64,000 nt of DNA from Lysinibacillus irui. Its GTDB lineage: Bacteria; Bacillota; Bacilli; Bacillales_A; Planococcaceae. The position numbers and the translations under genes are program-made. Numbering within the stretch: position 1 is the first letter of the stretch; every line of letters starts with the position of its first letter. The notes under the pieces are model-generated. The model worked only from the letters and a program-made list of their open reading frames with translations, was not told the origin of the DNA and did not search any database. The stretch is taken from contig NZ_CP113527.1 of the NCBI RefSeq assembly GCF_028877475.1, forward strand, positions 3,775,501 through 3,839,500, in the 5' to 3' direction. Positions 1 to 64,000 of this stretch are shown here, piece after piece.

Positions 1-1
1 C

Positions 2-760
2 ATTTTAATTACAGTTGTTTTATCGCTTATTTTGCAAGACGTAAATGTGTTTCATTTATGGCTTTGGACATTTTTAGCTGTAGCCCTTCACGTCTTTGTT
101 GATATTTTTAACGCCTATGGTACTCAAGCAATACGACCATTTTCTAGAAAGTGGGTAGCGTTAGGTGTTATAAATACATTTGATCCAATTATTTTTTCCT
201 TACATTGTCTTGGTATTGTGTTATGGGCATTTGGTACAAATCCTGTTTGGACATTTAGCATCATGTATGTCGTCATTGTAGTTTATTATATTTTACGATT
301 TGCTGTTCAAAAAGCTGTAAAAAAAGCTGTGCATCATACCTTACAGGACGAAGAATACGTCATTGTAGCACCTACTATGCGCTTCTTTCATTGGCGAATC
401 GCAGCCAAATCTAAAACACATTACTATGTAGGGCGAGCTTATGGAAGGACAGTTAATATTTACGATAAATTCGAAATTAAGCCTTTACCAAAAACTGCGC
501 TTATCCATGCTGCAATGAAAGACCCTAACTTAGCAGCATTTGTGTCCTTTTCCCCCATGTACCGATGGGAAATCTCAGAGCTTGAAAACGGCTTAACAGA
601 AGTAAGATTAATCGATCTGCGTTACCGTAGCGATAATCGTTATCCTTTCGTGGCCGTTGCACATTTAAATGATAATAATGAAATCATGACGTCCTATACG
701 GGCTGGATTTTCACAGAAGATAAGTTACAGAAAAAACTACAAATCGGTGCAAGTAATTAA
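2..760 (+). CDS. yfhP: YfhP-type membrane metal-dependent hydrolase, 5' truncated
   Basis: The reading frame is open to the first base of the window, so the N-terminus lies outside. A TTG at 32 is internal and not a plausible start. The visible part has hydrophobic helices with conserved aromatic and acidic positions (HLWLWTF, HVFVDIFNAYGTQA), then further membrane segments to about residue 90 and a soluble C-terminal domain. This fits the YdjM/YfhP (DUF457) family of predicted membrane-bound metal-dependent hydrolases; no substrate can be assigned. The order yfhP(+), yfhJ(-), yfhH(-), recX(-), yfhF(+) matches the Bacillus yfh region, which supports the name. The gene ends at a strong bidirectional terminator. 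Confidence 0.8.
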   Translation: MLITVVLSLILQDVNVFHLWLWTFLAVALHVFVDIFNAYGTQAIRPFSRKWVALGVINTFDPIIFSLHCLGIVLWAFGTNPVWTFSIMYVVIVVYYILRFAVQKAVKKAVHHTLQDEEYVIVAPTMRFFHWRIAAKSKTHYYVGRAYGRTVNIYDKFEIKPLPKTALIHAAMKDPNLAAFVSFSPMYRWEISELENGLTEVRLIDLRYRSDNRYPFVAVAHLNDNNEIMTSYTGWIFTEDKLQKKLQIGASN

Positions 761-766
761 GCAGTA

Positions 767-797
767 AACCCTGACCAATAGTGGTCAGGGTTTTCTT
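767..797. terminator. Bidirectional terminator between yfhP and yfhJ
   Basis: An 11-bp stem (AACCCTGACCA / TGGTCAGGGTT) with a short loop is followed by TTTTCTT. It sits between two convergent genes and overlaps the end of yfhJ. Confidence 0.85.
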
Positions 798-1065
798 ATT
801 GGATCATATCATCACTAGCATCTAATAAATGAGAGTACTTTGGATTGCGTCCTGCAAAGGTATGGAGTTTATCACCATAGCTTGTAATTAATTGGCGTAC
901 TAGATTTTCTGTATAATCTGCGCCTCGATAAGCGTATCCTGCTTTGGCAGCTGTTGATTCAAAGTCACTCCATAACAGTTCAACCCAAACACGTGCTCGG
1001 CCCACTGACATTTGCGGATTTTTTGCCAGCAACTCAGCTGTCAATTTTTCAATTTTATCTTCCAC
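796..1065 (-). CDS. yfhJ: YfhJ family protein (WVELL motif)
   Basis: A small soluble protein of 89 residues. It carries the diagnostic WVELLW motif near residue 27 and a following YRGADYTE segment, typical of the YfhJ/WVELL family. Its function is unknown. The GTG start at 1065 directly abuts the yfhH stop codon, and an AAGGTGGG ribosome-binding site lies within the end of yfhH. It is therefore probably translationally coupled as the last gene of recX-yfhH-yfhJ. Confidence 0.85.
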   Translation of the reverse strand: MEDKIEKLTAELLAKNPQMSVGRARVWVELLWSDFESTAAKAGYAYRGADYTENLVRQLITSYGDKLHTFAGRNPKYSHLLDASDDMIQ

Positions 1066-1395
1066 TTACTTTCCCACCTTTACAGGGGATAGTATAGATA
1101 CAGGTAATGCTTCTTGATACTTGTTTCCACCTAAACGGTGTCCCCAAGCAAAGCGTCCCTTTAGATAATCTACTTGGAAAAATTCATTATCCGAACCATC
1201 AATACGATACATTTCTCCTGGTACAATCGTATCCAGATCTACTAAATAAGCAGCTGCCATTAAGGCTTTGCGTTCATAAACAGCAAACTCATTGATAATT
1301 CCTAGCTGCTCGGCCTTACGTGCTTTTTCTTTTAGAAAAGCTATTTCCTCACGTAGTTCATGCTCCGACATAGCAGCATAATTTTTTTCGTTCAT
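1066..1395 (-). CDS. yfhH: YfhH family protein (DUF1811)
   Basis: A 109-residue soluble protein. The N-terminal half is a charged helix (HELREEIAFLKEKARKAEQ). The C-terminal half is a small beta domain resembling an SH3-like fold (VPGEMYRIDGSD, GRFAWGHRLGG). This is the pattern of the DUF1811/YfhH family, whose role is not established. The ATG overlaps the recX stop by four bases (ATGA), and a GAGAAGGAG ribosome-binding site lies in the recX tail, so the two are translationally coupled. Confidence 0.85.
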   Translation of the reverse strand: MNEKNYAAMSEHELREEIAFLKEKARKAEQLGIINEFAVYERKALMAAAYLVDLDTIVPGEMYRIDGSDNEFFQVDYLKGRFAWGHRLGGNKYQEALPVSILSPVKVGK

Positions 1396-2195
1396 TCTTC
1401 ATTCTCCTTCTCTTCTATAAAACGATCTATTACCTCTATAGGAAAACCCTTTTGATAGAGCGCCTGTTTAATTTTCATTTTCAGCTCATAACCAGTATAC
1501 TTCGATACGTACTTTTTCCAAACTTTTTCGCCTTGAACATCGAGGAGCTGTTGCCAGTTGTCTTCATCTTGTCCAAGCTCTATTTGGTTAAGCACCTCTT
1601 CAACAATAGAAAATGCATAACCTTTTCTTAACAGATAATCTTGGATTTTTGCCTTTACTTGTGTTGGTGTTTTTTTGTTTTCTGAACGAACAATTTTATC
1701 GGCTAACTGGCTAGCTAGGTTTAATTGTTCTTCGAAACTATATGTAGCAAGCACCTCATCCTGTAAGTTTTTATCTATGCCTTTTTTGATAAGATCTTGT
1801 CTAATCGCTCTTGGCCCTTTTTTCATAGTAGCCTTTTTTGTATCGAGCAATGCCTTTGAGTAATTTTCATCATTGATAAAACCATATGTTTTTAACTTCT
1901 GGATTGCCTCTAACACCACTGCTTCTCCAAATTCTAATGCAAGGAGCTTTTTCTTAACCTCATGCTCACTTCGCATTTGATAAGATAAAAAATTTAATCC
2001 TTTATTAAATGCCTTACGTATTTCATCCTCATAGGCAATTTCCTGGATTTCAAATTCGTCCAGTACTTTCCCCTTTGTTAAACCAAATTGAATGAGAATA
2101 GCTTCATCAACCGGAAAAGCATATTCTTCATTTAAATAAATATTATAGCGCTCAGGATTGTTTTTTTGACGTGCAATTTTTGTAATCATACGCAT
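1392..2195 (-). CDS. recX: Recombination regulator RecX
   Basis: RecX binds RecA filaments and modulates their activity. The 267-residue protein begins MRMITKIARQ and shows the family's repeated three-helix units, e.g. NFLSYQMRSEHEVKKKL, GFINDENYSKALLD, and GPRAIRQDLIKKGID around residue 140. The length matches Bacillus RecX. The ATG at 2195 was chosen because GAGGTG lies six bases upstream; an in-frame GTG at 2204 would overlap that site. It leads a tight recX-yfhH-yfhJ operon and is itself preceded by a 21-codon ORF. Confidence 0.92.
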   Translation of the reverse strand: MRMITKIARQKNNPERYNIYLNEEYAFPVDEAILIQFGLTKGKVLDEFEIQEIAYEDEIRKAFNKGLNFLSYQMRSEHEVKKKLLALEFGEAVVLEAIQKLKTYGFINDENYSKALLDTKKATMKKGPRAIRQDLIKKGIDKNLQDEVLATYSFEEQLNLASQLADKIVRSENKKTPTQVKAKIQDYLLRKGYAFSIVEEVLNQIELGQDEDNWQQLLDVQGEKVWKKYVSKYTGYELKMKIKQALYQKGFPIEVIDRFIEEKENEE

Positions 2196-2210
2196 AGCAA
2201 ACACCTCACT

Positions 2211-2276
2211 CTAGTTATTATAGCATTTCTTTTTAAAGGATTTGATAATTGGTATTAGTATTTTGCCTACGTACAC
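2211..2276 (-). CDS. Tiny 21-residue ORF upstream of recX
   Basis: A GTG start at 2276 has an AGAGGTG site eight to nine bases upstream and opens a 21-codon frame with the peptide MYVGKILIPIIKSFKKKCYNN. The stop lies 15 bases before the recX ATG. The peptide is hydrophobic at the front and lysine-rich at the back. It could be a genuine small membrane peptide, a leader ORF affecting recX translation, or chance. Only the ribosome-binding site and position support it. Confidence 0.35.
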   Translation of the reverse strand: MYVGKILIPIIKSFKKKCYNN

Positions 2277-2449
2277 TGGTATTCACCTCTCTAATTAGGT
2301 AGTTATCTCTGCTTGCATGGGTACTATATATTAGCGAAGATTTTTTGCGCCTCTGACACATACGTTTTCAAACCATACGCTACAGATGTTCACTAATCGG
2401 TTACATGGTAAACTTACAAGTAAGCTTTTATTCGAAAAGAGGTGTTGTT

Positions 2450-3358
2450 ATGAAAATCGTTATTGCAGGTGGTACTGGCTTTGTTGGAAAAGCCCTTATA
2501 AAGCTATTGCAAGACTATGGTCATAACCTTTTTGTCTTAACACGTCATCAATCAAAAATAGATAATGGCGTTCACTATGTACAATGGCTACAGCCGCACC
2601 AGCCTTCTGTAGAGTTATTTGAAGGTGTAGATGTTTTTGTTAATCTTGCAGGTGTTTCTTTAAATAATGGGCGCTGGACGAAAAGACAAAAAAAGGCTAT
2701 CTATTGGAGCCGAATGAATACGACACTTGAAATAATACGGATAATGGAAATACTTACGAAAAAACCTAAAGTATTTGTTAATGCTAGTGCGGTAGGTATT
2801 TATCCGACTTCAACAGAAGCAATCTATGATGAAGATTTTACGGCTTATGCAACTGACTTTTTGGGAACAACCGTCCATGATTGGGAACGCCATGCAAAAC
2901 GAGCAGAGCGTTTTGGGATTCGGGTTGCTCTCGCACGTTTTGGTGTCATTTTAGGACGAGACAATGGTGCACTCCCACCAATGCTATTACCGTATAAAAT
3001 GCATGTAGGTGGAACTATTGGCTCCGGTGAACAATGGCTGTCATGGGTACATATCGATGACGTAGCACGTGCCATTTATTTCGCTATAATGAATGAAAGT
3101 ATCCATGGACCATTTAATGTAACGGCCCCAAATGCTATGAGAATGAAAGATTTTGGACAAACACTCGCAAAGGTCATGGGTAGACGTCATTGGATGCCTG
3201 TGCCAGGTTTTGCTATACGTTTAGCTCTCGGTGAACAAAGTAAACTTGTTTTAGAGGGGCAACATGTCCTCCCAACAGTTTTAGAAAAACATCATTTTAC
3301 ATTTCAATATCCTTATTTAACACAAGCACTTGAAGACATATTAAATGCTCGGAAATAG
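2450..3358 (+). CDS. yfhF: TIGR01777-type NAD-dependent epimerase (YfhF)
   Basis: An extended SDR-like protein of 302 residues. The N-terminal Rossmann motif GGTGFVG lies at residues 7–13, and further conserved elements include NLAGVSLNNGRWT and NASAVGIYP. The C-terminal DUF1731-type tail contains MLLPYKMHVGGTIGSGEQW and HIDDVARAI. Related proteins are called sugar nucleotide epimerases or cell-division-inhibitor SulA homologues, but the substrate is unknown. The ATG at 2450 was chosen because AAAAGAGGTG precedes it; an upstream ATG at 2405 would add 15 residues before the Rossmann strand. It diverges from recX, as in Bacillus. Confidence 0.88.
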   Translation: MKIVIAGGTGFVGKALIKLLQDYGHNLFVLTRHQSKIDNGVHYVQWLQPHQPSVELFEGVDVFVNLAGVSLNNGRWTKRQKKAIYWSRMNTTLEIIRIMEILTKKPKVFVNASAVGIYPTSTEAIYDEDFTAYATDFLGTTVHDWERHAKRAERFGIRVALARFGVILGRDNGALPPMLLPYKMHVGGTIGSGEQWLSWVHIDDVARAIYFAIMNESIHGPFNVTAPNAMRMKDFGQTLAKVMGRRHWMPVPGFAIRLALGEQSKLVLEGQHVLPTVLEKHHFTFQYPYLTQALEDILNARK

Positions 3359-3379
3359 TGGATAATTTCTAGCTTTTTT

Positions 3380-3414
3380 ACGCATCCTAATGAAAAAGAA
3401 AGGATGCGTTTTTT
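3380..3414 (+). terminator. Terminator hairpin overlapping the pdaA ribosome-binding site
   Basis: The 8-bp stem ACGCATCC/GGATGCGT (3380–3387 with 3402–3409) is followed directly by six T residues and then the pdaA ATG. It looks like the yfhF terminator. However, the AAAGGATG sequence that would serve as the pdaA Shine–Dalgarno is part of the 3' arm, so folding would hide it. Confidence 0.7.
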
Positions 3415-4239
3415 ATGTGGAAACAACATATTGTAGGTGCGGTAATCGCTACTTTTATTATTGCCGCAGGAATTAGCTTTAATCCAAATTTTGCTGCCGG
3501 TTCTGATGAACACCATTGGGGCTTTAAGCGCGCTAAAAATGGAGAACAGGCAGAGGCAGGAGCGCAGCTTGATCAGTTACTTGATAAATATGGAGCTATT
3601 TACAAAGGAAAGCCGGATAAAAAAATTGCCTATTTAACATTTGATAATGGCTATGAAAACGGCTTTACCGAAAGTATTTTGGATACATTGAAAAAGGAAA
3701 ATGTACCTGCAACCTTCTTTTTAACAGGACATTATTTAGACAGTGCCAGCGATTTAGTAAAACGCATGGTAAAAGATGGTCATACAATCGGGAATCACTC
3801 TTATGGTCATCCCAATATGGCTCGTCTCTCTCCAGATGGAATGCGTGCAGAATGGAAAAAGTTCGATGGAAAGCTACGCGAATTAACTGGAATTGACCGC
3901 ACAACTTATGCCCGTCCACCCGAAGGTATTTTTAATGCAAAAGTGTTAGAGGTGGGAAATGCAGAAGGTTATCGTCATATTTTCTGGTCTGTAGCATTTA
4001 AGGATTGGATGAAGGATGAACGTCGTGGTGCGGATTATGCTTATAATGCACTAATGGAACAATTGCATCCTGGAGCGGTTATATTAATGCACACAGTAGC
4101 ACAGGACAATGCTGAAGCTTTACCAATGTTTATTGCAGAAGCAAAAAAACAAGGCTATACATTTTTATCACTTGACGATTTAGTATTAGAATATGATGAT
4201 TTCCCTGTTGCTTTGCAATCCCCTGTACCTTCGTTATAA
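3415..4239 (+). CDS. pdaA: Sporulation polysaccharide deacetylase PdaA
   Basis: PdaA de-N-acetylates muramic acid, which then cyclises to muramic-delta-lactam in the spore cortex, where the germination lytic enzymes cut. The 274-residue protein has a hydrophobic N-terminal signal or anchor (residues 5–20). Its NodB domain carries TFDNGYE (PdaA proteins have DN rather than the usual DD), HSYGHPN for metal binding, ARPPEG and a late HTV motif. The start follows AAAGGATG, which lies inside a hairpin. It probably acts in the mother cell on cortex together with the LytH-like peptidase at 52.7 kb. Downstream rlmCD follows after 28 bases. Confidence 0.93.
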   Translation: MWKQHIVGAVIATFIIAAGISFNPNFAAGSDEHHWGFKRAKNGEQAEAGAQLDQLLDKYGAIYKGKPDKKIAYLTFDNGYENGFTESILDTLKKENVPATFFLTGHYLDSASDLVKRMVKDGHTIGNHSYGHPNMARLSPDGMRAEWKKFDGKLRELTGIDRTTYARPPEGIFNAKVLEVGNAEGYRHIFWSVAFKDWMKDERRGADYAYNALMEQLHPGAVILMHTVAQDNAEALPMFIAEAKKQGYTFLSLDDLVLEYDDFPVALQSPVPSL

Positions 4240-4267
4240 TGGGGAGATGACATTATAAAGCAGGGAC

Positions 4268-5656
4268 GTGGAACGTTTGACGCAGCAAACAACGATGACC
4301 GTGGGACAAAAATTCCCATTAACAATAAAAAGACTTGGTATTAATGGTGAGGGTGTAGGATTTTACAAACGTAATGTAGTATTTGTGAAAGGGGCAATTC
4401 CTGGAGAAGAAATTACAGCTCAAGTAACAAAAACACAGCGTAATTTTGCTGAAGCTGAAATATTATCAATCCGAAAAGCTTCAAAATACCGTCAGGAAGC
4501 ACCTTGTCCAGTTTACAACGAATGTGGTGGCTGTCAGCTTCAGCACATGACTTATGACAAACAGCTAGTGGAAAAGCGTGATATTGTTATTCAAGCATTA
4601 GAACGTTATGCAAAACCATTAGCTGAAACTGTAGAGGTACGGAAAACACTTGGTATGGATAATCCTTGGCACTATCGTAATAAAAGCCAGTTCCAAGTGC
4701 GTAAAGAAGGCAAGCGCGTATATGCTGGCTTATTTGCAGAAGGAAGTAACAAGCTATTGAATATAAATGATTGCCTTGTTCAGCACCCCGTCACTTCTAA
4801 AATTACTGTTGCAACACGTAAGATTTTACAAAAATTGAATATAACTATTTACGATGGTCGTACGCTTGATGGTTTAGTTCGTACGATTGTAGTTCGTACT
4901 GGTATACGCACTGGGGAGACACAAGTAGTACTTGTAACTACTCGTAAAGAAATTCCTCATTTAACTGAACTTATAACACGTATTAAAAAGATTGATCCTA
5001 GCATTGTATCCATTGCACAAAATATAAATCGTGAGAAAACTTCTTTAATCTTTGGTGATGAAACGATTGTTCTTGATGGTAAAGAAACAATCCACGAGGA
5101 GCTTGGTGAATTGGCCTTTGATTTATCAGCACGCGCCTTTTTCCAGCTAAATCCAACGCAAACTGTTCATCTCTATAATGAAATTAAAAAGGCTGCTGCT
5201 TTAACTGGTAAAGAAACAGTTGTAGATGCTTATTGTGGAGTCGGAACAATTGGACTTTGGCTAGCAGATCAAGCGAAGGAAGTCCGTGGGATGGATGTCA
5301 TTCCTGAAAGCATTCAAGATGCACGTAAAAATGCACGTAATCATGGCTTTAAGCATACTAAATATGCAGTTGGTACAGCAGAAAATGTCCTAGCTAAATG
5401 GAGAAAAGAAGGGTTTACACCAGATGTTATTACTGTAGATCCACCACGTACAGGACTTGCTCCTGAGTTTATTCGAACAGTGCTTAAGCTTAAACCTAAA
5501 CGTTTTGTTTATACCTCTTGTAACCCTTCGACTTTAGCTAAGGACTTACAACAGTTATCGAACCTTTATCATGTTGAGTATATTCAGCCTGTTGACATGT
5601 TCGCTCAGACAGCTCAGGTGGAATGCGTGGCAAAGCTTGTATTGAAAAATAAATAA
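4268..5656 (+). CDS. rlmCD: 23S rRNA (uracil-C5)-methyltransferase, RlmCD type
   Basis: A TRAM plus RumA-type SAM-dependent methyltransferase of 462 residues, converting U747/U1939 to 5-methyluridine in 23S rRNA (family knowledge). The N-terminal TRAM domain covers about 10–70 ([15 protein letters not shown]). An iron-sulfur site [10 protein letters not shown] gives C-x5-C-x2-C near residue 80, with the fourth Cys in INDCLVQ. The SAM motif is [13 protein letters not shown], and the catalytic cysteine lies in YTSCNPSTL. Position-specific assignment (RlmCD or a paralogue such as YfjO) cannot be settled by eye. The start is GTG with AGCAGGGA upstream; an ATG nine codons in is the alternative. 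Confidence 0.88.
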
Positions 5657-5663
5657 ATGGCAA

Positions 5664-5700
5664 AAAGGACGTCTCAAAAAAATTGAGACGTCCTTTTCTT
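5664..5700 (+). terminator. Terminator after rlmCD
   Basis: A long stem AAAGGACGTCTCAA/TTGAGACGTCCTTT closed by a poly-A loop is followed by TCTTT. Confidence 0.85.
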
Positions 5701-5989
5701 TATTTAGCACAGCACAAGCTGCCTGGTGGATGATAGACGGTCTAGAAAAGTCGATACCTTAACCATTTCCCCAGGATTTAAAAGATTTTTAAATGTTGAA
5801 TTTTGAGCTTTTACCAAAAGAACTTTAAGACGTAAGCTTTGTACTTTTATCTTTACTCTTTAAGCTTTCAATTTAGTTTAGTTGAAAGTTTCCATTGGGT
5901 AAGGCATGTTTAAGGTTTTTACTCGCACACATGCCTTCAAGCGCGAGCGACTTTTCGTTTTCCATTTTCGCTAGGTCATGCAAATCTCG
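5701..5989. other. 290-bp gene-free region, possible intergenic repeat
   Basis: No gene with a ribosome-binding site is present. The minus strand holds a 30-codon frame starting with an ATG near 5963 (MENEKSLALEG…) that lacks a Shine–Dalgarno. There is also an 8-bp inverted repeat AGGCATGT/ACATGCCT around 5901–5937 without a T-run. The peptide-like text with stem structure suggests a dispersed intergenic repeat, but no second copy was found in this window, so this is only a suspicion. Confidence 0.25.
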
Positions 5990-6625
5990 TTAAGCTTGTA
6001 CTTCAATAAATGTTGTGGCATTCGACTCTGATAGAACAGCATCAACCTCAGATTCAAATTCTTCAATTCGATTACTCAATGTTTCTATTTGTTTTTTGAC
6101 GTTTAGTGGATCGATTAATTCATACTCATTTCTTTTCATAAATGTTTCAGTATGTAATTTGACTTCCTCTGGAGATTGTTTGTCTTTATTGCCTAATATG
6201 TTAATTAAATAAGTTTCCAACTTGGCTGGTAATGCATCATTTTCTTTGGCAACTGTATGAATTGCTGAACGGTATTGATGCTGCATAACTTCGAGCAAAT
6301 TCTTTTCAAATTGAATAGATTGCTTTCGTTCAATTGCCTCTGCAACTGTCATTTCTTCCTTGCCAACTTTCACCTTAGTTTGGGCATTAGATTGAACAAC
6401 GAGTGCTTTTATTTTATTTCGATAGTGAATTAAGCCAATCACTTTATCATACGAAGCTTGCATTTGTTTTTCATACTCACCAATTTCTATACCATTAATC
6501 TTACTATTACTTTTTCGATTAGCTAATACCGAGCTAACCTCATTTGTTGCTGCTTCAATTCTTATATTCAACATTTTTAATTCTGTTAACGCACGATGAA
6601 TAGATAATTTTTTCATTTCAGTCAT
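5990..6625 (-). CDS. Hypothetical coiled-coil protein
   Basis: Not recognised with certainty. It is a soluble, strongly helical 211-residue protein. An N-terminal helix (SIHRALTELKMLNIRIEAA) is followed by a short beta section ending in a KVKVGKEEMTVAEAIERK segment, and a C-terminal coiled coil (VKKQIETLSNRIEEFESEVD). The N-terminal pattern and the TVAEAI motif recall small phage-associated or DIP1984-like proteins, a weak resemblance only. The ATG at 6625 was chosen for its GGGAGA site; longer frames start in the promoter. A promoter TTGGAC–18–TATAAT at 6662–6691 reads into it and is divergent from a candidate small RNA. No partner gene is nearby. Confidence 0.65.
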   Translation of the reverse strand: MTEMKKLSIHRALTELKMLNIRIEAATNEVSSVLANRKSNSKINGIEIGEYEKQMQASYDKVIGLIHYRNKIKALVVQSNAQTKVKVGKEEMTVAEAIERKQSIQFEKNLLEVMQHQYRSAIHTVAKENDALPAKLETYLINILGNKDKQSPEEVKLHTETFMKRNEYELIDPLNVKKQIETLSNRIEEFESEVDAVLSESNATTFIEVQA

Positions 6626-6661
6626 GATAAAATCTCCCTGTCTAAGCAAGTGTATTTTTTT

Positions 6662-6691
6662 ATTATAAATGGTAATATTAACAATGTCCAA
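6662..6691 (-). promoter_or_regulatory. SigA-type promoter of the coiled-coil gene
   Basis: On the minus strand, TTGGAC and a perfect TATAAT are separated by 18 bases, about 40 bases upstream of the start codon at 6625. Confidence 0.6.
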
Positions 6692-6711
6692 AATATACCT
6701 TTAATTTTTTA

Positions 6712-6740
6712 TTGATTTCAAAAGAACATGTCTGTATAAT
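6712..6740 (+). promoter_or_regulatory. SigA-type promoter of a candidate small RNA
   Basis: TTGATT (6712–6717) and TATAAT (6735–6740) are spaced by exactly 17 bases. No coding sequence follows; instead three hairpins end in a T-run. Confidence 0.7.
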
Positions 6741-6746
6741 ATCTTT

Positions 6747-6833
6747 CTAGGTGCCAAACCTATGTAACTTGGACGGAACATCCTTGTTACGCAAAAAACG
6801 CCATAACAGCACGGATTTGCTGGGCGTTTTTTT
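6747..6833 (+). ncRNA. Candidate small RNA with three hairpins
   Basis: A transcript starting near 6747 would fold into three stems. The first is TAGGT-gccaa-ACCTA. The second is GTAAC…GTTAC, enclosing GGA/TCC. The third is a terminator AAAACGCC…GGCGTTTTTTT. The element is about 87 nt, has its own consensus-like promoter and holds no ORF with a start signal. It was not recognised as a known RNA class. The terminator also works in reverse for the convergent MFS gene, so part of the structure may simply serve that gene. Confidence 0.5.
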
Positions 6834-6838
6834 GTTTT

Positions 6839-6870
6839 GAGCGGGAAGATGAGCCCCGCTCTTTTTATTT
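6839..6870 (+). terminator. Second tandem terminator on the plus strand
   Basis: The stem GAGCGGG/CCCGCTC is followed by TTTTTATTTT and lies directly after the small-RNA terminator. It faces the end of the convergent MFS gene and overlaps its stop codon. Confidence 0.6.
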
Positions 6871-8049
6871 TGCCATCGATGGTTGTTTATGCTTCTGACG
6901 TCCAAAAATTAGTAAAACGATTGCAACTGCAAGCAATAGCATTGCCACAAGTAAAAGGAAGCTATAATTTTTTACATATTCTAAATAAACCCCACCTAAA
7001 AAAGGTCCTGTTAAGCTACCAATGCTTAGAGCAATACCGCACAGTAAATTTCCTGTAGGTAAAAGCTCCTTTGGTGTTAAATCCGCCATAAATGTAATCC
7101 CCAAAGAAAACATCGAGCCAACTAACGTACCCGTTAAGAAAAACGCTACAGCCACAGCCATTTGGGAATGCTCTAAAAAGCTTGCAATTCCGAAAATGAT
7201 AGCACCCCCAAATGACCCTATCAGCAAGATGTTCCTTCTCCCGATTTTATCGCCTAGTGCACCTAGTGGAACTTGAGTCAAAATACCACCAAATGTAAAG
7301 ACAGATAAAATAATAGGAATCATACCGACTTCAAAACCTTTGCGTAAAGCATAAACTGGAAACAACGCATTTAGTGAAGACTCCAGAAACCCATAAACGA
7401 AAGGTCCTAAAAAGGCAATCCAACCAAATACAATGGCCATTTTATAACGTTGCCATCCTCTTGCTTTTAAGTCACCAGTTAGTCGCTCTGGTTTTTCATT
7501 TTGTAAGAAAAATACAAAGGACCATGCGAATAGGCACATGATGGATGAGACGATAAACGGTAAAGCTTCTGTAATTTCTATCAGCTTGACTAAGAGTGGC
7601 CCAACTGCAAAGCCTATACTAAATGATAAACCATAGATGGCCATGCCTTTCCCTAAACTTTTAGGATCTGCTGTACTTGTAATCCATGTTTGTGTCGCAT
7701 AGTGTAAAGCATGATCTCCTACACCGATTAGTAAACGAAGTACAAACCAAAAGGTCACACTCTTCCATAAGGGAAATGCAAGTAAAGACGCAAAAACAAG
7801 TGCTCCACCAACTAATATAATCGGTTTGTAACCCCATTTCCGTAAAGGCTGCTCAATAAAAGGTGAAATTAATAATGTTCCTATGTATAAGCCTGTTGCA
7901 TTCAAGCCATTCAATGCAGAGGATACCCCATCACGTTCAAATATGATCGAAATAAGCGGTAGTAGCATCCCTTGTGAAAAGCCTGATATGGATACAATTA
8001 ATACTAAAATGGTAAATCTTTTTTTGCTGTAATCTGAGAAGTACGTCAT
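6865..8049 (-). CDS. MFS transporter, multidrug-efflux-like
   Basis: A 394-residue major facilitator protein with about 12 hydrophobic segments. A motif near TM8–9, PLGALGDKIGRRNILL, corresponds to the MFS loop signature and is repeated in the C-terminal half. The overall look is that of drug:H+ antiporter-type permeases. The substrate is unknown. The ATG at 8049 was chosen because GGAGGG precedes it; the longer frame up to 8115 would read through a terminator. A promoter-leader-terminator module lies immediately upstream (8094–8300), so transcription may be attenuated. Confidence 0.82.
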   Translation of the reverse strand: MTYFSDYSKKRFTILVLIVSISGFSQGMLLPLISIIFERDGVSSALNGLNATGLYIGTLLISPFIEQPLRKWGYKPIILVGGALVFASLLAFPLWKSVTFWFVLRLLIGVGDHALHYATQTWITSTADPKSLGKGMAIYGLSFSIGFAVGPLLVKLIEITEALPFIVSSIMCLFAWSFVFFLQNEKPERLTGDLKARGWQRYKMAIVFGWIAFLGPFVYGFLESSLNALFPVYALRKGFEVGMIPIILSVFTFGGILTQVPLGALGDKIGRRNILLIGSFGGAIIFGIASFLEHSQMAVAVAFFLTGTLVGSMFSLGITFMADLTPKELLPTGNLLCGIALSIGSLTGPFLGGVYLEYVKNYSFLLLVAMLLLAVAIVLLIFGRQKHKQPSMAK

Positions 8050-8093
8050 TTTTCCCTCCAATATCAAGTCATTCTTCCAAAGAACAGCATACC

Positions 8094-8300
8094 AAAAAGC
8101 CTTAGCGCTCACCACATGTGATTTTACGCTAAGGCCTAACTAATACTTATCCTCATTTAATTGTATAAACACGAATTTCGGCTTTTGATTATTACCGAGT
8201 ACTTGTTTAAACTCCCTCCTTTTCGAGTTAGTGTCGCAATTATTTTTTCAATCAGCTCCTTTACTTTATCTTAAAACAACTTTAACATACATCAACAATA
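8094..8300 (-). promoter_or_regulatory. Terminator-containing leader of the MFS gene (candidate attenuator)
   Basis: On the minus strand, a weak promoter (TTTACA–17–TAAAGT) near 8310–8283 is followed by two Shine–Dalgarno-like motifs (AAAGGAG, AAAAGGAGGG), several short frames and a strong terminator. The terminator stem is GCCTTAGCG/CGCTAAGGC (8127–8135 with 8099–8107), followed by TTTTT, 45 bases before the MFS start. One frame ends VFIQLNEDKY, with its stop at 8140–8142 touching the terminator's 5' arm. A CTAACT upstream can pair with AGTTAG beside that arm. This fits ribosome-mediated attenuation, but no convincing leader start codon was found. Confidence 0.4.
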
Positions 8301-8418
8301 TTGTAAATATTCTGTCTATTCATTTTTAAAATTAATCGCTAAGTCCTAGGTGTTTACCTAAACATTGAAATTTCAGCTAAAATCAGCTACGATGAAGGGG
8401 ATGAAATGAGGTGTACGA

Positions 8419-8604
8419 ATGTCAAATCCAATCACTGATAAAAAGCAGCAAGTAACTTATTTAAAAGAGCGTCTTGAAATGTTTTTAGAAGTATTAGATG
8501 CCCTTGATCCTGAAACAGCTGAATTAGAAGATATTGATCGTTTAATTCAAATGATGGATGATTTAGAAGATAAAATGGAGCAATTTAATGCTCGTGAACA
8601 ATAA
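8419..8604 (+). CDS. SE1561 family small acidic protein
   Basis: A 61-residue, mostly helical acidic protein (KKQQVTYLKERLEMFLEVLDALDPE…DIDRLIQMMDDLEDKMEQF). It matches the small Bacillales family named after Staphylococcus SE1561. Its function is unknown. The ATG follows an AGGTG site. It stands alone and converges on ywqG, with a shared hairpin terminator between them. Confidence 0.8.
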   Translation: MSNPITDKKQQVTYLKERLEMFLEVLDALDPETAELEDIDRLIQMMDDLEDKMEQFNAREQ

Positions 8605-8641
8605 TGAATCGTAAATAGACAAGCACTATTTATACTCGCCT

Positions 8642-8692
8642 AAAGACTATTGGCAAACTTCAACATTTAAAAATTTGCCTATAGTCTTTTTA
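8642..8692. terminator. Bidirectional terminator
   Basis: An imperfect long stem AAAGACTATtGGCAAA / TTTGCCtATAGTCTTT is followed by TTTAC between two convergent genes. Confidence 0.75.
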
Positions 8693-8722
8693 CTTTAGTA
8701 AAGCTTTAATTTTCGCTTGTTT

Positions 8723-9523
8723 TTAATGACAGTCCCAGTTATATAATACTTTGCTAAAATCTTTATTCTTTAATTCTTCCTCTGTAATGAAGAAGTTACC
8801 AACACCACAATCACCCCAAAGAATATCATCCCCCACACTATCTACTTGTAACAGCAAGATTGTAGAGTCAGTATAATCTCCGTATGCTCTTGGATCTTCT
8901 TGTGTAAAGAACGGATAACCACCTATTTTATGACCATCCCCCGTTAAAGCATCATAGAATGCATCCTCTAACATTTCATCCTCCTCTATAGAAGTTAAGA
9001 TGCTGCCATACTTGTCATTACTTCTAAAATCATCAATCGACAATGGTTCCAAACCTTTTTCAAAGGATAATGCCATTTCACGCTCTACAGGAAAATACAT
9101 TTCCTCACCCTCAATATTGACAAATGAAAAATCCTGGACAAGTTGCGATTCATCATACGTGATTGTTTCATGGAAAATAACCCGAAAACCTTCTTGATGT
9201 TGTCCATTATCGAAATCCATTCCTAAAACGTCATCATACCCATCAATATAAAACTGCAATATTCCTTCCTCGGGGAAATTTGGTAAATGGTTAGGTACCT
9301 CTGCAAAATTAATTTGAGCTAATAGTTTCAATGGTTGTCCATTGATGTTTTTGGGGTACTCCATCGACAATGGAAAATAAGGATCCCCTGCAAACTTACT
9401 TTGAAACAAAGTTGTTGTACTGATTTCCGTATCAACTAATACAACAGGTTTCATAGTTTCCTCTATTAACGGTCTATATTGTTCAATTTTCTCGGGTAAC
9501 TCAAGTAACGTTTTAGCACACAT
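8723..9523 (-). CDS. YwqG family protein (DUF1963)
   Basis: A 266-residue soluble protein of the DUF1963/YwqG family, function unknown. Typical features are FAGDPYFPLSMEYPK near residue 45, LLAQINFAEVP, GILQFYIDGYDD, a KIGGYPFFTQEDPR motif, and the ending WGDCGVGNFFITEEEL that forms the core beta-sheet. The start at 9523 has a perfect AGGAGG eight bases upstream. It is monocistronic. Confidence 0.88.
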   Translation of the reverse strand: MCAKTLLELPEKIEQYRPLIEETMKPVVLVDTEISTTTLFQSKFAGDPYFPLSMEYPKNINGQPLKLLAQINFAEVPNHLPNFPEEGILQFYIDGYDDVLGMDFDNGQHQEGFRVIFHETITYDESQLVQDFSFVNIEGEEMYFPVEREMALSFEKGLEPLSIDDFRSNDKYGSILTSIEEDEMLEDAFYDALTGDGHKIGGYPFFTQEDPRAYGDYTDSTILLLQVDSVGDDILWGDCGVGNFFITEEELKNKDFSKVLYNWDCH

Positions 9524-9713
9524 ACTAGTTCCTCCTTAATTGTGGATTCTCTTTCATATTAGAACAAACGTTCTGTAAAATCAACTCTCAACTAAAATAC
9601 TATTAAAATATGCTCTTATTTAACACTCTCAGATAAGGACTCTTTTTTTCATTAGTTGAAAAGAGTATAATGTAACGTGGAAATAATCAATTTTTCTATG
9701 GGGGGCAATACCA

Positions 9714-11252
9714 ATGAATCTACAAACTTTGGAGAAAAGTCTTTACGATTTAATTACTGAAACATCTACGAATTTACCTAAGGATGTTCGTCGTGCTATT
9801 AAAAAAGCAAAAGAGGCTGAGAATGCTGGCACTCGTGCAGCAATGAGCTTAGACACAATCTCTACTAATATTATTATGGCAGAAGATAACGTGTCACCAA
9901 TTTGTCAGGATACAGGACTTCCAACTTTCAAAATTTATACACCTGTTGGCGTAAATCAATTAGAAATTAAAGCTGCAATCAAAAAAGCAATCAATGATAC
10001 GACAGCAGATGCAAAATTACGTCCAAACGCAGTGGATTCCTTAACTGGTGCAAACAGTGGTAATAACCTTGGTGATGGTTTACCAGTTATGAAATTTGAA
10101 CAATGGGAAAAAGACTACATTACAATTAAGTTAATTTTAAAAGGTGGCGGCTGTGAAAATAAAAACATACAATACAGTCTACCATGTGAACTAGAAGGTC
10201 TTGGTCGTGCGGGTCGTGACTTAGACGGTATTCGTAAATGTATTATACACTCAGTATACCAAGCTCAAGGGCAAGGCTGTTCAGCTGGTTTCATTGGTGT
10301 TGGTATTGGTGGAGATCGTTCTTCAGGCTATGATTTAGCAAAAGAACAATTATTCCGTCATGTAGAAGATACAAATCCAAATCCAGATCTTGCAAAATTA
10401 GAAGAGTATGTAGTTAAAACAGCTAATACATTCGGTATCGGTACAATGGGCTTCGGTGGTGAGGCAACATTATTAGGATGTAAAATCGGCGTAATGCACC
10501 GTATCCCTGCTTCTTTCTATGTATCTGTAGCATATAATTGCTGGGCATACCGCCGCATGGCTGTAGACATTGATCCTCAAACTGGCGAAATTATTAAATG
10601 GCACTATCAAGAAGGCGAAAAAATTACCTTCAAAGAAGATGAAGTGGCTGCTACAACAGAAGATACAACAACAAATGTAGTAGAGCTTACTGCACCAATT
10701 ACTGAAGAACAAATTCGCTCACTAAAAGTTGGTGATGTCGTTTCTATTTCTGGTCGTATGTATACTGGTCGTGACGCTATCCACCACCATTTAATGAGCC
10801 ACGATGCACCAGTTGACCTAAACGGACAAGTTATTTATCACTGTGGACCTGTTATGGCAAAAGACGAAGAAGGTAATTGGACAGTAAAAGCTGCTGGTCC
10901 AACGACATCTATTCGTGAGGAACCATACCAAGGTGATATCATGAAAAAATTTGGTATCCGTGCTGTAATCGGTAAAGGTGGTATGGGACCAAAAACATTA
11001 AAAGCTCTTAATGAACATGGTGGTGTTTACTTGAACGCTATCGGTGGAGCAGCTCAATACTACGCAGACTGCATTAAAGGTGTTGACGGTGTTGATTTAA
11101 TGGAGTTTGGTATTCCTGAAGCAATGTGGCACTTAAATGTGGAAAACTTTACAGCAGTTGTAACAATGGACTCACACGGTAACTCATTACATGCAGATGT
11201 TGATAAATCATCATTAGAAAAACTAGCTTTGCATGCTGAAAGAGTCTTCTAA
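9714..11252 (+). CDS. Class I (iron-sulfur) fumarate hydratase
   Basis: Hydrates fumarate to malate in the TCA cycle. At 512 residues it fuses the alpha and beta domains that are separate chains in other bacteria. The alpha domain (about 1–280) has SPICQDTGLP with Cys64, GQGCSAGF with Cys189 and YNCWAYRR with Cys276, the three expected [4Fe-4S] ligands. The beta domain (about 330–512) has GDVVSISGRMYTGRDA, YHCGPV and GKGGM. Bacillus subtilis instead relies on class II FumC, so this Fe-dependent enzyme is oxidant-sensitive. GGGGGG precedes the ATG. It sits just upstream of the PerR/Fur-type ATPase but is separated by a terminator. Confidence 0.93.
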   Translation: MNLQTLEKSLYDLITETSTNLPKDVRRAIKKAKEAENAGTRAAMSLDTISTNIIMAEDNVSPICQDTGLPTFKIYTPVGVNQLEIKAAIKKAINDTTADAKLRPNAVDSLTGANSGNNLGDGLPVMKFEQWEKDYITIKLILKGGGCENKNIQYSLPCELEGLGRAGRDLDGIRKCIIHSVYQAQGQGCSAGFIGVGIGGDRSSGYDLAKEQLFRHVEDTNPNPDLAKLEEYVVKTANTFGIGTMGFGGEATLLGCKIGVMHRIPASFYVSVAYNCWAYRRMAVDIDPQTGEIIKWHYQEGEKITFKEDEVAATTEDTTTNVVELTAPITEEQIRSLKVGDVVSISGRMYTGRDAIHHHLMSHDAPVDLNGQVIYHCGPVMAKDEEGNWTVKAAGPTTSIREEPYQGDIMKKFGIRAVIGKGGMGPKTLKALNEHGGVYLNAIGGAAQYYADCIKGVDGVDLMEFGIPEAMWHLNVENFTAVVTMDSHGNSLHADVDKSSLEKLALHAERVF

Positions 11253-11296
11253 TTAAATAAAAGGTTGCAGTGATCTATTTTACTGCACAATTTAGT

Positions 11297-11340
11297 AAGG
11301 CACAGAATATTCCTAGTGAATAGACTGTGCCTTATTCTTT
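11297..11340 (+). terminator. Terminator after fumarase
   Basis: AAGGCACAG (11297–11305) pairs with CTGTGCCTT (11325–11333) and is followed by ATTCTTT. Confidence 0.75.
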
Positions 11341-11423
11341 ATTCGAAACAGACTCCCCTAACCGCCTTATGAACAACATAAAACTCCTTCAAACTTCCTA
11401 CTTTATTTTTATAAATTCCTTTG

Positions 11424-11438
11424 TTATAATAATTCTAA
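11424..11438. promoter_or_regulatory. PerR box upstream of the P1B-4 ATPase
   Basis: TTATAATAATTCTAA matches the PerR 15-mer consensus TTATAATNATTATAA at all but one defined position. It contains a TATAAT that can serve as the -10, so PerR binding would block the promoter. A weak -35 (TTTATT, 11402–11407) lies 17 bases upstream. Confidence 0.75.
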
Positions 11439-11451
11439 ATAAAATAGATGG

Positions 11452-11474
11452 TAATTGAAATCTATTTTCAATTA
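11452..11474. repeat. 9-bp inverted repeat, possible second Fur-like site
   Basis: TAATTGAAA and TTTCAATTA form perfect arms around a 5-bp spacer, just downstream of the PerR box. The centre partly resembles a Fur 7-1-7 site. Confidence 0.4.
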
Positions 11475-11509
11475 AAACCACTGAATAAACACTTATTTAT
11501 AGAGGTTTT

Positions 11510-11528
11510 GATATTGATTTTCATTATC
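11510..11528. promoter_or_regulatory. Fur box immediately before the ATPase ribosome-binding site
   Basis: GATATTGATTTTCATTATC matches 16 of 19 positions of the classical Fur consensus GATAATGATAATCATTATC. It ends about 14 bases before the ATG, next to the AGGAGGG site. Confidence 0.65.
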
Positions 11529-11541
11529 AGGAGGGATATGA

Positions 11542-13446
11542 ATGGAATACTCTAATCGAGAAAATATAAATTTAATTGAGAAAATTAAGGAGCATGCTGA
11601 ATTAATCGCTGCTCTTATGGCCGGCATTTTTATTCTACTTGCTTGGCGTTTAGATACAAGCGGACAAACAACTGCATCAGTTCTACTGTATTTAATAGCG
11701 TTTTGTGTAGGTGGTTTTGCAAAGGCCAAAGAAGGTATTGAAGAAACGATTGAAGATCGGAAACTTAATGTGGAACTACTAATGGTATTAGCCGCCATTG
11801 GTTCGGCAGCAATAGGCTATTGGACAGAGGGAGCTATTCTTATTTTTATCTTTGCTGTAAGTGGTGCTCTTGAAACATATGCCATGAATAAAAGTCACCG
11901 TGAAATATCAGCCCTTATGAACTTACAGCCAGAAGAAGCTTGGTTAGTGCGAGGCGGTTTTGAGCCAATGAAGGTGTCAGTCTCAACGTTACAAATCGGT
12001 GATCATTTACTTATTAAACCTGGAGAACGCATTCCAGCAGATGGGGTTATTTTCAAAGGGCAGTCTTCCATTGATGAATCTGCGATTAGCGGTGAGCCAT
12101 TACCTGTTTTAAAAAACGAAGGTGATGAAGTATTTGCAGGCACAGTTAACTTAAATGGTGCTATTACGATGGAAATGACAAAAGCTAATTCAGAAACACT
12201 ATTCCAAAAAATTATACAACTTGTTCAAAGTGCACAAAGTGAAAAATCACCCTCTCAGCAATTTATTGAGAAATTTGAAGGGACTTATGTAAAATTTGTA
12301 TTATTAGCTGTTGCCATTATGATGTTCCTTCCCCACTTTTTACTTGGCTGGGACTGGACAACAACATTTTACCGAGCAATGGTGTTATTGGTAGTTGCCT
12401 CGCCATGTGCACTTGTTGCATCCATCATGCCTGCTACATTAGCAGCAATCTCTAATGGTGCAAAAAATGGTGTCCTATTTAAAGGTGGTTTACATTTAGA
12501 ACATCTCAGTGTTTTACGTGCATTAGCAGTTGATAAAACAGGTACTTTAACACAAGGTAAACCCGAAGTTACAGATTTCATTGTCCGAGATGGTGAAGAT
12601 CGTGCTAAGGCTTTAGCCATTCTTGCAGGGATTGAATCTCAATCCAATCATCCACTTGCCCAAGCCATTACCTCGTATGCTAAGGCTCAAGGCATTACTG
12701 CCTTGCCTCAAGCAACAATAGAGGATATTCCAGGCTGGGGTATGAAAGGAACAATTCAAAACAAGGAATATCAAGTAGGAAAACCAGAGTTTGTGGATGC
12801 GCAACTTGCCAATGATTTTGCAAACGGCGCAGTGACTAAGCTGGCAGCAGAAGGAAAAACAGTTATTTTCATTCGCGATGAACATGGAATTGTTGCATTA
12901 GCAGCATTAAAAGATACTGTACGCTCCGAAGCTAAGAAAGCTGTCACTTTATTAAAAGAGCTTGGTATCCAAGTGGTAATGCTAACAGGCGACAATGAAA
13001 AAACGGCTAAAGTGATTGCTCAAGAAGCTGGCGTTACGGAATATGTTGCAGAATGTCTGCCTGAAACAAAGGTAACTGAAATGAAACGATTACTTACCCA
13101 ACATCAATTTGTTGGTATGGTCGGCGATGGTATTAATGATGCTCCTGCGCTTGCTACTGCAACTACAGGGATTGCTATGGGTGAAGGCACAGACGTTGCA
13201 CTAGAAACAGCAGATGTCGTGCTAATGAAAAATGACTTATCTAAAATCGCTTATGCTGTTCGCCTATCACGAAAAATGCAGCGAATAATAAAACAAAATA
13301 TATTCTTTTCAATTGGAGTTATTGTCCTATTAATCGCCTCAAACTTCTTACAAGTAGTCGACTTACCTTTAGGTGTAATTGGCCATGAGGGTAGTACAAT
13401 TCTAGTAATATTAAACGGTTTACGCATGCTTAATAAAAGTGTCTAG
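11542..13446 (+). CDS. pfeT: P1B-4-type metal-efflux ATPase (PfeT/ZosA-like)
   Basis: A 634-residue heavy-metal P-type ATPase without an N-terminal HMA domain. It has the SPC transmembrane motif (about residue 286), phosphorylation motif DKTGTLT (about 330), TGE-loop equivalent SGEPLP, hinge GDGINDAPA (about 528) and the late-helix HEGSTILVILNG, a pattern of P1B-4 pumps. Bacillus PfeT (formerly ZosA) exports Fe(II), is repressed by PerR and is affected by Fur. The PerR and Fur boxes upstream support iron efflux here. The metal is inferred, and Zn or Co cannot be excluded from sequence. The ATG follows AGGAGGG. Confidence 0.88.
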   Translation: MEYSNRENINLIEKIKEHAELIAALMAGIFILLAWRLDTSGQTTASVLLYLIAFCVGGFAKAKEGIEETIEDRKLNVELLMVLAAIGSAAIGYWTEGAILIFIFAVSGALETYAMNKSHREISALMNLQPEEAWLVRGGFEPMKVSVSTLQIGDHLLIKPGERIPADGVIFKGQSSIDESAISGEPLPVLKNEGDEVFAGTVNLNGAITMEMTKANSETLFQKIIQLVQSAQSEKSPSQQFIEKFEGTYVKFVLLAVAIMMFLPHFLLGWDWTTTFYRAMVLLVVASPCALVASIMPATLAAISNGAKNGVLFKGGLHLEHLSVLRALAVDKTGTLTQGKPEVTDFIVRDGEDRAKALAILAGIESQSNHPLAQAITSYAKAQGITALPQATIEDIPGWGMKGTIQNKEYQVGKPEFVDAQLANDFANGAVTKLAAEGKTVIFIRDEHGIVALAALKDTVRSEAKKAVTLLKELGIQVVMLTGDNEKTAKVIAQEAGVTEYVAECLPETKVTEMKRLLTQHQFVGMVGDGINDAPALATATTGIAMGEGTDVALETADVVLMKNDLSKIAYAVRLSRKMQRIIKQNIFFSIGVIVLLIASNFLQVVDLPLGVIGHEGSTILVILNGLRMLNKSV

Positions 13447-13454
13447 GCTAACAT

Positions 13455-13500
13455 AAAACAGCCCCGCTCATCTTGTACCAAGAAGCGAGGCTGTTTTTTC
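13455..13500. terminator. Bidirectional terminator
   Basis: AACAGCC…GGCTGTT with an inner CCGCT/AGCG pairing is followed by TTTTTTC, between pfeT and the convergent yihY-type gene. Confidence 0.8.
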
Positions 13501-14415
13501 TTATTTTAGCATTTCCTTTTGAAGTGCCCTTTTCTGCATTGTAGCATTTAATATCCCACCAAAGATAAGGATAATCCCCGTAAAATATAGCCAGAGCATT
13601 AAAATAATGACGCCACCAATACTACCATATGTAGCAGAATAATTAGCAAAATTATTAATATAAAAAGAGAAACCATATGTGACTGCTAACCAAGCGAATG
13701 TAGCAAACATCGCTCCTGGCCAAACGCCCATTATTTTCAAGCGAGGACTTGTATTAGGTACAATCCAGTAGATCCCCATTAAAACGATAAAAATAAGTAT
13801 TGGTGGAATGGACCATCTTAATCTATGCCAAATGGATTCAAACTGCTCCTCTATTCCAATGATTGAGAATAGGAAATGGCCAATTTGCTGACCAAATACA
13901 GGCAATAAGAGAGCAATCGCAATAACAAAAACGAGAGCGACTGTAAAAACTAATGACAAGCCTCTATCTAGTATACCTACTCTACCCTCTGTATCATAAG
14001 CTTTATTTAATGCACGAATCAGTGCATTAATGCCTTTAGATGCAGACCAAATTGTACCTAGTACCCCGATCGACAATAAGCTACTATTTCTATTTGTTAA
14101 AATCTCATTCAGCGTATTTTCAATGAGTTTATACACTTCATCTGGTAATACATTCACTAAAAATGAATAAACCTGTGTCGTTTTTAAGTTTAAATAAGGT
14201 AATAACGTCACTAAGAAAATAAGTAAGGGGAAGAACGATAATAAAAAGAAATAAGCCAATTGTGCAGCAAGCGCAGATATTTCAACTCGCTTTAGCCGAC
14301 CTATTAAATCTTGGACAAAGCCTTTGGATGTCATCACACTCACTTCCTCTTCAGGAGAGACGAACGATTTCACAACTCCAAAAGCATTATGCATAGTTGC
14401 TTTTTTCTTCTCCAT
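13501..14415 (-). CDS. YihY/BrkB family membrane protein
   Basis: A 304-residue integral membrane protein with six or seven hydrophobic segments. Family motifs visible are AAQLAYFFLLSFFPLLIF near residue 55, IGVLGTIWSASKGINALIRALNKAYD near 120, and a C-terminal YGSIGGVIILMLWLYFTG. The family was once called ribonuclease BN; its true function is unsettled. The ATG at 14415 has AGGAGG upstream, and a longer frame would overlap the preceding ytxH-like gene. It is downstream of that YtxH gene, probably in one operon. Confidence 0.87.
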   Translation of the reverse strand: MEKKKATMHNAFGVVKSFVSPEEEVSVMTSKGFVQDLIGRLKRVEISALAAQLAYFFLLSFFPLLIFLVTLLPYLNLKTTQVYSFLVNVLPDEVYKLIENTLNEILTNRNSSLLSIGVLGTIWSASKGINALIRALNKAYDTEGRVGILDRGLSLVFTVALVFVIAIALLLPVFGQQIGHFLFSIIGIEEQFESIWHRLRWSIPPILIFIVLMGIYWIVPNTSPRLKIMGVWPGAMFATFAWLAVTYGFSFYINNFANYSATYGSIGGVIILMLWLYFTGIILIFGGILNATMQKRALQKEMLK

Positions 14416-14437
14416 ACAATTCCTCCTAAAACTACCT

Positions 14438-14764
14438 TTATTCCTTATGAGGTACAGTAAAGGCTGATTTGGTGTCTTCAATCATTCCCTGTATTGTAGA
14501 AGGTAAATCTTTAAATTCATCAACCTTTTCTGCAATTGTGTTGACATTTTCTGACACACTTTCACAAAGTACCTTCGCAGCTAATACTTTTTCCTCAACT
14601 AAATCCTGTAATTCTTCTCGATTGGTTGCATAATAAGAAATGGCTTCCTTCATTTTTTTAGTTGTGGCAATTGTTTTTTCCCGAGTTGTACGATCTAGCA
14701 TACTTAATGCAGCACCAACTGCTGCTCCTGCCACGATAGATGCTAATAATTTACTTTGACCCAT
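14438..14764 (-). CDS. YtxH domain protein
   Basis: A 108-residue protein with an N-terminal glycine/alanine-rich transmembrane helix (LLASIVAGAAVGAALSML) followed by a charged amphipathic helix, the layout of YtxH general-stress membrane proteins. Its role is unknown. It ends 22 bases before the YihY-like start, and the two are likely co-transcribed. Confidence 0.8.
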   Translation of the reverse strand: MGQSKLLASIVAGAAVGAALSMLDRTTREKTIATTKKMKEAISYYATNREELQDLVEEKVLAAKVLCESVSENVNTIAEKVDEFKDLPSTIQGMIEDTKSAFTVPHKE

Positions 14765-14941
14765 ATTAAAACCCCCTGCTTGTGTAATTGCATATTCCCT
14801 ATTATTTCATAAATAAACAGTCTACTGCCCTTATTCTACCCAATAACAGTCTATTTTTAAAGCAATGCCCAAATACGGAGTTGACATTTTTTTTATTCAA
14901 TGAAATGATATGTGCGAGGAGAACGAAAGGTAGGGTAAAAA

Positions 14942-15163
14942 ATGGATTTATCAGTTCCATCTAAAGAAAACGTTGTTTATATGGTTGATCAAATGAAAGA
15001 CAAGCTTCGCATGGTGAATGTCGATGCGATGAAATCGGAACACTTCGATGAAGCAAATTATGAAGATTTAGTGTATTTATATGAAATGGTTATGAAAAGA
15101 GAAACATTTAGCCCAAGTGAAATGCAAGCAATTGTCGCTGAATTAGGATCTTTACGTAAATAA
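14942..15163 (+). CDS. yfkK: UPF0435 / DUF1128 protein YfkK
   Basis: A 73-residue helical protein matching the YfkK family ([30 protein letters not shown]-like segment, [13 protein letters not shown]). Its function is unknown. A TTGACA lies at 14881–14886. It converges on motB, and the two share a strong terminator. Confidence 0.87.
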
Positions 15164-15170
15164 GTCAATA

Positions 15171-15220
15171 AAAAGGCCATTAGCAAGAGACATTTTGTCT
15201 GTTGCTAATAGCCTTTTTTT
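15171..15220. terminator. Bidirectional terminator between yfkK and motB
   Basis: A long stem AAAAAGGCcATTAGCAA / TTGCTAATaGCCTTTTT is followed by TTATTG. Confidence 0.88.
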
Positions 15221-15983
15221 ATTGTGTATTTTTAGCTTCCGAACCATCCTCAGTCACTAATGGCTGGATGAGCACCTCAACACGACGATTCTGTGCACGA
15301 CCCTCTGCTGTATCATTCGGTGCAATAGCTCGGTTTTCACCATAACCCTTCGCACTAAAGTTCTCCGATTTTAATTGTGAATTACTATCCAATAATACCA
15401 TGTAAAAATTGGATGCACGCATTAAGGACAACTCTAAATTTGATGAGAAATTAGGTCCAGCTGGCACATTATCCGTATGACCCGTAATGACAATGTTACG
15501 TGGCGGATTAGACACTAGTACATCTGCAAGCTCTTTGGCAATTGGAATATATTCTGGTTTAATCGTTGCTTGACCAGGATCAAATAAAATACTATCTCGA
15601 ATTGTCACAAGTAACCCTTCATCCGTCATCTCTGTTGCAAATTGTTCTTCCATTTCATTGACGGCAATAAAGTTATCCACACTATCTTTAATAGCTGCTA
15701 GCTCTTGCTGATCTTTTAAATAGGCTGAATTTTGCTGTGGTGTTTGGTCGCTGTCCGCATTTGGAGTTGGTACTGGTGCTGGTTGCTCTAAAAAGCTTGT
15801 TCCACCTTCAAATACTTGATTAAATACTGCTGACATTCTATCTAACTTTTCTTGGTCGACTGAACTTGAAGCAAATAAAATAATAAACACCGCTAAGAGC
15901 AGCGTTAAGATATCTGCATATGGTACTAACCAAGATTCATCAATATGCTCATCATGCTTTTTTTTCTTAGCTTTCTTTGCCAA
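15219..15983 (-). CDS. motB: Flagellar stator protein MotB
   Basis: The peptidoglycan-anchored half of the H+-driven flagellar stator. A lysine-rich N-terminus is followed by one transmembrane helix with the essential aspartate in WLVPYADILTLLLAVFIILFAS. A plug/linker rich in Pro/Gln comes next, then an OmpA-like domain with TGHTDNVP and NRRVEVLI at the end. Start codons are non-ATG: GTG at 16004, GTG at 15989 or TTG at 15983. TTG 15983 was chosen because GGGGCGGG lies five bases before it and it gives MAKKAKKKK, like Bacillus MotB. It overlaps motA slightly. Confidence 0.88.
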   Translation of the reverse strand: MAKKAKKKKHDEHIDESWLVPYADILTLLLAVFIILFASSSVDQEKLDRMSAVFNQVFEGGTSFLEQPAPVPTPNADSDQTPQQNSAYLKDQQELAAIKDSVDNFIAVNEMEEQFATEMTDEGLLVTIRDSILFDPGQATIKPEYIPIAKELADVLVSNPPRNIVITGHTDNVPAGPNFSSNLELSLMRASNFYMVLLDSNSQLKSENFSAKGYGENRAIAPNDTAEGRAQNRRVEVLIQPLVTEDGSEAKNTQ

Positions 15984-16770
15984 GGCCACCCGCCCCGCTT
16001 TCACCAGAAATTTGACGACGTTCTTCCATCGTTAAGTATGATGATAATTTCTGTTCAATAACACGTGGAGCCTCCCCTTCTAATACTGAAAGGATACCCT
16101 CAATCATCATTCTCTTTTGTTTTACTTCTAAAGCAGACTTACGCTTTAATTTGTTTGCAAATGGGTGCCATAACACATAACCAGTAAAGATACCGAGTAA
16201 TGTAGCCATGAAGGCTGCCGAAATAGCATGTCCAAGTTTTTCAATATCGTTCATATCTGCCAATGCGGCAATTAACCCTACTACTGCACCAAGAACCCCT
16301 AGAGTAGGTGCATATGTACCTGCTTGCGTAAAGATAGCAGAACCACTAGCATGACGCTCTTCCATTGCCTCTACTTCTTCCGTTAGTACGTCACGAATGT
16401 AATCAGCATTTTGACCATCAATTGCTAATGTAAGACCATTTTTTAAAAATGGGTCTTCAATTTCCGAAGCTTTACTTTCTAGCGCTAATAATCCTTCACG
16501 ACGAGCTAAATCAGCCCATTGTGAAAACATTTTAATAATTTCTATATCATCTGCTAATTTAGTTTCTTTAAAAAGAATTTTAAATAGCTTTGGTACACGC
16601 TTTAACTCCTTCATAGGAAAGGCAATTGTTACTGCGGAAATAGTACCAAAAATGATAATTAGAATGGCTGCTGGGTTATAAAATGCAGATAAACTTACAC
16701 CCTTCATGACCATCCCTACTAACAGCGCTATTAACGCAATTATCAACCCTATAACTGATGACTTATCCAT
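15967..16770 (-). CDS. motA: Flagellar stator protein MotA
   Basis: Proton-channel subunit of the flagellar motor, 267 residues with four transmembrane helices. Conserved cytoplasmic-loop text includes the PMKELKRVPKLFKILF segment and the TM3/TM4 region GTYAPTLGVLGAVVGLIAAL and LGHAISAAFMATLLGIFTGY. The ATG at 16770 (MDKSSVIG) has GGAGG upstream; the longer frame is unlikely. It is co-directional with motB and overlaps it. There is no flagellar gene cluster nearby, as is usual for motAB in Bacillales. Confidence 0.93.
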   Translation of the reverse strand: MDKSSVIGLIIALIALLVGMVMKGVSLSAFYNPAAILIIIFGTISAVTIAFPMKELKRVPKLFKILFKETKLADDIEIIKMFSQWADLARREGLLALESKASEIEDPFLKNGLTLAIDGQNADYIRDVLTEEVEAMEERHASGSAIFTQAGTYAPTLGVLGAVVGLIAALADMNDIEKLGHAISAAFMATLLGIFTGYVLWHPFANKLKRKSALEVKQKRMMIEGILSVLEGEAPRVIEQKLSSYLTMEERRQISGESGAGGLGKES

Positions 16771-16959
16771 CCTAGAACCTCCAAATCTACTAATAATGTT
16801 AATTTCGGCTGTTTTTCCATAATTTAAATATATAAATGTAGTATAAATGTATTTCACTTATTTTTCGATGAAATTAATGCTTTTTATTCACATTTCGACC
16901 ATTTTTGATTATATTGAATTAAGAATATTACACTAAACTGTCTTATTTCGAAAGGGGAT

Positions 16960-18201
16960 ATGAATTTGTTATTATCATTCGACACAAAATTAATAAAATA
17001 TGCTGAATTGGCGGTAAAAGTAGGAGTAAATATCCAAAAAGATCAATATCTTTATATAAGCTGTTCGACCGATAACTTAAAATTAGCACAAATAATTACT
17101 AAAATTGCTTATAAAAATGGTGCAAAGCAAGTATTCGTCGATTTATCAGATGACGAACTTGTACGCGCTCGCTATGAAGGAGCACCAAAAGACTCATTTG
17201 ATTTCTTCCCTCCTTGGAAAGTACAAGAGCGTGAATGGTTGGCGGATCATGGAGCTGCATTCTTAAGCATTAGTTCACAAAACCCAGATTTATTAAAAGG
17301 TATAGAACGAGACAGAATCATGGCCTTTCAAAAAGCATCTGGTCAAGCATTGGCTAACTATTATCAATGGCTACAAGCAGATAAATTTAGCTGGTCAGTG
17401 ATTGCTGCACCTTCTAAGGCTTGGGCAGCAAAGGTTTTCCCCAATTTACCAGAAGAGCAACAAATCGATGCCTTATGGGAAGCGATCTTTGCAGCGACAC
17501 GTATTGACGTTGAACAGTCTGTTGAAGCTTGGCATGCTCATGATCAGGAATTACATAGCAAAGCCGACTATTTAAACTCAAAGCAATATAAGTCACTTCA
17601 CTATACTGCTCCAGGCACTGACCTCATGATTGAGCTACCTGCACATCACATATGGACAGGTGGGAGTAGTATCAACATACAAGGCCAGGCATTTATGGCC
17701 AATATGCCTACAGAAGAAATTTTTACTGCACCGTTAAAAACAGGTGTTAATGGCTATGTAACAAGCACTAAGCCATTAAGCTACGGCGGCAATATTATCG
17801 ATCATTTTACATTAACATTTAAAGATGGTCGTATCATTGACATCAAGGCTGAGCAAGGGCAAGACATTTTAGCTGCTCTAGTTGAAACGGATGAGGGAGC
17901 TCATTACCTTGGTGAAATAGCATTAGTACCACATGCATCACCTATTTCACAATCTAATTTGTTATTTTACAATACATTATTCGATGAAAATGCCTCCAAT
18001 CATTTAGCCATCGGAAGTGCTTATGCATTTTGTATAGAGGGTGGTAAAGAAATGACTACTGAGGAATTAAGTGCACATGGACTTAACCAAAGCTTGACTC
18101 ATGTTGATTTTATGATTGGTTCGAACAAAATGAATATAGACGGAATTACTAACGATGGTCAAAAAGAACCTATATTCAGAGATGGAAATTGGGCATTCTA
18201 A
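16960..18201 (+). CDS. M29 family metallo-aminopeptidase (AmpS-like)
   Basis: A cytosolic dinuclear-metal aminopeptidase of 413 residues. Metal-ligand motifs visible are the glutamate in MPTEEIF, the glutamate and histidine in LGEIALVPHASPIS, and LFDENASNHLAIG near residue 345. The N-terminal domain carries YAELAVKVGVNIQ. It is strikingly similar along its length to the second M29 gene at 29.6 kb, so the two are paralogues. The ATG at 16960 follows AAAGGGG. It is monocistronic and divergent from motAB. Confidence 0.88.
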   Translation: MNLLLSFDTKLIKYAELAVKVGVNIQKDQYLYISCSTDNLKLAQIITKIAYKNGAKQVFVDLSDDELVRARYEGAPKDSFDFFPPWKVQEREWLADHGAAFLSISSQNPDLLKGIERDRIMAFQKASGQALANYYQWLQADKFSWSVIAAPSKAWAAKVFPNLPEEQQIDALWEAIFAATRIDVEQSVEAWHAHDQELHSKADYLNSKQYKSLHYTAPGTDLMIELPAHHIWTGGSSINIQGQAFMANMPTEEIFTAPLKTGVNGYVTSTKPLSYGGNIIDHFTLTFKDGRIIDIKAEQGQDILAALVETDEGAHYLGEIALVPHASPISQSNLLFYNTLFDENASNHLAIGSAYAFCIEGGKEMTTEELSAHGLNQSLTHVDFMIGSNKMNIDGITNDGQKEPIFRDGNWAF

Positions 18202-18340
18202 ATAATCCATTCCTACTACTAGTATTCTAGGCTAACTATGTTAAGGTTGTCATAAATTATCCTTAGATTTTACTAGGAACCTATTGTATAATTGTTTTAG
18301 GGTAATTAATAGATCATTTAAGTAGAGAGGAGCTCTAATA

Positions 18341-18475
18341 ATGTTCATTACAACTGTTCTTGGCTTTACAGTAGTTTTATTAATTTCTATGGCATTCTTC
18401 ATCCACTACCTACAAGTTGGTTTAGATAGCAAGTCTTCAGTAACTGTAGATCCAAAGCCAAACGAAAAATTCTAA
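18341..18475 (+). CDS. Small single-pass membrane protein, 44 aa
   Basis: The ATG at 18341 follows GAGAGGAG. The peptide starts MFITTVLGFTVVLLISMAFF, one clear transmembrane helix, with a short polar tail ending NEKF. A TATAAT lies near 18286. A perfect terminator follows ten bases after the stop, so promoter, RBS, ORF and terminator are all present. It is not recognised as a named family. Confidence 0.7.
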   Translation: MFITTVLGFTVVLLISMAFFIHYLQVGLDSKSSVTVDPKPNEKF

Positions 18476-18484
18476 TGTATAAAA

Positions 18485-18516
18485 AACAGCTACTATAAAG
18501 GTAGCTGTTTTTTTAT
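18485..18516 (+). terminator. Terminator after the 44-aa membrane protein gene
   Basis: AACAGCTAC (18485–18493) and GTAGCTGTT (18501–18509) form a stem followed by TTTTTT. Confidence 0.85.
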
Positions 18517-18642
18517 AGCCTACAATTTAAAAATGTATGAAGTTGCTCCTTTATTGTAAAAATTATCTGAATAAAGTCTTTATAGTTTGCATATTTAAAA
18601 TTTTGCTCTAAAATATTTTTTGTAAGGAAGGGAGCAATTTTC

Positions 18643-19206
18643 ATGACAATGTTACAAGATATTTTAGAGTTTAACAAAGTGTTTGTCGAAGAAAAAAAAT
18701 ATGAACCATTCATCACTACAAAATATCCTGATAAACGTATTGTTGTTTTATCTTGTATGGATACTCGACTTGTAGAGCTTTTACCGAAAGCAATGAATTT
18801 ACGTAATGGCGATGTTAAAATTGTGAAAAGTGCTGGCGCTTTAGTTAGCCATCCTTTCGGCGCAGTTATGCGTAGTTTATTGGTTGCTGTTTATGGCCTA
18901 CAAGCAGATGAAGTTTATGTCGTTGGGCATTATGACTGTGGTATGAGTGCAGTTGATCCCGAAGCAATGTTAAGTGAAATGATTAAAAGAGGTATTGATC
19001 CAAAAACAATTAATATGCTAGAATATTCCGGTTTTGACTTAAAAGAGTTTTTACGTGGTTTTGGTGATGTAGCGACAAGTGTTAAAAAAAGTGTTGATAC
19101 AATTCGAAATCATCCGCTAATGGTGAAAGATGTACCTGTTCATGGCCTCATTATCGATCCAAATACAGGTCATCTAGATTTAATTGAAGATGGTAATAAA
19201 CAATAG
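18643..19206 (+). CDS. Beta-class carbonic anhydrase (YtiB-like)
   Basis: Interconverts CO2 and bicarbonate. The 187-residue protein has the zinc-site motifs SCMDTR (Cys38, Asp40, Arg42) and GHYDCG with His and Cys near residues 97–100, plus KSAGA after the first motif. The length fits the short Gram-positive beta-CA/YtiB type. The ATG follows GGAAGGGAG. It is monocistronic, with a palindromic terminator shared with the convergent GNAT gene. Confidence 0.88.
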   Translation: MTMLQDILEFNKVFVEEKKYEPFITTKYPDKRIVVLSCMDTRLVELLPKAMNLRNGDVKIVKSAGALVSHPFGAVMRSLLVAVYGLQADEVYVVGHYDCGMSAVDPEAMLSEMIKRGIDPKTINMLEYSGFDLKEFLRGFGDVATSVKKSVDTIRNHPLMVKDVPVHGLIIDPNTGHLDLIEDGNKQ

Positions 19207-19233
19207 TCATTACCTTTTGATTTACAACTAATA

Positions 19234-19271
19234 AGGTGCCTATCTTTCTCCATAACGAAAGATAGGCACCT
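19234..19271. terminator. Bidirectional terminator
   Basis: A perfect 15-bp stem AGGTGCCTATCTTTC/GAAAGATAGGCACCT lies between convergent genes. Confidence 0.85.
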
Positions 19272-19277
19272 CTCTAA

Positions 19278-19820
19278 TTATTCATCCTCTAAACGTGCAT
19301 ATATAAAATGATCTACCCATTGACCATTTATATACAACAGCTTTCTTAACAGACCTTCCTGTTGAAACCCTGCTTTCTCTAATACGCGCATAGAAGGTGC
19401 ATTTTGAGTAGAAACATATGCCTCTACACGATGTAGGCCTATTTGATCGAACGCGAATCGTACCACCATATTTACGGCCTCTGTGACGATTCCCTTCCCT
19501 ACATAAATTTCATCCATCGCATAGCCAACAAATGCACTTGAGTATGGTAAGCGTTTTACAGCATAAAGTGCAATATGTCCTATTAGATTGTTTGTACCAT
19601 GCTCAAAAATACCAAAAGTATATTCTCGCTTTGACTCCATCAAATAGAGACTTTCTTGAATTTTTTTGTATTGAGCGTCAATTGTATAATATTCTGGTCT
19701 TTGTAGTGGCTCGTAAATAGACCAAAAGTATTTATTTCGGCTTACGAGACCCGTTAAACTTCGTGCATCTTTTTCTTGGAATGTGCGGATGTAGCATTTT
19801 TCTCCCTTTATCGTTACCAC
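19278..19820 (-). CDS. GNAT N-acetyltransferase, RimJ/RimL-like
   Basis: A GCN5-type acetyltransferase of about 180 residues. The opening is YIRTFQEKDARSLTGLV. The acetyl-CoA region is VGYAMDEIYVGKGIVTEAVNMV, followed by HRVEAYVSTQNAPSMRVLEKAGFQQEG, classic for the RimJ/RimL group that acetylates ribosomal-protein or other amino termini. The real acceptor is unknown. A GTG at 19820 after AAGGG is preferred; an ATG at 19865 with GGAG two bases away is the alternative. Confidence 0.8.
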   Translation of the reverse strand: MVTIKGEKCYIRTFQEKDARSLTGLVSRNKYFWSIYEPLQRPEYYTIDAQYKKIQESLYLMESKREYTFGIFEHGTNNLIGHIALYAVKRLPYSSAFVGYAMDEIYVGKGIVTEAVNMVVRFAFDQIGLHRVEAYVSTQNAPSMRVLEKAGFQQEGLLRKLLYINGQWVDHFIYARLEDE

Positions 19821-20083
19821 ATTCCCACCCTTTTTTCTTAATAGATTCCAAATTTTAAGCACCATTTCTCCACACTAGCCTTCCAATAAATATCAGTACA
19901 TTCATCATTCTGGTAACATCACTACTTTGAATTTAACATAGCTTAAAAAATGGTTTTCATTCGCTACATTTCAAAGGTTGAACATTTAGTTTATTTCATT
20001 GTATGTAAGAAAAGATGCTGCTACAACTAAAACAACTCATGTCCTATTTCATAGCAGCACAATTCATTATTTTGATTTGGTTC

Positions 20084-20887
20084 TTACTTCTCGTCCCCAA
20101 TTTCTAAACTGGACGAATCAGCATCCTCTAGTTGGCCATTATCTAATACATTTGTTAAATGGAGACCACGTTTTAGAGCCTCTCGTTCAATATGTGCAAT
20201 GGTTTCCTGCAGCACCTGTACACGGGCGTGCTTTTTATCATCACCAGCAACTAAGATCCATGGAGCATCCTTTTTATCAGTCTTTTCAAACATTTCATTT
20301 GCCGCTTCAATATACTGTGGTGTTTTTTCACGATTTCGCCAATCTTCGTCTGTTAGCTTCCAAGATTTATAAGGGTTTTGTTCCCGTTCTTTAAAGCGTT
20401 TTAATTGTTCTTCATCTGATACATGAAGCCAAAATTTAATGATTATGTAATCTCCTGCAGTTAAAATTTTCTCGAAGTTATTGATTTCTTCATACGCACG
20501 AGACCATTCATCCTTCGATGCGAATCCTTCGATACGTTCTACTAATACACGACCATACCAAGAACGATCAAAAATAGCGATTTGCCCATGCTGCGGTAAC
20601 TTTCTCCAGAATCTTTGTAAATAGTTATAGCGCAATTCATGAGGCTGTGGAGCTGAAATAGGGTGTACAACATAACCTCGTGGATCGACACGTTCAATTA
20701 GTCGTTTAATAGCGCCACCTTTACCAGCGGCATCCATTCCTTCAAATACCAAAATTAAACCAATTTTGTTTTTTAATAAAAACTGTTGGGCATTTAACAT
20801 TTCATATTGGAGTACTTTTAATTTCTTTTTATACATTTTTTTATCTAGTTCAATCGATAAGTCTAGATTTTTTAAATTTTGTGCCAA
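20084..20887 (-). CDS. Polyphosphate kinase 2 family protein
   Basis: Transfers phosphate between polyphosphate and nucleotides. Walker A is GMDAAGKGG (about residue 55), the Walker B-like block is FDRSWYGRVLVERIEG, and the lid is DWRNREK, all PPK2 hallmarks. It has a single PPK2 domain of about 267 residues. Whether it prefers AMP, ADP or GDP cannot be judged by eye. The TTG at 20887 with AGGAG about ten bases upstream is preferred; the frame continues upstream without a site. It is divergent from a membrane protein gene. Confidence 0.87.
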   Translation of the reverse strand: MAQNLKNLDLSIELDKKMYKKKLKVLQYEMLNAQQFLLKNKIGLILVFEGMDAAGKGGAIKRLIERVDPRGYVVHPISAPQPHELRYNYLQRFWRKLPQHGQIAIFDRSWYGRVLVERIEGFASKDEWSRAYEEINNFEKILTAGDYIIIKFWLHVSDEEQLKRFKEREQNPYKSWKLTDEDWRNREKTPQYIEAANEMFEKTDKKDAPWILVAGDDKKHARVQVLQETIAHIEREALKRGLHLTNVLDNGQLEDADSSSLEIGDEK

Positions 20888-21087
20888 TGAAACTTCACTC
20901 CTTTTATGTAGATAATCCCATTGTACTAAAGAAAAATATAGATGCCTATTGAGATGGTAAATTGTAGTGATTATTAGCAAAACAACACGATACATTGTTG
21001 GAAATTTCCGTTATAATAAAAAAAGTGACAGTACTATACTTATTTGTCTTTTCCCTATACAATCTAAACACGAAGGGAGAGGAAATC

Positions 21088-21801
21088 ATGCCTCGGTTTA
21101 TCTTGATGACAATCTCTTATCTTGTCTCATTCATCCTAACCTTTTTATCCTTTTTCATGAAAATAAACGGTCAATCTTCTCTAGAAATTTCTAATCGGTT
21201 TTCTGTAGTATTTGCACCAGTTGATATTAGTCATGCAATATGGATTGTCATTTATTTATTAATTGGCTATTGGTTATTGGTGAACATTAAAAAGACATCT
21301 ATGAAACAGTCTGCTCTCTTTAGTTGCATAAATATTTTGCAAGCCTTAACGATATATGTATGGCATCATGAGTTATTTATTGTTTCTCTTGGCATCACCT
21401 TGCTTTTGGTCTTGTACTTATTTATGTTGTATAATACGTACTCTCTTCACGACAAAGCGTTGTCAGGTCGTATTCCTTTCTCCATTTATTTTGCATGGAT
21501 GACATTTATCTTGATTACGAATAGTAGCTTTACGTTAACGGCTTATGGTTGGAACGGCTTTGGTCTTAGCACTCCTCTTTGGGCAGTAATTTTACTGACA
21601 CTTGGTGGAGCTATTGCACTACATATCCGCTTTCATCACTTTGATACCATGTATCCGAGTGTTTTTATTTGGGCTTATTTAGGAATCGCTTTACATAATG
21701 GTTTTGATGAGCTTCTTGTAACAACTGCCGCCTTATTTTTATGTGGTGTTCTCTTTGTTGGTATTTTATTTATTAAAAAAAATCCTGCCCACCAAAAATA
21801 A
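21088..21801 (+). CDS. Polytopic membrane protein, tryptophan-rich-sensory-like
   Basis: 238 residues with about seven hydrophobic helices. The segment FAPVDISHAIWIVIYLLIGYW resembles the FxPxxxxFxIWxxIYLLL motif of TspO/MBR-like tryptophan-rich proteins. Function unknown. The ATG at 21088 follows GGGAGAGGA; a TTG at 20995 would give an unlikely extension over the ppk2 promoter. It converges on map, with a shared terminator. Confidence 0.7.
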   Translation: MPRFILMTISYLVSFILTFLSFFMKINGQSSLEISNRFSVVFAPVDISHAIWIVIYLLIGYWLLVNIKKTSMKQSALFSCINILQALTIYVWHHELFIVSLGITLLLVLYLFMLYNTYSLHDKALSGRIPFSIYFAWMTFILITNSSFTLTAYGWNGFGLSTPLWAVILLTLGGAIALHIRFHHFDTMYPSVFIWAYLGIALHNGFDELLVTTAALFLCGVLFVGILFIKKNPAHQK

Positions 21802-21822
21802 ATTGGTTAGCAGGATTTTAAA
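21781..21822. terminator. Bidirectional terminator
   Basis: AATCCTGC (21781–21788) pairs with GCAGGATT (21810–21817) and is followed by TTAAATT. The 5' arm overlaps the end of the membrane protein gene. Confidence 0.7.
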
Positions 21823-21829
21823 TTATATC

Positions 21830-22585
<756 letters not shown>

Positions 22586-22715
22586 TTATAACGTCCCTTT
22601 CATCTAATATCTATTCTTTAATATAACATAACTTTTTATGCGTATAACGATAAACGCTTTAAATATTGTATGCTTTCCTACAATGCAAAGTGCTAAAAGA
22701 GCTATTCATGACCAA

Positions 22716-22743
22716 AAGTCCCTTCACATGAGTGAAGGGACTT
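22716..22743 (-). terminator. Terminator for thiT
   Basis: The stem AAGTCCCTTCAC/GTGAAGGGACTT is followed on the minus strand by TTTTGG. It lies about 125 bases past the thiT stop in an otherwise empty stretch (22586–22866). Confidence 0.75.
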
Positions 22744-22866
22744 GCTTGTTGTTGAAAAAAGTTGATAATTTTGCTAATGATTCTGTGCGAAAGCGAATAT
22801 CATCAAGTAGTATAGAACGAAAAGCTTTTATACCCTTTTACAATAAATCATTTGAGGAAACTTTTA

Positions 22867-23427
22867 TTATGCTTTTCTTTGCATTAATTGTGGAGCGGCT
22901 GTGAATAAAAGCACCCCTACAATTGCCGTTAAAATGGTTGCTGGCAACATATATGTACCATTATAAATGATAGAATAGATCCATGCATTTTGATCACCCG
23001 CATACTCTGCAAAAAATACAGCTCCAGCAATTGTATGTGCTGCGTATCGTAAAAAGCCTGCAAAAACAGTACCTATGATAATGTAAAGTGCCATTTTCGT
23101 TTTGTTCATATTTTTTGCAGCATCCAACACAGGTCCACGTACAACTGCTGCTAATCCTACAACTGTAAAGGCAACACCATAATCCAATAATCCTTGAAGC
23201 CAGTGCACAATATAAGCACCAAACATGGTTTGCATAACACCCACAAGTAATCCCGTTGTTAGCCCAGCAACTAAGCCCCAACGAAATGCAATTAACATAA
23301 TAGGCACCATGACAAGACTAACAGAGCCACCTTGTGCCCATACTTTAAAGGATACTTGATCGAGCACAAGGCCAATCGCTGCAAATATCGCAATCTCCAC
23401 AAGCATTAATAGTCTTTTTTTGTCCAT
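22867..23427 (-). CDS. thiT: ECF thiamine transporter substrate-binding subunit ThiT (YuaJ)
   Basis: The thiamine-specific S component, which works with the shared EcfAA'T module. It has 186 residues and six membrane helices. ThiT motifs present are WAQGGSVSLVMVPI near residue 35, a GLLVGVMQTMFG segment and YNGTYMLPATILTAIVG. The ATG at 23427 has AAAGGAGAG upstream; the longer frame runs through the riboswitch. Control by a TPP riboswitch directly upstream confirms the substrate. Confidence 0.93.
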   Translation of the reverse strand: MDKKRLLMLVEIAIFAAIGLVLDQVSFKVWAQGGSVSLVMVPIMLIAFRWGLVAGLTTGLLVGVMQTMFGAYIVHWLQGLLDYGVAFTVVGLAAVVRGPVLDAAKNMNKTKMALYIIIGTVFAGFLRYAAHTIAGAVFFAEYAGDQNAWIYSIIYNGTYMLPATILTAIVGVLLFTAAPQLMQRKA

Positions 23428-23507
23428 ACATATTCTCTCCTTTGTTCCGATGTAGGATACAAGAGCAGGAATAGAAATGCAGACATCTTTTTTATTCCTA
23501 AAGAATG

Positions 23508-23648
23508 AAAAAACGATGCCAGGACAGAGCCTGACATCGTACAAGTGTCGGTTTCTATCCACATCCCTACGCAAGTGTTAACTTACAGGTTCAAAGAGTC
23601 AAGGCATTACGTGCCCAGTCTCAGCTGACATCATCAGCTCCCCTTGTG
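23508..23648 (-). promoter_or_regulatory. TPP riboswitch with terminator, upstream of thiT
   Basis: Minus-strand consensus elements in order are GGGGAGCT, GCTGAGA, TGAACCTG, and GCGTAGGGA near 23564–23572. Next comes the expression-platform terminator ACGATGtCAGG/CCTGgCATCGT (23514–23540) with TTTTTT (23508–23513). Thiamine pyrophosphate is expected to shut off thiT. Confidence 0.95.
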
Positions 23649-23781
23649 GTCGTTACATCTGAATTTATTTGAACAATCCCATTGTACGCAAAGGATTGGA
23701 TGATTACAACCTCTTCCATACATTATTTTTTTGAAACTTTGCCGTTTTTCATGCGTAAATATTAAAAAAGGAGGTACAACT

Positions 23782-24105
23782 ATGGAGAACCAAAAAATTT
23801 TATCTGCCTTTAGTTATCTTAGTATTTTCTTCGCCCCTTTTATCGTCCCATTAATTGTTTACTTTGTAACGAAAGATAGTGATGTAAAAAGACATTCAAT
23901 TCGTGCACTTGTCTCTCATTTAATTCCTTTTGTTTTTGGCATCCTATTTTTTATTGTCTTTGTTTTTTCTACATTAAGATTAGATCCAACGTCAAGTAAT
24001 AATACTGTGATGGTTGTTTGGTTAGTTTCATTTGCCGTTTATGCCATTGTCTCACTTGGTATTGTCATATGGAATATTATTCAGGCTGTTCGAGTAATAC
24101 GTTAA
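23782..24105 (+). CDS. DUF4870-type small membrane protein
   Basis: A 107-residue protein with three hydrophobic helices. The pattern FSYLSIFFAPFIVPLIVYF, followed by DSDVKRHSIRALVSHLIPF and a final helix ending IQAVRVIR, fits DUF4870. Function unknown. The ATG at 23782 follows a strong AAGGAGG. It shares a promoter region with the thiT riboswitch on the opposite strand and is followed by a 40-codon ORF. Confidence 0.78.
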   Translation: MENQKILSAFSYLSIFFAPFIVPLIVYFVTKDSDVKRHSIRALVSHLIPFVFGILFFIVFVFSTLRLDPTSSNNTVMVVWLVSFAVYAIVSLGIVIWNIIQAVRVIR

Positions 24106-24160
24106 TGTTTCAATTTTAAGCGAAACAGGTAGTAATAATTGTAAAAGGAGCTGTTTTTTA

Positions 24161-24283
24161 ATGAAAGTATCAAACGTTGTGAAAACTGCTGTAAAATTGG
24201 CACCTATTGTTATTCCTATCGTCAAAAAAGTAATGGCTGCAAAAAAAGGAACAACTCCTACAGCCACTTCTCGAAAAAAATAA
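24161..24283 (+). CDS. 40-residue cationic amphipathic peptide
   Basis: The ATG at 24161 follows AAAAGGAG. The peptide MKVSNVVKTAVKLAPIVIPI… continues with KKVMAAKKGTTPTATSRKK. It has a hydrophobic middle and a lysine/arginine-rich tail, with a terminator directly after. It probably sits in one transcript with the DUF4870 gene. It resembles small membrane-binding peptides; function unknown. Confidence 0.6.
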   Translation: MKVSNVVKTAVKLAPIVIPIVKKVMAAKKGTTPTATSRKK

Positions 24284-24286
24284 AAC

Positions 24287-24324
24287 AAAGGCGTATTCCC
24301 TATTTCGGAAATACGCCTTTCACT
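24287..24324. terminator. Bidirectional terminator
   Basis: AAAGGCGTATT pairs with AATACGCCTTT (24310–24320), between the 40-aa ORF and sbcC. Confidence 0.8.
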
Positions 24325-27300
24325 TATTTCACTTCAAAGTATGTCTGACTATGGCCATTTAATGTCTTTTCTACATGTAAAACCGCTGGCATTGCAGATT
24401 TTAATTCAGGCACATGAGAGATTACGCCAATCATGCGACCAGAATCCTGTAAATCAATTAATGTATCGATTGCTTTATTTAATGATTCCTCATCAAGCGA
24501 ACCAAAGCCCTCATCAATAAACATCGTTTCAATATGAATATTACCTTGGAAGCTTTGAATTACATCTGCCATTCCTAAGGCAAGGCTTAATGAGGCATTA
24601 AATTTTTCGCCTCCCGATAATGTTTTGACATCTCGTAGTTGATCGGTATAGGCATCGTAGACATCAAGACCTAGTCCGCTTTGTTTCGCATGCTTTTCCA
24701 ATCTATCTGAACGTCTGAGCTCAAATTGACCATTTGATAAATGATAAAGGCGAATATTGGCAGCTTCAGTAATTTGGTCTAAGTAATTAATTTGAATATA
24801 GCGCTCAAAAGATAACTTTTTCGAATTTTGGCCGTTTAATAATCCATAGAGCTCCTTTACTCTTCCCGCTTCTTGCTCAAGTAAATGAAGCTCCCTCGCT
24901 ATTTCTTCTACTCTTTCAATAAAACCTTGGCAAGCTTGAGCAAAACCTCTCAACTGTTGTAAACGTTTAAATGCTTCCTCATAAGATATACGAAGTTGTT
25001 CTACTTTGGCTTCCATGGACACTAAATCTTGTTGCTCTTTTCCTTGAAGATACATAGCCCCTTCAGTAATTTGGATTTGCAATGTGTGTACCTGTAAAGC
25101 ATAGTCACTACAAGCTTTTCGAAGGGTCTCTATTTGCAATAAACTCCGTTTGGCAGCTGTATATTCCTCGTAGCTGTCAAAGCCTATCTCCTGCATGCTT
25201 GCTGAGAATTGCTGACGTTTTTCATTCATTTTGAGTTGTAATTCTTCAAAAGTTTGTTTGGCTATTTCCATCGTCAATTTTGCATTACTTGTTGCTTCCT
25301 TCGCTCTATGCAATTCGTCTTGACTCTCTTGCCATCTTTTTTGCAAATCCATTTTTTGTTTACTGATATCTGTAAGCTGTTGCTGTAATTGCTGCAAGGT
25401 TGGTAAATGGTTTGGCATATGTTTAAGCTGTTCTTCAAGAACTGCTTGCAGTCTTGTCATTTCTTTCAACTGCTCAGCTAAATATTGCTCTAAGTTCATC
25501 TGTTTAGTTCGTAGCTGCTCTATTCTCTCACGTTGCTGCTTAAGTTTTAATCGCATATCTGCTAATTGATGATGAACAATTTTTAATGTCGCAATCTCTT
25601 GCTCTATGTTGTTTAATGTAGAGATGAGCTGTGCATGGTCTTGCTGTGTAATGTGCTGCTCTTCTAGTTGCTGACAGGTTTCTTGATAAAGCTGTTGCGC
25701 AGATGACAAGAGCGCTTCTTTTTCTAGGTACTTACGCTCATCTAAAGAAGCCTTAGCCCTTAACACTTCGACTTCAGAGAGCTCTATCATTTCCTGTTGC
25801 TCATTATGTGTTTTCTGGTGTGTCAAACTGCCACATACAGGGCAAGGTTCCCCGTCCTTCAACTGTTCAGCCAGAATACTAGCCTGACTTGTCAACCAAC
25901 GCTGCTCTAATAATTGTAGAGCCTTTTTACTCTCCTGATAGTGAATGTCAGAAGTGGCTACGTCCTGCTTAGCTAACTCTACAGCCCCTTTGTATTTGTC
26001 TACTTGTTTTATTAATGCTACCTGCTCACGAAGTTTCGGTAACTGCTCTAAGTAGCTTTCATATGGCTCAACCTGTTTTTCATATTGTTCCATCGTTTGA
26101 GAAAATTGCTGTAACTGCCCTTGTTCTTTCTCCAATAACATAAGATTATCAGCTACTGCCTGTTTTGCTGTTTCGACATATTGTTCTGCTATTTGCAGCT
26201 GCTGCACATTGTTTTCATAGGCTTCAAATTTAGGCAATAAAGTCTGTAATTGCAATTCCTGCTGCAACATCTGTTGACGTTCAGGCTCTTTCGCCTCTTC
26301 AATCTGATATTTTTCTTGTGCCCGTTGTAGCTGCTCTTTTGTTTGTTGAAGTTTAAATTGAGCCTGTTGAAATGTTTGTTCTTTTAAGTTCAGTTCAGCA
26401 CGTAAATCAATACATTGTTGTTCAAGTGGCACAAGTCGCTCCGCTTGTTCTGCTAAAACAATCTCCTGCTCCTTTGCTCGGTATCTATCCTGTTCTTTTA
26501 ACAATAGTTGCAGTCTCTGCTGCCGACTAGCTTGCTCTTCGAACTGCTCATTTATAGTTTTTGCTAGTCGATAATATTCCTGCTCCTTTTGATGAAGACT
26601 ATAAACTTCATCATATTGCTGCTGTTCTTCCTCTATACATTTCTTATAGTAGCTAAACTCCTCTTCAAGTGCCTGTGTCAGTTGATGTAAATTTTCCGTA
26701 TTGTCAGCAATCAAGGTGAATAAAGAGGATGAACGTTGCGGTAAGGCACCAACAATTTGACCTAATAGATGTTCCTTTAATTGCTTGGCACGTTCAAAAT
26801 CCTTCTCCGCCTCTTTCCGTTTGGCATCCAGTTTTTTTGTCATGACGCCAAAACGATCTGTTTTAAAGATTTTTCGTAAAATAACTTCCTTATTTGTAGA
26901 GTCAGAGGTCAATAACTTGCGAAATTCACCTTGAGGTAACATTACAATTTGGCTAAATTGATCTTTTGTGAGACCTATGATTTCCAGCAATTTTTTATCG
27001 ACTTCAAGCGTTTGTTGTTTCTCTACGATGCTATAATCGAGCTTTCCCTCTCTTACTTCAGCTAATTCTATTTTCTTACCTGTGATCGTTTTATTTTTTT
27101 CTTTAATATGACCTGGCTGTCTTACTATTTGATAAACTCTGCCATGCATTTCAAATAGGAGCTCTACAGCTGTATAGACATCATCATGAGCAAAGCCGCT
27201 TCTCAGTAAAGCCGTATCCTGGCGATCCTCACCACTACCTGATCCGTAAAGCGCATAACAAATAGCGTCGAAAATGGTTGTTTTCCCAGCGCCTGTTTTT

Positions 27301-27404
27301 CCGGAGATGGCAAACAAACGATGTTCTCCAAGCTCTTGGAAATCAATCACCTCAGTATCTTTATACGGACCAAATGCAGTAATCGTTAACTTTAATGGCT
27401 TCAT
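24324..27404 (-). CDS. sbcC: Exonuclease SbcCD subunit C
   Basis: The Rad50-like ATPase of the SbcCD (Mre11–Rad50) nuclease, which opens hairpins and processes DNA ends. At 1026 residues it has N-terminal Walker A GKTGAGKTTIFDAICYALYG near residue 35. Two long glutamine-rich coiled-coil arms surround the zinc-hook CPVCG near residue 520. The C-terminal signature is LSGGEKFNASLSLALG, and the Walker B block is MFIDEGFGSLDEE. The ATG overlaps the sbcD stop by four bases, so the pair is translationally coupled. Confidence 0.96.
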   Translation of the reverse strand: MKPLKLTITAFGPYKDTEVIDFQELGEHRLFAISGKTGAGKTTIFDAICYALYGSGSGEDRQDTALLRSGFAHDDVYTAVELLFEMHGRVYQIVRQPGHIKEKNKTITGKKIELAEVREGKLDYSIVEKQQTLEVDKKLLEIIGLTKDQFSQIVMLPQGEFRKLLTSDSTNKEVILRKIFKTDRFGVMTKKLDAKRKEAEKDFERAKQLKEHLLGQIVGALPQRSSSLFTLIADNTENLHQLTQALEEEFSYYKKCIEEEQQQYDEVYSLHQKEQEYYRLAKTINEQFEEQASRQQRLQLLLKEQDRYRAKEQEIVLAEQAERLVPLEQQCIDLRAELNLKEQTFQQAQFKLQQTKEQLQRAQEKYQIEEAKEPERQQMLQQELQLQTLLPKFEAYENNVQQLQIAEQYVETAKQAVADNLMLLEKEQGQLQQFSQTMEQYEKQVEPYESYLEQLPKLREQVALIKQVDKYKGAVELAKQDVATSDIHYQESKKALQLLEQRWLTSQASILAEQLKDGEPCPVCGSLTHQKTHNEQQEMIELSEVEVLRAKASLDERKYLEKEALLSSAQQLYQETCQQLEEQHITQQDHAQLISTLNNIEQEIATLKIVHHQLADMRLKLKQQRERIEQLRTKQMNLEQYLAEQLKEMTRLQAVLEEQLKHMPNHLPTLQQLQQQLTDISKQKMDLQKRWQESQDELHRAKEATSNAKLTMEIAKQTFEELQLKMNEKRQQFSASMQEIGFDSYEEYTAAKRSLLQIETLRKACSDYALQVHTLQIQITEGAMYLQGKEQQDLVSMEAKVEQLRISYEEAFKRLQQLRGFAQACQGFIERVEEIARELHLLEQEAGRVKELYGLLNGQNSKKLSFERYIQINYLDQITEAANIRLYHLSNGQFELRRSDRLEKHAKQSGLGLDVYDAYTDQLRDVKTLSGGEKFNASLSLALGMADVIQSFQGNIHIETMFIDEGFGSLDEESLNKAIDTLIDLQDSGRMIGVISHVPELKSAMPAVLHVEKTLNGHSQTYFEVK

Positions 27405-28558
27405 TTTACTGTCTCTCGCTCCTCATCTAATAATTCCTGTAACATCTCGGTAAAAAGGCGTTCCGTATCTTCATCTGGCTGGATGCCGATAATATTCGTA
27501 AAGAAAGAACGGAACAAGTCTATATCCTCTAGCTTTTCTGTTTCTACAACTTGTAACTCACGTGGTGACTCTTGTCGTAGTATCTTACGTTCTACATGCA
27601 TCGCATGGGGAAAAACACTACGAATGCGTTCCATCGGTGAAGAGACGGTTGTCGTATCCGTCAATCTGACAAAGACATAATCATCACTCGGTGGTAGCTT
27701 TAACAGATCCTCCAATTGACCTTCTACTACTCGTAAATTTCTTCTTGGTACGAGCTTTCTTTTGGTTACTATGCTTTTACCGTGTTCATCTAATTCAATG
27801 ATTAAAAAGCCTTTTTCATGTAAGTGCTCTGATAATGAATATTTTAACGGAGAGCCTGCATATCGGATCGTTTCATTTAAGACAAAATGTGCCTTATGTA
27901 AGTGTCCAAGAGCGGTATAGTGGAAAGGTTTAAATAAAGCTGCATTCACACAATCTGAGCCCCCGATAGAAAGCGGACGCTCTGAATCACTGGTATTGGC
28001 TTCTTCCTCACCATACTTTGTGACGAAAGCATGTCCCACAAAAATATGACGCTTACTCGCATCCATATCCTGAGTAATATGATCTATAATTCTCTGCATA
28101 GCGTCTTGATGAGAACGAATCGTTTCATCTTCAAAAATATGACGAATTGAGGCGGGCTCAGCATACGGTACAAGATGAAAATGTACCTCTCCATATTGAT
28201 CATTCAAAATAATAGGGACATGATCTTTCGTAAATTGCCCCTTGATATATAAACCACTATCACTCATCAATCGACTCCCAAAATTTAAACGACCCGCACT
28301 ATCATGATTTCCCGCCACTGCTAAAACAGGAATCTGCTTCTCTAATACTATTTTCGCTAATACATCATTTAGTAAATTGACTGCCTCAATAGGGGGCATT
28401 GAACGGTCATATAGATCACCTGCGATGACAATTACATCTGGTTTTTCATCATCTATCGCTTGTATAAATTGTTGCAGAATATATTGTTGATCTTCTGTCA
28501 TATAAACACCTTGAACAAGCTTCCCTAAATGCCAATCTGCTGTATGAAATATCTTCAT
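27401..28558 (-). CDS. sbcD: Exonuclease SbcCD subunit D
   Basis: The Mre11-like metallophosphoesterase partner of SbcC, 385 residues. Motifs present are FHTADWHLGK at the N-terminus, GDLYDRSMPP, GNHDSAGRL, VGHAFV and ALGHLHKAH, covering the five phosphoesterase motifs. The C-terminal capping domain follows. The ATG has AGGAGGG upstream. It is the first gene of the sbcDC operon. Confidence 0.96.
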   Translation of the reverse strand: MKIFHTADWHLGKLVQGVYMTEDQQYILQQFIQAIDDEKPDVIVIAGDLYDRSMPPIEAVNLLNDVLAKIVLEKQIPVLAVAGNHDSAGRLNFGSRLMSDSGLYIKGQFTKDHVPIILNDQYGEVHFHLVPYAEPASIRHIFEDETIRSHQDAMQRIIDHITQDMDASKRHIFVGHAFVTKYGEEEANTSDSERPLSIGGSDCVNAALFKPFHYTALGHLHKAHFVLNETIRYAGSPLKYSLSEHLHEKGFLIIELDEHGKSIVTKRKLVPRRNLRVVEGQLEDLLKLPPSDDYVFVRLTDTTTVSSPMERIRSVFPHAMHVERKILRQESPRELQVVETEKLEDIDLFRSFFTNIIGIQPDEDTERLFTEMLQELLDEERETVK

Positions 28559-28656
28559 TCTAGTCCCTCCTAATCTTCTTTATATTTTAGCATGACTACT
28601 GCCTATCTAGTGGTATTCAGCAGTATAGTAGTTCTATCCAATATTGGATTTCATAT

Positions 28657-28680
28657 AAAAAAGCATCTAAATAGATGCCC
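28657..28680 (-). terminator. Terminator after the SGNH hydrolase gene
   Basis: GCATCTA/TAGATGC with a 2-base loop is followed on the minus strand by TTTTTT. Confidence 0.75.
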
Positions 28681-28695
28681 TTTAATAACGATTAT

Positions 28696-29598
28696 TTAAA
28701 TGTTTTCTAAAAAAGCTTTATAGCCAGGAAATCCTTGAATAGCATAAGCTGTACGGGTAGACTGCCGTTGTGTCGTTTCCCGTTCCTTGGATTTCGCTGA
28801 TAATTGTTGCTTTATAATTTCCTCAAACGATAGAGGATTGGGCTTGGGTAATTCGGATGAAGAGATCGTCAAAGCATTACTACCACTATAAGACTGTAAA
28901 AATGCATTAGCCATTTGACGGTAGCCTTCAAAGTTTGGATGAACATCTGCACTATTTGGTAAGTAGTTTATGGCATCCAATCCAAAGCGATCATAAACAT
29001 CTACATAAACCGCTCCTGCATCCTCTGCCTGTTGTTGTAAAATCGTATTTAATTTAACTAGCTGTTCGTTCGTTCCCTTTTTTTGTGTAGGATGAACATA
29101 TGGATAGGCAAAATAATAGCCCATTACAAAAATCTTTGCTTTCGGCGCAAGTTCATTTAACTCATCTAAAATGGTTATCATATTTTTTCTAGCCAAGTTT
29201 AAAGTGGAATCTGTTTGAAGCTGTGAAAATGCTAATGTGCCAGCAGTTGGGTTCACTTTAACAAGGCGTAATAAATCATTGGCCCCTGCTGACACTGTAA
29301 TAAGGGTCGCATTTTCTAGTAAGTGTTTGGATTCCTCAGATTGGATTCGTTCTAGCACATCGGCCGTTGTAAAGCCTGGAAAGGCAAGTTCTTTTGTATA
29401 AAATGATAATTGACCCAGTGAACTTAACTTCATGGCTATTAAATCACTATATCCTGCATCAATTTCTTGATAAGGTGTTTGACCAGCAGCTAAGGAATCT
29501 CCAATAGCTATATAGCTTTCTGTTTGAGCATAAGCAGATGAGGCCCAACATGTCATTGCTAATATCGTCACACCGATGAAGCTCCATAATCGCTTCAT
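28696..29598 (-). CDS. Secreted SGNH/GDSL-type hydrolase
   Basis: A 300-residue exported esterase-like protein. The signal peptide (about 1–24) ends SSAYAQ. Block I is AIGDSLAAG with the nucleophile Ser, then SAGANDLLR (block III Gly/Asn) and SADVHPNFEGY (catalytic Asp/His). The C-terminal tail is Ser/Glu/Arg-rich. Substrate unknown: lipid, acetyl-sugar or peptidoglycan O-acetyl esters are possible. It lies 31 bases after the M29 peptidase gene, apparently in the same transcript as the DEAD-box helicase gene. Confidence 0.87.
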   Translation of the reverse strand: MKRLWSFIGVTILAMTCWASSAYAQTESYIAIGDSLAAGQTPYQEIDAGYSDLIAMKLSSLGQLSFYTKELAFPGFTTADVLERIQSEESKHLLENATLITVSAGANDLLRLVKVNPTAGTLAFSQLQTDSTLNLARKNMITILDELNELAPKAKIFVMGYYFAYPYVHPTQKKGTNEQLVKLNTILQQQAEDAGAVYVDVYDRFGLDAINYLPNSADVHPNFEGYRQMANAFLQSYSGSNALTISSSELPKPNPLSFEEIIKQQLSAKSKERETTQRQSTRTAYAIQGFPGYKAFLENI

Positions 29599-29629
29599 CT
29601 ACTCTCCTCCTTTGCACTTTGACTAGTGA

Positions 29630-30859
29630 TTAAAAGGCCCAGCTACCCTTGCGGAAAATTGGCTCTACTGTACCATCCGGTAAAATACCATCAATATCCA
29701 TTTCTCCACTACCAATCATAAAGTCCTCATGTGTCACAGAAATATTTGCACCTAGTGCCTCAAGTTGACCATTTTCTAAATCTCTTCCACCTTCTAAGCA
29801 TGTCGGATAGGCTTCACCGATAGCTAAATGGTTTGAAGCATTTTCATCGAATAACGTATTGAAATATAAAATCTCCGACGCTGAAATTGGTGATTCATGA
29901 GGGACAAGTGCTACTTCACCTAAATAGCTAGAGCCTTCATCTACTTGTATCAGCTCTTGCAGTAAATCATGACCCACTTCAGCTTCTGCTTTAATAATTT
30001 TGCCCTCTTTAAAGGTTAATTTAAAGCCATCAATGATATTGCCTTGATAAACTAAAGGCTTGGTATTACTTACGTACCCATTTACACCTTGTTTCATCGG
30101 AAGTGTATAAACTTCTTCTGTCGGCATATTGGCAATGAAAATATTACCATCTGGTGTTTGACTGCCACCTGTTAGCCATTTATGCTGTGGCGCTAAGGCA
30201 ATTGTTAAATCTGTTCCTGGTGCTGTATAGTGAAGCTTTGCATATTTTTTATTATTTAGCAATTGTGCACGTGATTCTAAATTAGCTACATGCTCTCGCC
30301 AATTATCCACTGCATTCCCTTCCCCAATATGAACCGTTTTAAAGATAGCTTCCCACAATGCTGGAACTTGCTCCGTTTCCGTTAATTGAGGAAATACCTT
30401 CGCTGCCCATTTTGGTGAAGGAACCGCGACGATAGACCAAGCAATTAAATCCTTCATGACTGCATTACGATATTTTTTCAATGCTGCTCCTGACACTTTT
30501 TGGTGTGTTGCTAATCTGTCTGCAGGTATTCCTGTCAATTTATCAGGATCAGCAGCATCAATCCATAGTAAAGCACCTTTACGCTCAATTAGTTCATCAC
30601 GCATTTTTACGACCCATTCAGGGAAACGATTAAACTCCTCATCAGAAGCGTGTTCAAAATACGCACGATCCATTTCATCATCCGAAAAGTTTACATGGAC
30701 ACGCCCTGCGCCAGCCTTATAAGCCTCTTTTACAACTAAACGAGCAAAATCTAAAGCTTCTACTGATGTATTCACTAACAAATATTGACCTGGTTGAATA
30801 TTGACACCCACTTTTACCGCAAGCTCTGCATATGCCTGTAATTTTTCATCAAATGTCAT
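29630..30859 (-). CDS. M29 family aminopeptidase, second copy
   Basis: A 409-residue paralogue of the enzyme at 16.96 kb. It shares YAELAVKVGVNIQ, PTEEVYTLP, LGEVALVPHESPIS, LFDENASNHLAIG and the ending DG–PIFR–GxWAF. The ATG at 30859 lies one base after the TAA of the helicase gene, so translation is coupled; a longer frame overlapping the helicase is unlikely. Metal ligands (Glu, Glu, His, Tyr, His, Asp) appear intact. Confidence 0.88.
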   Translation of the reverse strand: MTFDEKLQAYAELAVKVGVNIQPGQYLLVNTSVEALDFARLVVKEAYKAGAGRVHVNFSDDEMDRAYFEHASDEEFNRFPEWVVKMRDELIERKGALLWIDAADPDKLTGIPADRLATHQKVSGAALKKYRNAVMKDLIAWSIVAVPSPKWAAKVFPQLTETEQVPALWEAIFKTVHIGEGNAVDNWREHVANLESRAQLLNNKKYAKLHYTAPGTDLTIALAPQHKWLTGGSQTPDGNIFIANMPTEEVYTLPMKQGVNGYVSNTKPLVYQGNIIDGFKLTFKEGKIIKAEAEVGHDLLQELIQVDEGSSYLGEVALVPHESPISASEILYFNTLFDENASNHLAIGEAYPTCLEGGRDLENGQLEALGANISVTHEDFMIGSGEMDIDGILPDGTVEPIFRKGSWAF

Positions 30860-30860
30860 G

Positions 30861-32009
30861 TTAATTCCCTCGCTTTTGTCCAATTGTTTTAGAATTACCT
30901 TCAATCAGCTTGCCATCATGCCATATTTTTTGCACAGGCTTGCCTGGAATTTCTCTTGTCCATTTTTTATAGGTCTTCTCATCACGATAAGATAATAACG
31001 TCAATACTTCTCCGTCTGCTCCTGCACGACCAGTACGCCCTGAGCGATGTAAGTACTGTTCAATTGTTCTTGGTACATCAACATGAATAACATGTGTTAA
31101 ACCTGCAATATCTAAACCACGAGCGGCGATATCTGTTGCGATTAAAATACGTGCATCCCCTTTACGGAATGCATCTAATGCCTTTTTACGTTCTTCCTTT
31201 TTCATGTCGGAGTGAAGTGTTACGATTGGCGCAGAGCGATATTGTAATTTCGTTTCCTTCATTAATAATTGATCGATATTATTGACGAAAGCAAGTGCTC
31301 TTAACCCTTCAGTATGTGATAGTCTTCGTAGAAAATCAGTTTTATCACGTTCTTCTACCTTCACAAATGAGTGGATAACTTTGCCGACCTTTAACATATC
31401 CTCTGGCTTAATTTTAAAACGAACTGGTTCGAACATCATACGACTTGCTACTAATTCAATTTCCTCTGTAATCGTAGCTGAAACAACAACGACTTGTCGG
31501 CCATAGGCAGAACCTTCGATAAAGGATTTGATAACTACACGGTATTCGCGACTAAGCAGTTGATCACACTCATCTAAAATAATCGTTTCTATTTCTTTTA
31601 GTTTTAATTTTCCTGCTCGTGCTAATTCATTTAAACGGCCAGGGGTTCCAACAACAATCGTTGGTTTTTTCTTGAGCTTTTCAATTTGACGAGCAGAATT
31701 GGCACCACCAATAAGCTGCTGAACTGTAATATCTGTGCCAGCTGTCCATTCGCGGATAACTTCTACAATCTGCATAGCAAGTTCTTGTGAAGGAGCCACG
31801 ATCAGTCCCTGTGTTTGTTTTTTTGCCCCGTTTACTTTATTCAATAGTGGTAAAACATACGCTAATGTTTTACCTGATCCCGTTGGCGATTCCGCTACAA
31901 TGTCTTTACCTTCAAGCATAGCTGGTATCATTTCATCTTGAATTTTCATAGGTGTTTCAAAGTTCCATTTTGCTTGAATTTCTTCTTTTAATAAATTAAT
32001 GACTGACAT
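30861..32009 (-). CDS. DEAD-box RNA helicase, YfmL-like
   Basis: A short DEAD-box protein of 382 residues, without a C-terminal RNA-binding extension. Motifs in order are Q-motif text WNFETPMKIQDEMIP, Walker A SPTGSGKT, TPGRL, DECD (a DEAD variant), SAT, ATDIAARGLDI and HRSGRTGRAG. B. subtilis YfmL, involved in ribosome maturation, is similar in length and layout; this assignment is tentative. The ATG at 32009 has AAGGTGGG upstream. Confidence 0.88.
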   Translation of the reverse strand: MSVINLLKEEIQAKWNFETPMKIQDEMIPAMLEGKDIVAESPTGSGKTLAYVLPLLNKVNGAKKQTQGLIVAPSQELAMQIVEVIREWTAGTDITVQQLIGGANSARQIEKLKKKPTIVVGTPGRLNELARAGKLKLKEIETIILDECDQLLSREYRVVIKSFIEGSAYGRQVVVVSATITEEIELVASRMMFEPVRFKIKPEDMLKVGKVIHSFVKVEERDKTDFLRRLSHTEGLRALAFVNNIDQLLMKETKLQYRSAPIVTLHSDMKKEERKKALDAFRKGDARILIATDIAARGLDIAGLTHVIHVDVPRTIEQYLHRSGRTGRAGADGEVLTLLSYRDEKTYKKWTREIPGKPVQKIWHDGKLIEGNSKTIGQKRGN

Positions 32010-32121
32010 GTTATTTCCCACCTTCTATCTACTTGACACTAGTTTAACACACTCCGCCGTTTCCTACTTTATATGTACGAAGCAATGGACCATTCGTTTC
32101 AAAAATCAGCGGTTCCTTCCA

Positions 32122-32212
32122 TAAAAAATCTGCCTAACCTAACACGGAAAAAGTAGCATGTCCACAACTCTTTAAAGACTTGTAGCTTACCCGTGAAAAG
32201 CAAGCAGATTCT
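32122..32212 (-). terminator. Nested compound terminator after the racemase gene
   Basis: On the minus strand, AATCTGC (32204–32210) pairs with GCAGATT (32127–32133) and is followed by TTTTT. Inside it, CACGG pairs with CCGTG, and ACAAGTCTTT with AAAGAGTTGT. The outcome is a roughly 85-nt multi-layer structure instead of a simple hairpin. Confidence 0.45.
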
Positions 32213-32230
32213 TTTCAATTCACTCAACAA

Positions 32231-32932
32231 CTAATCGACTAGCTCATAACCGCAAGCCAAAATGGCACATTCAGCTAATACGATTAGTGAATCGATATAT
32301 ATTTCATTTAATTTCAAATCCCGATTAACAATAGATAGCTCTGTACAGCCTAACACAATGCGATCACAATTTAATGCCAGCATCGCATCTTCTAGTGGTT
32401 GCCAGTCCTCCAGCGTAACATCCTTACCAGCCTTGACATAATCATAAATGATAGTCATGACATAGGCTCTCATTTCATTATCTGGTACTACTGGTGTAAT
32501 GCCATATTCCTCTAAGGCTTCTTGGTACATACGAGATGTTAAAGTACCTGTCGTTGCTAAAATACCAACACGTTTTGCACCTAAATCCGCAGCACGCTTC
32601 GCTGTTTCACGAATCATATGCAATACTGGAATGGGTGAACCCTCTTGAATATCATGATAAAACGTATGGGCTGTATTACATGGAATAGCAATCATATCTG
32701 CCCCTACAGAAGCTAATTTTTTTGCATCCTCAATTATGACTGGAACTGGATTATCCTTCGTTTTATCTAAAATAAAAGCTGTACGGTCAGGGATATTTGT
32801 ATCATTATCTATGATCGTATGTAAATGCTCCTGATCCTTTTGTGCCTTCGTACGTCTTACAATCATTTCACCAATAAACATTGTTGCAAGTGGCCCTACG
32901 CCACCAATGATACCTAAAGTTTGTTTTTTCAT
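32231..32932 (-). CDS. Aspartate racemase family protein
   Basis: A cofactor-independent amino acid racemase of 233 residues. The N-terminus is GIIGGVGPLATMF. The two catalytic cysteines lie in IPCNTAH and LGCTELS. The ATG overlaps the stop of the upstream ATP-grasp gene by four bases (ATGA). Given this partner, it most likely converts L-Asp to D-Asp for the peptidoglycan cross-bridge, though family members may also racemise Glu or other amino acids. Confidence 0.87.
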   Translation of the reverse strand: MKKQTLGIIGGVGPLATMFIGEMIVRRTKAQKDQEHLHTIIDNDTNIPDRTAFILDKTKDNPVPVIIEDAKKLASVGADMIAIPCNTAHTFYHDIQEGSPIPVLHMIRETAKRAADLGAKRVGILATTGTLTSRMYQEALEEYGITPVVPDNEMRAYVMTIIYDYVKAGKDVTLEDWQPLEDAMLALNCDRIVLGCTELSIVNRDLKLNEIYIDSLIVLAECAILACGYELVD

Positions 32933-34161
32933 ATATTAGACAGACCTTTGTTATTAAAATATTTCTTATATTTGCGATAAAAGCTTAAATTATCAAGCGT
33001 AACATTCAACCATCGTTTCGCATTCATATCCTTGTAATTAAAAATAGAATCTGTAGCCATCCCTTGACGAATCAAGCTTTTCGCTTCAATCACTAATTGT
33101 TCATTTTGAACATATTTGAAAAGAACACCATTTGGTACAATCGTCCAAAGATGCTTGTTTTCCACGTATGTTAACGATTGTTTACTCCCTCGAACAAAAT
33201 CATCCGCTACATACTGCATAAAGTTATAGCCACTAGCTGTCACATAATAATTGGAAAGCTCATTATGTAATTCTATACTCAACAATTTATATTGACCATC
33301 ACGATCATCATATTTCATATCGAATGTAGCAAAGCCTTGGAATTGTATTGCTTCAAGGAATGTCTTCACGATATCCATCAATTCCTTATTATAAGTTGTC
33401 ATGATGGCTACATAACGACCTATTCCTTCTGGAGAATGCTCTTCTAAAATGGGATTGCCCACAGCAAGAAGTTTTGCTTTTCCATCTTGTCCAACATACG
33501 TATTGACAACACGCATATTAGCATCTTCTCCTGGAATATATTGCTGAATCATCAGATCATCACGATAGGCTGATTCCTTATAAATAGCATGGAATATACT
33601 GTCCTTTTCATCCTTATCATGTGCAATATATACTTTTTTCTTACCAGGAAAAATACATGCAGCATATTTTTCCATATTCATGGGCTTAATGACAATTGGA
33701 TACTCAAAAGGCATGTCGAAGTTTTCATAATCATTAACCGTGCATACATGCATGGCAGGAAATTGAAAACCATATTGTGCACAAAGCTCATACATCTTTT
33801 CTCGGGTTAATAGCTGATGAGCAAGTGTAGCATCTACATAAGGAATAATGAAATCCTCTGTTAATTCTGCTTTATGCTCTACAATTTTTTTGACATAAAA
33901 TTCGTCACAGGCTAGGAGCAGTAATTTTTTATCTATAAATTCCTGGGCAATTGACTTAAGTGCCGTAACAAATCGTTCTTCTATATGAAGTCTCGGTACC
34001 TCACGAAAAGTCAGTATATCACTTTGCTGAATTTTTTCCATGTTTGTATGATTTAGTGCAAGGGGCTTTACACCATAGGCTTCGTAAAATGCTCTGGCCA
34101 TGCCATAAGCATTCATTTCATCCCCAAGCAATACGGGTAAAAAAGCGTGTTCAATGGCCAT
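32929..34161 (-). CDS. D-aspartate ligase (Aslfm-type ATP-grasp)
   Basis: An ATP-grasp enzyme of 410 residues expected to add D-Asp to the side-chain amine of Lys in the peptidoglycan precursor. It shows LLGDEMNAYGMARAFYEAYG near the N-terminus, IPYVDATLAHQLLTREKMYE, YPIVIKPMNMEKY (ATP-binding Lys), GEDANMRVVNTYVG, and FATFDMKYDDRDGQYKLLSIELH with metal-binding acidic residues. These agree with my recollection of Enterococcus faecium Aslfm. The pairing with a racemase also matches Enterococcus. The ATG at 34161 is preferred over TTG 34170. Confidence 0.85.
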   Translation of the reverse strand: MAIEHAFLPVLLGDEMNAYGMARAFYEAYGVKPLALNHTNMEKIQQSDILTFREVPRLHIEERFVTALKSIAQEFIDKKLLLLACDEFYVKKIVEHKAELTEDFIIPYVDATLAHQLLTREKMYELCAQYGFQFPAMHVCTVNDYENFDMPFEYPIVIKPMNMEKYAACIFPGKKKVYIAHDKDEKDSIFHAIYKESAYRDDLMIQQYIPGEDANMRVVNTYVGQDGKAKLLAVGNPILEEHSPEGIGRYVAIMTTYNKELMDIVKTFLEAIQFQGFATFDMKYDDRDGQYKLLSIELHNELSNYYVTASGYNFMQYVADDFVRGSKQSLTYVENKHLWTIVPNGVLFKYVQNEQLVIEAKSLIRQGMATDSIFNYKDMNAKRWLNVTLDNLSFYRKYKKYFNNKGLSNI

Positions 34162-34222
34162 TCTACTCAACTCACTTTTTGCTTTTTTTATTAGTGTAAC
34201 ATACTAAAGATTTATAGCTTGC

Positions 34223-35212
34223 TTATTTATGGACAGCTACAGCCTGTTTGCCTAACTCACGATAGCTATTAAAGAACTGATCCACATTGTATGTTACGTA
34301 GCCCTTTAACGGGTCCATTACAACTACTTTATCGCCTAAATGTCCTGTTAAAACAACAGCATGTAAATTCATAAAGGCATCCCGTGAAGTTGACTCACCT
34401 TCATAAATCCAGCCTCGTTCAGCTTTTTGTTTAGGCTTTGATAAATCCAGTGTCACCCATGTCACAACAGGAACTCCCTCACGGACTAGCTCTAAAATAT
34501 CTGCCTGTGATGCCTGACTCATATTCGTTACGCGTAAATTTTCCTGTTTATCTGCAATGACTGCCTCTGCCGCTTTGACAATTGGTGCAGCAAAAACATA
34601 CATCCCATGAGCCTTATCACGAGGATTGCCAGCAAAAGCTACATTTGGATTTGGTCCAAAACGTTTTCCGCCTACTGTACGTATTTCTTGCTTTGGTAAA
34701 TAATGATCTGCCATTTCAAGCTTTGTCACATTCATTCCAAAATAATTTAACACGGCTGTGAGTGATGTGATTTCACAGCCATGTGGAAGTTCAGGATTTT
34801 GCATAACAACAGGTACATCTAATTCTTGCTCGTCTCTAGAAAAATGTGTTTGCAATCGATAGTACGGCTTTGTTGTATCGTACGTAAAATTCTCAATTGT
34901 TGTATATCCGACATTTGCCTCACTATTTTCTAGTGTAGTTGCAGCAATTGCATATTCTTGTCCTGCCTTTAGCTTCGAAAATATTGCTTCCCCTTCTTCA
35001 GAACCAATTGCTTCTTCTACTACATCACCTGTTTGTACATCTGTGATCGTTAAATATAAATTAGGGATAGGTGCTCCACTATTAAATTCTACTGTTAAAA
35101 CTGTTAATTGGTTTTTTTGTTGTGAATCTTGCTGTGATAATGGCTGGCAGCTAGACAGCAACATGATGATCAAAATGCCAATAAGTAAAAGGCGCTTATA
35201 TCCTGTCCACAA
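34223..35212 (-). CDS. C39-like peptidase lipoprotein (YvpB-type)
   Basis: An exported lipoprotein of 329 residues. The lipobox LLSSC ends at Cys22. An Ig-like/regulatory beta domain (about 35–120, LTITDVQTGDVV) is followed by a C39_2 domain. The active-site Cys is in HGCEITSL, the His in NLHAVVLTG and the Asp in VMDPLKGY. It probably acts on cell-wall or surface peptides. It lies about 60 bases upstream of the D-Asp ligase and may belong to that transcript. The start is a TTG with GGAG about 11 bases away. Confidence 0.85.
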   Translation of the reverse strand: MWTGYKRLLLIGILIIMLLSSCQPLSQQDSQQKNQLTVLTVEFNSGAPIPNLYLTITDVQTGDVVEEAIGSEEGEAIFSKLKAGQEYAIAATTLENSEANVGYTTIENFTYDTTKPYYRLQTHFSRDEQELDVPVVMQNPELPHGCEITSLTAVLNYFGMNVTKLEMADHYLPKQEIRTVGGKRFGPNPNVAFAGNPRDKAHGMYVFAAPIVKAAEAVIADKQENLRVTNMSQASQADILELVREGVPVVTWVTLDLSKPKQKAERGWIYEGESTSRDAFMNLHAVVLTGHLGDKVVVMDPLKGYVTYNVDQFFNSYRELGKQAVAVHK

Positions 35213-35400
35213 GACAAATTCCGCTCCTATTCTAATTCAAAGAGTAATCTCTTCTCCAATTCTATTAATACAATTTGTCGTAGACTCTATTATACGATAC
35301 TTTCCTAGTTGTTCCTATTAGAATAGAAGCTTATTCGAGCATGAATTCTATCAAATGTAAAGCCATTATGGTGATGCATCCAAAGCGTAATGGATAATAC

Positions 35401-36897
35401 TTAAATCGTCGTTTCTTTTGGTCGTAATGTATGCTTTAATACCTTACCAGAGGCATTCCGCGGTAGCTCAGCTAAAAATTCGATCTCATAGGGGACTTTA
35501 TATTTGGCAAGTCTAGTCTGACAATAGAAGAGTATCGAATTTTCATCAAGGGATTTGTCTTCTTTTAAAACAACAAATGCTTTTGGCACCTCACCATACA
35601 CTTCATGTGGTAAGCCAACCACTGCTGCTTCTAAAACTTCTGGCATTTGATATAAAACTTCCTCCACTTCGATTGGGTAAATATTTTCCCCTCCTCGAAT
35701 GATCATATCCTTTTTCCGATCTACTATATACAAATAGCCTTCATCGTCAAACCGTCCTAAATCACCTGAGTAAAGCCACCCATCTCTAATTGTTCTAGCT
35801 GTTTCTTCTGGATTGCGCAAATATCCCTTCATAACCTGTGGCCCTTTTACACAAATTTCCCCTACCTCACCAGCTGGTACTGACTTACCTTCACTATCAA
35901 CTACACAGACCTCTGTATGCGCTAATGGCTTACCAACGGAGCCGATTTTCGTTAAAGCATCCATATCAAGTAAGGATGTGGCCGCAGGTGAATTTTCTGT
36001 TTGACCGTATAGATTTTGAACTTTTACATTTGGAAATGCCTCTTTTACTTGTTTTACAAGCTCATAAGGCATTGGAGCTGCCCCGTAACATAATAAACGT
36101 AAATGGTTTAAGCTATGTTCCTTAAATCCAGGCGTATTTAAAATGATCGTGTACATGGATGGAACTCCGAAGAAAATCGTCGCTTCTGTTGCTGCAATTT
36201 GCGCTAATGTTTTAGTTGGTGAAAATACTTCTTCAATAACAACGGTTCCCCCTTGATAAAACATCGGCATAGCAAAAACATGCAGGCCAGCACAATGAAA
36301 TAAAGGTGTGCAAATAAACATCTTATCCTTGCTCGACATGTTCATAGAAGCAGACCAAATTTCTGCTGTAGCCGCAATATTATGATGGGTGAGCATGACA
36401 CCTTTTGGTTTACCAGTTGTACCAGAGGTGTACATAACAACGGCTGTATCATCCGCCACCAATGGAACGATCGTTCTTTCACGATCCTGTTGTTCAATCC
36501 TATTATTCATTTCCTGAAGTTCAATAGCATGTTGGAACGAATAGGAAACATCCTTCAATGTTTCTGCTAATCTTTCATCATAGATTAGTCCCTTTGCCTG
36601 TGAGTGATAAAAAATATAATCAACCTCTGGTGCCGCTAATTTAGTGTTAATGGGCATCACGATAAAGCCTGCTAATTGAACACCTAAATAAGCGATTAAA
36701 AACAAATCCGAATTAAGCGTATATAATGCAATTACATCCTCTTTTTCATAACCTTGCTCCTGTAAGTAAGCAGCAAATCGATCAACACGTTGATAAAGTT
36801 CACGATAACTTAGCTTTTTTCCATCATACAAGGTTGCTATCGTATTTGGTTGCTGTACAGCATAGTTTTCAAGAATATCTGTCATACACGTCGTCAT
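35401..36897 (-). CDS. AMP-dependent acyl-CoA synthetase
   Basis: A 498-residue ANL superfamily ligase that activates an acid to an acyl-adenylate and then the CoA thioester. Motifs present are MYTSGTTGKPKGVMLTH (A3), YGQTENSP (A5), YSGDLGRFDDEGY (A7), RKKDMIIRGGENIYP (A8 hinge) and the C-terminal Lys in PRNASGKVLK (A10). Looks like the YhfT/YhfL medium- or long-chain type; the chain specificity is unknown. The ATG follows GGAGG by eight bases. Confidence 0.88.
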   Translation of the reverse strand: MTTCMTDILENYAVQQPNTIATLYDGKKLSYRELYQRVDRFAAYLQEQGYEKEDVIALYTLNSDLFLIAYLGVQLAGFIVMPINTKLAAPEVDYIFYHSQAKGLIYDERLAETLKDVSYSFQHAIELQEMNNRIEQQDRERTIVPLVADDTAVVMYTSGTTGKPKGVMLTHHNIAATAEIWSASMNMSSKDKMFICTPLFHCAGLHVFAMPMFYQGGTVVIEEVFSPTKTLAQIAATEATIFFGVPSMYTIILNTPGFKEHSLNHLRLLCYGAAPMPYELVKQVKEAFPNVKVQNLYGQTENSPAATSLLDMDALTKIGSVGKPLAHTEVCVVDSEGKSVPAGEVGEICVKGPQVMKGYLRNPEETARTIRDGWLYSGDLGRFDDEGYLYIVDRKKDMIIRGGENIYPIEVEEVLYQMPEVLEAAVVGLPHEVYGEVPKAFVVLKEDKSLDENSILFYCQTRLAKYKVPYEIEFLAELPRNASGKVLKHTLRPKETTI

Positions 36898-37276
36898 TTT
36901 AAGCCCTCCAAAAGTTCATTTTTTAATCCGAGATAGAGTAAATTAATTCGTCTCAACATTCATGCATCCAGAATTCTTCAATCCGTCCCATACATTTGAG
37001 TAGAACCTTTGGGATAACATGATGTCCCTACACTTTCATTGCCATATACACGTTTAACAGGTCTTCCCTATTTACATGGAATACCGCTAAATTAACACCA
37101 GTACACAAAATCAATAAAATTCAGAAAATTATGATTATATTTTAACAAGCAATGAATTTCTTGGCAATTTTCCTCACGTTCAAATTAAAGAAATATTCTT
37201 AGACGTTTTACTTTTCTAGTAATTTCTAATAGGTGTATGATGTTTGTACGATTATTAAAGGAAAGGCCGGATTTAC
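36898..37276. other. 379-bp divergent intergenic region
   Basis: This separates the acyl-CoA synthetase (minus) from the phosphoesterase (plus) and must hold both promoters. It is AT-rich. No riboswitch, hairpin with T-run or small ORF with a ribosome-binding site was found. Confidence 0.5.
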
Positions 37277-37879
37277 ATGCTTTATGCACTTTTAGGAGAT
37301 TTACATTCTAATATAGAAGATACTAAAGCTGTTCTTGCTCATATACAACAAACAGCAGAGGAAGCAACCATCATTGGGTTAGGTGATTTATATGAATGCA
37401 CTGTTAGTAAGAAAAAGGCGCAAACTATGTCTGGCTTGTCGTTGGAAAAGGCAGCCATAGTAGAAAATGAATTTGAAGAACTACTAACCTTCCCGTCTAT
37501 ACGAGGCAATCAAGAAGAACGCATTACTCAAGTTACAGGCATCCAACGTTTTAAAGCTTTACCTGAGTCAATGGAGATTGATGGTGCGATACTTATGCAC
37601 GGACATCAATTTAAGTGGAACGTCAACTGGCAACCTACATTTCCTCCTTTTCATCAACCATTGTTATTCTTTGGTCATAGCCATGAATCGGGACTCTATC
37701 ATCAGCAAAAAAAATTACCTATCCGTATTCGTTACGGCCAACCGATTGCAATACAAGAGAAACAATATGGGGTTAACGTAGGTTCAGTTATTGACCACCG
37801 TGAATGGTGTCTCTATGATAGTAAAAAACGGACAGTGACATTTATGTGTGTCCCCCCTACTATAAACGTAACTGAATAG
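37277..37879 (+). CDS. Calcineurin-like metallophosphoesterase
   Basis: A 200-residue YfcE/PrpA-like phosphoesterase. The sequence GDLHSN (residue 8), GDLYEC, GNQE, MHGHQFKWN and GHSHES covers the metal-binding motifs. Substrate unknown; candidates are phosphodiesters or phosphoproteins. The ATG follows AAAGGAAAGG. Ends at a terminator shared with the convergent chemoreceptor gene. Confidence 0.85.
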   Translation: MLYALLGDLHSNIEDTKAVLAHIQQTAEEATIIGLGDLYECTVSKKKAQTMSGLSLEKAAIVENEFEELLTFPSIRGNQEERITQVTGIQRFKALPESMEIDGAILMHGHQFKWNVNWQPTFPPFHQPLLFFGHSHESGLYHQQKKLPIRIRYGQPIAIQEKQYGVNVGSVIDHREWCLYDSKKRTVTFMCVPPTINVTE

Positions 37880-37887
37880 CAAACATA

Positions 37888-37925
37888 AAGAGCAAGCTAG
37901 TTTTAACTAGCCTGCTCAAATTTTT
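37888..37925. terminator. Bidirectional terminator
   Basis: The imperfect stem GAGCAaGCTAGTT/AACTAGCctGCTC is followed by AAATTTTT. Confidence 0.7.
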
Positions 37926-39675
37926 AGTGTATATATTGTTTTTTACTGTTTAGTAAAATTTCCTTTAACGCCTGTAGTTTTTCTATGACAACAGAAGATT
38001 CTTCCGTAATTTCCTCCAGGTATTTCTCAGCCTCCACTTTATTACCTGTATTATATTCACGGACTGCTTTTTTAGCTATATCATGTATATGAATAAACGG
38101 TTGTTCAAGCTCTATATAGGCCCGCTCATCACCTAACAACTTTTTGCCTGTGCCATAATACCATTCGCCAAGGCGCGATTCCTCCGGTGAACCTACGTCC
38201 TGTTCAGTCATCGCTTCAAAGCCCAGCAGTAAATTATAAATCTTCCAACGCCATAATAAATGGTCTGTAATCGCTAATTGAATAATATCCTCTTGGCTAA
38301 TAATAAAGTTTTTAGAAATCGTTGTTGATCGGTATCCATCAATCATTTTACTTAGCTTATAAATGGCAGAACCCATATCAAAAACAATTACCTTACTTTT
38401 TTGCATACTCTCTGTGATTGTATGATTACGTTCAGAAATAATTGTAGCGGATTGTGCTTGTACCTTGGTTGTAGTCGCTATTTCCTCAAAACGAGCTCCT
38501 TGCTGCTGTAAATTTCTGTTTATTTCTCCAAGGGTTTGTGAAACATGTAAGGTATCCGTAACACCTTGATGTAAATCTTGTGAAAATTGTGTTGTTAAAA
38601 AACTAATATTTTGCGTAATTTGAAGTAATTCCTGGATATCTGTATGTATCGATTTAACAGATGTATTTGTATCATCTGCAAGTTTTCGCACTTCCTCTGC
38701 AACAACCGCAAAGCCTTTCCCTGCTTCACCGGCACGAGCCGCCTCAATTGATGCATTTAATGCCAACAGATTAGTTTGATCTGCAATTTTCTTAATTAAT
38801 TCCATTAGTTTTGCGACGCTATTTACACGATCCACTAAACGTTTGATATCCTCCTGCATGGATTTATGCCCCTCATCGGTCGTTTGCAAAATGGATGAAA
38901 TTTGTTGTAAAGATTCCAAATCCTCATTTAATTTTTTAAACGCCTGCTTTGTTTGCTCGGAAATATCACCAACAGATGTGGCGATTTCTTCAATACTTTC
39001 ATCTAACTCATGCATCAATTGGTCTGCCGCAATAATCTCCTGATGTTGAATATCTTGAAATTCAATCAATTCCTTTATTGTATCTAACTGTGTATTATAA
39101 GTAATGATTTCGCCTAAACCGTTAACTACAGACCCTGCTTGAATTTCAATATAGGTCTCCAAAATAATTTGCTGGTCAATCGTTACTAAGCTATCATAAG
39201 ACAATAAAACATCAAGCATTTTTTCTTGATCTCGTGATAGTTCTTTTACAATAAGCGGAATAATTAATTGATTGATCAACGTATAGGCTGAAATCATCCA
39301 ATTCGGGAGTACACCAATGCGAGCATGAATGTAGGCGATTTTACGTCGTTTAAATACATAATCTAAATCTAACTCATCGTCAAATAAGCTAATAAAATGT
39401 GAATCAAATAAGCCTTTCAAACGCTCTACTGATGAATGCGTATTGATGACCTGGTTAAACTCTGGAATTTCCAGTAGACGATCATAAAAATTATCCAGTA
39501 TATGCTGACGATTGTTCTCATACATTTTACGTAAAAAACCTACAGACTCCCTTCTTATTCTAGACAAAGCAAGAAAATCTAGTTTTTCTTTAAAACGTTC
39601 ATTGGCCTCAATGTCTGAGTTTTTTGTTGCTGAGAAATAATCATAGTTTTGACTAATCTTCTTCCTTTTGAACAT
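37924..39675 (-). CDS. Globin-coupled chemoreceptor with CZB-like domain (HemAT-type)
   Basis: A soluble methyl-accepting protein of 583 residues. The N-terminal protoglobin domain (about 20–185) keeps the proximal haem histidine in [14 protein letters not shown] (His117), as in HemAT oxygen sensors. The MCP signalling hairpin centres on [32 protein letters not shown] (shown in parts; near 300–330). A C-terminal CZB-like zinc domain starts at [15 protein letters not shown]. Its zinc site looks damaged: Ser500 replaces the usual Cys before LGEW, and Phe527 replaces the first His of the last HxxxH. The ATG at 39675 follows AAAAGGAG. It has no transmembrane segments. Confidence 0.88.
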
Positions 39676-39896
39676 AGTTCCCACTCCTTTTCGAATCTAA
39701 AGTAAATATAAATTCCCAGTGTTTTAAAACGAATTATAGATCTTTCCTCATTACCTTCAACAAAATAAAACATATATATTTTACCAACAATAAAAAAACA
39801 AAAGTAGATTCTCCAAAAATTCTTTACACTTTCTTATTTTTTTGTCCACCTTATTGACAATTTCTCATTTTCTAGATAAACACTATTTTTACGCAG

Positions 39897-39936
39897 AAAA
39901 AACGCTAAAATCATCATTTGACTTTAGCGTTTTTTA
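39897..39936. terminator. Terminator after the DUF305 gene
   Basis: AAAAAACGCTAAA (39897–39909) pairs with TTTAGCGTTTTTT (39923–39935). Confidence 0.85.
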
Positions 39937-39958
39937 CCGTATAAGATTAAAATTTGAC

Positions 39959-40543
39959 CTAGCACTCGCAATCGCAATTTTGTAAGCTATCCAGTAACTT
40001 TTCCATCTCCTCTAGTTGCTCACAAAGCGTTTGAATCATGCACTTTAGAATTGGAATTAATTCTTGGCAAATACAGAATCTAAGGACATTTTGTGCTAGT
40101 CTTATACCTCCCTGATGATGGACAATCATTTCCCTTAAATAGTTAATGTTAATACTATTGGATACTGGTGGTGCACACATGCAATTAAACATTGCTTCCG
40201 TGATTTCTTTGTAAGCACACATATACTCGTATAATTCGTACTCTGAATTTTGTACGACACAACATCGATTTTGTATCGCTTCAAGACTTTCAAGCATTTC
40301 TGTATGTGTTCGAATGATTTCTAATGCGAGATCCTGTACAGGAATATTTGTTGTGTAGCGTAAAACATTTTCTGACATTTGGATTGCCGCTACTTGATGA
40401 GGAATGATTTGCTTAATAAAATTTTCTGAAATACTACAAGTAATGGTTACATAGGTCATACCCTGCATCATTTTTTTGAGGATTCGTTGATATTCCTCTA
40501 AATATGCCTTTGTTACATTACTAAGTTCAATTGGTTTAACCAT
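39959..40543 (-). CDS. Cys-rich DUF305-like protein with internal repeat
   Basis: 194 residues, helical, with many cysteines (C-terminal CDCEC). Two similar helices appear: IPHQVAAIQMSENVLRY (about 50) and VHHQGGIRLAQNVLRF (about 140). This resembles the HH-A-MA helices of DUF305 and suggests a duplicated ferritin-like unit. No signal peptide was seen. The ATG at 40543 follows AAAGGAG. Might be a spore-coat or metal-handling protein, purely from composition and neighbours. Confidence 0.65.
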   Translation of the reverse strand: MVKPIELSNVTKAYLEEYQRILKKMMQGMTYVTITCSISENFIKQIIPHQVAAIQMSENVLRYTTNIPVQDLALEIIRTHTEMLESLEAIQNRCCVVQNSEYELYEYMCAYKEITEAMFNCMCAPPVSNSININYLREMIVHHQGGIRLAQNVLRFCICQELIPILKCMIQTLCEQLEEMEKLLDSLQNCDCEC

Positions 40544-40637
40544 TAGACACACTCCTTTCAGGGTAATGTATGCCCGCTAGGTTGTTGTGCGATAGACAAT
40601 TGTACCAATTACTTAATAATTACGGATGCATCATTTC

Positions 40638-40829
40638 TCAATGCTTGTATTTTTCTTTATATGTATCTAAGCATGTTTGACAAATACATTTATCTGACTC
40701 TTTCTGTGCAACTTTTAAAACTTTCTCTGGAAAGTTGACTGTCATACACCAGCATTCTTTTTCACCTTTTACTAGACCACAATGGTTTTTCCCCCCACAT
40801 AATGGACAACTCTCTTCTCCTATTAACAA
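40638..40829 (-). CDS. Cysteine-rich CWC family protein
   Basis: A 63-residue protein with CPLCGGKNHCG, ECWCM and CICQTCL, a set of seven or eight cysteines likely to bind zinc, typical of the CWC family (PF14375). The TTG at 40829 lies eight bases after GGAGG and is preferred over upstream codons. Function unknown. Confidence 0.75.
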   Translation of the reverse strand: MLIGEESCPLCGGKNHCGLVKGEKECWCMTVNFPEKVLKVAQKESDKCICQTCLDTYKEKYKH

Positions 40830-40909
40830 GATGCTCACCTCCCTTACTTTACTCACCATTGTAAAGTAAAAAAGGAAGAGCACTCAATACCTTACTCCTC
40901 CCCATACAT

Positions 40910-41107
40910 TTATTGCTGATTCTTGTGTATTTCTTGTCTTACTTCTTCAAAATCTGTATCACTATAGATAGCCGTCCCATGTCCTCCGGTTTTAGCCAAT
41001 AGCGCCTTTACGTCATTATAGGATAATCCTGCCTCTGCGTTTTTTTGCTTCACTTCATTAATATTTGTACCCGCAGAGGTAAATTGGACTTCTTTTTCAT
41101 CATGCAT
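40910..41107 (-). CDS. Gamma-type SASP-like small protein
   Basis: 65 residues with two SASP-gamma-like units: AGTNINEVKQKNAEAG near residue 12 and SDTDFEEVRQEIHKNQ near 50. These resemble the TNAQQVRKQN repeats of SspE. The middle (YNDVKALLAKTGGHGTAIY) is atypical. It is probably a spore-core storage protein or relative. The ATG follows AGGAGG by nine bases. Confidence 0.6.
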   Translation of the reverse strand: MHDEKEVQFTSAGTNINEVKQKNAEAGLSYNDVKALLAKTGGHGTAIYSDTDFEEVRQEIHKNQQ

Positions 41108-41120
41108 ATACTTCTACCTC

Positions 41121-41330
41121 CTATAATTCATCAGGCTGCATTTCAATCAATTCATCGCCTTCTCTTTCCACTCTCTTATTAAGTTCTTCAATTGGAATAG
41201 CGTCTACAGTTTGCATATCCTCATGCAAATCGAAAAGACTAATGTTATCTGATTCAACCATATCAGGCTTATCTTTACTATTTAAATTCATAAACATTTT
41301 CTTTTGATGTGGTACTTTATTCATATCCAT
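41121..41330 (-). CDS. Hypothetical acidic 69-aa protein
   Basis: Not recognised. Acidic, no membrane segment. The start has AAGGAGTG seven bases upstream, and the stop lies 14 bases before the SASP-like gene, so the two form an operon. Segment [22 protein letters not shown] looks helical. Confidence 0.6.
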
Positions 41331-41374
41331 CTTGTCACACTCCTTTACCTATAATGTGTGTAGTGCTGGATATA

Positions 41375-41608
41375 TTATGTGTTTTTCTGTTTTGTACTTT
41401 TATCAATACGATGATATTCAGATATTTGAATAACTCGTACATGCCTTGTATGCAATTCATGATAGATACCTCTACTGTCTGTAAAGGATATATATTGATC
41501 TCTTTCACTTTTAACCAATTGCTCTGCTTCTTGCTGAGATTCAATATAAATAAATCTTCTCACATAATGCATCTCATCAAAAAAATAAGTAATCTTAAAT
41601 TCCTTCAT
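41375..41608 (-). CDS. Hypothetical 77-aa protein
   Basis: Not recognised. Starts [22 protein letters not shown] with GGAG eight bases upstream. It appears as a small alpha/beta fold with a strand-helix-strand layout ([16 protein letters not shown]). Located upstream of the acidic 69-aa protein, divergent from ykuD. Confidence 0.65.
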
Positions 41609-41740
41609 TCTCAATGCTCCTTGGCTATACATGGTACTCTATATTCTATCCAAAGAGCTGAAAAATTTACGTTCTTAAAATTACTTAAATCATTCAAGCA
41701 TATAGTAAAACAATTACCAATGCTTAGGAGGAAATCAAGA

Positions 41741-42235
41741 TTGAATCATACAGTCAAAGCGGGAGAAACACTGTCCCAAATTGCTCAAGATTATCGCACC
41801 TCTATCACATCAATCATTGCTGCTAATCCAGGGATTCAGCCAGATCATCTTTTAGTTGGTCAACAAATTGCTATTCCTGGCTTTCCCAATCCTGATACAA
41901 TTCCATATCGTATTGAGATATCTACCAATAATCGTTGGCTACGCTTGTATAGAGACAATATCCTTCAAAAACAATACCCTATTGCAGTGGGACGCATGTT
42001 ACATGAAACACCAGTAGGCAGTTTTATTATCATCAATAAAGCCCCAAACCCAGGTGGTCCTTTTGGAACGATGTGGATGAGCTTATCTAAAGAACACTAC
42101 GGAATTCATGGCACTAATAATCCTAGTTCCATTGGGCATGCTGTTTCACACGGATGTATTCGCTTGCATAATCGAGATGTTGAAGAGTTAGCAAGTATTG
42201 TGCCTATTGGTACGGAAGTAATAATCCATCCATAA
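41741..42235 (+). CDS. ykuD: LysM–L,D-transpeptidase YkuD
   Basis: Forms 3-3 cross-links or modifies spore peptidoglycan. 164 residues, the same length as Bacillus YkuD. The N-terminal LysM is [16 protein letters not shown] (about 2–45). The YkuD catalytic domain has [24 protein letters not shown] (in parts), with catalytic His and Cys. The TTG at 41741 follows AGGAGG; the longer upstream open frame is not genuine. No signal peptide, as in Bacillus YkuD, which is a spore protein. Confidence 0.9.
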
Positions 42236-42237
42236 TA

Positions 42238-42290
42238 AAAGGGCTATCTTTTTTTGATGAATCAAAATAAGATAGCCTTGTTTATTATTT
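42238..42290. terminator. Bidirectional terminator
   Basis: GGCTATCTT (42242–42250) and AAGATAGCC (42269–42277) pair, followed by TTGTTTATT. Confidence 0.75.
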
Positions 42291-43055
42291 TTACCCATCG
42301 CTTCTAGCTTGTGCAAGCTTTGTTAAATAGTATTGCTCTTCACGCCACATATGGTCTGCCATTGGCGCTGTAAATGTGCCTAATACCTCTGCACTTAACT
42401 CCATTTCTTCTAATTCTTTTAAAAACGTCTTAAATAAAGCCATTTCGATTTCTACATCTTGATTAAAGCGCTTTAAAGCTGGAAAATAATGCATATTTGT
42501 ACGTAAATAGCCCGTTAATTCGACTGCCTTTAAATAAAATCCTTCAAAATGCTTAGCAAATGCATGACTCTTCTGCTTTAATCGTTTCTCTACACCATCT
42601 AAATCATCATTGATGATGCCTGCGTGTCCAGAGGCGTCTAAAAGCCACACTAAATGATGATGTAGCTCGTGAAAGATTGGTGGAGCCTCACCTTTTTTCA
42701 AGTAACTCAGTACATTTTGGTATTCTTCTAATTCATTAATCATGTGATTGATAAATGTAGGCGTTAAATGGATCCCAATATCACCCGACAGTTGATGTCT
42801 AAGTAGATGAAGTTTGTATTGCTTCAATTGCTCAACATTGTCATCCACTGTTACTGAAAACGAAACAGCATTTGAATCATCGAGAGAAGGAATATAAGTA
42901 AGTAGCTGTGAGAATTGTAGGATATACTGATTAGCTCTTTGAATATCACCTTTTTCTGAAGGATAAAGTGCGTCATGAATAAATTGAGCGTGGTTTTGCA
43001 TGATTTCTAGCCAAAATCGATGTTCGAAAATGGCATGTTGCACAAAATTAGACAA
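42291..43055 (-). CDS. DUF2935 family protein
   Basis: A 254-residue helical protein with repeated metal-binding-looking histidines: EHRFWLEIMQNHAQF at the N-terminus, HELHHHLVWLLDASGH in the middle and DHMWREEQYY at the end. This is typical of DUF2935, a ferritin-like helical family in Bacillales. Function unknown. The TTG at 43055 follows GGGGG. Confidence 0.83.
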   Translation of the reverse strand: MSNFVQHAIFEHRFWLEIMQNHAQFIHDALYPSEKGDIQRANQYILQFSQLLTYIPSLDDSNAVSFSVTVDDNVEQLKQYKLHLLRHQLSGDIGIHLTPTFINHMINELEEYQNVLSYLKKGEAPPIFHELHHHLVWLLDASGHAGIINDDLDGVEKRLKQKSHAFAKHFEGFYLKAVELTGYLRTNMHYFPALKRFNQDVEIEMALFKTFLKELEEMELSAEVLGTFTAPMADHMWREEQYYLTKLAQARSDG

Positions 43056-43297
43056 TCATTTACCCCCTTTATTTTAAATTTTGAGTTTAACTTTTAAGGA
43101 ACAAAAAAATTTAAACAGAAACATGCTGTTCGTAAGGATATCTCTCCATTCTATTCATCGAGCAATTCAAATAGTAGCAATCCATATAAATAGATCGTTC
43201 ATTGTAAATATCGTATAGGATGAAATATGAAAAGCTATACTACCTATGGCTAAAGAAATTTTTAATGCATTTAGTGAAAACTATAGGAGGGAATACG

Positions 43298-44971
43298 TTG
43301 TCTACAAGTAAACAGTTATTATCCATATTCGCCCTTGGTGGCATTAACGAAATCGGAAAAAATATGTATGTAGTGCAGTATGCAGATGACATTATCATTA
43401 TTGATTGTGGGGCAAAGTTTCCAGATGAGACCTTGCTTGGTATTGATTTAATTATTCCTGATATTACTTATTTACTTGAAAATAAAGAAAAAATTAAAGC
43501 TTTAATTGTGACTCATGGACATGAGGATCATATTGGTGGAGTACCTTATCTACTAAAAAAAATAAATGTACCTGTCTATGCAACTCGATTCACTTTAGGT
43601 CTTATTGAATTAAAGTTAAAAGAACATAAACTTTTAAGAGAAACCGATTTAATTGAAATTCACGCTGACTCTTCTTTACATCTAGGACAAATAGATATTA
43701 GTTTCTTTAGAACCAATCACAGTATTCCCGATTGTTTAGGAATCGTTCTAGCCACACCCGAAGGAAATGTTGTCCATACAGGAGACTTTAAATTTGATCT
43801 AACACCTGTGAATAATCAGTTCGCCGATATTCACAAAATGGCAGAAATTGGATCGAACGGAGTGTTAGTTCTTATTTCTGAAAGTACCAATGCAGAAAGG
43901 CCAGGTTTAACGCCTTCTGAACAACTTGTCGGACATCATATCGAAGAAGCCTTTTTACACGCTGAACGTAAAGTAATTATCTCAACTTTTGCTTCCAACG
44001 TTAATCGTATCCAACAAATTGTTAATGCCGCTATTACTACGAATAGGAAGTTAGCATTATTAGGTCGCAGTATGGTGAACGTCGTTGATGTTGCAATTCA
44101 ACGCGGTTATTTAAATGTTCCAGAAGATATGCTGATTGATGCTCGCGAAGTTAAATACCTTCCACCAGAGGAGGTTGTAGTGCTATGCACAGGTAGCCAA
44201 GGTGAACCACTAGCCGCACTCGCTCGTTTAGCAAATGGCAACCATCGTGAAGTAAAAATCCTACCAGACGATACCGTTATTCTAGCGGCCTCTCCTATTC
44301 CAGGCAACGAGAAGGGTGTTTCTCGTATTGTCGACAATTTGTTTCAACTAGGTGCAAAAGTCATTTATGGATCTTCTAGTCATACTGGAATGCATGTTTC
44401 AGGTCATGGACATCAAGAAGATTTGAAGCTTATGTTAACATTCATGAAGCCTAAATTTTTTATTCCTATTCATGGTGAGTACCGTATGTTACATCAACAT
44501 CGTTTATTAGCTGAAGCCGTTGGCGTTCAAAAGGGACATACATTTATTATGAAGAACGGTGATGTCGTTGATATTGAAAATTCAAAGGCAAGACAAACAC
44601 GTAAAATTCCAGCTGGTGATACGTATGTTGACGGTATCGGAATAGGAGAAGTCGAAGGAATTGTTCTACGAGATCGCAAACAGTTATCAGAAGATGGAAT
44701 GCTTGTCATTGTTTTGACACTTAATAAAACAGATGGTGCTTTTATTTCCGAACCAGATACTATTTCACGAGGTTTTGTTTATGCAAAGGATTTCGAGGAG
44801 CTCTTAAATAAGGTCAATGTCCTTACTAAAGAAATAGTCAATGAGCTTCAAGAAGAAAATAGACAACAAATACATGTTCTACGAAGAGAAATTAAAAGGG
44901 CTGTAGGACAATATTTATTTGCACAAACGAAACGCAAGCCAATGATTTTACCGATTATTATCGAAATTTAA
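43298..44971 (+). CDS. RNase J family ribonuclease
   Basis: A metallo-beta-lactamase/beta-CASP endo- and 5'-exoribonuclease of 557 residues. THGHEDHIGG, HTGDFKFDL, the beta-CASP motifs GLTPSEQ and SGHG and PIHGEYRML, and the C-terminal QYLFAQTKRKPMILPIIIEI are visible. The catalytic metal ligands are intact, unlike RNase J2. It is not beside rpoY/ykzG, the usual place for rnjA, so it may be an additional copy. The TTG at 43298 follows AGGAGGG. Confidence 0.9.
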   Translation: MSTSKQLLSIFALGGINEIGKNMYVVQYADDIIIIDCGAKFPDETLLGIDLIIPDITYLLENKEKIKALIVTHGHEDHIGGVPYLLKKINVPVYATRFTLGLIELKLKEHKLLRETDLIEIHADSSLHLGQIDISFFRTNHSIPDCLGIVLATPEGNVVHTGDFKFDLTPVNNQFADIHKMAEIGSNGVLVLISESTNAERPGLTPSEQLVGHHIEEAFLHAERKVIISTFASNVNRIQQIVNAAITTNRKLALLGRSMVNVVDVAIQRGYLNVPEDMLIDAREVKYLPPEEVVVLCTGSQGEPLAALARLANGNHREVKILPDDTVILAASPIPGNEKGVSRIVDNLFQLGAKVIYGSSSHTGMHVSGHGHQEDLKLMLTFMKPKFFIPIHGEYRMLHQHRLLAEAVGVQKGHTFIMKNGDVVDIENSKARQTRKIPAGDTYVDGIGIGEVEGIVLRDRKQLSEDGMLVIVLTLNKTDGAFISEPDTISRGFVYAKDFEELLNKVNVLTKEIVNELQEENRQQIHVLRREIKRAVGQYLFAQTKRKPMILPIIIEI

Positions 44972-44973
44972 CA

Positions 44974-45013
44974 TGTCGGTGCAAGGATTTTTACATCCTT
45001 TTGCACCGACTTA
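44974..45013. terminator. Bidirectional terminator
   Basis: A long stem GTCGGTGCAAaGGAT / ATCCttTTGCACCGAC is followed by TTATTTTTT. Confidence 0.85.
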
Positions 45014-45017
45014 TTTT

Positions 45018-45674
45018 TTATTGGTTTCCTAGCTGTCGAAGAGTGTCATTCAAAAAATCACCATTGAAAATTTTATGTAACATTTCACTATAAAGATGTT
45101 GGATCTGTTCAAAGCCATGATGTAAGTCTTTTGAATGCTGCTTTGCTTGGCTTGAAATATGATCGAAACGCTGTGGAAGCTCCTCTACCGCCATTACTAA
45201 AGAGTCTTTATTCATTGTTAAATGTTGAATAGCATTTAATAGTTGAACTATTTTAAGCTGAATATCTATAGGAGGTAATTCAAGCATTAGCCGATAAATA
45301 TTACGCTTTTCCTTATTTTCTTGGTACCATTTTAAAAAATGAAATAAATAATCACTGATAACAATAGATTCATTCGGGATAATGGCAATGATACCATGTC
45401 CAATGTATATATCTTTATTACATCGATAAATGGATGCTTCCTTCAAATTTATTTTATTAAGAAGAATACTTTTCGCAGGCACTTGTAAAACGGTAAACTC
45501 ATTAATCGAATAATCTATCCTAGGCACTTGACTAAAATCGTCTTCTATCAATAATTTCAGTAACGTTTCTTCAGTTATAAATGGAGTACCTTCCCTAGTA
45601 AAAAATTGATCATTCATAATTCTATTGCCAATTTGAATTTTTGCTACTTCTTCTAAAAAAACCTGTTTCACCAT
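45018..45674 (-). CDS. Orphan HsdS-like protein with one target-recognition domain
   Basis: 218 residues, resembling half a type I restriction specificity subunit. An N-terminal target-recognition-like region (VFLEEVAKIQIGNRI…EGTPFIT) leads to the conserved LPPIDIQLKIVQLLNAI helix, then a coiled-coil-like tail. No hsdM or hsdR is near. It faces away from an XRE regulator gene, across a shared inverted repeat. Role unknown: half-size subunits can dimerise, or this may be a decayed or repurposed DNA-binding protein. Confidence 0.68.
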   Translation of the reverse strand: MVKQVFLEEVAKIQIGNRIMNDQFFTREGTPFITEETLLKLLIEDDFSQVPRIDYSINEFTVLQVPAKSILLNKINLKEASIYRCNKDIYIGHGIIAIIPNESIVISDYLFHFLKWYQENKEKRNIYRLMLELPPIDIQLKIVQLLNAIQHLTMNKDSLVMAVEELPQRFDHISSQAKQHSKDLHHGFEQIQHLYSEMLHKIFNGDFLNDTLRQLGNQ

Positions 45675-45815
45675 GTGAACCCTCCAATCCTCTGTCTCAA
45701 GTTATACCCTTTCTGTAACATTCATTAACGCATTATACCTAGTAATTCAATTAGGTCATTTGTCTAATAAAAGTTACTACTCTAAAGATTGTACCATTTT
45801 AATATAACATTTTCT

Positions 45816-45835
45816 CTATTATACCACTATAATAG
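45816..45835. promoter_or_regulatory. Inverted repeat overlapping divergent -10 elements
   Basis: CTATTATA-CCAC-TATAATAG is a perfect 8-bp inverted repeat. Each arm contains a TATAAT-like -10, one per direction, so it is placed as an operator for both the HsdS-like gene and the XRE gene. Confidence 0.5.
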
Positions 45836-45886
45836 TATAGTCAACTCCTTTGTTTTTCACTAGCTTTTAACATAGAGGTGAATCAT

Positions 45887-46276
45887 ATGTCAGATTTCTT
45901 AAAGCTAGTAGGTGAACAGCTCCGCATTATTAGATTATCCAAAGGGCTAAGTCAGGAGGAAGTGGCCGAAAGAACAGGTAAGTTAGGTTTCAGTAAAGGG
46001 CGAGTGTCTAATATTGAACACGGTCAATCAAATATTACGCTAAGTACATTGGAAACAATCATGAAGGCTTTAGATATTGCCCCTGAGGAGCTTTTTAATT
46101 TTCAAAAATTATCAGGCGTTACTGATATTGAGGAAAAGAACCTCATGCTAGACATTCATCGATCATTATTAAGAGAACGAAATTTAGACGAGGTAAAATA
46201 TGTAGTTCGTATTACAAAGGATTTTTTAGATACAATTGATTCTCAATCGAAAAAAAACAGCTCCAATGGTCAATGA
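45887..46276 (+). CDS. XRE family transcriptional regulator
   Basis: 129 residues: an N-terminal helix-turn-helix (LRIIRLSKGLSQEEVAERTG…GRVSNIEHGQSNITLSTLETIMKALDI, split here) and a C-terminal helical extension that may mediate dimerisation (HRSLLRERNLDEVKYVVRIT). The ATG at 45887 has AGAGGTG upstream. It diverges from the HsdS-like gene and probably binds the inverted repeat between them. Confidence 0.83.
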   Translation: MSDFLKLVGEQLRIIRLSKGLSQEEVAERTGKLGFSKGRVSNIEHGQSNITLSTLETIMKALDIAPEELFNFQKLSGVTDIEEKNLMLDIHRSLLRERNLDEVKYVVRITKDFLDTIDSQSKKNSSNGQ

Positions 46277-46294
46277 CGCATTGGAGCTGTTTCT
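46256..46294. terminator. Bidirectional terminator at the end of the XRE gene
   Basis: AACAGCTCCAATG pairs with CATTGGAGCTGTT, followed by TCTTTATT. The 5' arm is within the last codons. Confidence 0.75.
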
Positions 46295-46311
46295 TTATTA
46301 CGTTTTAGTCG

Positions 46312-47187
46312 TTACATGCCAAATTTTTGTCGATAGCCGCATTTTCTACAAAGCTCTTCAACAGCCTCTCTTCGTGAAAATCCATCTACAATTTTAGTAG
46401 CACGTTCCCCTTCTACAATTTCAGAGAAGGATTTTTCATGGACATTTCCTAAATTAATAACTCCTTCACCATCTAAGCAGCAAGGCACAACGGTCCCATC
46501 TACAAGAATTGCTGCTTGACTACGAAGTGCGTGACAAAAACCTTTTCCTTCATCCTCATGCTCGAGCAAGCTTGGCCATCTAAATTCATGATCTTGATTC
46601 AAATAAACATGAGGGGCAATTTTGACCCCTTTACCCGGCTCTACTTTTTCCTCGATGCGATAGTCAAGATTATATTCTTTTTCTAAAATTTCTAATGTCT
46701 CACGGTTGCGACGTGCTGCAATATCAGAAACATGATCCCTTTGTAAATTCCATAAACGATAAGAAATAATTGTATTATATTCTCTAGACGCTCGTACAAA
46801 AGTCAAAATATCCTCTAAATACTTTTCGCGGTTTTCGGAACCCTCATGACCATCAAAGCTATGCAATGAAAAATTAATTTGACGTAATGCTGGTTTTCCT
46901 AATATTTTTTCATGGTTCTTTTTAATCAACGTACCATTCGTTGTAATATTGACTTTAAAACCCTTTTCATGGGCAGCATCTAATAATTGATCAATTCTTG
47001 GATGTAAAAGCGGCTCTCCCTTCACATGCAAATAAATGTATTTTGTATGCGGTCGAATCTCATCTAATATTTTATTAAATTGTTCTACTTTTATAAGACC
47101 TTTTGCACGTGCCGTTGGTGGACAAAAACTGCATGCTAAATTACAGACACTAGTTATCTCTATATAAACCTTTTTAAATGTTCTCAA
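46312..47187 (-). CDS. Radical SAM/SPASM domain protein
   Basis: 291 residues. The radical-SAM cluster motif is CNLACSFC (Cys15, 19, 22). The GEPLLHP element follows, and ITTNGT then INFSLHSFDG complete the barrel. The C-terminal SPASM region has FCHALRSQAAILVDGTVVPCC and ELCRKCGY, enough cysteines for an auxiliary cluster. Possible peptide- or protein-modifying or general enzyme; the substrate is unknown. Divergent from an Asn/Gly-rich protein lacking cysteine. Confidence 0.85.
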   Translation of the reverse strand: MRTFKKVYIEITSVCNLACSFCPPTARAKGLIKVEQFNKILDEIRPHTKYIYLHVKGEPLLHPRIDQLLDAAHEKGFKVNITTNGTLIKKNHEKILGKPALRQINFSLHSFDGHEGSENREKYLEDILTFVRASREYNTIISYRLWNLQRDHVSDIAARRNRETLEILEKEYNLDYRIEEKVEPGKGVKIAPHVYLNQDHEFRWPSLLEHEDEGKGFCHALRSQAAILVDGTVVPCCLDGEGVINLGNVHEKSFSEIVEGERATKIVDGFSRREAVEELCRKCGYRQKFGM

Positions 47188-47378
47188 TGTTGCTTCTCCG
47201 TTCCAGTTCGCTAAATATTCAAATCCTATTTATTTTAACAAATTTATTGTATAGATAGCAAAATTCGACGAGTTTTCATATAAACACCCTTTTCTCTATA
47301 GAACATGGCTACACGTACAAGTGATCTTACAAAGCACTAATATCCTAATAGTAATATTAAACGAAAGGAGGAGAAACG

Positions 47379-47786
47379 ATGTCTAGCTTTAATTCAAAGA
47401 AATTTTATGGACCAGAAGAACCTGAAAACGAATCCTCTAATAAGTCAGCCAAAAACCATATAACAATTAATTTGACATTCAATATAGGAAATACAGATTT
47501 TCACTTTGCACAACGAGCAGAAGGTGGAGGACAAATCAACCATGATGTGGGGACAAATGCTAACCAAGGAGGACAAAACGCTAGTGATGGTAGTCACACC
47601 CGTAACGTCAATTCTCAATTTGCTGATGGTAATGGCAGAAGTGGCATAGCTGGTAATAATAATGATGAGGCTGGTGGGCAGCAAGGCATAAAGGTGCGGG
47701 ACAGCCTAGTCATTGATAGCGATATCCACTCATCTTCTGAAAGTAATGAAAAGGAAAATGATGTATTAACTGAAGAAGGTGAATAA
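47379..47786 (+). CDS. Asn/Gly-rich low-complexity protein
   Basis: 135 residues, not recognised. A short beta-like section (HITINLTFNIGNTDFHFAQ) is followed by a Gly/Asn/Gln/Ser-rich, likely disordered region and an acidic tail. There is no cysteine and no signal peptide. It has an AAAGGAGGAG site and its own terminator. Composition resembles spore-surface or coat proteins; this is only a suggestion. Confidence 0.6.
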   Translation: MSSFNSKKFYGPEEPENESSNKSAKNHITINLTFNIGNTDFHFAQRAEGGGQINHDVGTNANQGGQNASDGSHTRNVNSQFADGNGRSGIAGNNNDEAGGQQGIKVRDSLVIDSDIHSSSESNEKENDVLTEEGE

Positions 47787-47797
47787 ACGATCTAAAA

Positions 47798-47838
47798 AAC
47801 TTCTATCTGTTCGAGCAGGTTCAACAGATAGAAGCTTT
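47798..47838. terminator. Bidirectional terminator
   Basis: CTTCTATCTGTT pairs with AACAGATAGAAG, followed by CTTTTGG. Confidence 0.8.
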
Positions 47839-47841
47839 TGG

Positions 47842-49245
47842 TTACACATTGCGTTTATAGTTTTTTGTACCATCAAAGGAGTAAAGCATTGGTTTATTAT
47901 CCACATACGTCTCTAAATGAACCGGACGTCCCCACAGCTGATAAATATATGGCAATACATTTTCTAAATAATGAGGGTCTAGCTCCATTCCTTCGTAGCC
48001 ATGCACTAAATAAAGCTCACCATTACGTAAATAATCACCATTTTTCACCACAATATAAGGAAAGCCACCATTGACACGCATCGATACAAGCTGATCTCGA
48101 ACCATCTCATGATCCTTATCAGTAATACGATACTCATTACCTTTCTTTTGGAACAAATATAAATCTTCACGCTTCGCTAAATCCTTAGTTAAGTAGTTTC
48201 GGATAAAGGAAATATCGGATTCTACCTCTCTTACCTCAAAAATCTTTTCACGCCCCGAATTTGGCAGTACACCTAACTTCTTCATTTCCTCTGTAGGGTT
48301 ATTATAGCGATTTTCAATATCTTCAAATATTTTAATCCCGAGGTAATATGGATTTATCGATGTTTTGGAGGGTTGCACGACCCCTGCATTTAATTTTGCA
48401 TATTCGATGGTCTCAGCGGTTGTTAGCTTTAACTCCCGCATAATTCGTTGGTGCCAGAAGGATGCCCATCCCTCATTCATGATTTTCGTTTCTAATTGAG
48501 GCCAAAAATAAAGCATTTCCTCCCGCATCATCGTTAATATATCACGTTGCCATTCTTCCAACTCACGACTATGCTCCTCTAAAAACAACAGCAGGTCCTT
48601 TTCTGGCTGCGGCGGAAATTGCTTTAATCTGCGGCGGATAGGTTTATAAACTTTTTCCTTTTCTTCTATGCTCCACAAATCATCATATGGTGATTTTGTT
48701 GGTGGTTTTTCCTCATCAAGCTCATCGTCCTCACTCCAGGATAACTTCGGTCGTAAAATAGATGGATCAATATGTTCTTGAATCGCTAAAACTGCATCTA
48801 AAAACTGTTCAACCTCATCTTTGCCATATTCTCGTTCATAGCCAGCTATACGCTCAGCCGTTGCGGTCATGCTCTCTACCATATCTCTTCTTGTATTGGA
48901 AAAACGGACATTATTTTTAAAGAAATCACAGTGCGCTAAAACGTGGGCGATAATTAATTTATTTTGGGTCAATGTATTTGTATCAAGTAAAAAAGCATAG
49001 CATGGATTAGAATTAATGACGAGCTCATAGATTTGGCTAAGTCCTAAATCATATTGAAGCTTCATTTTATGAAACTGTTTTCCAAAGCTCCAATGAGAAA
49101 AGCGGGTAGGCATACCGTAGGCACCAAATGTATAAATGATATCCGCTGGACAAATTTCATAACGCATTGGATAGAAATCTAAGCCAAAGCTAGTGGCAAT
49201 TTCGGTAATTTCATCTATTGCTCGATGAAGCTCTTTCGTGTCCAT
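47842..49245 (-). CDS. spoVR: SpoVR family sporulation protein
   Basis: Involved in spore cortex formation in Bacillus. The 467-residue protein has [25 protein letters not shown] (in parts) near residue 25, [44 protein letters not shown] (in parts) and [12 protein letters not shown], all conserved in SpoVR. Forms with yhbH and prkA the widespread prkA–yhbH–spoVR gene set, here all on the minus strand in order. The ATG follows AAAGGAGGGG. Confidence 0.94.
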
Positions 49246-49289
49246 TTTACGTCCCCTCCTTTGAACGTGATGCTAATCAAACAATCATA

Positions 49290-50447
49290 CTATTCTTCAT
49301 TTTTCTTAAAAAAGCTCTTTAAGGCATCATATACATCGCCTTTTTTTCTCAAAATATGATATCTAAATTTGGGATCATCAATTTTCTTATACGTATACAT
49401 AAGTGTTGAGAAACGATTATGCTGATTGACTTCACCATAGCCAAACATGCTGGATACATCCATTAATTCTCCTACTAGTTTCAAACATTTTTCATTATCC
49501 ATCGAAATATTTTCACCATCTGAAAAATGGACAGGATAAATATTGTAGCGAGATGGATGATATTTATCCTGTATCAATTCCAATGCCTTTTTATAAGCTG
49601 AAGAACAAATAGTTCCCCCACTCTCTCCCTTCGTGAAAAACTCCTCTTCTGTGACAACCTTCGCCTCCGTATGATGGGCAATAAATTCAATCTCCACCGT
49701 TTCATATTTTGACCGTAAGAACTTAGTCATCCAAAAGAAGAAACTACGTGCACAATATTTTTCAAAGGATCCCATCGAGCCACTTGTATCCATCATGGCA
49801 AGCACTACTGCTTTGGATTCTGGTTTTTCAACCTCATCCCACGTTTTGAAACGTAAATCATCATTATGGATAGGTGTTATTTCCGCTTTTCCATACATCG
49901 CATTTCGCTTTAACGCATTTAAAATGGTACGTTTTTTATCAACGTTACCCATTAACCCCTTTTTGCGAATATCATTAAACTCAATTTTTTCGGTTTTAAT
50001 ATCTGCCTTTTCTTTTTGCTGTAGATTGGGTAACTCAAGTTCATGAAATAAGATGTTTTGAATTTCCTCAATACTTACTTCCGCTTCATAATAATCTTGG
50101 CCAGGCTTGTCACCCGCTTCTTTCCCTTTACCTTGCGCCTGATTTGCTTTACTGCCATCCCGCGCCACTACATCTCCAACATTACTATCGCCTTGTCCTT
50201 GCCCTACATGCTTAGAGTTATCATAGTTATAACGAATTTTATATTCATCAAGTGAACGAATCGGTATTTTAATAACCTCGCGACCATTGGACATCACAAT
50301 ACTTTCTTCACTAACTAAATCTGGTAAATTATTTTTAATCGCATCTTTCACTTTTTCCATATGACGTTGCTGGTCTTGGTGCCCTTTACGATGGAGGGAC
50401 CAATTTTCCTGAGAGATAACAAAGCGTTTATTTTCGTGTTCAGTCAT
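49290..50447 (-). CDS. yhbH: Sporulation protein YhbH (DUF444)
   Basis: 385 residues. The N-terminal part carries [18 protein letters not shown]. The C-terminal von Willebrand-A-like domain has [12 protein letters not shown] (MIDAS DxSxS), [16 protein letters not shown] and HFSDGENI. Typical member of the DUF444/YhbH family linked to PrkA in Proteobacteria and Bacilli. ATG 50447 is preferred over GTG 50459. Confidence 0.92.
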
Positions 50448-50561
50448 TTTTATCCTCACCCATCTATCAAATTCGCTTTTTCTATACTATGCTTGTGAGC
50501 CAAATTCTTGAACTTTTTTCGTAAAATCAATTGTGCATCTAATGAAAACCTTATTTTGATA

Positions 50562-50594
50562 ATAAAAGGAGTGCCCTAAAAATGGGACACTCCT
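50562..50594 (-). terminator. Terminator after prkA
   Basis: On the minus strand, AGGAGTGTCCC…GGGCACTCCT is followed by TTTTATT. It separates prkA from yhbH, so yhbH must have its own promoter. Confidence 0.7.
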
Positions 50595-50620
50595 ATCTGA
50601 CTTGTAAACGTAAAAGTCAA

Positions 50621-52516
50621 TTAACGATTGAGTAGACTACCTACATATTGTAGCAGCTCGTTTGCCGATGTGGTGTTATAGCCATGCTCATCTACGAGCC
50701 TTGCTACGACTTCATTTATTTTCTTCAGTTGCGATTCATCTGGCATTTTAGAGGAAGTTGTAATTTTCACAACATCCTTCAAATCTGCAAACAATTTCTT
50801 TTGTATCGCTTCTCTTAATCTTTCATGAGAATTATAGTCAAAACGTTTGCCTTTTCGTGCATAGGCTGAAATTCGAATGAGAATCTCCTCACGGAATGCC
50901 TTTTTAGCATTTTCTGATATTCCAATTTGCTCCTCAATCGAGCGCATTAATTTTTCATCAGGGTTCATTTCCTCACCAGTCAGTGGATCATAAAGCTTAT
51001 TTTTATTACAAAATGCCTCTACATTGTCTAGATAGTTGTTCATTAATGTTTTCGCAGATTCTTCATATGAGTATACAAAAGCCTTTTGTACTTCATTTTT
51101 AGCAATTTCATCGTACTCTCTACGAGCAACCGCAATATAATTCATGTACTTTTCGCGATCCTCTTGAGAAATAGATGCATGCTGATCCAATCCATCCTTT
51201 AGAGCTCGTAAGACATCTAAAGCATTTATAGATGGTACTTCTTTGCGAATAATAGCAGAAGAAATACGGTTAATAATATAGCGTGGATCAATACCGTTCA
51301 TGCCTTCGTTCGGAAACTCTTTTTTCAGCTCCTCTAAGTCAACGGAATTAAATCCCTCCACATTTTCTCCGTCGTACAAGCGCATTTTCTTAATTAGATC
51401 CACACCTTGTTTTTTCGGTACTTCTAATCTAGTCAGAACCGAAAAGATTGCTGCAGCCTTTAAAGCATGCGGTGCAATATGGACGTGGGACATATCACTC
51501 TCTTTTATCATCTTTTCATAAATATGCTCTTCCTGACTTACTTTAAGGTTATATGGAATTGGCATAACGATAATTCGAGAATGTAATGCCTCGTTCTTTT
51601 TATTAGAAATAAAGGATCGATATTCTGTTTCATTCGTATGAGCAACGATTAACTCATCTGCACTAATTAAAGCAAATCTACCCGCTTTAAAATTCCCTTC
51701 CTGTGTTAGGGATAATAAATTCCATAAGAATTTTTCATCAAGCTTCAGCATTTCTTGGAATTCCATCATTCCTCTATTGGCCTTGTTCAGCTCACCATCG
51801 AAACGATAAGCACGAGGATCAGACTCTGAGCCAAATTCGCCAATTGTAGAAAAATCAATACTTCCTGTTAAATCAGCAATATCTTGTGATTTAGGGTCTG
51901 ATGGTGTAAATGTTCCTATACCAACACGTTTGTCTTCTGAAAAAGTAATACGTTCAATCATTACGTTTTCAATACGCCCTTCGTATTCCTTTTCAAGACG
52001 CATCGTATTTAAAGGCGATAAACTTCCTTCAATTCTTATGCCATACTCTTCAAAAAAGTCATTACGTAAATGATGTGGAATCAAATGCAGTGGATCTTCA
52101 TGCATCGGACATCCCTTAATTGCGTAAACCGCACCCTCATCTGTGCGTGAGTATTGCTCTAATCCGCGTTTCAATAAAGTAACTATTGTGGATTTACCAC
52201 CACTTACAGGTCCCATTAATAATAAAATACGTTTTCTAACATCTAACCTGCGTGCTGCTGGATGGAAATATTCCTCCACCAGTCTTTCAATTGCTGTTTC
52301 AAGCCCAAAAATTTCTTGTCCGAAAAATTTGTACATTTTTTGCCCATCGCGTTCCACTACACCAGCACTTTTTATCATATTGTAGACGCGTGAATGGGCT
52401 GTTTGAGCAACTTCAGGTCTTTCCCTAAGGATGTTTAAATAATCTGCAAATGTCCCTTCCCACTTCAGCCTGTTTTCTTCTTCGCGATAGTTTTTCACTT
52501 TATCTAAAATGTTAAT
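50621..52516 (-). CDS. prkA: PrkA serine protein kinase / AAA+ protein, predicted AUU start
   Basis: PrkA influences SigK-dependent sporulation in B. subtilis and has AAA+ (GPVSGGKST Walker A, near residue 85) and kinase-like C-terminal parts. The ATG codons at 52582 and 52570 lack ribosome-binding sites. An ATT at 52514–52516 has GGAGGG seven bases upstream and gives MNILDKVKNYREEE, aligning with the N-terminus (MDILKKIEQYREEE, recalled) and 631-residue length of Bacillus PrkA. A SigE-like -10 CATACTAT (52550–52557) lies between the ATGs and the ATT. The ATT start is thus preferred. Confidence 0.9.
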   Translation of the reverse strand: MNILDKVKNYREEENRLKWEGTFADYLNILRERPEVAQTAHSRVYNMIKSAGVVERDGQKMYKFFGQEIFGLETAIERLVEEYFHPAARRLDVRKRILLLMGPVSGGKSTIVTLLKRGLEQYSRTDEGAVYAIKGCPMHEDPLHLIPHHLRNDFFEEYGIRIEGSLSPLNTMRLEKEYEGRIENVMIERITFSEDKRVGIGTFTPSDPKSQDIADLTGSIDFSTIGEFGSESDPRAYRFDGELNKANRGMMEFQEMLKLDEKFLWNLLSLTQEGNFKAGRFALISADELIVAHTNETEYRSFISNKKNEALHSRIIVMPIPYNLKVSQEEHIYEKMIKESDMSHVHIAPHALKAAAIFSVLTRLEVPKKQGVDLIKKMRLYDGENVEGFNSVDLEELKKEFPNEGMNGIDPRYIINRISSAIIRKEVPSINALDVLRALKDGLDQHASISQEDREKYMNYIAVARREYDEIAKNEVQKAFVYSYEESAKTLMNNYLDNVEAFCNKNKLYDPLTGEEMNPDEKLMRSIEEQIGISENAKKAFREEILIRISAYARKGKRFDYNSHERLREAIQKKLFADLKDVVKITTSSKMPDESQLKKINEVVARLVDEHGYNTTSANELLQYVGSLLNR

Positions 52517-52549
52517 AGCCTTCCCTCCATTCAGGGCTTGATTTATAAC

Positions 52550-52557
52550 ATAGTATG
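52550..52557 (-). promoter_or_regulatory. SigE-like -10 element of prkA
   Basis: CATACTAT on the minus strand matches seven of eight positions of the SigE -10 CATACAAT. The -35 (GTATCAT) about 15 bases upstream is weaker. Transcription would begin near 52542, downstream of both ATG codons. Confidence 0.45.
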
Positions 52558-52731
52558 AAGTAAATGACATGATGATACCCATTACTTTTTCTTTGATGAA
52601 GTTTCTTCTTATTATTTATATTTTTTTAACTACAACAATGGGAATTTACCGACGATTTTGATACATAAAAGCTTACTGAATGAAGATAAAAAATTCGGTT
52701 ATTCTAACGTTAGAAAGGAGGTCCATTATCA

Positions 52732-53727
52732 TTGAATCGCCATTTTAAATTTCTTTTCACATGTTTACTTTTAGGGATGCTACTTTATCCTTCTGCAGCT
52801 TATGCAAAAGAAGAGCTTACAGAAGAAGAAATTTTACAGCAGCGTATGACCTATTATGTACAATTCGATGAATTACTCATCCCCTGGTATTTTTTAGCAG
52901 CTATTGATCAGTATGAAAGGAATTTACAGTCTGTTCGTAAAGATATCCCTAAACGGGAAGGCTATTTGGCTATACAATTCTCTGATGAATATTGGTCAGG
53001 TGCATTTAATCCTGTAAAGGAAGATACCTCACCTGAAACGATTAGCTATTTCGGAGGAATGGGCCTTGATGGTAATCATGACGGAATCGCTAGTCCAAAG
53101 GATGATGAGGATGTCATCTTTTCCATGGCTAGTTATTTAGGGAAATTTGGAACGACTGATGAGGATTTTAAATTAGCATTATGGGAATATTACGGAAGTG
53201 AAGAAGCCGTTAATCAAATTTTCACTATCTCAACACTATACAGACATTTTAAAACAACGGAACTTGATGCCCATACCTTCCCACTTAATATTCGCTCTGA
53301 TTATAGCTACAAAGGCACTTGGGGCGCAAATAGAGGGTGGGGTGGACGTCGCATCCATGAGGGAACCGATATTTTTGCAAGCTACGGAACCCCTGTACTT
53401 TCTACCTCCTATGGTATTGTCGAGGTAAAAGGTTGGAATCAATTTGGTGGCTGGCGTATCGGAATTCGTGACAATCATAACTCCTATCACTATTATGCCC
53501 ACCTTGGGAGCTATCATAAGGATATTGAAGTAGGCACCATTGTAAAGCCTGGCACAGTTCTTGGCTATGTAGGAAGCTCAGGATACGGAAAAGAAGGGAC
53601 ATCAGGTAAATTCCCACCCCATCTCCATTATGGTATTTACAAATTTAATGGTAGAACTGAATGGGCTTTTGATCCATACCCTTCCTTACTGCAATGGGAG
53701 CGGCAAGCAAAAAATCAAAAAAAGTAG
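52732..53727 (+). CDS. Secreted M23 peptidase, LytH/YunA-like
   Basis: 331 residues. The signal peptide (about 1–25) ends SAAYAK. A helical N-terminal domain resembling lytic transglycosylase-like fold is followed by the LytM/M23 domain, with HEGTDIFA (HxxxD), HYYAHL and PPHLHYGIY (HxH). This matches Bacillus LytH (YunA), an L-Ala–D-Glu endopeptidase trimming spore cortex side chains to a single L-Ala; exact cleavage is inferred. TTG start after AAGGAGG. Acts in cortex maturation with PdaA. Confidence 0.83.
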   Translation: MNRHFKFLFTCLLLGMLLYPSAAYAKEELTEEEILQQRMTYYVQFDELLIPWYFLAAIDQYERNLQSVRKDIPKREGYLAIQFSDEYWSGAFNPVKEDTSPETISYFGGMGLDGNHDGIASPKDDEDVIFSMASYLGKFGTTDEDFKLALWEYYGSEEAVNQIFTISTLYRHFKTTELDAHTFPLNIRSDYSYKGTWGANRGWGGRRIHEGTDIFASYGTPVLSTSYGIVEVKGWNQFGGWRIGIRDNHNSYHYYAHLGSYHKDIEVGTIVKPGTVLGYVGSSGYGKEGTSGKFPPHLHYGIYKFNGRTEWAFDPYPSLLQWERQAKNQKK

Positions 53728-53756
53728 GTTTTATTTCTTTCATTCATACATGTTGT

Positions 53757-53790
53757 GCACTTGAAGCAATTTGCTACAAGTGCTTTTTTT
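53757..53790 (+). terminator. Terminator after the M23 peptidase gene
   Basis: GCACTTG…CAAGTGC, with an inner AGCA/TGCT, is followed by TTTTTTT. Confidence 0.8.
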
Positions 53791-54002
53791 ATTTATATAG
53801 GTAATTTTACATAAATACATTAATTAGTTGCTCGACCTCTATATATTTTTAACTACTAGCAGAAGGAAAATAAGTGTACTGTTGTACTAAAAAACTATTT
53901 TTAAATATTTCTACCGAAAGCCTTATTTATCAACCTAAATAGTTATAAAATAATAATTGTGTTTTATTAAAACTCTTGATGAGTTAGTAAAGGGATGGGG
54001 AA

Positions 54003-55697
54003 ATGAAGAGCATTTTTCAGTTTAAGACACTTAAAGCTCGTATTTTAAGTGCATTTATTCTTTTATTAGTATTAGTAATTAGTTTTACAACCTACACTTA
54101 CAATTCCAATACAAATATGGAAAAACAGGCAAAAGGTTTAGTAAAGGAAGATTTAGTAGTTTTGAACGCTAGTAAAAATTTAGCATTGTCTATGAGTGTC
54201 CGTCTGTCTGCAGCTTTAAACTATGTGATGACTGGAGACGAAAAGTACAAGGAAACATTTAATGAGTATCGGGAAATGGCTGAAGAAAATAATGCTATTC
54301 TAGACAAATATGAAAAATCTGAGGAACGTACCAAACTAGTAGAAATAGCACGTGATTGGAGCAATCTCGTCAATACAGAGGTATTTGATATTTATCAAAA
54401 GGGCAATCATGAATTGGCTTTAGAAAATTTAATGGATACCCATGACCTCGTCACGACTATACGCAATGGGTATGAAAAACTTGCAGATGAACGTGCAGAC
54501 GCGATTATGGACGTTGGCAATGATGTTGTGTCAACCAGTTCAAATAACAGGTCAATTGGCATTGTTGTTAGTTTGGTCTTAACTATCGCTGGTATAGTGA
54601 TTGCTATTATCACAGCAAGTATCATTTCTAAACCAGTGACAGTAGTAGCAAATCGAATGAAAGAATTAGCAGATGGTAATTTGCAACTTGAACCATTAGT
54701 AGTAAAAACAAGAGATGAAATCGGAACGTTAATGGCTTCTGCCAACGACATGAACGATAAATTAAAACAAACCATTCACTCGATCTACACTGTTTCTGAA
54801 ACAGTAGCAGCAAGTAGTGAAGAGCTTGCCCAATCATCGAATGAGGTACAAGCAGGGACTGAACAAATTACAATAACAATGCAGGAGCTTGCTTCAGGCA
54901 CAGAAACACAAGCATCAACAACAGGTGATTTAGCAGAAACAATGAACGTATTTAAGCGTAGTATTTATGATACTACACAAGAAGGCGTTGAATTAAAGGA
55001 ACATTCTAGTCATGTTCAAAACTTAACGGTTTCTGGCAAAAGCTTAATGGTACAATCTACAAAGCAAATGGCCGCCATTAACGACATTATGTTAGATTCC
55101 GTCAAGAAGGTAGAAAGTTTAAATAGCCAGTCTGCTGAAATTTCAAAGCTAGTTTCCGTTATAGACGATATTTCAAACCAAACAAATTTACTCGCATTAA
55201 ATGCAGCAATTGAGGCAGCACGAGCAGGTGAACATGGGAAAGGCTTCGCTGTCGTTGCAGATGAGGTCCGTAAGCTTGCCGAACAAGTACAATTCTCTGT
55301 CACAGATATATCAACTATTGTCCACCGCATTCAAGGTGAGACGAGCAATGTCACTTCTGCTTTACAAATGGGCTATGAGGAAGTAAAAAGAGGGACAACA
55401 CAGCTTGATCAAACGAATGAAACATTTGAACAAATCTCTAGTGCTGTAGAGGATATGATTGATAATATTACAACCATTTCAACTAATTTAAACAGTCTTG
55501 CTCAAAACTCTGACACCATTAATGCCTCTATAGATGATATGGCTTCCATTTCGCAAGAATCAGCCGCTGGTGTTGAACAAACAACAGCTACTGTAGAGGA
55601 AACTGCTGCTACTATGGATGAAATTGCTAGAAGCGCAAATCAGCTAGCAGGAATGGCTGAAGAGCTAAATAATCAACTACAACAATTTAAAATATAA
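54003..55697 (+). CDS. Methyl-accepting chemotaxis protein
   Basis: A membrane chemoreceptor of 564 residues. TM1 at about 12–30, an extracytoplasmic four-helix-bundle-like sensor (to about 180), TM2 at about 183–205, HAMP, and a signalling domain with [21 protein letters not shown] (in part) near 395. Ligand unknown. The start follows AAAGGGATGGGG. Monocistronic. Confidence 0.92.
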
Positions 55698-55706
55698 AGT
55701 ACTATA

Positions 55707-55738
55707 AAAGCTATCTCAAACTTACGAGATAGCTTTTT
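55707..55738. terminator. Bidirectional terminator
   Basis: AAAGCTATCTC pairs with GAGATAGCTTT, followed by TTGT. Confidence 0.82.
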
Positions 55739-55741
55739 GTA

Positions 55742-56431
55742 TCATTGCCAATGTCTAATTGGGACTCTTTCAAGTTCGTGACGTTTGATAATTACACTTA
55801 TCTTTTGGTACCACTTCTCACATAATTCCATTGCTTCTTTATATTCATCCTCTTCTTTTGAAATAGGATCTTCTTCAGTATCCATAAAAGTATACTCTAA
55901 AATAGGATCTGATAAATGATCAACTACTAGCTTTAGCGATAGCTTTGTTACCGTATCCTCTTCTTCTTCATCCTCTTGTTCTGCTAATTCCTCATCCTCA
56001 TTATCTTCTTCTAATAATGAACCACTCATTAAATAATTTTTAGTTTTAAGCATAAACACTTCATCTTCCATAATAGCTACTTCATATATTTTGCTAAATG
56101 GAATCTCCGTAATTGTCAGCTCTCCGCCTAACTCTTCTCTTTGTGCGATTATGAGCATATTGGTTTGTTCATTTAACAATAATGCATGTAAAGCATTACT
56201 AGATAATGTGTATTGAGTATGAGGTATAGCCATTATTTCCTCTGTACTAGCCTCTGTTAGCGCAGCCATGGCTTGGGCCGCAAGATACCGTTCTTTTATA
56301 TAACGAACAATACCTATACATACTAAAGCTAAGCCAATTAAAAAAAATACCTCTTGAATGATGATTATATTTATTGCATTTGCTAGAAAAAGATAGATAA
56401 TCCCTAATAAAATGAAAAAAATAATTTTCAT
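55742..56431 (-). CDS. Hypothetical membrane protein with acidic linker
   Basis: 229 residues, not recognised. Two N-terminal helices (residues 3–45) form a hairpin. A beta-rich cytosolic domain (TITEIPFSKIYEVAIMEDEVFML) resembles a PH-like fold. It is interrupted by a very acidic stretch of Asp/Glu near residue 140. The start follows AAAGGCGGGAT. Monocistronic between two terminators. Confidence 0.6.
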   Translation of the reverse strand: MKIIFFILLGIIYLFLANAINIIIIQEVFFLIGLALVCIGIVRYIKERYLAAQAMAALTEASTEEIMAIPHTQYTLSSNALHALLLNEQTNMLIIAQREELGGELTITEIPFSKIYEVAIMEDEVFMLKTKNYLMSGSLLEEDNEDEELAEQEDEEEEDTVTKLSLKLVVDHLSDPILEYTFMDTEEDPISKEEDEYKEAMELCEKWYQKISVIIKRHELERVPIRHWQ

Positions 56432-56544
56432 TCAGATCCCGCCTTTATCAAGATAATCGCTAGAGAAATAGTTTGATGTACTAGCAATTTATTCTCGACT
56501 CTATCTTTTCATTCTTATTTCTCATATTTATCTACCATAAATAA

Positions 56545-56582
56545 AAAACACGAGAACCTTGAATAGCCAATGTTCTCGTGTG
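56545..56582 (-). terminator. Terminator of the symporter operon
   Basis: CACGAGAAC/GTTCTCGTG, with a minus-strand TTTTTTATT after it. Confidence 0.8.
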
Positions 56583-56592
56583 TAAGAGTCAA

Positions 56593-58083
56593 TTAACGAC
56601 CGATTAATTCTTCTTTACTGCTTACGTCGTCTAAAGTTTTATCTTTTTCTATTTTATGCATCTCTAGGACATGCTGTGACGGTGGTACTAGTAAGCTCAC
56701 CACTACTATCGTGATACCTGTTATAACAACGCCTGAAAATACAGGTGCTTGCCATAATTCATTTAGTAAACCAATGAAACCATCCGATTGGATTGTGAGA
56801 CTAGGTACGAATGTTAGAGATGTAATAATGTAATAGATTAAACCAACGGAAATACTTGCCCAAACTGCAGGTGTACTCACACGTTTCCAAAATGGGCCTA
56901 ATACAATTGGCCAGAAAATCGTTACAAAAATAATATCCCATGCTAAATAAGCTAGATCAATTACTTTTTGGAAGCTTATAGCCAGCACTAAACCTAATAA
57001 TGCACTTGATAGAATAATAGAGCGTGAGAATCTTAAAAGCTTTTTCGGATCTGGATTACGGTTAATAAAATCTAAATAGATATTCTTTGTCACAATACCC
57101 GAAGTCGCTACATAACATGCCGCTACAGTAGACATCCCCATAGCTGCCATTGCCGTTAAGAAAATAGCTGCTAATAAAGGAGGGAAATAGCCCTGTGCGA
57201 AAGTCAGCATCAATGTTTCTGGGTTTGTACTATTGGGATAAATGGATTTGAAAGCTTCACCCAACATCCCTGGAATCCAGCTAATAGCAATAACAATACT
57301 ACCTGCAATAATCATACTGCGCTGTGCCACTCTTGGGCTTTTCGCAGCTGCTACCCTTTGTCCTAAGTCAACTGCAGGGATGTCACCGAGTGCTAGAACA
57401 AGATACAATGTCCAAAACTCGGCTCCTGCCTTTTCAAATAATGTACTGATATTCCACCACTCAGGGTTGAAGGTAACGTCTGGATAGTAAAATAAAATAA
57501 AAATAGTAATACCTAGTATTCCAGCTACTGCAAGCGCCCCTTGCACTATTTCTGTATAAGCAACTGCCCATAAACCCCCAATAACAGAATAGATAGCAGT
57601 TAAGGATACAAATAAAAGCGCTGCCGGAATGAAATCAATTTGTAATAGTTGCTGAATAATATACGTCCCACCAACTGTTAATGCAGCTGCATTAAAAACA
57701 CCGAAAGCAATAGCCATTACGATACCAGTATACGCACCTAGCTTTTTACTGCCATAGCGTAATCCATAGTAATCTGCTAGTGTCCAACCCTTTAAGCGTC
57801 GTAATGGCTTTGTCCAAATGAGTGACCCAAGAATCATACAAGTCCCTAGACCACCCATTGTTGCCGTTCCCTCAAAGCCACCGCTCGTATAGCCTGAACC
57901 TACAGCCGCAAAAAAGAATGGAGCTGCTAGTAAGGCAGCAACTAAACTCCCCGTGACAACTGAAAGAGGCATACTCCAGCCAGCGACAATTAAATCCTCA
58001 GCTGTGTTGACACGCTTATAACCTTTATAACCAATGTAATAGATAAATAGTAAGTATAAGCAAAAAATTATAACGTTTAACAT
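56593..58083 (-). CDS. Sodium:solute symporter family protein
   Basis: A 496-residue SSS-family permease with about 13 membrane helices. Characteristic stretches are GYKGYKRVNTAEDLIVAG near the N-terminus, WTLADYYGLRYGSKKLG and the family signature region near AVDLGQRVAAAKSPRVAQRS. Substrate unknown. It lies 22 bases after the SDR gene in the chemoreceptor–SDR–symporter operon. Confidence 0.87.
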   Translation of the reverse strand: MLNVIIFCLYLLFIYYIGYKGYKRVNTAEDLIVAGWSMPLSVVTGSLVAALLAAPFFFAAVGSGYTSGGFEGTATMGGLGTCMILGSLIWTKPLRRLKGWTLADYYGLRYGSKKLGAYTGIVMAIAFGVFNAAALTVGGTYIIQQLLQIDFIPAALLFVSLTAIYSVIGGLWAVAYTEIVQGALAVAGILGITIFILFYYPDVTFNPEWWNISTLFEKAGAEFWTLYLVLALGDIPAVDLGQRVAAAKSPRVAQRSMIIAGSIVIAISWIPGMLGEAFKSIYPNSTNPETLMLTFAQGYFPPLLAAIFLTAMAAMGMSTVAACYVATSGIVTKNIYLDFINRNPDPKKLLRFSRSIILSSALLGLVLAISFQKVIDLAYLAWDIIFVTIFWPIVLGPFWKRVSTPAVWASISVGLIYYIITSLTFVPSLTIQSDGFIGLLNELWQAPVFSGVVITGITIVVVSLLVPPSQHVLEMHKIEKDKTLDDVSSKEELIGR

Positions 58084-58105
58084 AGTCGTACTCCTTAGTT
58101 TTCCA

Positions 58106-58858
58106 TTATCCGTTCATCACAACTCCACCATTAGGCGTTAAAATTTGACCTGTATAGAAGTCAGCATGATTAGAGGCTAAAAATAGCACACTTTTCGCAA
58201 TCTCTTCAGGTTGCGCTAAACGTTTTAATGGATATTTAGCGGACTCTTCCTCCACATAGTTATCTCCAAACTCTTTTAGAATGTCCGTAAATGTTCCACT
58301 AGGAGCAACAGCGTTGACAAGTATTGAAGGTGCTAACTCTCTAGCTAATGCCTTTGTAAAAGCATTGATAGCGCCTTTTGCCGCTGAGTAATGAGTAAAT
58401 TCCTCACAACCTAGGCTGCCAATATCGGATGATATATTGATGATTTTCCCTGTATTGCGTTCCTTCATTCTTTTAGCTGCTTCACGGCAATTGTAGAAGC
58501 AACCATATAAATGAACTTTAATCATTTTATCCCACTGTTCATCCGTTAAATCTGTAATGCTAGATCCCTGTGCAAATCCGGCGTTATTTACAAGAATATC
58601 AATTTCCCCGAAGTGCTCGTCCATAAATTGATGCATCGCTTGTACTTCTTGTGAGTTAGAAACATCGGCATGGAAAGTTAAAGCTTTCACACCAAACTTT
58701 TCTGCTTCAGCACGTACAGCTTCTGCCTCTTGCTCATTCCCAATATAATTGATTAAAATATTCGCACCATGTTGAGCAAAGCCTAATGCAATGGCCTTGC
58801 CAATTCCTTTACTTGAGCCAGTAATTAATACATTTTTACCTGTAAAGTTAATTTCCAT
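58106..58858 (-). CDS. SDR family oxidoreductase, FabG-like
   Basis: A classical short-chain dehydrogenase of 250 residues. The NAD(P) motif is TGSSKGIG, then NNAG, the catalytic serine lies in NISSDIG and Tyr/Lys in YSAAKGA. C-terminal [15 protein letters not shown] fits. Substrate unknown. ATG at 58858 overlaps the end of the chemoreceptor gene by eleven bases, so translation is coupled. The GGAG is about ten bases away. Confidence 0.88.
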
Positions 58859-60599
58859 CCTGATCATTCTCCAATTTGAATTTTGCAACAAGCCCTTGTA
58901 GCTCTTCAGCTGTTTTTCCTAATGAAGAAGAGGCATCCTTTACTTCCTGCATTGTAGATAATTGCTCTTGTGTAGATTTCGAAACATTTGAAGAGAATTC
59001 TGCTGACTGCTCTGCCGATTGTTTAATATTATTGACAGATGCCGCTACTTCCTCTGATGAGGCAGAGATTTGTTGTGAGGCAGCTGAAATTTCACGTATT
59101 TGGCTAGCTACTTCTTCTGATGAAGTAAGAATTTCTTTAAAGATTTCTCCTACTTCATTCGTGAATGCCATACCCACTTTAACATCCGCTTTCCCTTTCT
59201 CCATTACAGTTATCGAAGCGTTAGAATCAGATTGAATAGAACTAATTAGATTATAAATTTCTGTTGCTGACTGTGAAGATTGTTCAGCTAAACGTCTCAC
59301 CTCATCGGCTACAACAGCAAAGCCTTTACCATGCTCACCTGCTCGTGCTGCTTCAATAGCGGCATTCAATGCTAACAGATTTGTTTGATCGGCAATAGCA
59401 GTAATCAAGCTTACAATTTCACTTATTTTTTTCGTATTGACATGTAAACCATTAATTGTTGTCCCTATTTGTTCAACAGAATCATTAATTAATTCCATTT
59501 GTGCAATAACTTGCTGTACAACTTGATTACCTCGTTCAGAAGCTTGCGAAGCCGAAATAGAAGATTCCGCAGCCGTGTTAGCAGAGTCAGCAATTTGCTG
59601 GATACCTGTAGCTGTCTCTTCCATTGCAGCAGCTGTTTCTTCTGTCATGGTCATAGAAGCTTCAGCATTCTGAGTGATTAGTTTCATATCTTGTGCAATA
59701 TTTGTGGAGCTATTATACGTCTCCCCAGCATGTACCGTTAATTGATTGGCTGCTGAAGAAACATGATTTGAAGTATTTCTTATGTTTAAAATAATATGTT
59801 GTAAATTAGCAACCATTGTACGAATGGACTCAGATAATTTTCCAATTTCATCTTTTGACGTATCTAAATCCACATCGATTAATTCGCCATTGGCAACTTG
59901 ATTTGCAACATTTACTACTTTTTTAAGTGGTTTTAAAAGACGGTCTATAATTATGTAAACTAAAACTAATAAAATTAATATTCCGATAATAGCAATAACA
60001 ATTTGTTTAATAACACTTGTTTTAATTATCGTATTAATATAATCAGCGGAGTAATCAATTCCTAATAATGCAATCAGTTGTCCGTTATCATCTTTAATTG
60101 GACTAAAAACGGTTCTCCAAGAGCCAAAAGGATCTTCAAAAATATCCGTTACTTCCGTACTATTATTTTCAATAGCCTTCTTTGCTGTTTCAACATGTTC
60201 ATCCGCTAAATCAGTAAAAATTTCTCCGGCTTCATACACCTCATTTAAATTGGTTGTATAACCGATTGGGTTGACCCCACCTTCATCTTGAACGTCCCAA
60301 ATATAGCTCCAACTCATAATACCTTGTTGTTCCTGGATCATATCGAGTTGTTTTTGGATCTTTGTAAACTTAGCGTTCTTTTCCCCTTTTTCAGACAATA
60401 AATCTTTTACTTCATCACTATCTAAATTCATAGCTGTCAATAAACCAACACTTTTTAACTCTTGCTCTAAGTCGACAGTCATCCGATTATTTAATTCGCT
60501 AATACTTTGCGAAGTAATAATGGCGATGAGCAGTAACACTACAATTGTAACCGTCAGTAAAAGTTTGTTTTTTAATGAGGCATTTTTTAATAACTTCAT
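58848..60599 (-). CDS. Cache-type methyl-accepting chemotaxis protein
   Basis: A transmembrane receptor of 583 residues. TM1 (about 12–28), an extracellular Cache-like sensor (about 35–195, with [19 protein letters not shown] and [15 protein letters not shown]), TM2 (about 198–220), HAMP, and a signalling region with [21 protein letters not shown] (in part). It is transcribed behind a c-di-GMP riboswitch and heads an operon with an SDR and a sodium:solute symporter. Confidence 0.92.
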
Positions 60600-60631
60600 G
60601 ATCTTTTTCCTCCTTACAATGATTTTTTTGC

Positions 60632-60790
60632 AAAAAAATAACCTATTTCAAAAGAAATAGGCATAAAAGAACATAAACTAGAAATTGATGGATATAACTA
60701 GCAGTCTTTTGCAACCCAGCCATCCTAGCAATTATTGCCTTAGACCTGTAGCTTTGCGTCTCTACTTTTCAGTAAATTTGCCTATATTTC
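60632..60790 (-). promoter_or_regulatory. c-di-GMP-I (GEMM) riboswitch with terminator
   Basis: On the minus strand GACGCAAAGCTACAGGTCTAAGG (split: CGCAAAGCTACAGG, TCTAAGGC) is followed by GCTAGGATGGCTGGGTTGC, matching the GEMM-I consensus (about 60700–60770). Next comes a terminator CCTATTTC/GAAATAGG (60642–60661) with a T-rich run, before the chemoreceptor gene. Confidence 0.93.
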
Positions 60791-60943
60791 CACTCCCAAA
60801 ATTAACACAGCAGGTAAAAGTAGTCAATGCTATCCAGGTAAAATATACATACTTTATACTATTTTACCCTTCGTTAACAAATGGTTGATTGATTGAAAAT
60901 ACAGCAACGTGAAGCATTCATTCACCATTTCTTTTCATAAAGA

Positions 60944-60985
60944 AAAACAGCTACAACTGTTTTTAACGTTGTAGCTGTCTATTTT
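60944..60985 (-). terminator. Terminator after the 64-aa membrane protein gene
   Basis: AACAGCTACAAC (60946–60957) with GTTGTAGCTGT (60968–60978) and a minus-strand T-run. Confidence 0.75.
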
Positions 60986-61020
60986 TCATCATTTCACTTA
61001 CCCCTAAGTGTTTGAATACA

Positions 61021-61215
61021 TTATACGTTTTGTGTAACAAGTAAAACAGATGGTATAAAGGATAGTGCAAACATAGTGATATACCAAACTGAAGTACGTC
61101 GTAATGAAAAACGAACTTTCTTTCGTTCTGCATAAAAAATATCTAACATTACTGCAACAATAAAAGGCATTGTAACACATGCAATAGCTACCAATAAGAT
61201 GTCAAAATAAATCAT
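61021..61215 (-). CDS. Small two-helix membrane protein, 64 aa
   Basis: Not recognised. Two hydrophobic helices (MIYFDILLVAIACVTMPFIV and VWYITMFALSFIPSVLLV) are separated by a basic loop (ERKKVRFSLRR). The ATG at 61215 follows AAAGGGG. It has a good promoter (TTGACA–18–TACAAT) with direct repeats between promoter and start. Confidence 0.65.
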   Translation of the reverse strand: MIYFDILLVAIACVTMPFIVAVMLDIFYAERKKVRFSLRRTSVWYITMFALSFIPSVLLVTQNV

Positions 61216-61230
61216 ACAAGCACCCCTTTG

Positions 61231-61277
61231 TTTGTGAACATTTTTCATCTTTTTTGTGAACATTTTGTGATAATTTT
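61231..61277. repeat. Phased TTTGTGAACATTTT repeats
   Basis: Two identical 14-mers TTTGTGAACATTTT begin at 61231 and 61253, and a variant TTTGTGATAATTTT begins at 61264. The offsets (22 and 11) put them on the same DNA face. They lie between the -10 and the start of the small membrane protein gene. Confidence 0.6.
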
Positions 61278-61307
61278 ATTGTACACAATTTCGTCACAAA
61301 ATGTCAA
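61278..61307 (-). promoter_or_regulatory. SigA promoter of the 64-aa membrane protein
   Basis: Consensus TTGACA (61302–61307) and TACAAT (61278–61283) are spaced by 18 bases. Confidence 0.7.
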
Positions 61308-61364
61308 CAAAATTTAAAGAAAAAAATGGTACTTTTTGATTTCTATTGACAAGGCATTTATGCT

Positions 61365-61859
61365 TTATTCTCTATACTTATATGTTAAGCCTCTTAAAAA
61401 ATTCCGAACGAATGAATCGCCACATTCTTTATAATTGCGATGGCTTGGATTTCTTAATAAAGCGCCTAATTCACCTTTTGTAACTTTGATTCCACCATCA
61501 TATAAAATTTCGAGCATATCCTCTGTTGTTAACGCTAAGGCAATTTTTACTTTCTTTAAAAGCATATTATTTGGACTTTCTTTGCCTGTCACAGGTAGCG
61601 GTCCTTCAGGCTGACCATCCTTTGATTTTTGTGGTCCACGTTTAAAAGTAATTAATCCATTTAAAAATGCTTCAAGCATTTTATTATTACATTTGATGTA
61701 TTCTTCTGGCGCTTCTTCCTCATCATTAATCTTAATGAGCATATTTAAGACTTCTTCTTTCGAATAGTCGAGTCCGCCTAATTTAAAAATTTCCACCATA
61801 TCAACATTTTTTATATCTAGTGCATAGCGTAAGCGAATTAAAATATCATTATTCGTCAT
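61365..61859 (-). CDS. DUF1456 family protein (YehS-like)
   Basis: 164 residues with two copies of the DUF1456 unit: NDILIRLRYALDIKNVDMVEIFKLGG at the N-terminus and NNMLLKKVKIALALTTEDMLEILYDGG (each split) near residue 96. This tandem structure matches YehS. Function unknown. Has AGGAGG upstream of the ATG. Confidence 0.88.
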   Translation of the reverse strand: MTNNDILIRLRYALDIKNVDMVEIFKLGGLDYSKEEVLNMLIKINDEEEAPEEYIKCNNKMLEAFLNGLITFKRGPQKSKDGQPEGPLPVTGKESPNNMLLKKVKIALALTTEDMLEILYDGGIKVTKGELGALLRNPSHRNYKECGDSFVRNFLRGLTYKYRE

Positions 61860-62042
61860 TATATTGTCCTCCTTTTACTCCTACTATAGAAATGAGCCAG
61901 GCTTTATTATAACAGAGAGTTTGCTGATTATTGCTAGCTTTCCACAAGTTGTTGTTGTTAGCAATTAGCGTGTGCGTTTCCTTCTTTTAAAATGTATGAA
62001 AAATACGTTAGCAACCATTCTAAACTCAAGGAGGTGAGAAAA

Positions 62043-62246
62043 ATGGCTAACAATAACCGCAGTTCAAATAAACTTCTAGTACCTGGTGTACATGAAGCTG
62101 TCAATCAAATGAAATACGAAATTGCACAAGAGTTTGGCGTTCAGCTAGGGCCAGAAGCATCTTCTCGCGCAAATGGTTCCGTAGGAGGAGAAATTACAAA
62201 ACGCCTTGTAGAAATCGCTGAGAAACGTTCAAAAGGTTTACTATAA
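62043..62246 (+). CDS. Alpha/beta-type small acid-soluble spore protein
   Basis: Coats spore DNA and protects it from UV; 67 residues. It has the GPR protease site in [12 protein letters not shown] and the conserved C-terminal segment [13 protein letters not shown]. The ATG at 62043 follows AAGGAGGTG. Monocistronic with a terminator. Confidence 0.93.
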
Positions 62247-62265
62247 TTAATTAAAAACTAATAAG

Positions 62266-62310
62266 AAAAGAACGAATCCCATTTGAAGAAGTGGAATTCG
62301 TTCTTTCGTG
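62266..62310. terminator. Bidirectional terminator
   Basis: GAACGAATcCCA pairs with TGGaATTCGTTC, followed by TTTCG. Confidence 0.75.
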
Positions 62311-62320
62311 ATTTTAAAAA

Positions 62321-63517
62321 TTATGCTGTTTGCATTTCCTTGCTGGAGCTTTTAAGCGTGAGCATAACGATAAAGGAAATACAATATAGTGCTGCTAAGT
62401 AAATCATTACAACTGTCATATCATAGCTTTGTAAAATATAGCCGACAAAGATTGGTGAAAATCCACCAATAGCTCGACCAAAGTTAAATATCGTGTTTGT
62501 TGCTGTACTGCGAATTTGTACTGGATAGAAGCTGCTAATTAATGCACCATACCCTGCAAACATTCCGTTAGAGAAGAATCCTACAACCGCACCACCAATT
62601 AATATAGCTGCTGCACCAGTGGCAAAGGAATAAAGGAACACTGCACAAGCAGATGCTAATAAAAAGATACCAAACGATCGCTTCGCACCAAAGCGATCCA
62701 TAAATCTACCAAATGTCAGCATCCCAATTATCATCCCGACGGCAGTACTAATTGTCCACAATGCTGAGCTTGAGACAGATAAACCTTGCGATTTCTGTAG
62801 CATCGATGGTAACCAAATCATCAGACCATTATAGCCTGCGATTTGAACAGTAGCCATTAAAATTAGAGAAAGAGTCGTTAGTGTAATGCGTGGAGAAGCA
62901 AATAACTGAGCTAGTTTTCCCTTCTCTTGCTTGTTATTATCTTTTTTCTGCGATGCTAACCATTCTGGTGATTCCTCCAGATTTTTACGAACAATAAAGG
63001 CGAAAATCACTGGTAATAACCCAACGAAGAATAATGCTCTCCATCCTAAAGTTGGTAAAATGATGGCACTTAATAATGCTGCTAATATAACCCCATATTG
63101 TGCTCCTACACTTACATACGAAGAAGCTCTACCTTGTTTATTTTTTGGCCAAGCTTCCGCTACAAGCGCCATACCAATACCATATTCCCCACCGGCACCT
63201 AGACCGGCGATAAATCTATAGACATAAACTTGTTCAATGCTTGTTGCTACTCCTGTTAAGGCTGTACCGATAGCAAATAGTATGACCGTATACGTAAACA
63301 CTTTAACACGACCATATTTATCTGCTAACACCCCGAAAATAATTCCACCAAGTAGCATCCCAATATTCGTGATGGATGAAATCAATCCACCTGTTGCAAG
63401 ATCAATATTAAATTCTGCAATAATCATTGTCATGGCAAAAGAAATAAACATAATGTCCATTCCTTCTAAAGTCAACCCAGCCACTGAAGCGACAACGGTT
63501 TTTTTCCGATAATCCAT
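62321..63517 (-). CDS. MFS transporter, aromatic-acid:H+ symporter-like, under PyrR-type control
   Basis: A 398-residue permease with 12 helices. The first helix holds LEGMDIMFISFAMTMI, whose conserved aspartate is typical of AAHS/NiaP-type carriers (DGxD). The loop motif GVLADKYGRVKVF follows TM2, and GAGGEYGIGMALVAE lies in TM4. Family members take up small aromatic acids such as 4-hydroxybenzoate or nicotinate. The PyrR-type attenuator upstream points to a pyrimidine-related substrate; orotate is plausible. That is inference. Confidence 0.83.
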   Translation of the reverse strand: MDYRKKTVVASVAGLTLEGMDIMFISFAMTMIIAEFNIDLATGGLISSITNIGMLLGGIIFGVLADKYGRVKVFTYTVILFAIGTALTGVATSIEQVYVYRFIAGLGAGGEYGIGMALVAEAWPKNKQGRASSYVSVGAQYGVILAALLSAIILPTLGWRALFFVGLLPVIFAFIVRKNLEESPEWLASQKKDNNKQEKGKLAQLFASPRITLTTLSLILMATVQIAGYNGLMIWLPSMLQKSQGLSVSSSALWTISTAVGMIIGMLTFGRFMDRFGAKRSFGIFLLASACAVFLYSFATGAAAILIGGAVVGFFSNGMFAGYGALISSFYPVQIRSTATNTIFNFGRAIGGFSPIFVGYILQSYDMTVVMIYLAALYCISFIVMLTLKSSSKEMQTA

Positions 63518-63641
63518 TCTTTCTAACCTCCAAGTTTTCTAGTTGTCTATCTCTTTTAGTGTTCGAGTGAATGGATTAAAGATGTCTTGTCCATTCTCTT
63601 TTGAAGCCTCACGGGACTTCCTTTAAAAGAGGGATGTGAAC

Positions 63642-63750
63642 AAAAATAAAGCCCTTCTGTCACAGAGGACAAAAGGGCATGCCAAAGCAAAGATATTAGC
63701 TTAAAAATATCATGTAGCCCTTTTCAGCCTCTCTGGACCGTATTAAAGGT
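63642..63750 (-). promoter_or_regulatory. PyrR-binding attenuator upstream of the MFS gene
   Basis: On the minus strand the hairpin CCTTTAATACGGTCCAGAGAGGCTGAAAAGG (split: GGTCCAGAGAGGCT loop at 63726–63739, stem CCTTT/AAAGG) matches the PyrR consensus. AAAAGGGC (63717–63724) can pair with GCCCTTTT (63671–63678) as antiterminator. The terminator is GCCCTTtTGTC/GACAgAAGGGC (63651–63678), followed by TTTATTTTT. Confidence 0.85.
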
Positions 63751-63826
63751 AATTTATATCGTTCATTTATACCGTTCTACATTCTATAAGATTACGAATG
63801 AAAAAGCAATGGTTGAATAGTGGAAA

Positions 63827-64000
63827 TTAACTCGGTAACTCTATAAAGTTTTGAGCAAACTGATAAATTAAATGTGCAGGCACAGCCAAGTTAAGATTCT
63901 GGCCATCATCAAAGCCAGCTGTAATCAAACCGACTAACCTCCCATGCATATCCAATAAAGCACCACCAGAACTGCCATTTGAAATTGCAGCTGTAAATTG
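63827..64000 (-). CDS. Trypsin-like serine protease, C-terminal end only
   Basis: The reading frame is open to the right edge of the window; only the last 57 residues are visible. SNGSSGGALLDMHGRLVGLITA has the GxSGG catalytic serine and the following strand of HtrA/trypsin-like proteases. The chain ends at TAA 63827 without a PDZ domain, so it is a short type. Confidence 0.75.
   Translation of the reverse strand, partial: QFTAAISNGSSGGALLDMHGRLVGLITAGFDDGQNLNLAVPAHLIYQFAQNFIELPS

Follow-up and report, generated by a model that had tools for sequence, protein, structure and literature searches.

The pyr operons of Bacillus carry PyrR attenuators (Rfam family RF00515), leaders with a binding loop, an antiterminator, and a terminator that score above the gathering threshold, and the leader considered here has likewise all three and passes that threshold. 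A different use of the protein, PyrR-dependent translational repression of pyr genes, was reportedly described in Mycobacterium smegmatis by Fields and Switzer in 2007. Orotate transporters come from other bacteria: according to an excerpt of PMC12802215, OroP of Lactococcus lactis is an orotate transporter (TC 2.A.7.21.4) that confers sensitivity to 5-fluoroorotate, and an excerpt of PMC13328217 has DctA taking up orotate in Escherichia coli and Salmonella enterica. For Bacillus methanolicus, the excerpted text of PMC4342826 gives a PyrR site together with a SAM riboswitch before the MFS genes BMMGA3_09265-09270, and its table places PyrR sites alongside SAM riboswitches, T-boxes, and a yybP-ykoY leader; such co-occurrence may reflect chance Rfam hits or an unexplored pattern. 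A survey of 211 PyrR sites includes a category of "pyrimidine transporters" (PMC3766115, excerpt), and its supplement may list PyrR-regulated transporters, possibly this family already. Among the matches listed in a search of open-licence PubMed Central titles and abstract openings, neither an MFS orotate transporter nor a tandem PyrR leader appeared. Moreover, no gene for orotate uptake in Bacillales was assigned in the literature surveyed, including the excerpted portions of PMC12802215, PMC3766115, PMC4342826, PMC2965389, PMC10942264, PMC13328217, and PMC4347634.

The distal attenuator and its conservation

We analyzed a stretch of 64,000 nucleotides from Lysinibacillus irui, here called the window. 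The first-pass annotation had placed a PyrR attenuator before an MFS gene on the minus strand, and the binding loop, the antiterminator pair, and the terminator all lie where it put them. The leader matches RF00515 at positions 63642 to 63753 of the minus strand with 58.4 bits, above the gathering threshold of 54 (E, 1.9e-5 over the whole 64-kb window and 9.1e-8 over a 301-base stretch). The gene and the distal elements are as follows.

62321 to 63517, minus strand: MFS transporter gene, 398 amino acids, proposed orotate importer (open reading frame; PF07690; clade with homologues in pyrimidine contexts)
63719 to 63749, minus strand: distal PyrR binding loop, BL1, with loop GGTCCAGAGAGGCT (within the RF00515 match)
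63717 to 63724, minus strand: antiterminator 5' arm, AAAAGGGC, which shares bases with the 3' arm of BL1 (sequence; pairs with GCCCTTTT in the MFE fold)
63671 to 63678, minus strand: 3' arm of the antiterminator, GCCCTTTT, which is also the 5' arm of the terminator (sequence; terminator scan)
63641 to 63678, minus strand: intrinsic terminator, hairpin 63678 to 63651, with 11 pairs, a loop of 6, and a T tract (terminator scan)

Sequence and terminator scan agree that the intrinsic terminator is exclusive with the antiterminator overlapping BL1, as a PyrR attenuator demands. The MFE folds contain the antiterminator pairing, and the centroid of a longer stretch contains the terminator instead. 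On the minus strand the terminator scan returned a single terminator, that of BL1, and a scan for sigma-70 promoters came out empty. Over both strands of the window, the strict loop pattern TCCNGNGAGG is found twice, both times within the MFS leader, and its background rate is 8 occurrences per 1.92 Mb; thus, the loop matches are not due to chance. The genome also encodes PyrR, with a product 58% identical to an L116 protein that passes NF003549, and RF00515 matches it at two more sites, which lie at the pyr operon: ahead of pyrR (52 bits, slightly below gathering) and between pyrP and pyrB (62.5 bits). The operon reads pyrR, pyrP, pyrB, pyrC, carA, carB, pyrK, pyrD, pyrF, pyrE, with names given by recognition of the sequences and pyrB separately confirmed. 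That PyrR controls this MFS gene is, in our judgment, close to certain.

Conservation of the leader was followed in orthologous loci, 80 of which were kept from 111 relatives (76 to 96% identical over the best segment), with loops counted within 500 nt upstream and called distal when more than 135 nt from the start. By the strict pattern, 65 loci have a distal loop, 63 a proximal loop, and 50 both; by a relaxed pattern, the counts are 77, 79, and 76, and a simple terminator search found a terminator after 66 of the 77 relaxed distal loops. A second set of 22 loci (the window plus 21), which shares species with the first, gave 18 distal, 20 proximal, and 16 both by the strict pattern and 19, 21, and 18 by the relaxed one. 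Over all 110 loci, at least one strict loop lies within 600 nt in 101 and at least two in 66; these loci include 8 distant relatives (less than 70% identity), which were excluded from the class counts and forced folding described below. The distal loop is mostly CCAGAGAGG and the proximal mostly CC(C/T)GTGAGG. When scored with Rfam, the distal element reached gathering in 12 of 13 loci chosen across genera (the exception being L052) and in 5 of 6 further orthologues (L025 scored 52.7 bits). The scan also picked up the proximal site of L023, at 47.6 bits. The loop is thus conserved in orthologous leaders, as the first-pass annotation required of a genuine PyrR site.

Gene neighbors vary between genera, with the commonest neighbor cluster in 29 of 110 loci, and the MFS gene and its leader therefore appear to travel as a unit. 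Of 31 genomes of the genus, at least 18 have a full copy of the MFS gene among the matches listed. A decayed copy was seen at G017:C2:47062-47331, a fragment covering residues 305 to 394 that is 86% identical and has an internal stop. We also note other RNA elements. Two M-box (magnesium) riboswitch matches lie close together downstream of the MFS gene in L055 (6466 to 6631 and 8063 to 8227), and the window itself contains a c-di-GMP-I riboswitch at 60707 to 60792 of the minus strand (78.5 bits), ahead of a gene at 58848 to 60599 that by eye resembles a chemotaxis receptor, and a TPP riboswitch at 23547 to 23654 of the minus strand (66 bits).

The proximal loop and the start codon

The attenuator at BL1 is as first described, but the leader is not a single-site leader, since it has two PyrR loops, the second of which lacks a terminator. 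This second loop, BL2, lies between the BL1 terminator and the MFS gene and was absent from the first-pass annotation. A permissive scan of positions 63500 to 63800 gave a second RF00515 match at 63505 to 63633 with 36.6 bits (E, 0.0011), below the gathering threshold of 54; the Rfam model also spans a terminator, which is missing at BL2. BL2 and the elements proposed to act with it are as follows.

63596 to 63631, minus strand: proximal loop BL2, CTCTTTT AAAG GAAGTC CCGTGA GGCTTC AAAAGAG (sub-gathering RF00515 match; conservation; covariation)
63590 to 63596, minus strand: GAATGGA, proposed 5' arm of an antisequestor, adjoining BL2 (sequence; duplex statistics)
63569 to 63577, minus strand: switch element AATCCATTC, with the antisequestor arm and the start-codon region as alternative predicted partners (MFE fold; duplex statistics)
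63527 to 63531, minus strand: Shine-Dalgarno sequence GGAGG (sequence)
63511 to 63519, minus strand: GAATGGATT, spanning the start codon and proposed as the sequestered strand (pairs with 63577 to 63569 in the predicted fold)

The core of BL2 consists of a 7-pair lower stem, a 4-base bulge, a 6-pair upper stem, and the hexaloop CCGTGA. The idea that BL2 is a second attenuator was rejected because no terminator follows it. Covariation was assessed over 71 distinct proximal loops, identical loops having been merged, with five measures. Of the stem cells, 89.6% are paired, and 47 cells changed on both sides, compared to 16.8 in shuffles (0 of 500 as high). The paired-cell fraction, the both-side changes, and the covariation score each exceeded every slid version of the BL2 alignment. 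The number of pairs changed on both sides (159 of 500 shuffles) and the number of pair types (56 of 500) were not clearly above shuffles, and these two weaker measures were marginally higher when the alignment was slid by +1. Loop sequence and stem are thus conserved with covariation, with the exception of those two measures of the five.

Might BL1 be the sole functional loop, with BL2 a nonfunctional attenuator, decayed or duplicated, and control exerted by attenuation alone? Such a relic would explain why BL2 falls under Rfam gathering, why no terminator-like site follows it, and why its predicted effect on Shine-Dalgarno accessibility is inconsistent. A relic, however, would hardly be conserved like the distal loop (63 versus 65 of 80 loci, strict pattern), keep a commonest variant of its own together with compensatory changes, or sit, as it does in 23 of 79 leaders, no more than 60 nt from the start. 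We consider a functionless BL2 unlikely and favor a second PyrR site that acts on translation, a role that we hold to be probable.

The position of the proximal loop divides the 79 leaders that have one into two classes. In class A (23 leaders), the loop is at most 60 nt from the start, and the Shine-Dalgarno sequence AAAGGAG belongs to its lower stem, on the 3' strand. In class B (the other 56, including the window), the loop generally lies about 85 to 120 nt upstream of the start and is followed by GAATGGA, a gap, and then TCCATTC with CTC or CTTC, an element with two possible partners, either the loop's 3' side or the Shine-Dalgarno sequence or start codon. The window leader is predicted to fold with AATCCATTC paired to GAATGGATT across the start codon. 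When 76 leaders were grouped into 28 clusters, pairing of the linker element with the Shine-Dalgarno sequence or start beat dinucleotide shuffles (P ≤ 0.05) in 10 clusters and pairing with the 3' side of BL2 did so in 14, and the two alternative pairings used overlapping bases in all 28.

Forced folding of BL2 cut Shine-Dalgarno accessibility in some leaders, for example from 0.65 to 0.14 in L074 and from 0.28 to 0.03 in L110; in others accessibility was unchanged, and in the window both states were equally closed. Control of translation initiation by BL2 is thus favored by where the loop lies and by the duplex statistics, but not consistently by forced folding. A proximal loop was not found in 3 of the 102 leaders so treated (L015, L041, and L072). 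In L041 and L015, a proximal-type loop sits at -420, apparently displaced by an insert of about 300 bases, and the proposed translational control would consequently be broken there. The class A hairpins of L086, L084, and L100 folded no better than shuffles, and thus PyrR would be needed for their stability.

The pyr loci of transporter-bearing genomes offer a comparison. At 12 such loci, 14 strict loops precede pyrP or pyrB, and all are 119 to 192 nt from the start (strict pattern; distances for pyrR were taken to a reference start that appears to lie about 120 nt too far upstream). These 14 loops come from 9 of the loci; two more have a strict loop solely at pyrR, and L194 has none. Homologues of the transporter from other bacterial families have related leaders in some cases. 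A PyrR loop lies at -172 in L160 (48.8 bits) and at -214 in L161 (46 bits), and immediately before the Shine-Dalgarno sequence of L160, L162, L163, and L165 is a hairpin with loop ACAGAGAG, while L161 has a hairpin with CTGTGA. The ACAGAGAG hairpin is perhaps a variant PyrR site. Shuffled sequences folded as well as the hairpin in 5 of 200 cases for L160, 8 of 200 for L162, and 168 of 200 for L161; the folded stretch of L165 ended at the hairpin and excluded the Shine-Dalgarno side, and it says little. Upstream of the MFS gene in L164, L119, and L158, no such loop or hairpin was found. Two conserved loops, covariation of the BL2 stem, and the comparison with pyr loci together make dual PyrR control of the MFS gene likely.

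Computation shows both loops, the terminator, their conservation, the covariation of the BL2 stem, and the context of homologues; that PyrR binds, that translation is affected, what is carried, and which ion is coupled are inferences. At high UMP, PyrR would bind BL1, the antiterminator would be prevented, and the terminator would form, as in the layout of the pyr operon attenuators. Transcripts that escape the BL1 terminator would then reach a second checkpoint, PyrR binding at BL2. In class A orthologues, the lower stem of PyrR-bound BL2 would contain the Shine-Dalgarno sequence, and in class B, including the window, formation of BL2 would release the UCCAUUC/CCUUC element, which could then bind the Shine-Dalgarno sequence or the start codon. 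At low UMP, the two locks would open. The gene product would import orotate, perhaps as orotate/H+, and supply PyrE and PyrF.

The transporter and its probable substrate

The protein was initially described as an AAHS-like MFS permease. That it belongs to the MFS is borne out by PF07690 (181.8 bits against a gathering threshold of 33.4; E, 2.3e-53), and the aromatic acid/H+ symport model TIGR00895 is indeed its best NCBIfam match. Membership in the AAHS family is not supported, as the TIGR00895 score of 284.6 bits is under the cut-off of 418.55 and the protein falls in a clade separate from the AAHS-like paralogue of the same genome, L169. In a tree of 56 proteins, in which L151 was not included and five outgroup rows are long branches, the window protein lies in a clade of 31 (support, 100/100), which joins nine other proteins to form a clade of 40 (100/99); L169 and 15 further rows fall outside it. 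The group of nine, of a catabolic type, has weak support (90/46); six members come from pyrimidine-gene contexts, and L152, L153, and L155 do not. All 40 clade members have residues Q140 and N341, which none of the 16 outgroup rows shows, and the conserved residues Q140, Q225, N317, and N341 lie in helices of the predicted structure (mean pLDDT, 78.7). A fold search with that structure put MFS proteins on top (SV2A, the D-galactonate symporter, SLC37A4, OxlT, and others), which are general MFS relatives and give no information on substrate. An AAHS-type permease for aromatic acids such as benzoate or niacin, with a PyrR leader acquired by chance, would agree with TIGR00895 as the best model; nevertheless, the sub-cut-off score, the separation of the clade of 40 from the paralogue, and a leader conserved across genera without conserved gene order make such a permease very unlikely.

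The context of homologues points instead to pyrimidines. Homologue regions were picked from the top of the matches listed and so are not a random sample, and the context-bearing homologues are 35 to 47% identical. Compared with a reference set, 9 of 21 regions have recognizable pyrimidine genes, 7 with orotate-degradation-like sets and 2 with the gene beside pyrF-pyrE. In the other 12 (L152 to L155, L158 to L163, L167, and L168), of which L167 and L168 fall outside the clade of 40, no reference pyrimidine gene was recognized, and the L119 region likewise showed none. In L150 and L151, pyrF and pyrE close the pyr operon, the MFS gene comes next, and after it stand a regulator, which we take to be PucR-type, and carbamoylase-like and dihydroorotase-like enzymes. 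L151 has PyrK- and PyrD-like genes too, and G386, the source of L150, has a PyrD match in the corresponding place. In L116, the pyr operon is followed by carbamoylase, PyrK-like, PyrD-like, PucR-type, MFS, and dihydroorotase-like genes; L117, judged by eye, is arranged like L116, and L118 and L166 have enzymes of the L116 type with an IclR-type regulator. L157 has PucR-type, MFS, carbamoylase, PyrK-like, and PyrD-like genes, and in L156 carbamoylase, MFS, and PucR-type genes are close to pyrB and pyrC. Apparent orotate-degradation sets, the parts of which vary by locus, were thus noted in L150, L151, L116, L117, L118, L157, and L166, and those of L150, L151, L116, and L117 are directly downstream of pyr biosynthetic genes.

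From gene content, a set of this kind can run from orotate to dihydroorotate, carbamoylaspartate, and aspartate, a route that occurs in orotate-fermenting clostridia. Enzyme models were applied to the neighbors in two sets (L116/L027 and L118/L030). The PyrD-like neighbors exceed the dihydroorotate dehydrogenase cut-off NF005574, and the PyrK-like neighbors fall below theirs. The carbamoylases pass TIGR01879 and also the allantoate amidohydrolase subfamily model NF006771, and the dihydroorotase-like proteins exceed the cut-offs of both dihydroorotase TIGR00857 and allantoinase TIGR03178.

A second line of evidence comes from genomes that lack recognizable early steps of pyrimidine synthesis. 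L164 has pyrF, pyrE, and the MFS gene (44% identical) on the same strand; in G389, the genome from which it comes, pyrB, pyrC, pyrD, and carB are all over cut-off, and the transporter there would therefore be an addition. In L165, the MFS gene (47% identical) is divergent from pyrF-pyrE, and in its genome, G364, the best matches to pyrB (131.6 bits; cut-off, 236.95), pyrC (22.8; 279.05), pyrD (23.6; 270), and carB (71; 1027) are all below cut-off. G364 has pyrE (153.8 bits; cut-off, 106.8) and a PyrR 61% identical to that of the window genome; it is 99% complete in about 90 contigs, and a single assembly gap might in theory hold pyrB, pyrC, pyrD, and carB. G284 likewise has no pyrB, pyrC, or carB above cut-off and retains pyrF and pyrE, as well as a PyrD-like gene that scores 168 bits, short of its cut-off, with PyrR matches upstream of the MFS gene (48.8 bits), pyrF (49.8), and the PyrD-like gene (40.3), all under gathering. 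In 10 of 12 scanned genomes, pyrB, pyrC, and pyrD are over cut-off, the exceptions being G364 and G284. Within Bacillales, pyrB is present in all 42 genomes scanned, namely G110, G134, and 40 that have a close orthologue, and the idea of a pyrimidine auxotroph thus finds no support there. Support of the auxotroph type comes from G364 and, more weakly, G284 only.

The first-pass annotation had proposed an orotate importer on chemistry alone. The proposal now gains independent, if indirect, support from the pyrimidine genes in 9 of 21 regions and from G364, which keeps pyrE-pyrF and the transporter without pyrB, pyrC, pyrD, or carB over cut-off. Given the degradation sets together with G364 and G284, an orotate importer fits both contexts best; dihydroorotate, carbamoylaspartate, and uracil would each fit one of them less well, and an exporter would fit neither. 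Orotate is quite probably the substrate.

A different pyrimidine-related substrate (dihydroorotate, N-carbamoylaspartate, uracil, or an allantoin-like ureide) seems improbable, a little more so than a functionless BL2. The double matches of the neighboring enzymes speak for it, in that both scanned amidohydrolases pass the allantoinase as well as the dihydroorotase model and both scanned carbamoylases pass the allantoate amidohydrolase subfamily model, and G284, with its PyrD-like gene, could use dihydroorotate. The PyrD-like neighbors over NF005574, however, make sense with entry as orotate, dihydroorotate would be of no use in G364 because the best PyrD match there is 23.6 bits, and pyrE-pyrF would be unnecessary for the import of uracil or allantoin. 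Export of excess orotate or another pyrimidine must also be weighed, as the direction of MFS transport cannot be read from sequence. Repression by PyrR at high UMP, however, has the wrong sign for an overflow exporter, and an exporter would be hard to reconcile with neighboring degradation genes or with a genome that makes no orotate; we regard it as the least likely reading of all, behind even the AAHS-type permease.

We therefore return to an orotate importer that feeds PyrE-PyrF and is controlled twice by PyrR on one mRNA. This joint statement we hold as no more than somewhat better than even, because it is bounded by its weakest part, pyrimidine genes were seen in 9 of 21 regions, and the node joining the catabolic-type group is weak (90/46). 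A broader version, to which we give about an even chance, is that PyrR guards one mRNA at two steps and that the gene comes from an undescribed family of MFS orotate importers that spans several families of the class, with versions tied to biosynthesis and to degradation. We propose that the biosynthesis-tied versions are those with the PyrR leader or pyrF-pyrE neighbors and that others are tied to orotate degradation.

Comparison with known systems

An orotate importer candidate with an easy 5-fluoroorotate readout is testable at once and is a possible counter-selection marker. If the proposal is true, some "aromatic acid transporter" annotations would be corrected. Moreover, an attenuator and a translational site for one protein in one leader would make a clean system in which to ask why a gene is locked twice.

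Each of the nearest systems shares a part of this arrangement. Unlike in the pyr attenuators of Bacillus, the target here is an MFS gene outside the pyr operon, and a second PyrR loop without a terminator follows. The proposed block of translation initiation by PyrR resembles that reported for the M. smegmatis pyr genes, but here it would come after an attenuator in one leader and act in part through an antisequestor/sequestor switch. OroP shares the proposed substrate; its TC number lies outside 2.A.1, the MFS. DctA shares orotate uptake, proposed here for the window protein, but is a C4-dicarboxylate transporter and not a member of the MFS. The AAHS paralogue L169 has TIGR00895 as its best family, as does the window protein, with both below cut-off; it differs in lying in a separate clade, the Q140/N341 pair being found in all 40 clade members and in none of the 16 outgroup rows. 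Finally, BMMGA3_09265-09270 of B. methanolicus likewise places MFS genes under PyrR and another RNA element, and those genes are grouped among SAM-riboswitch operons.
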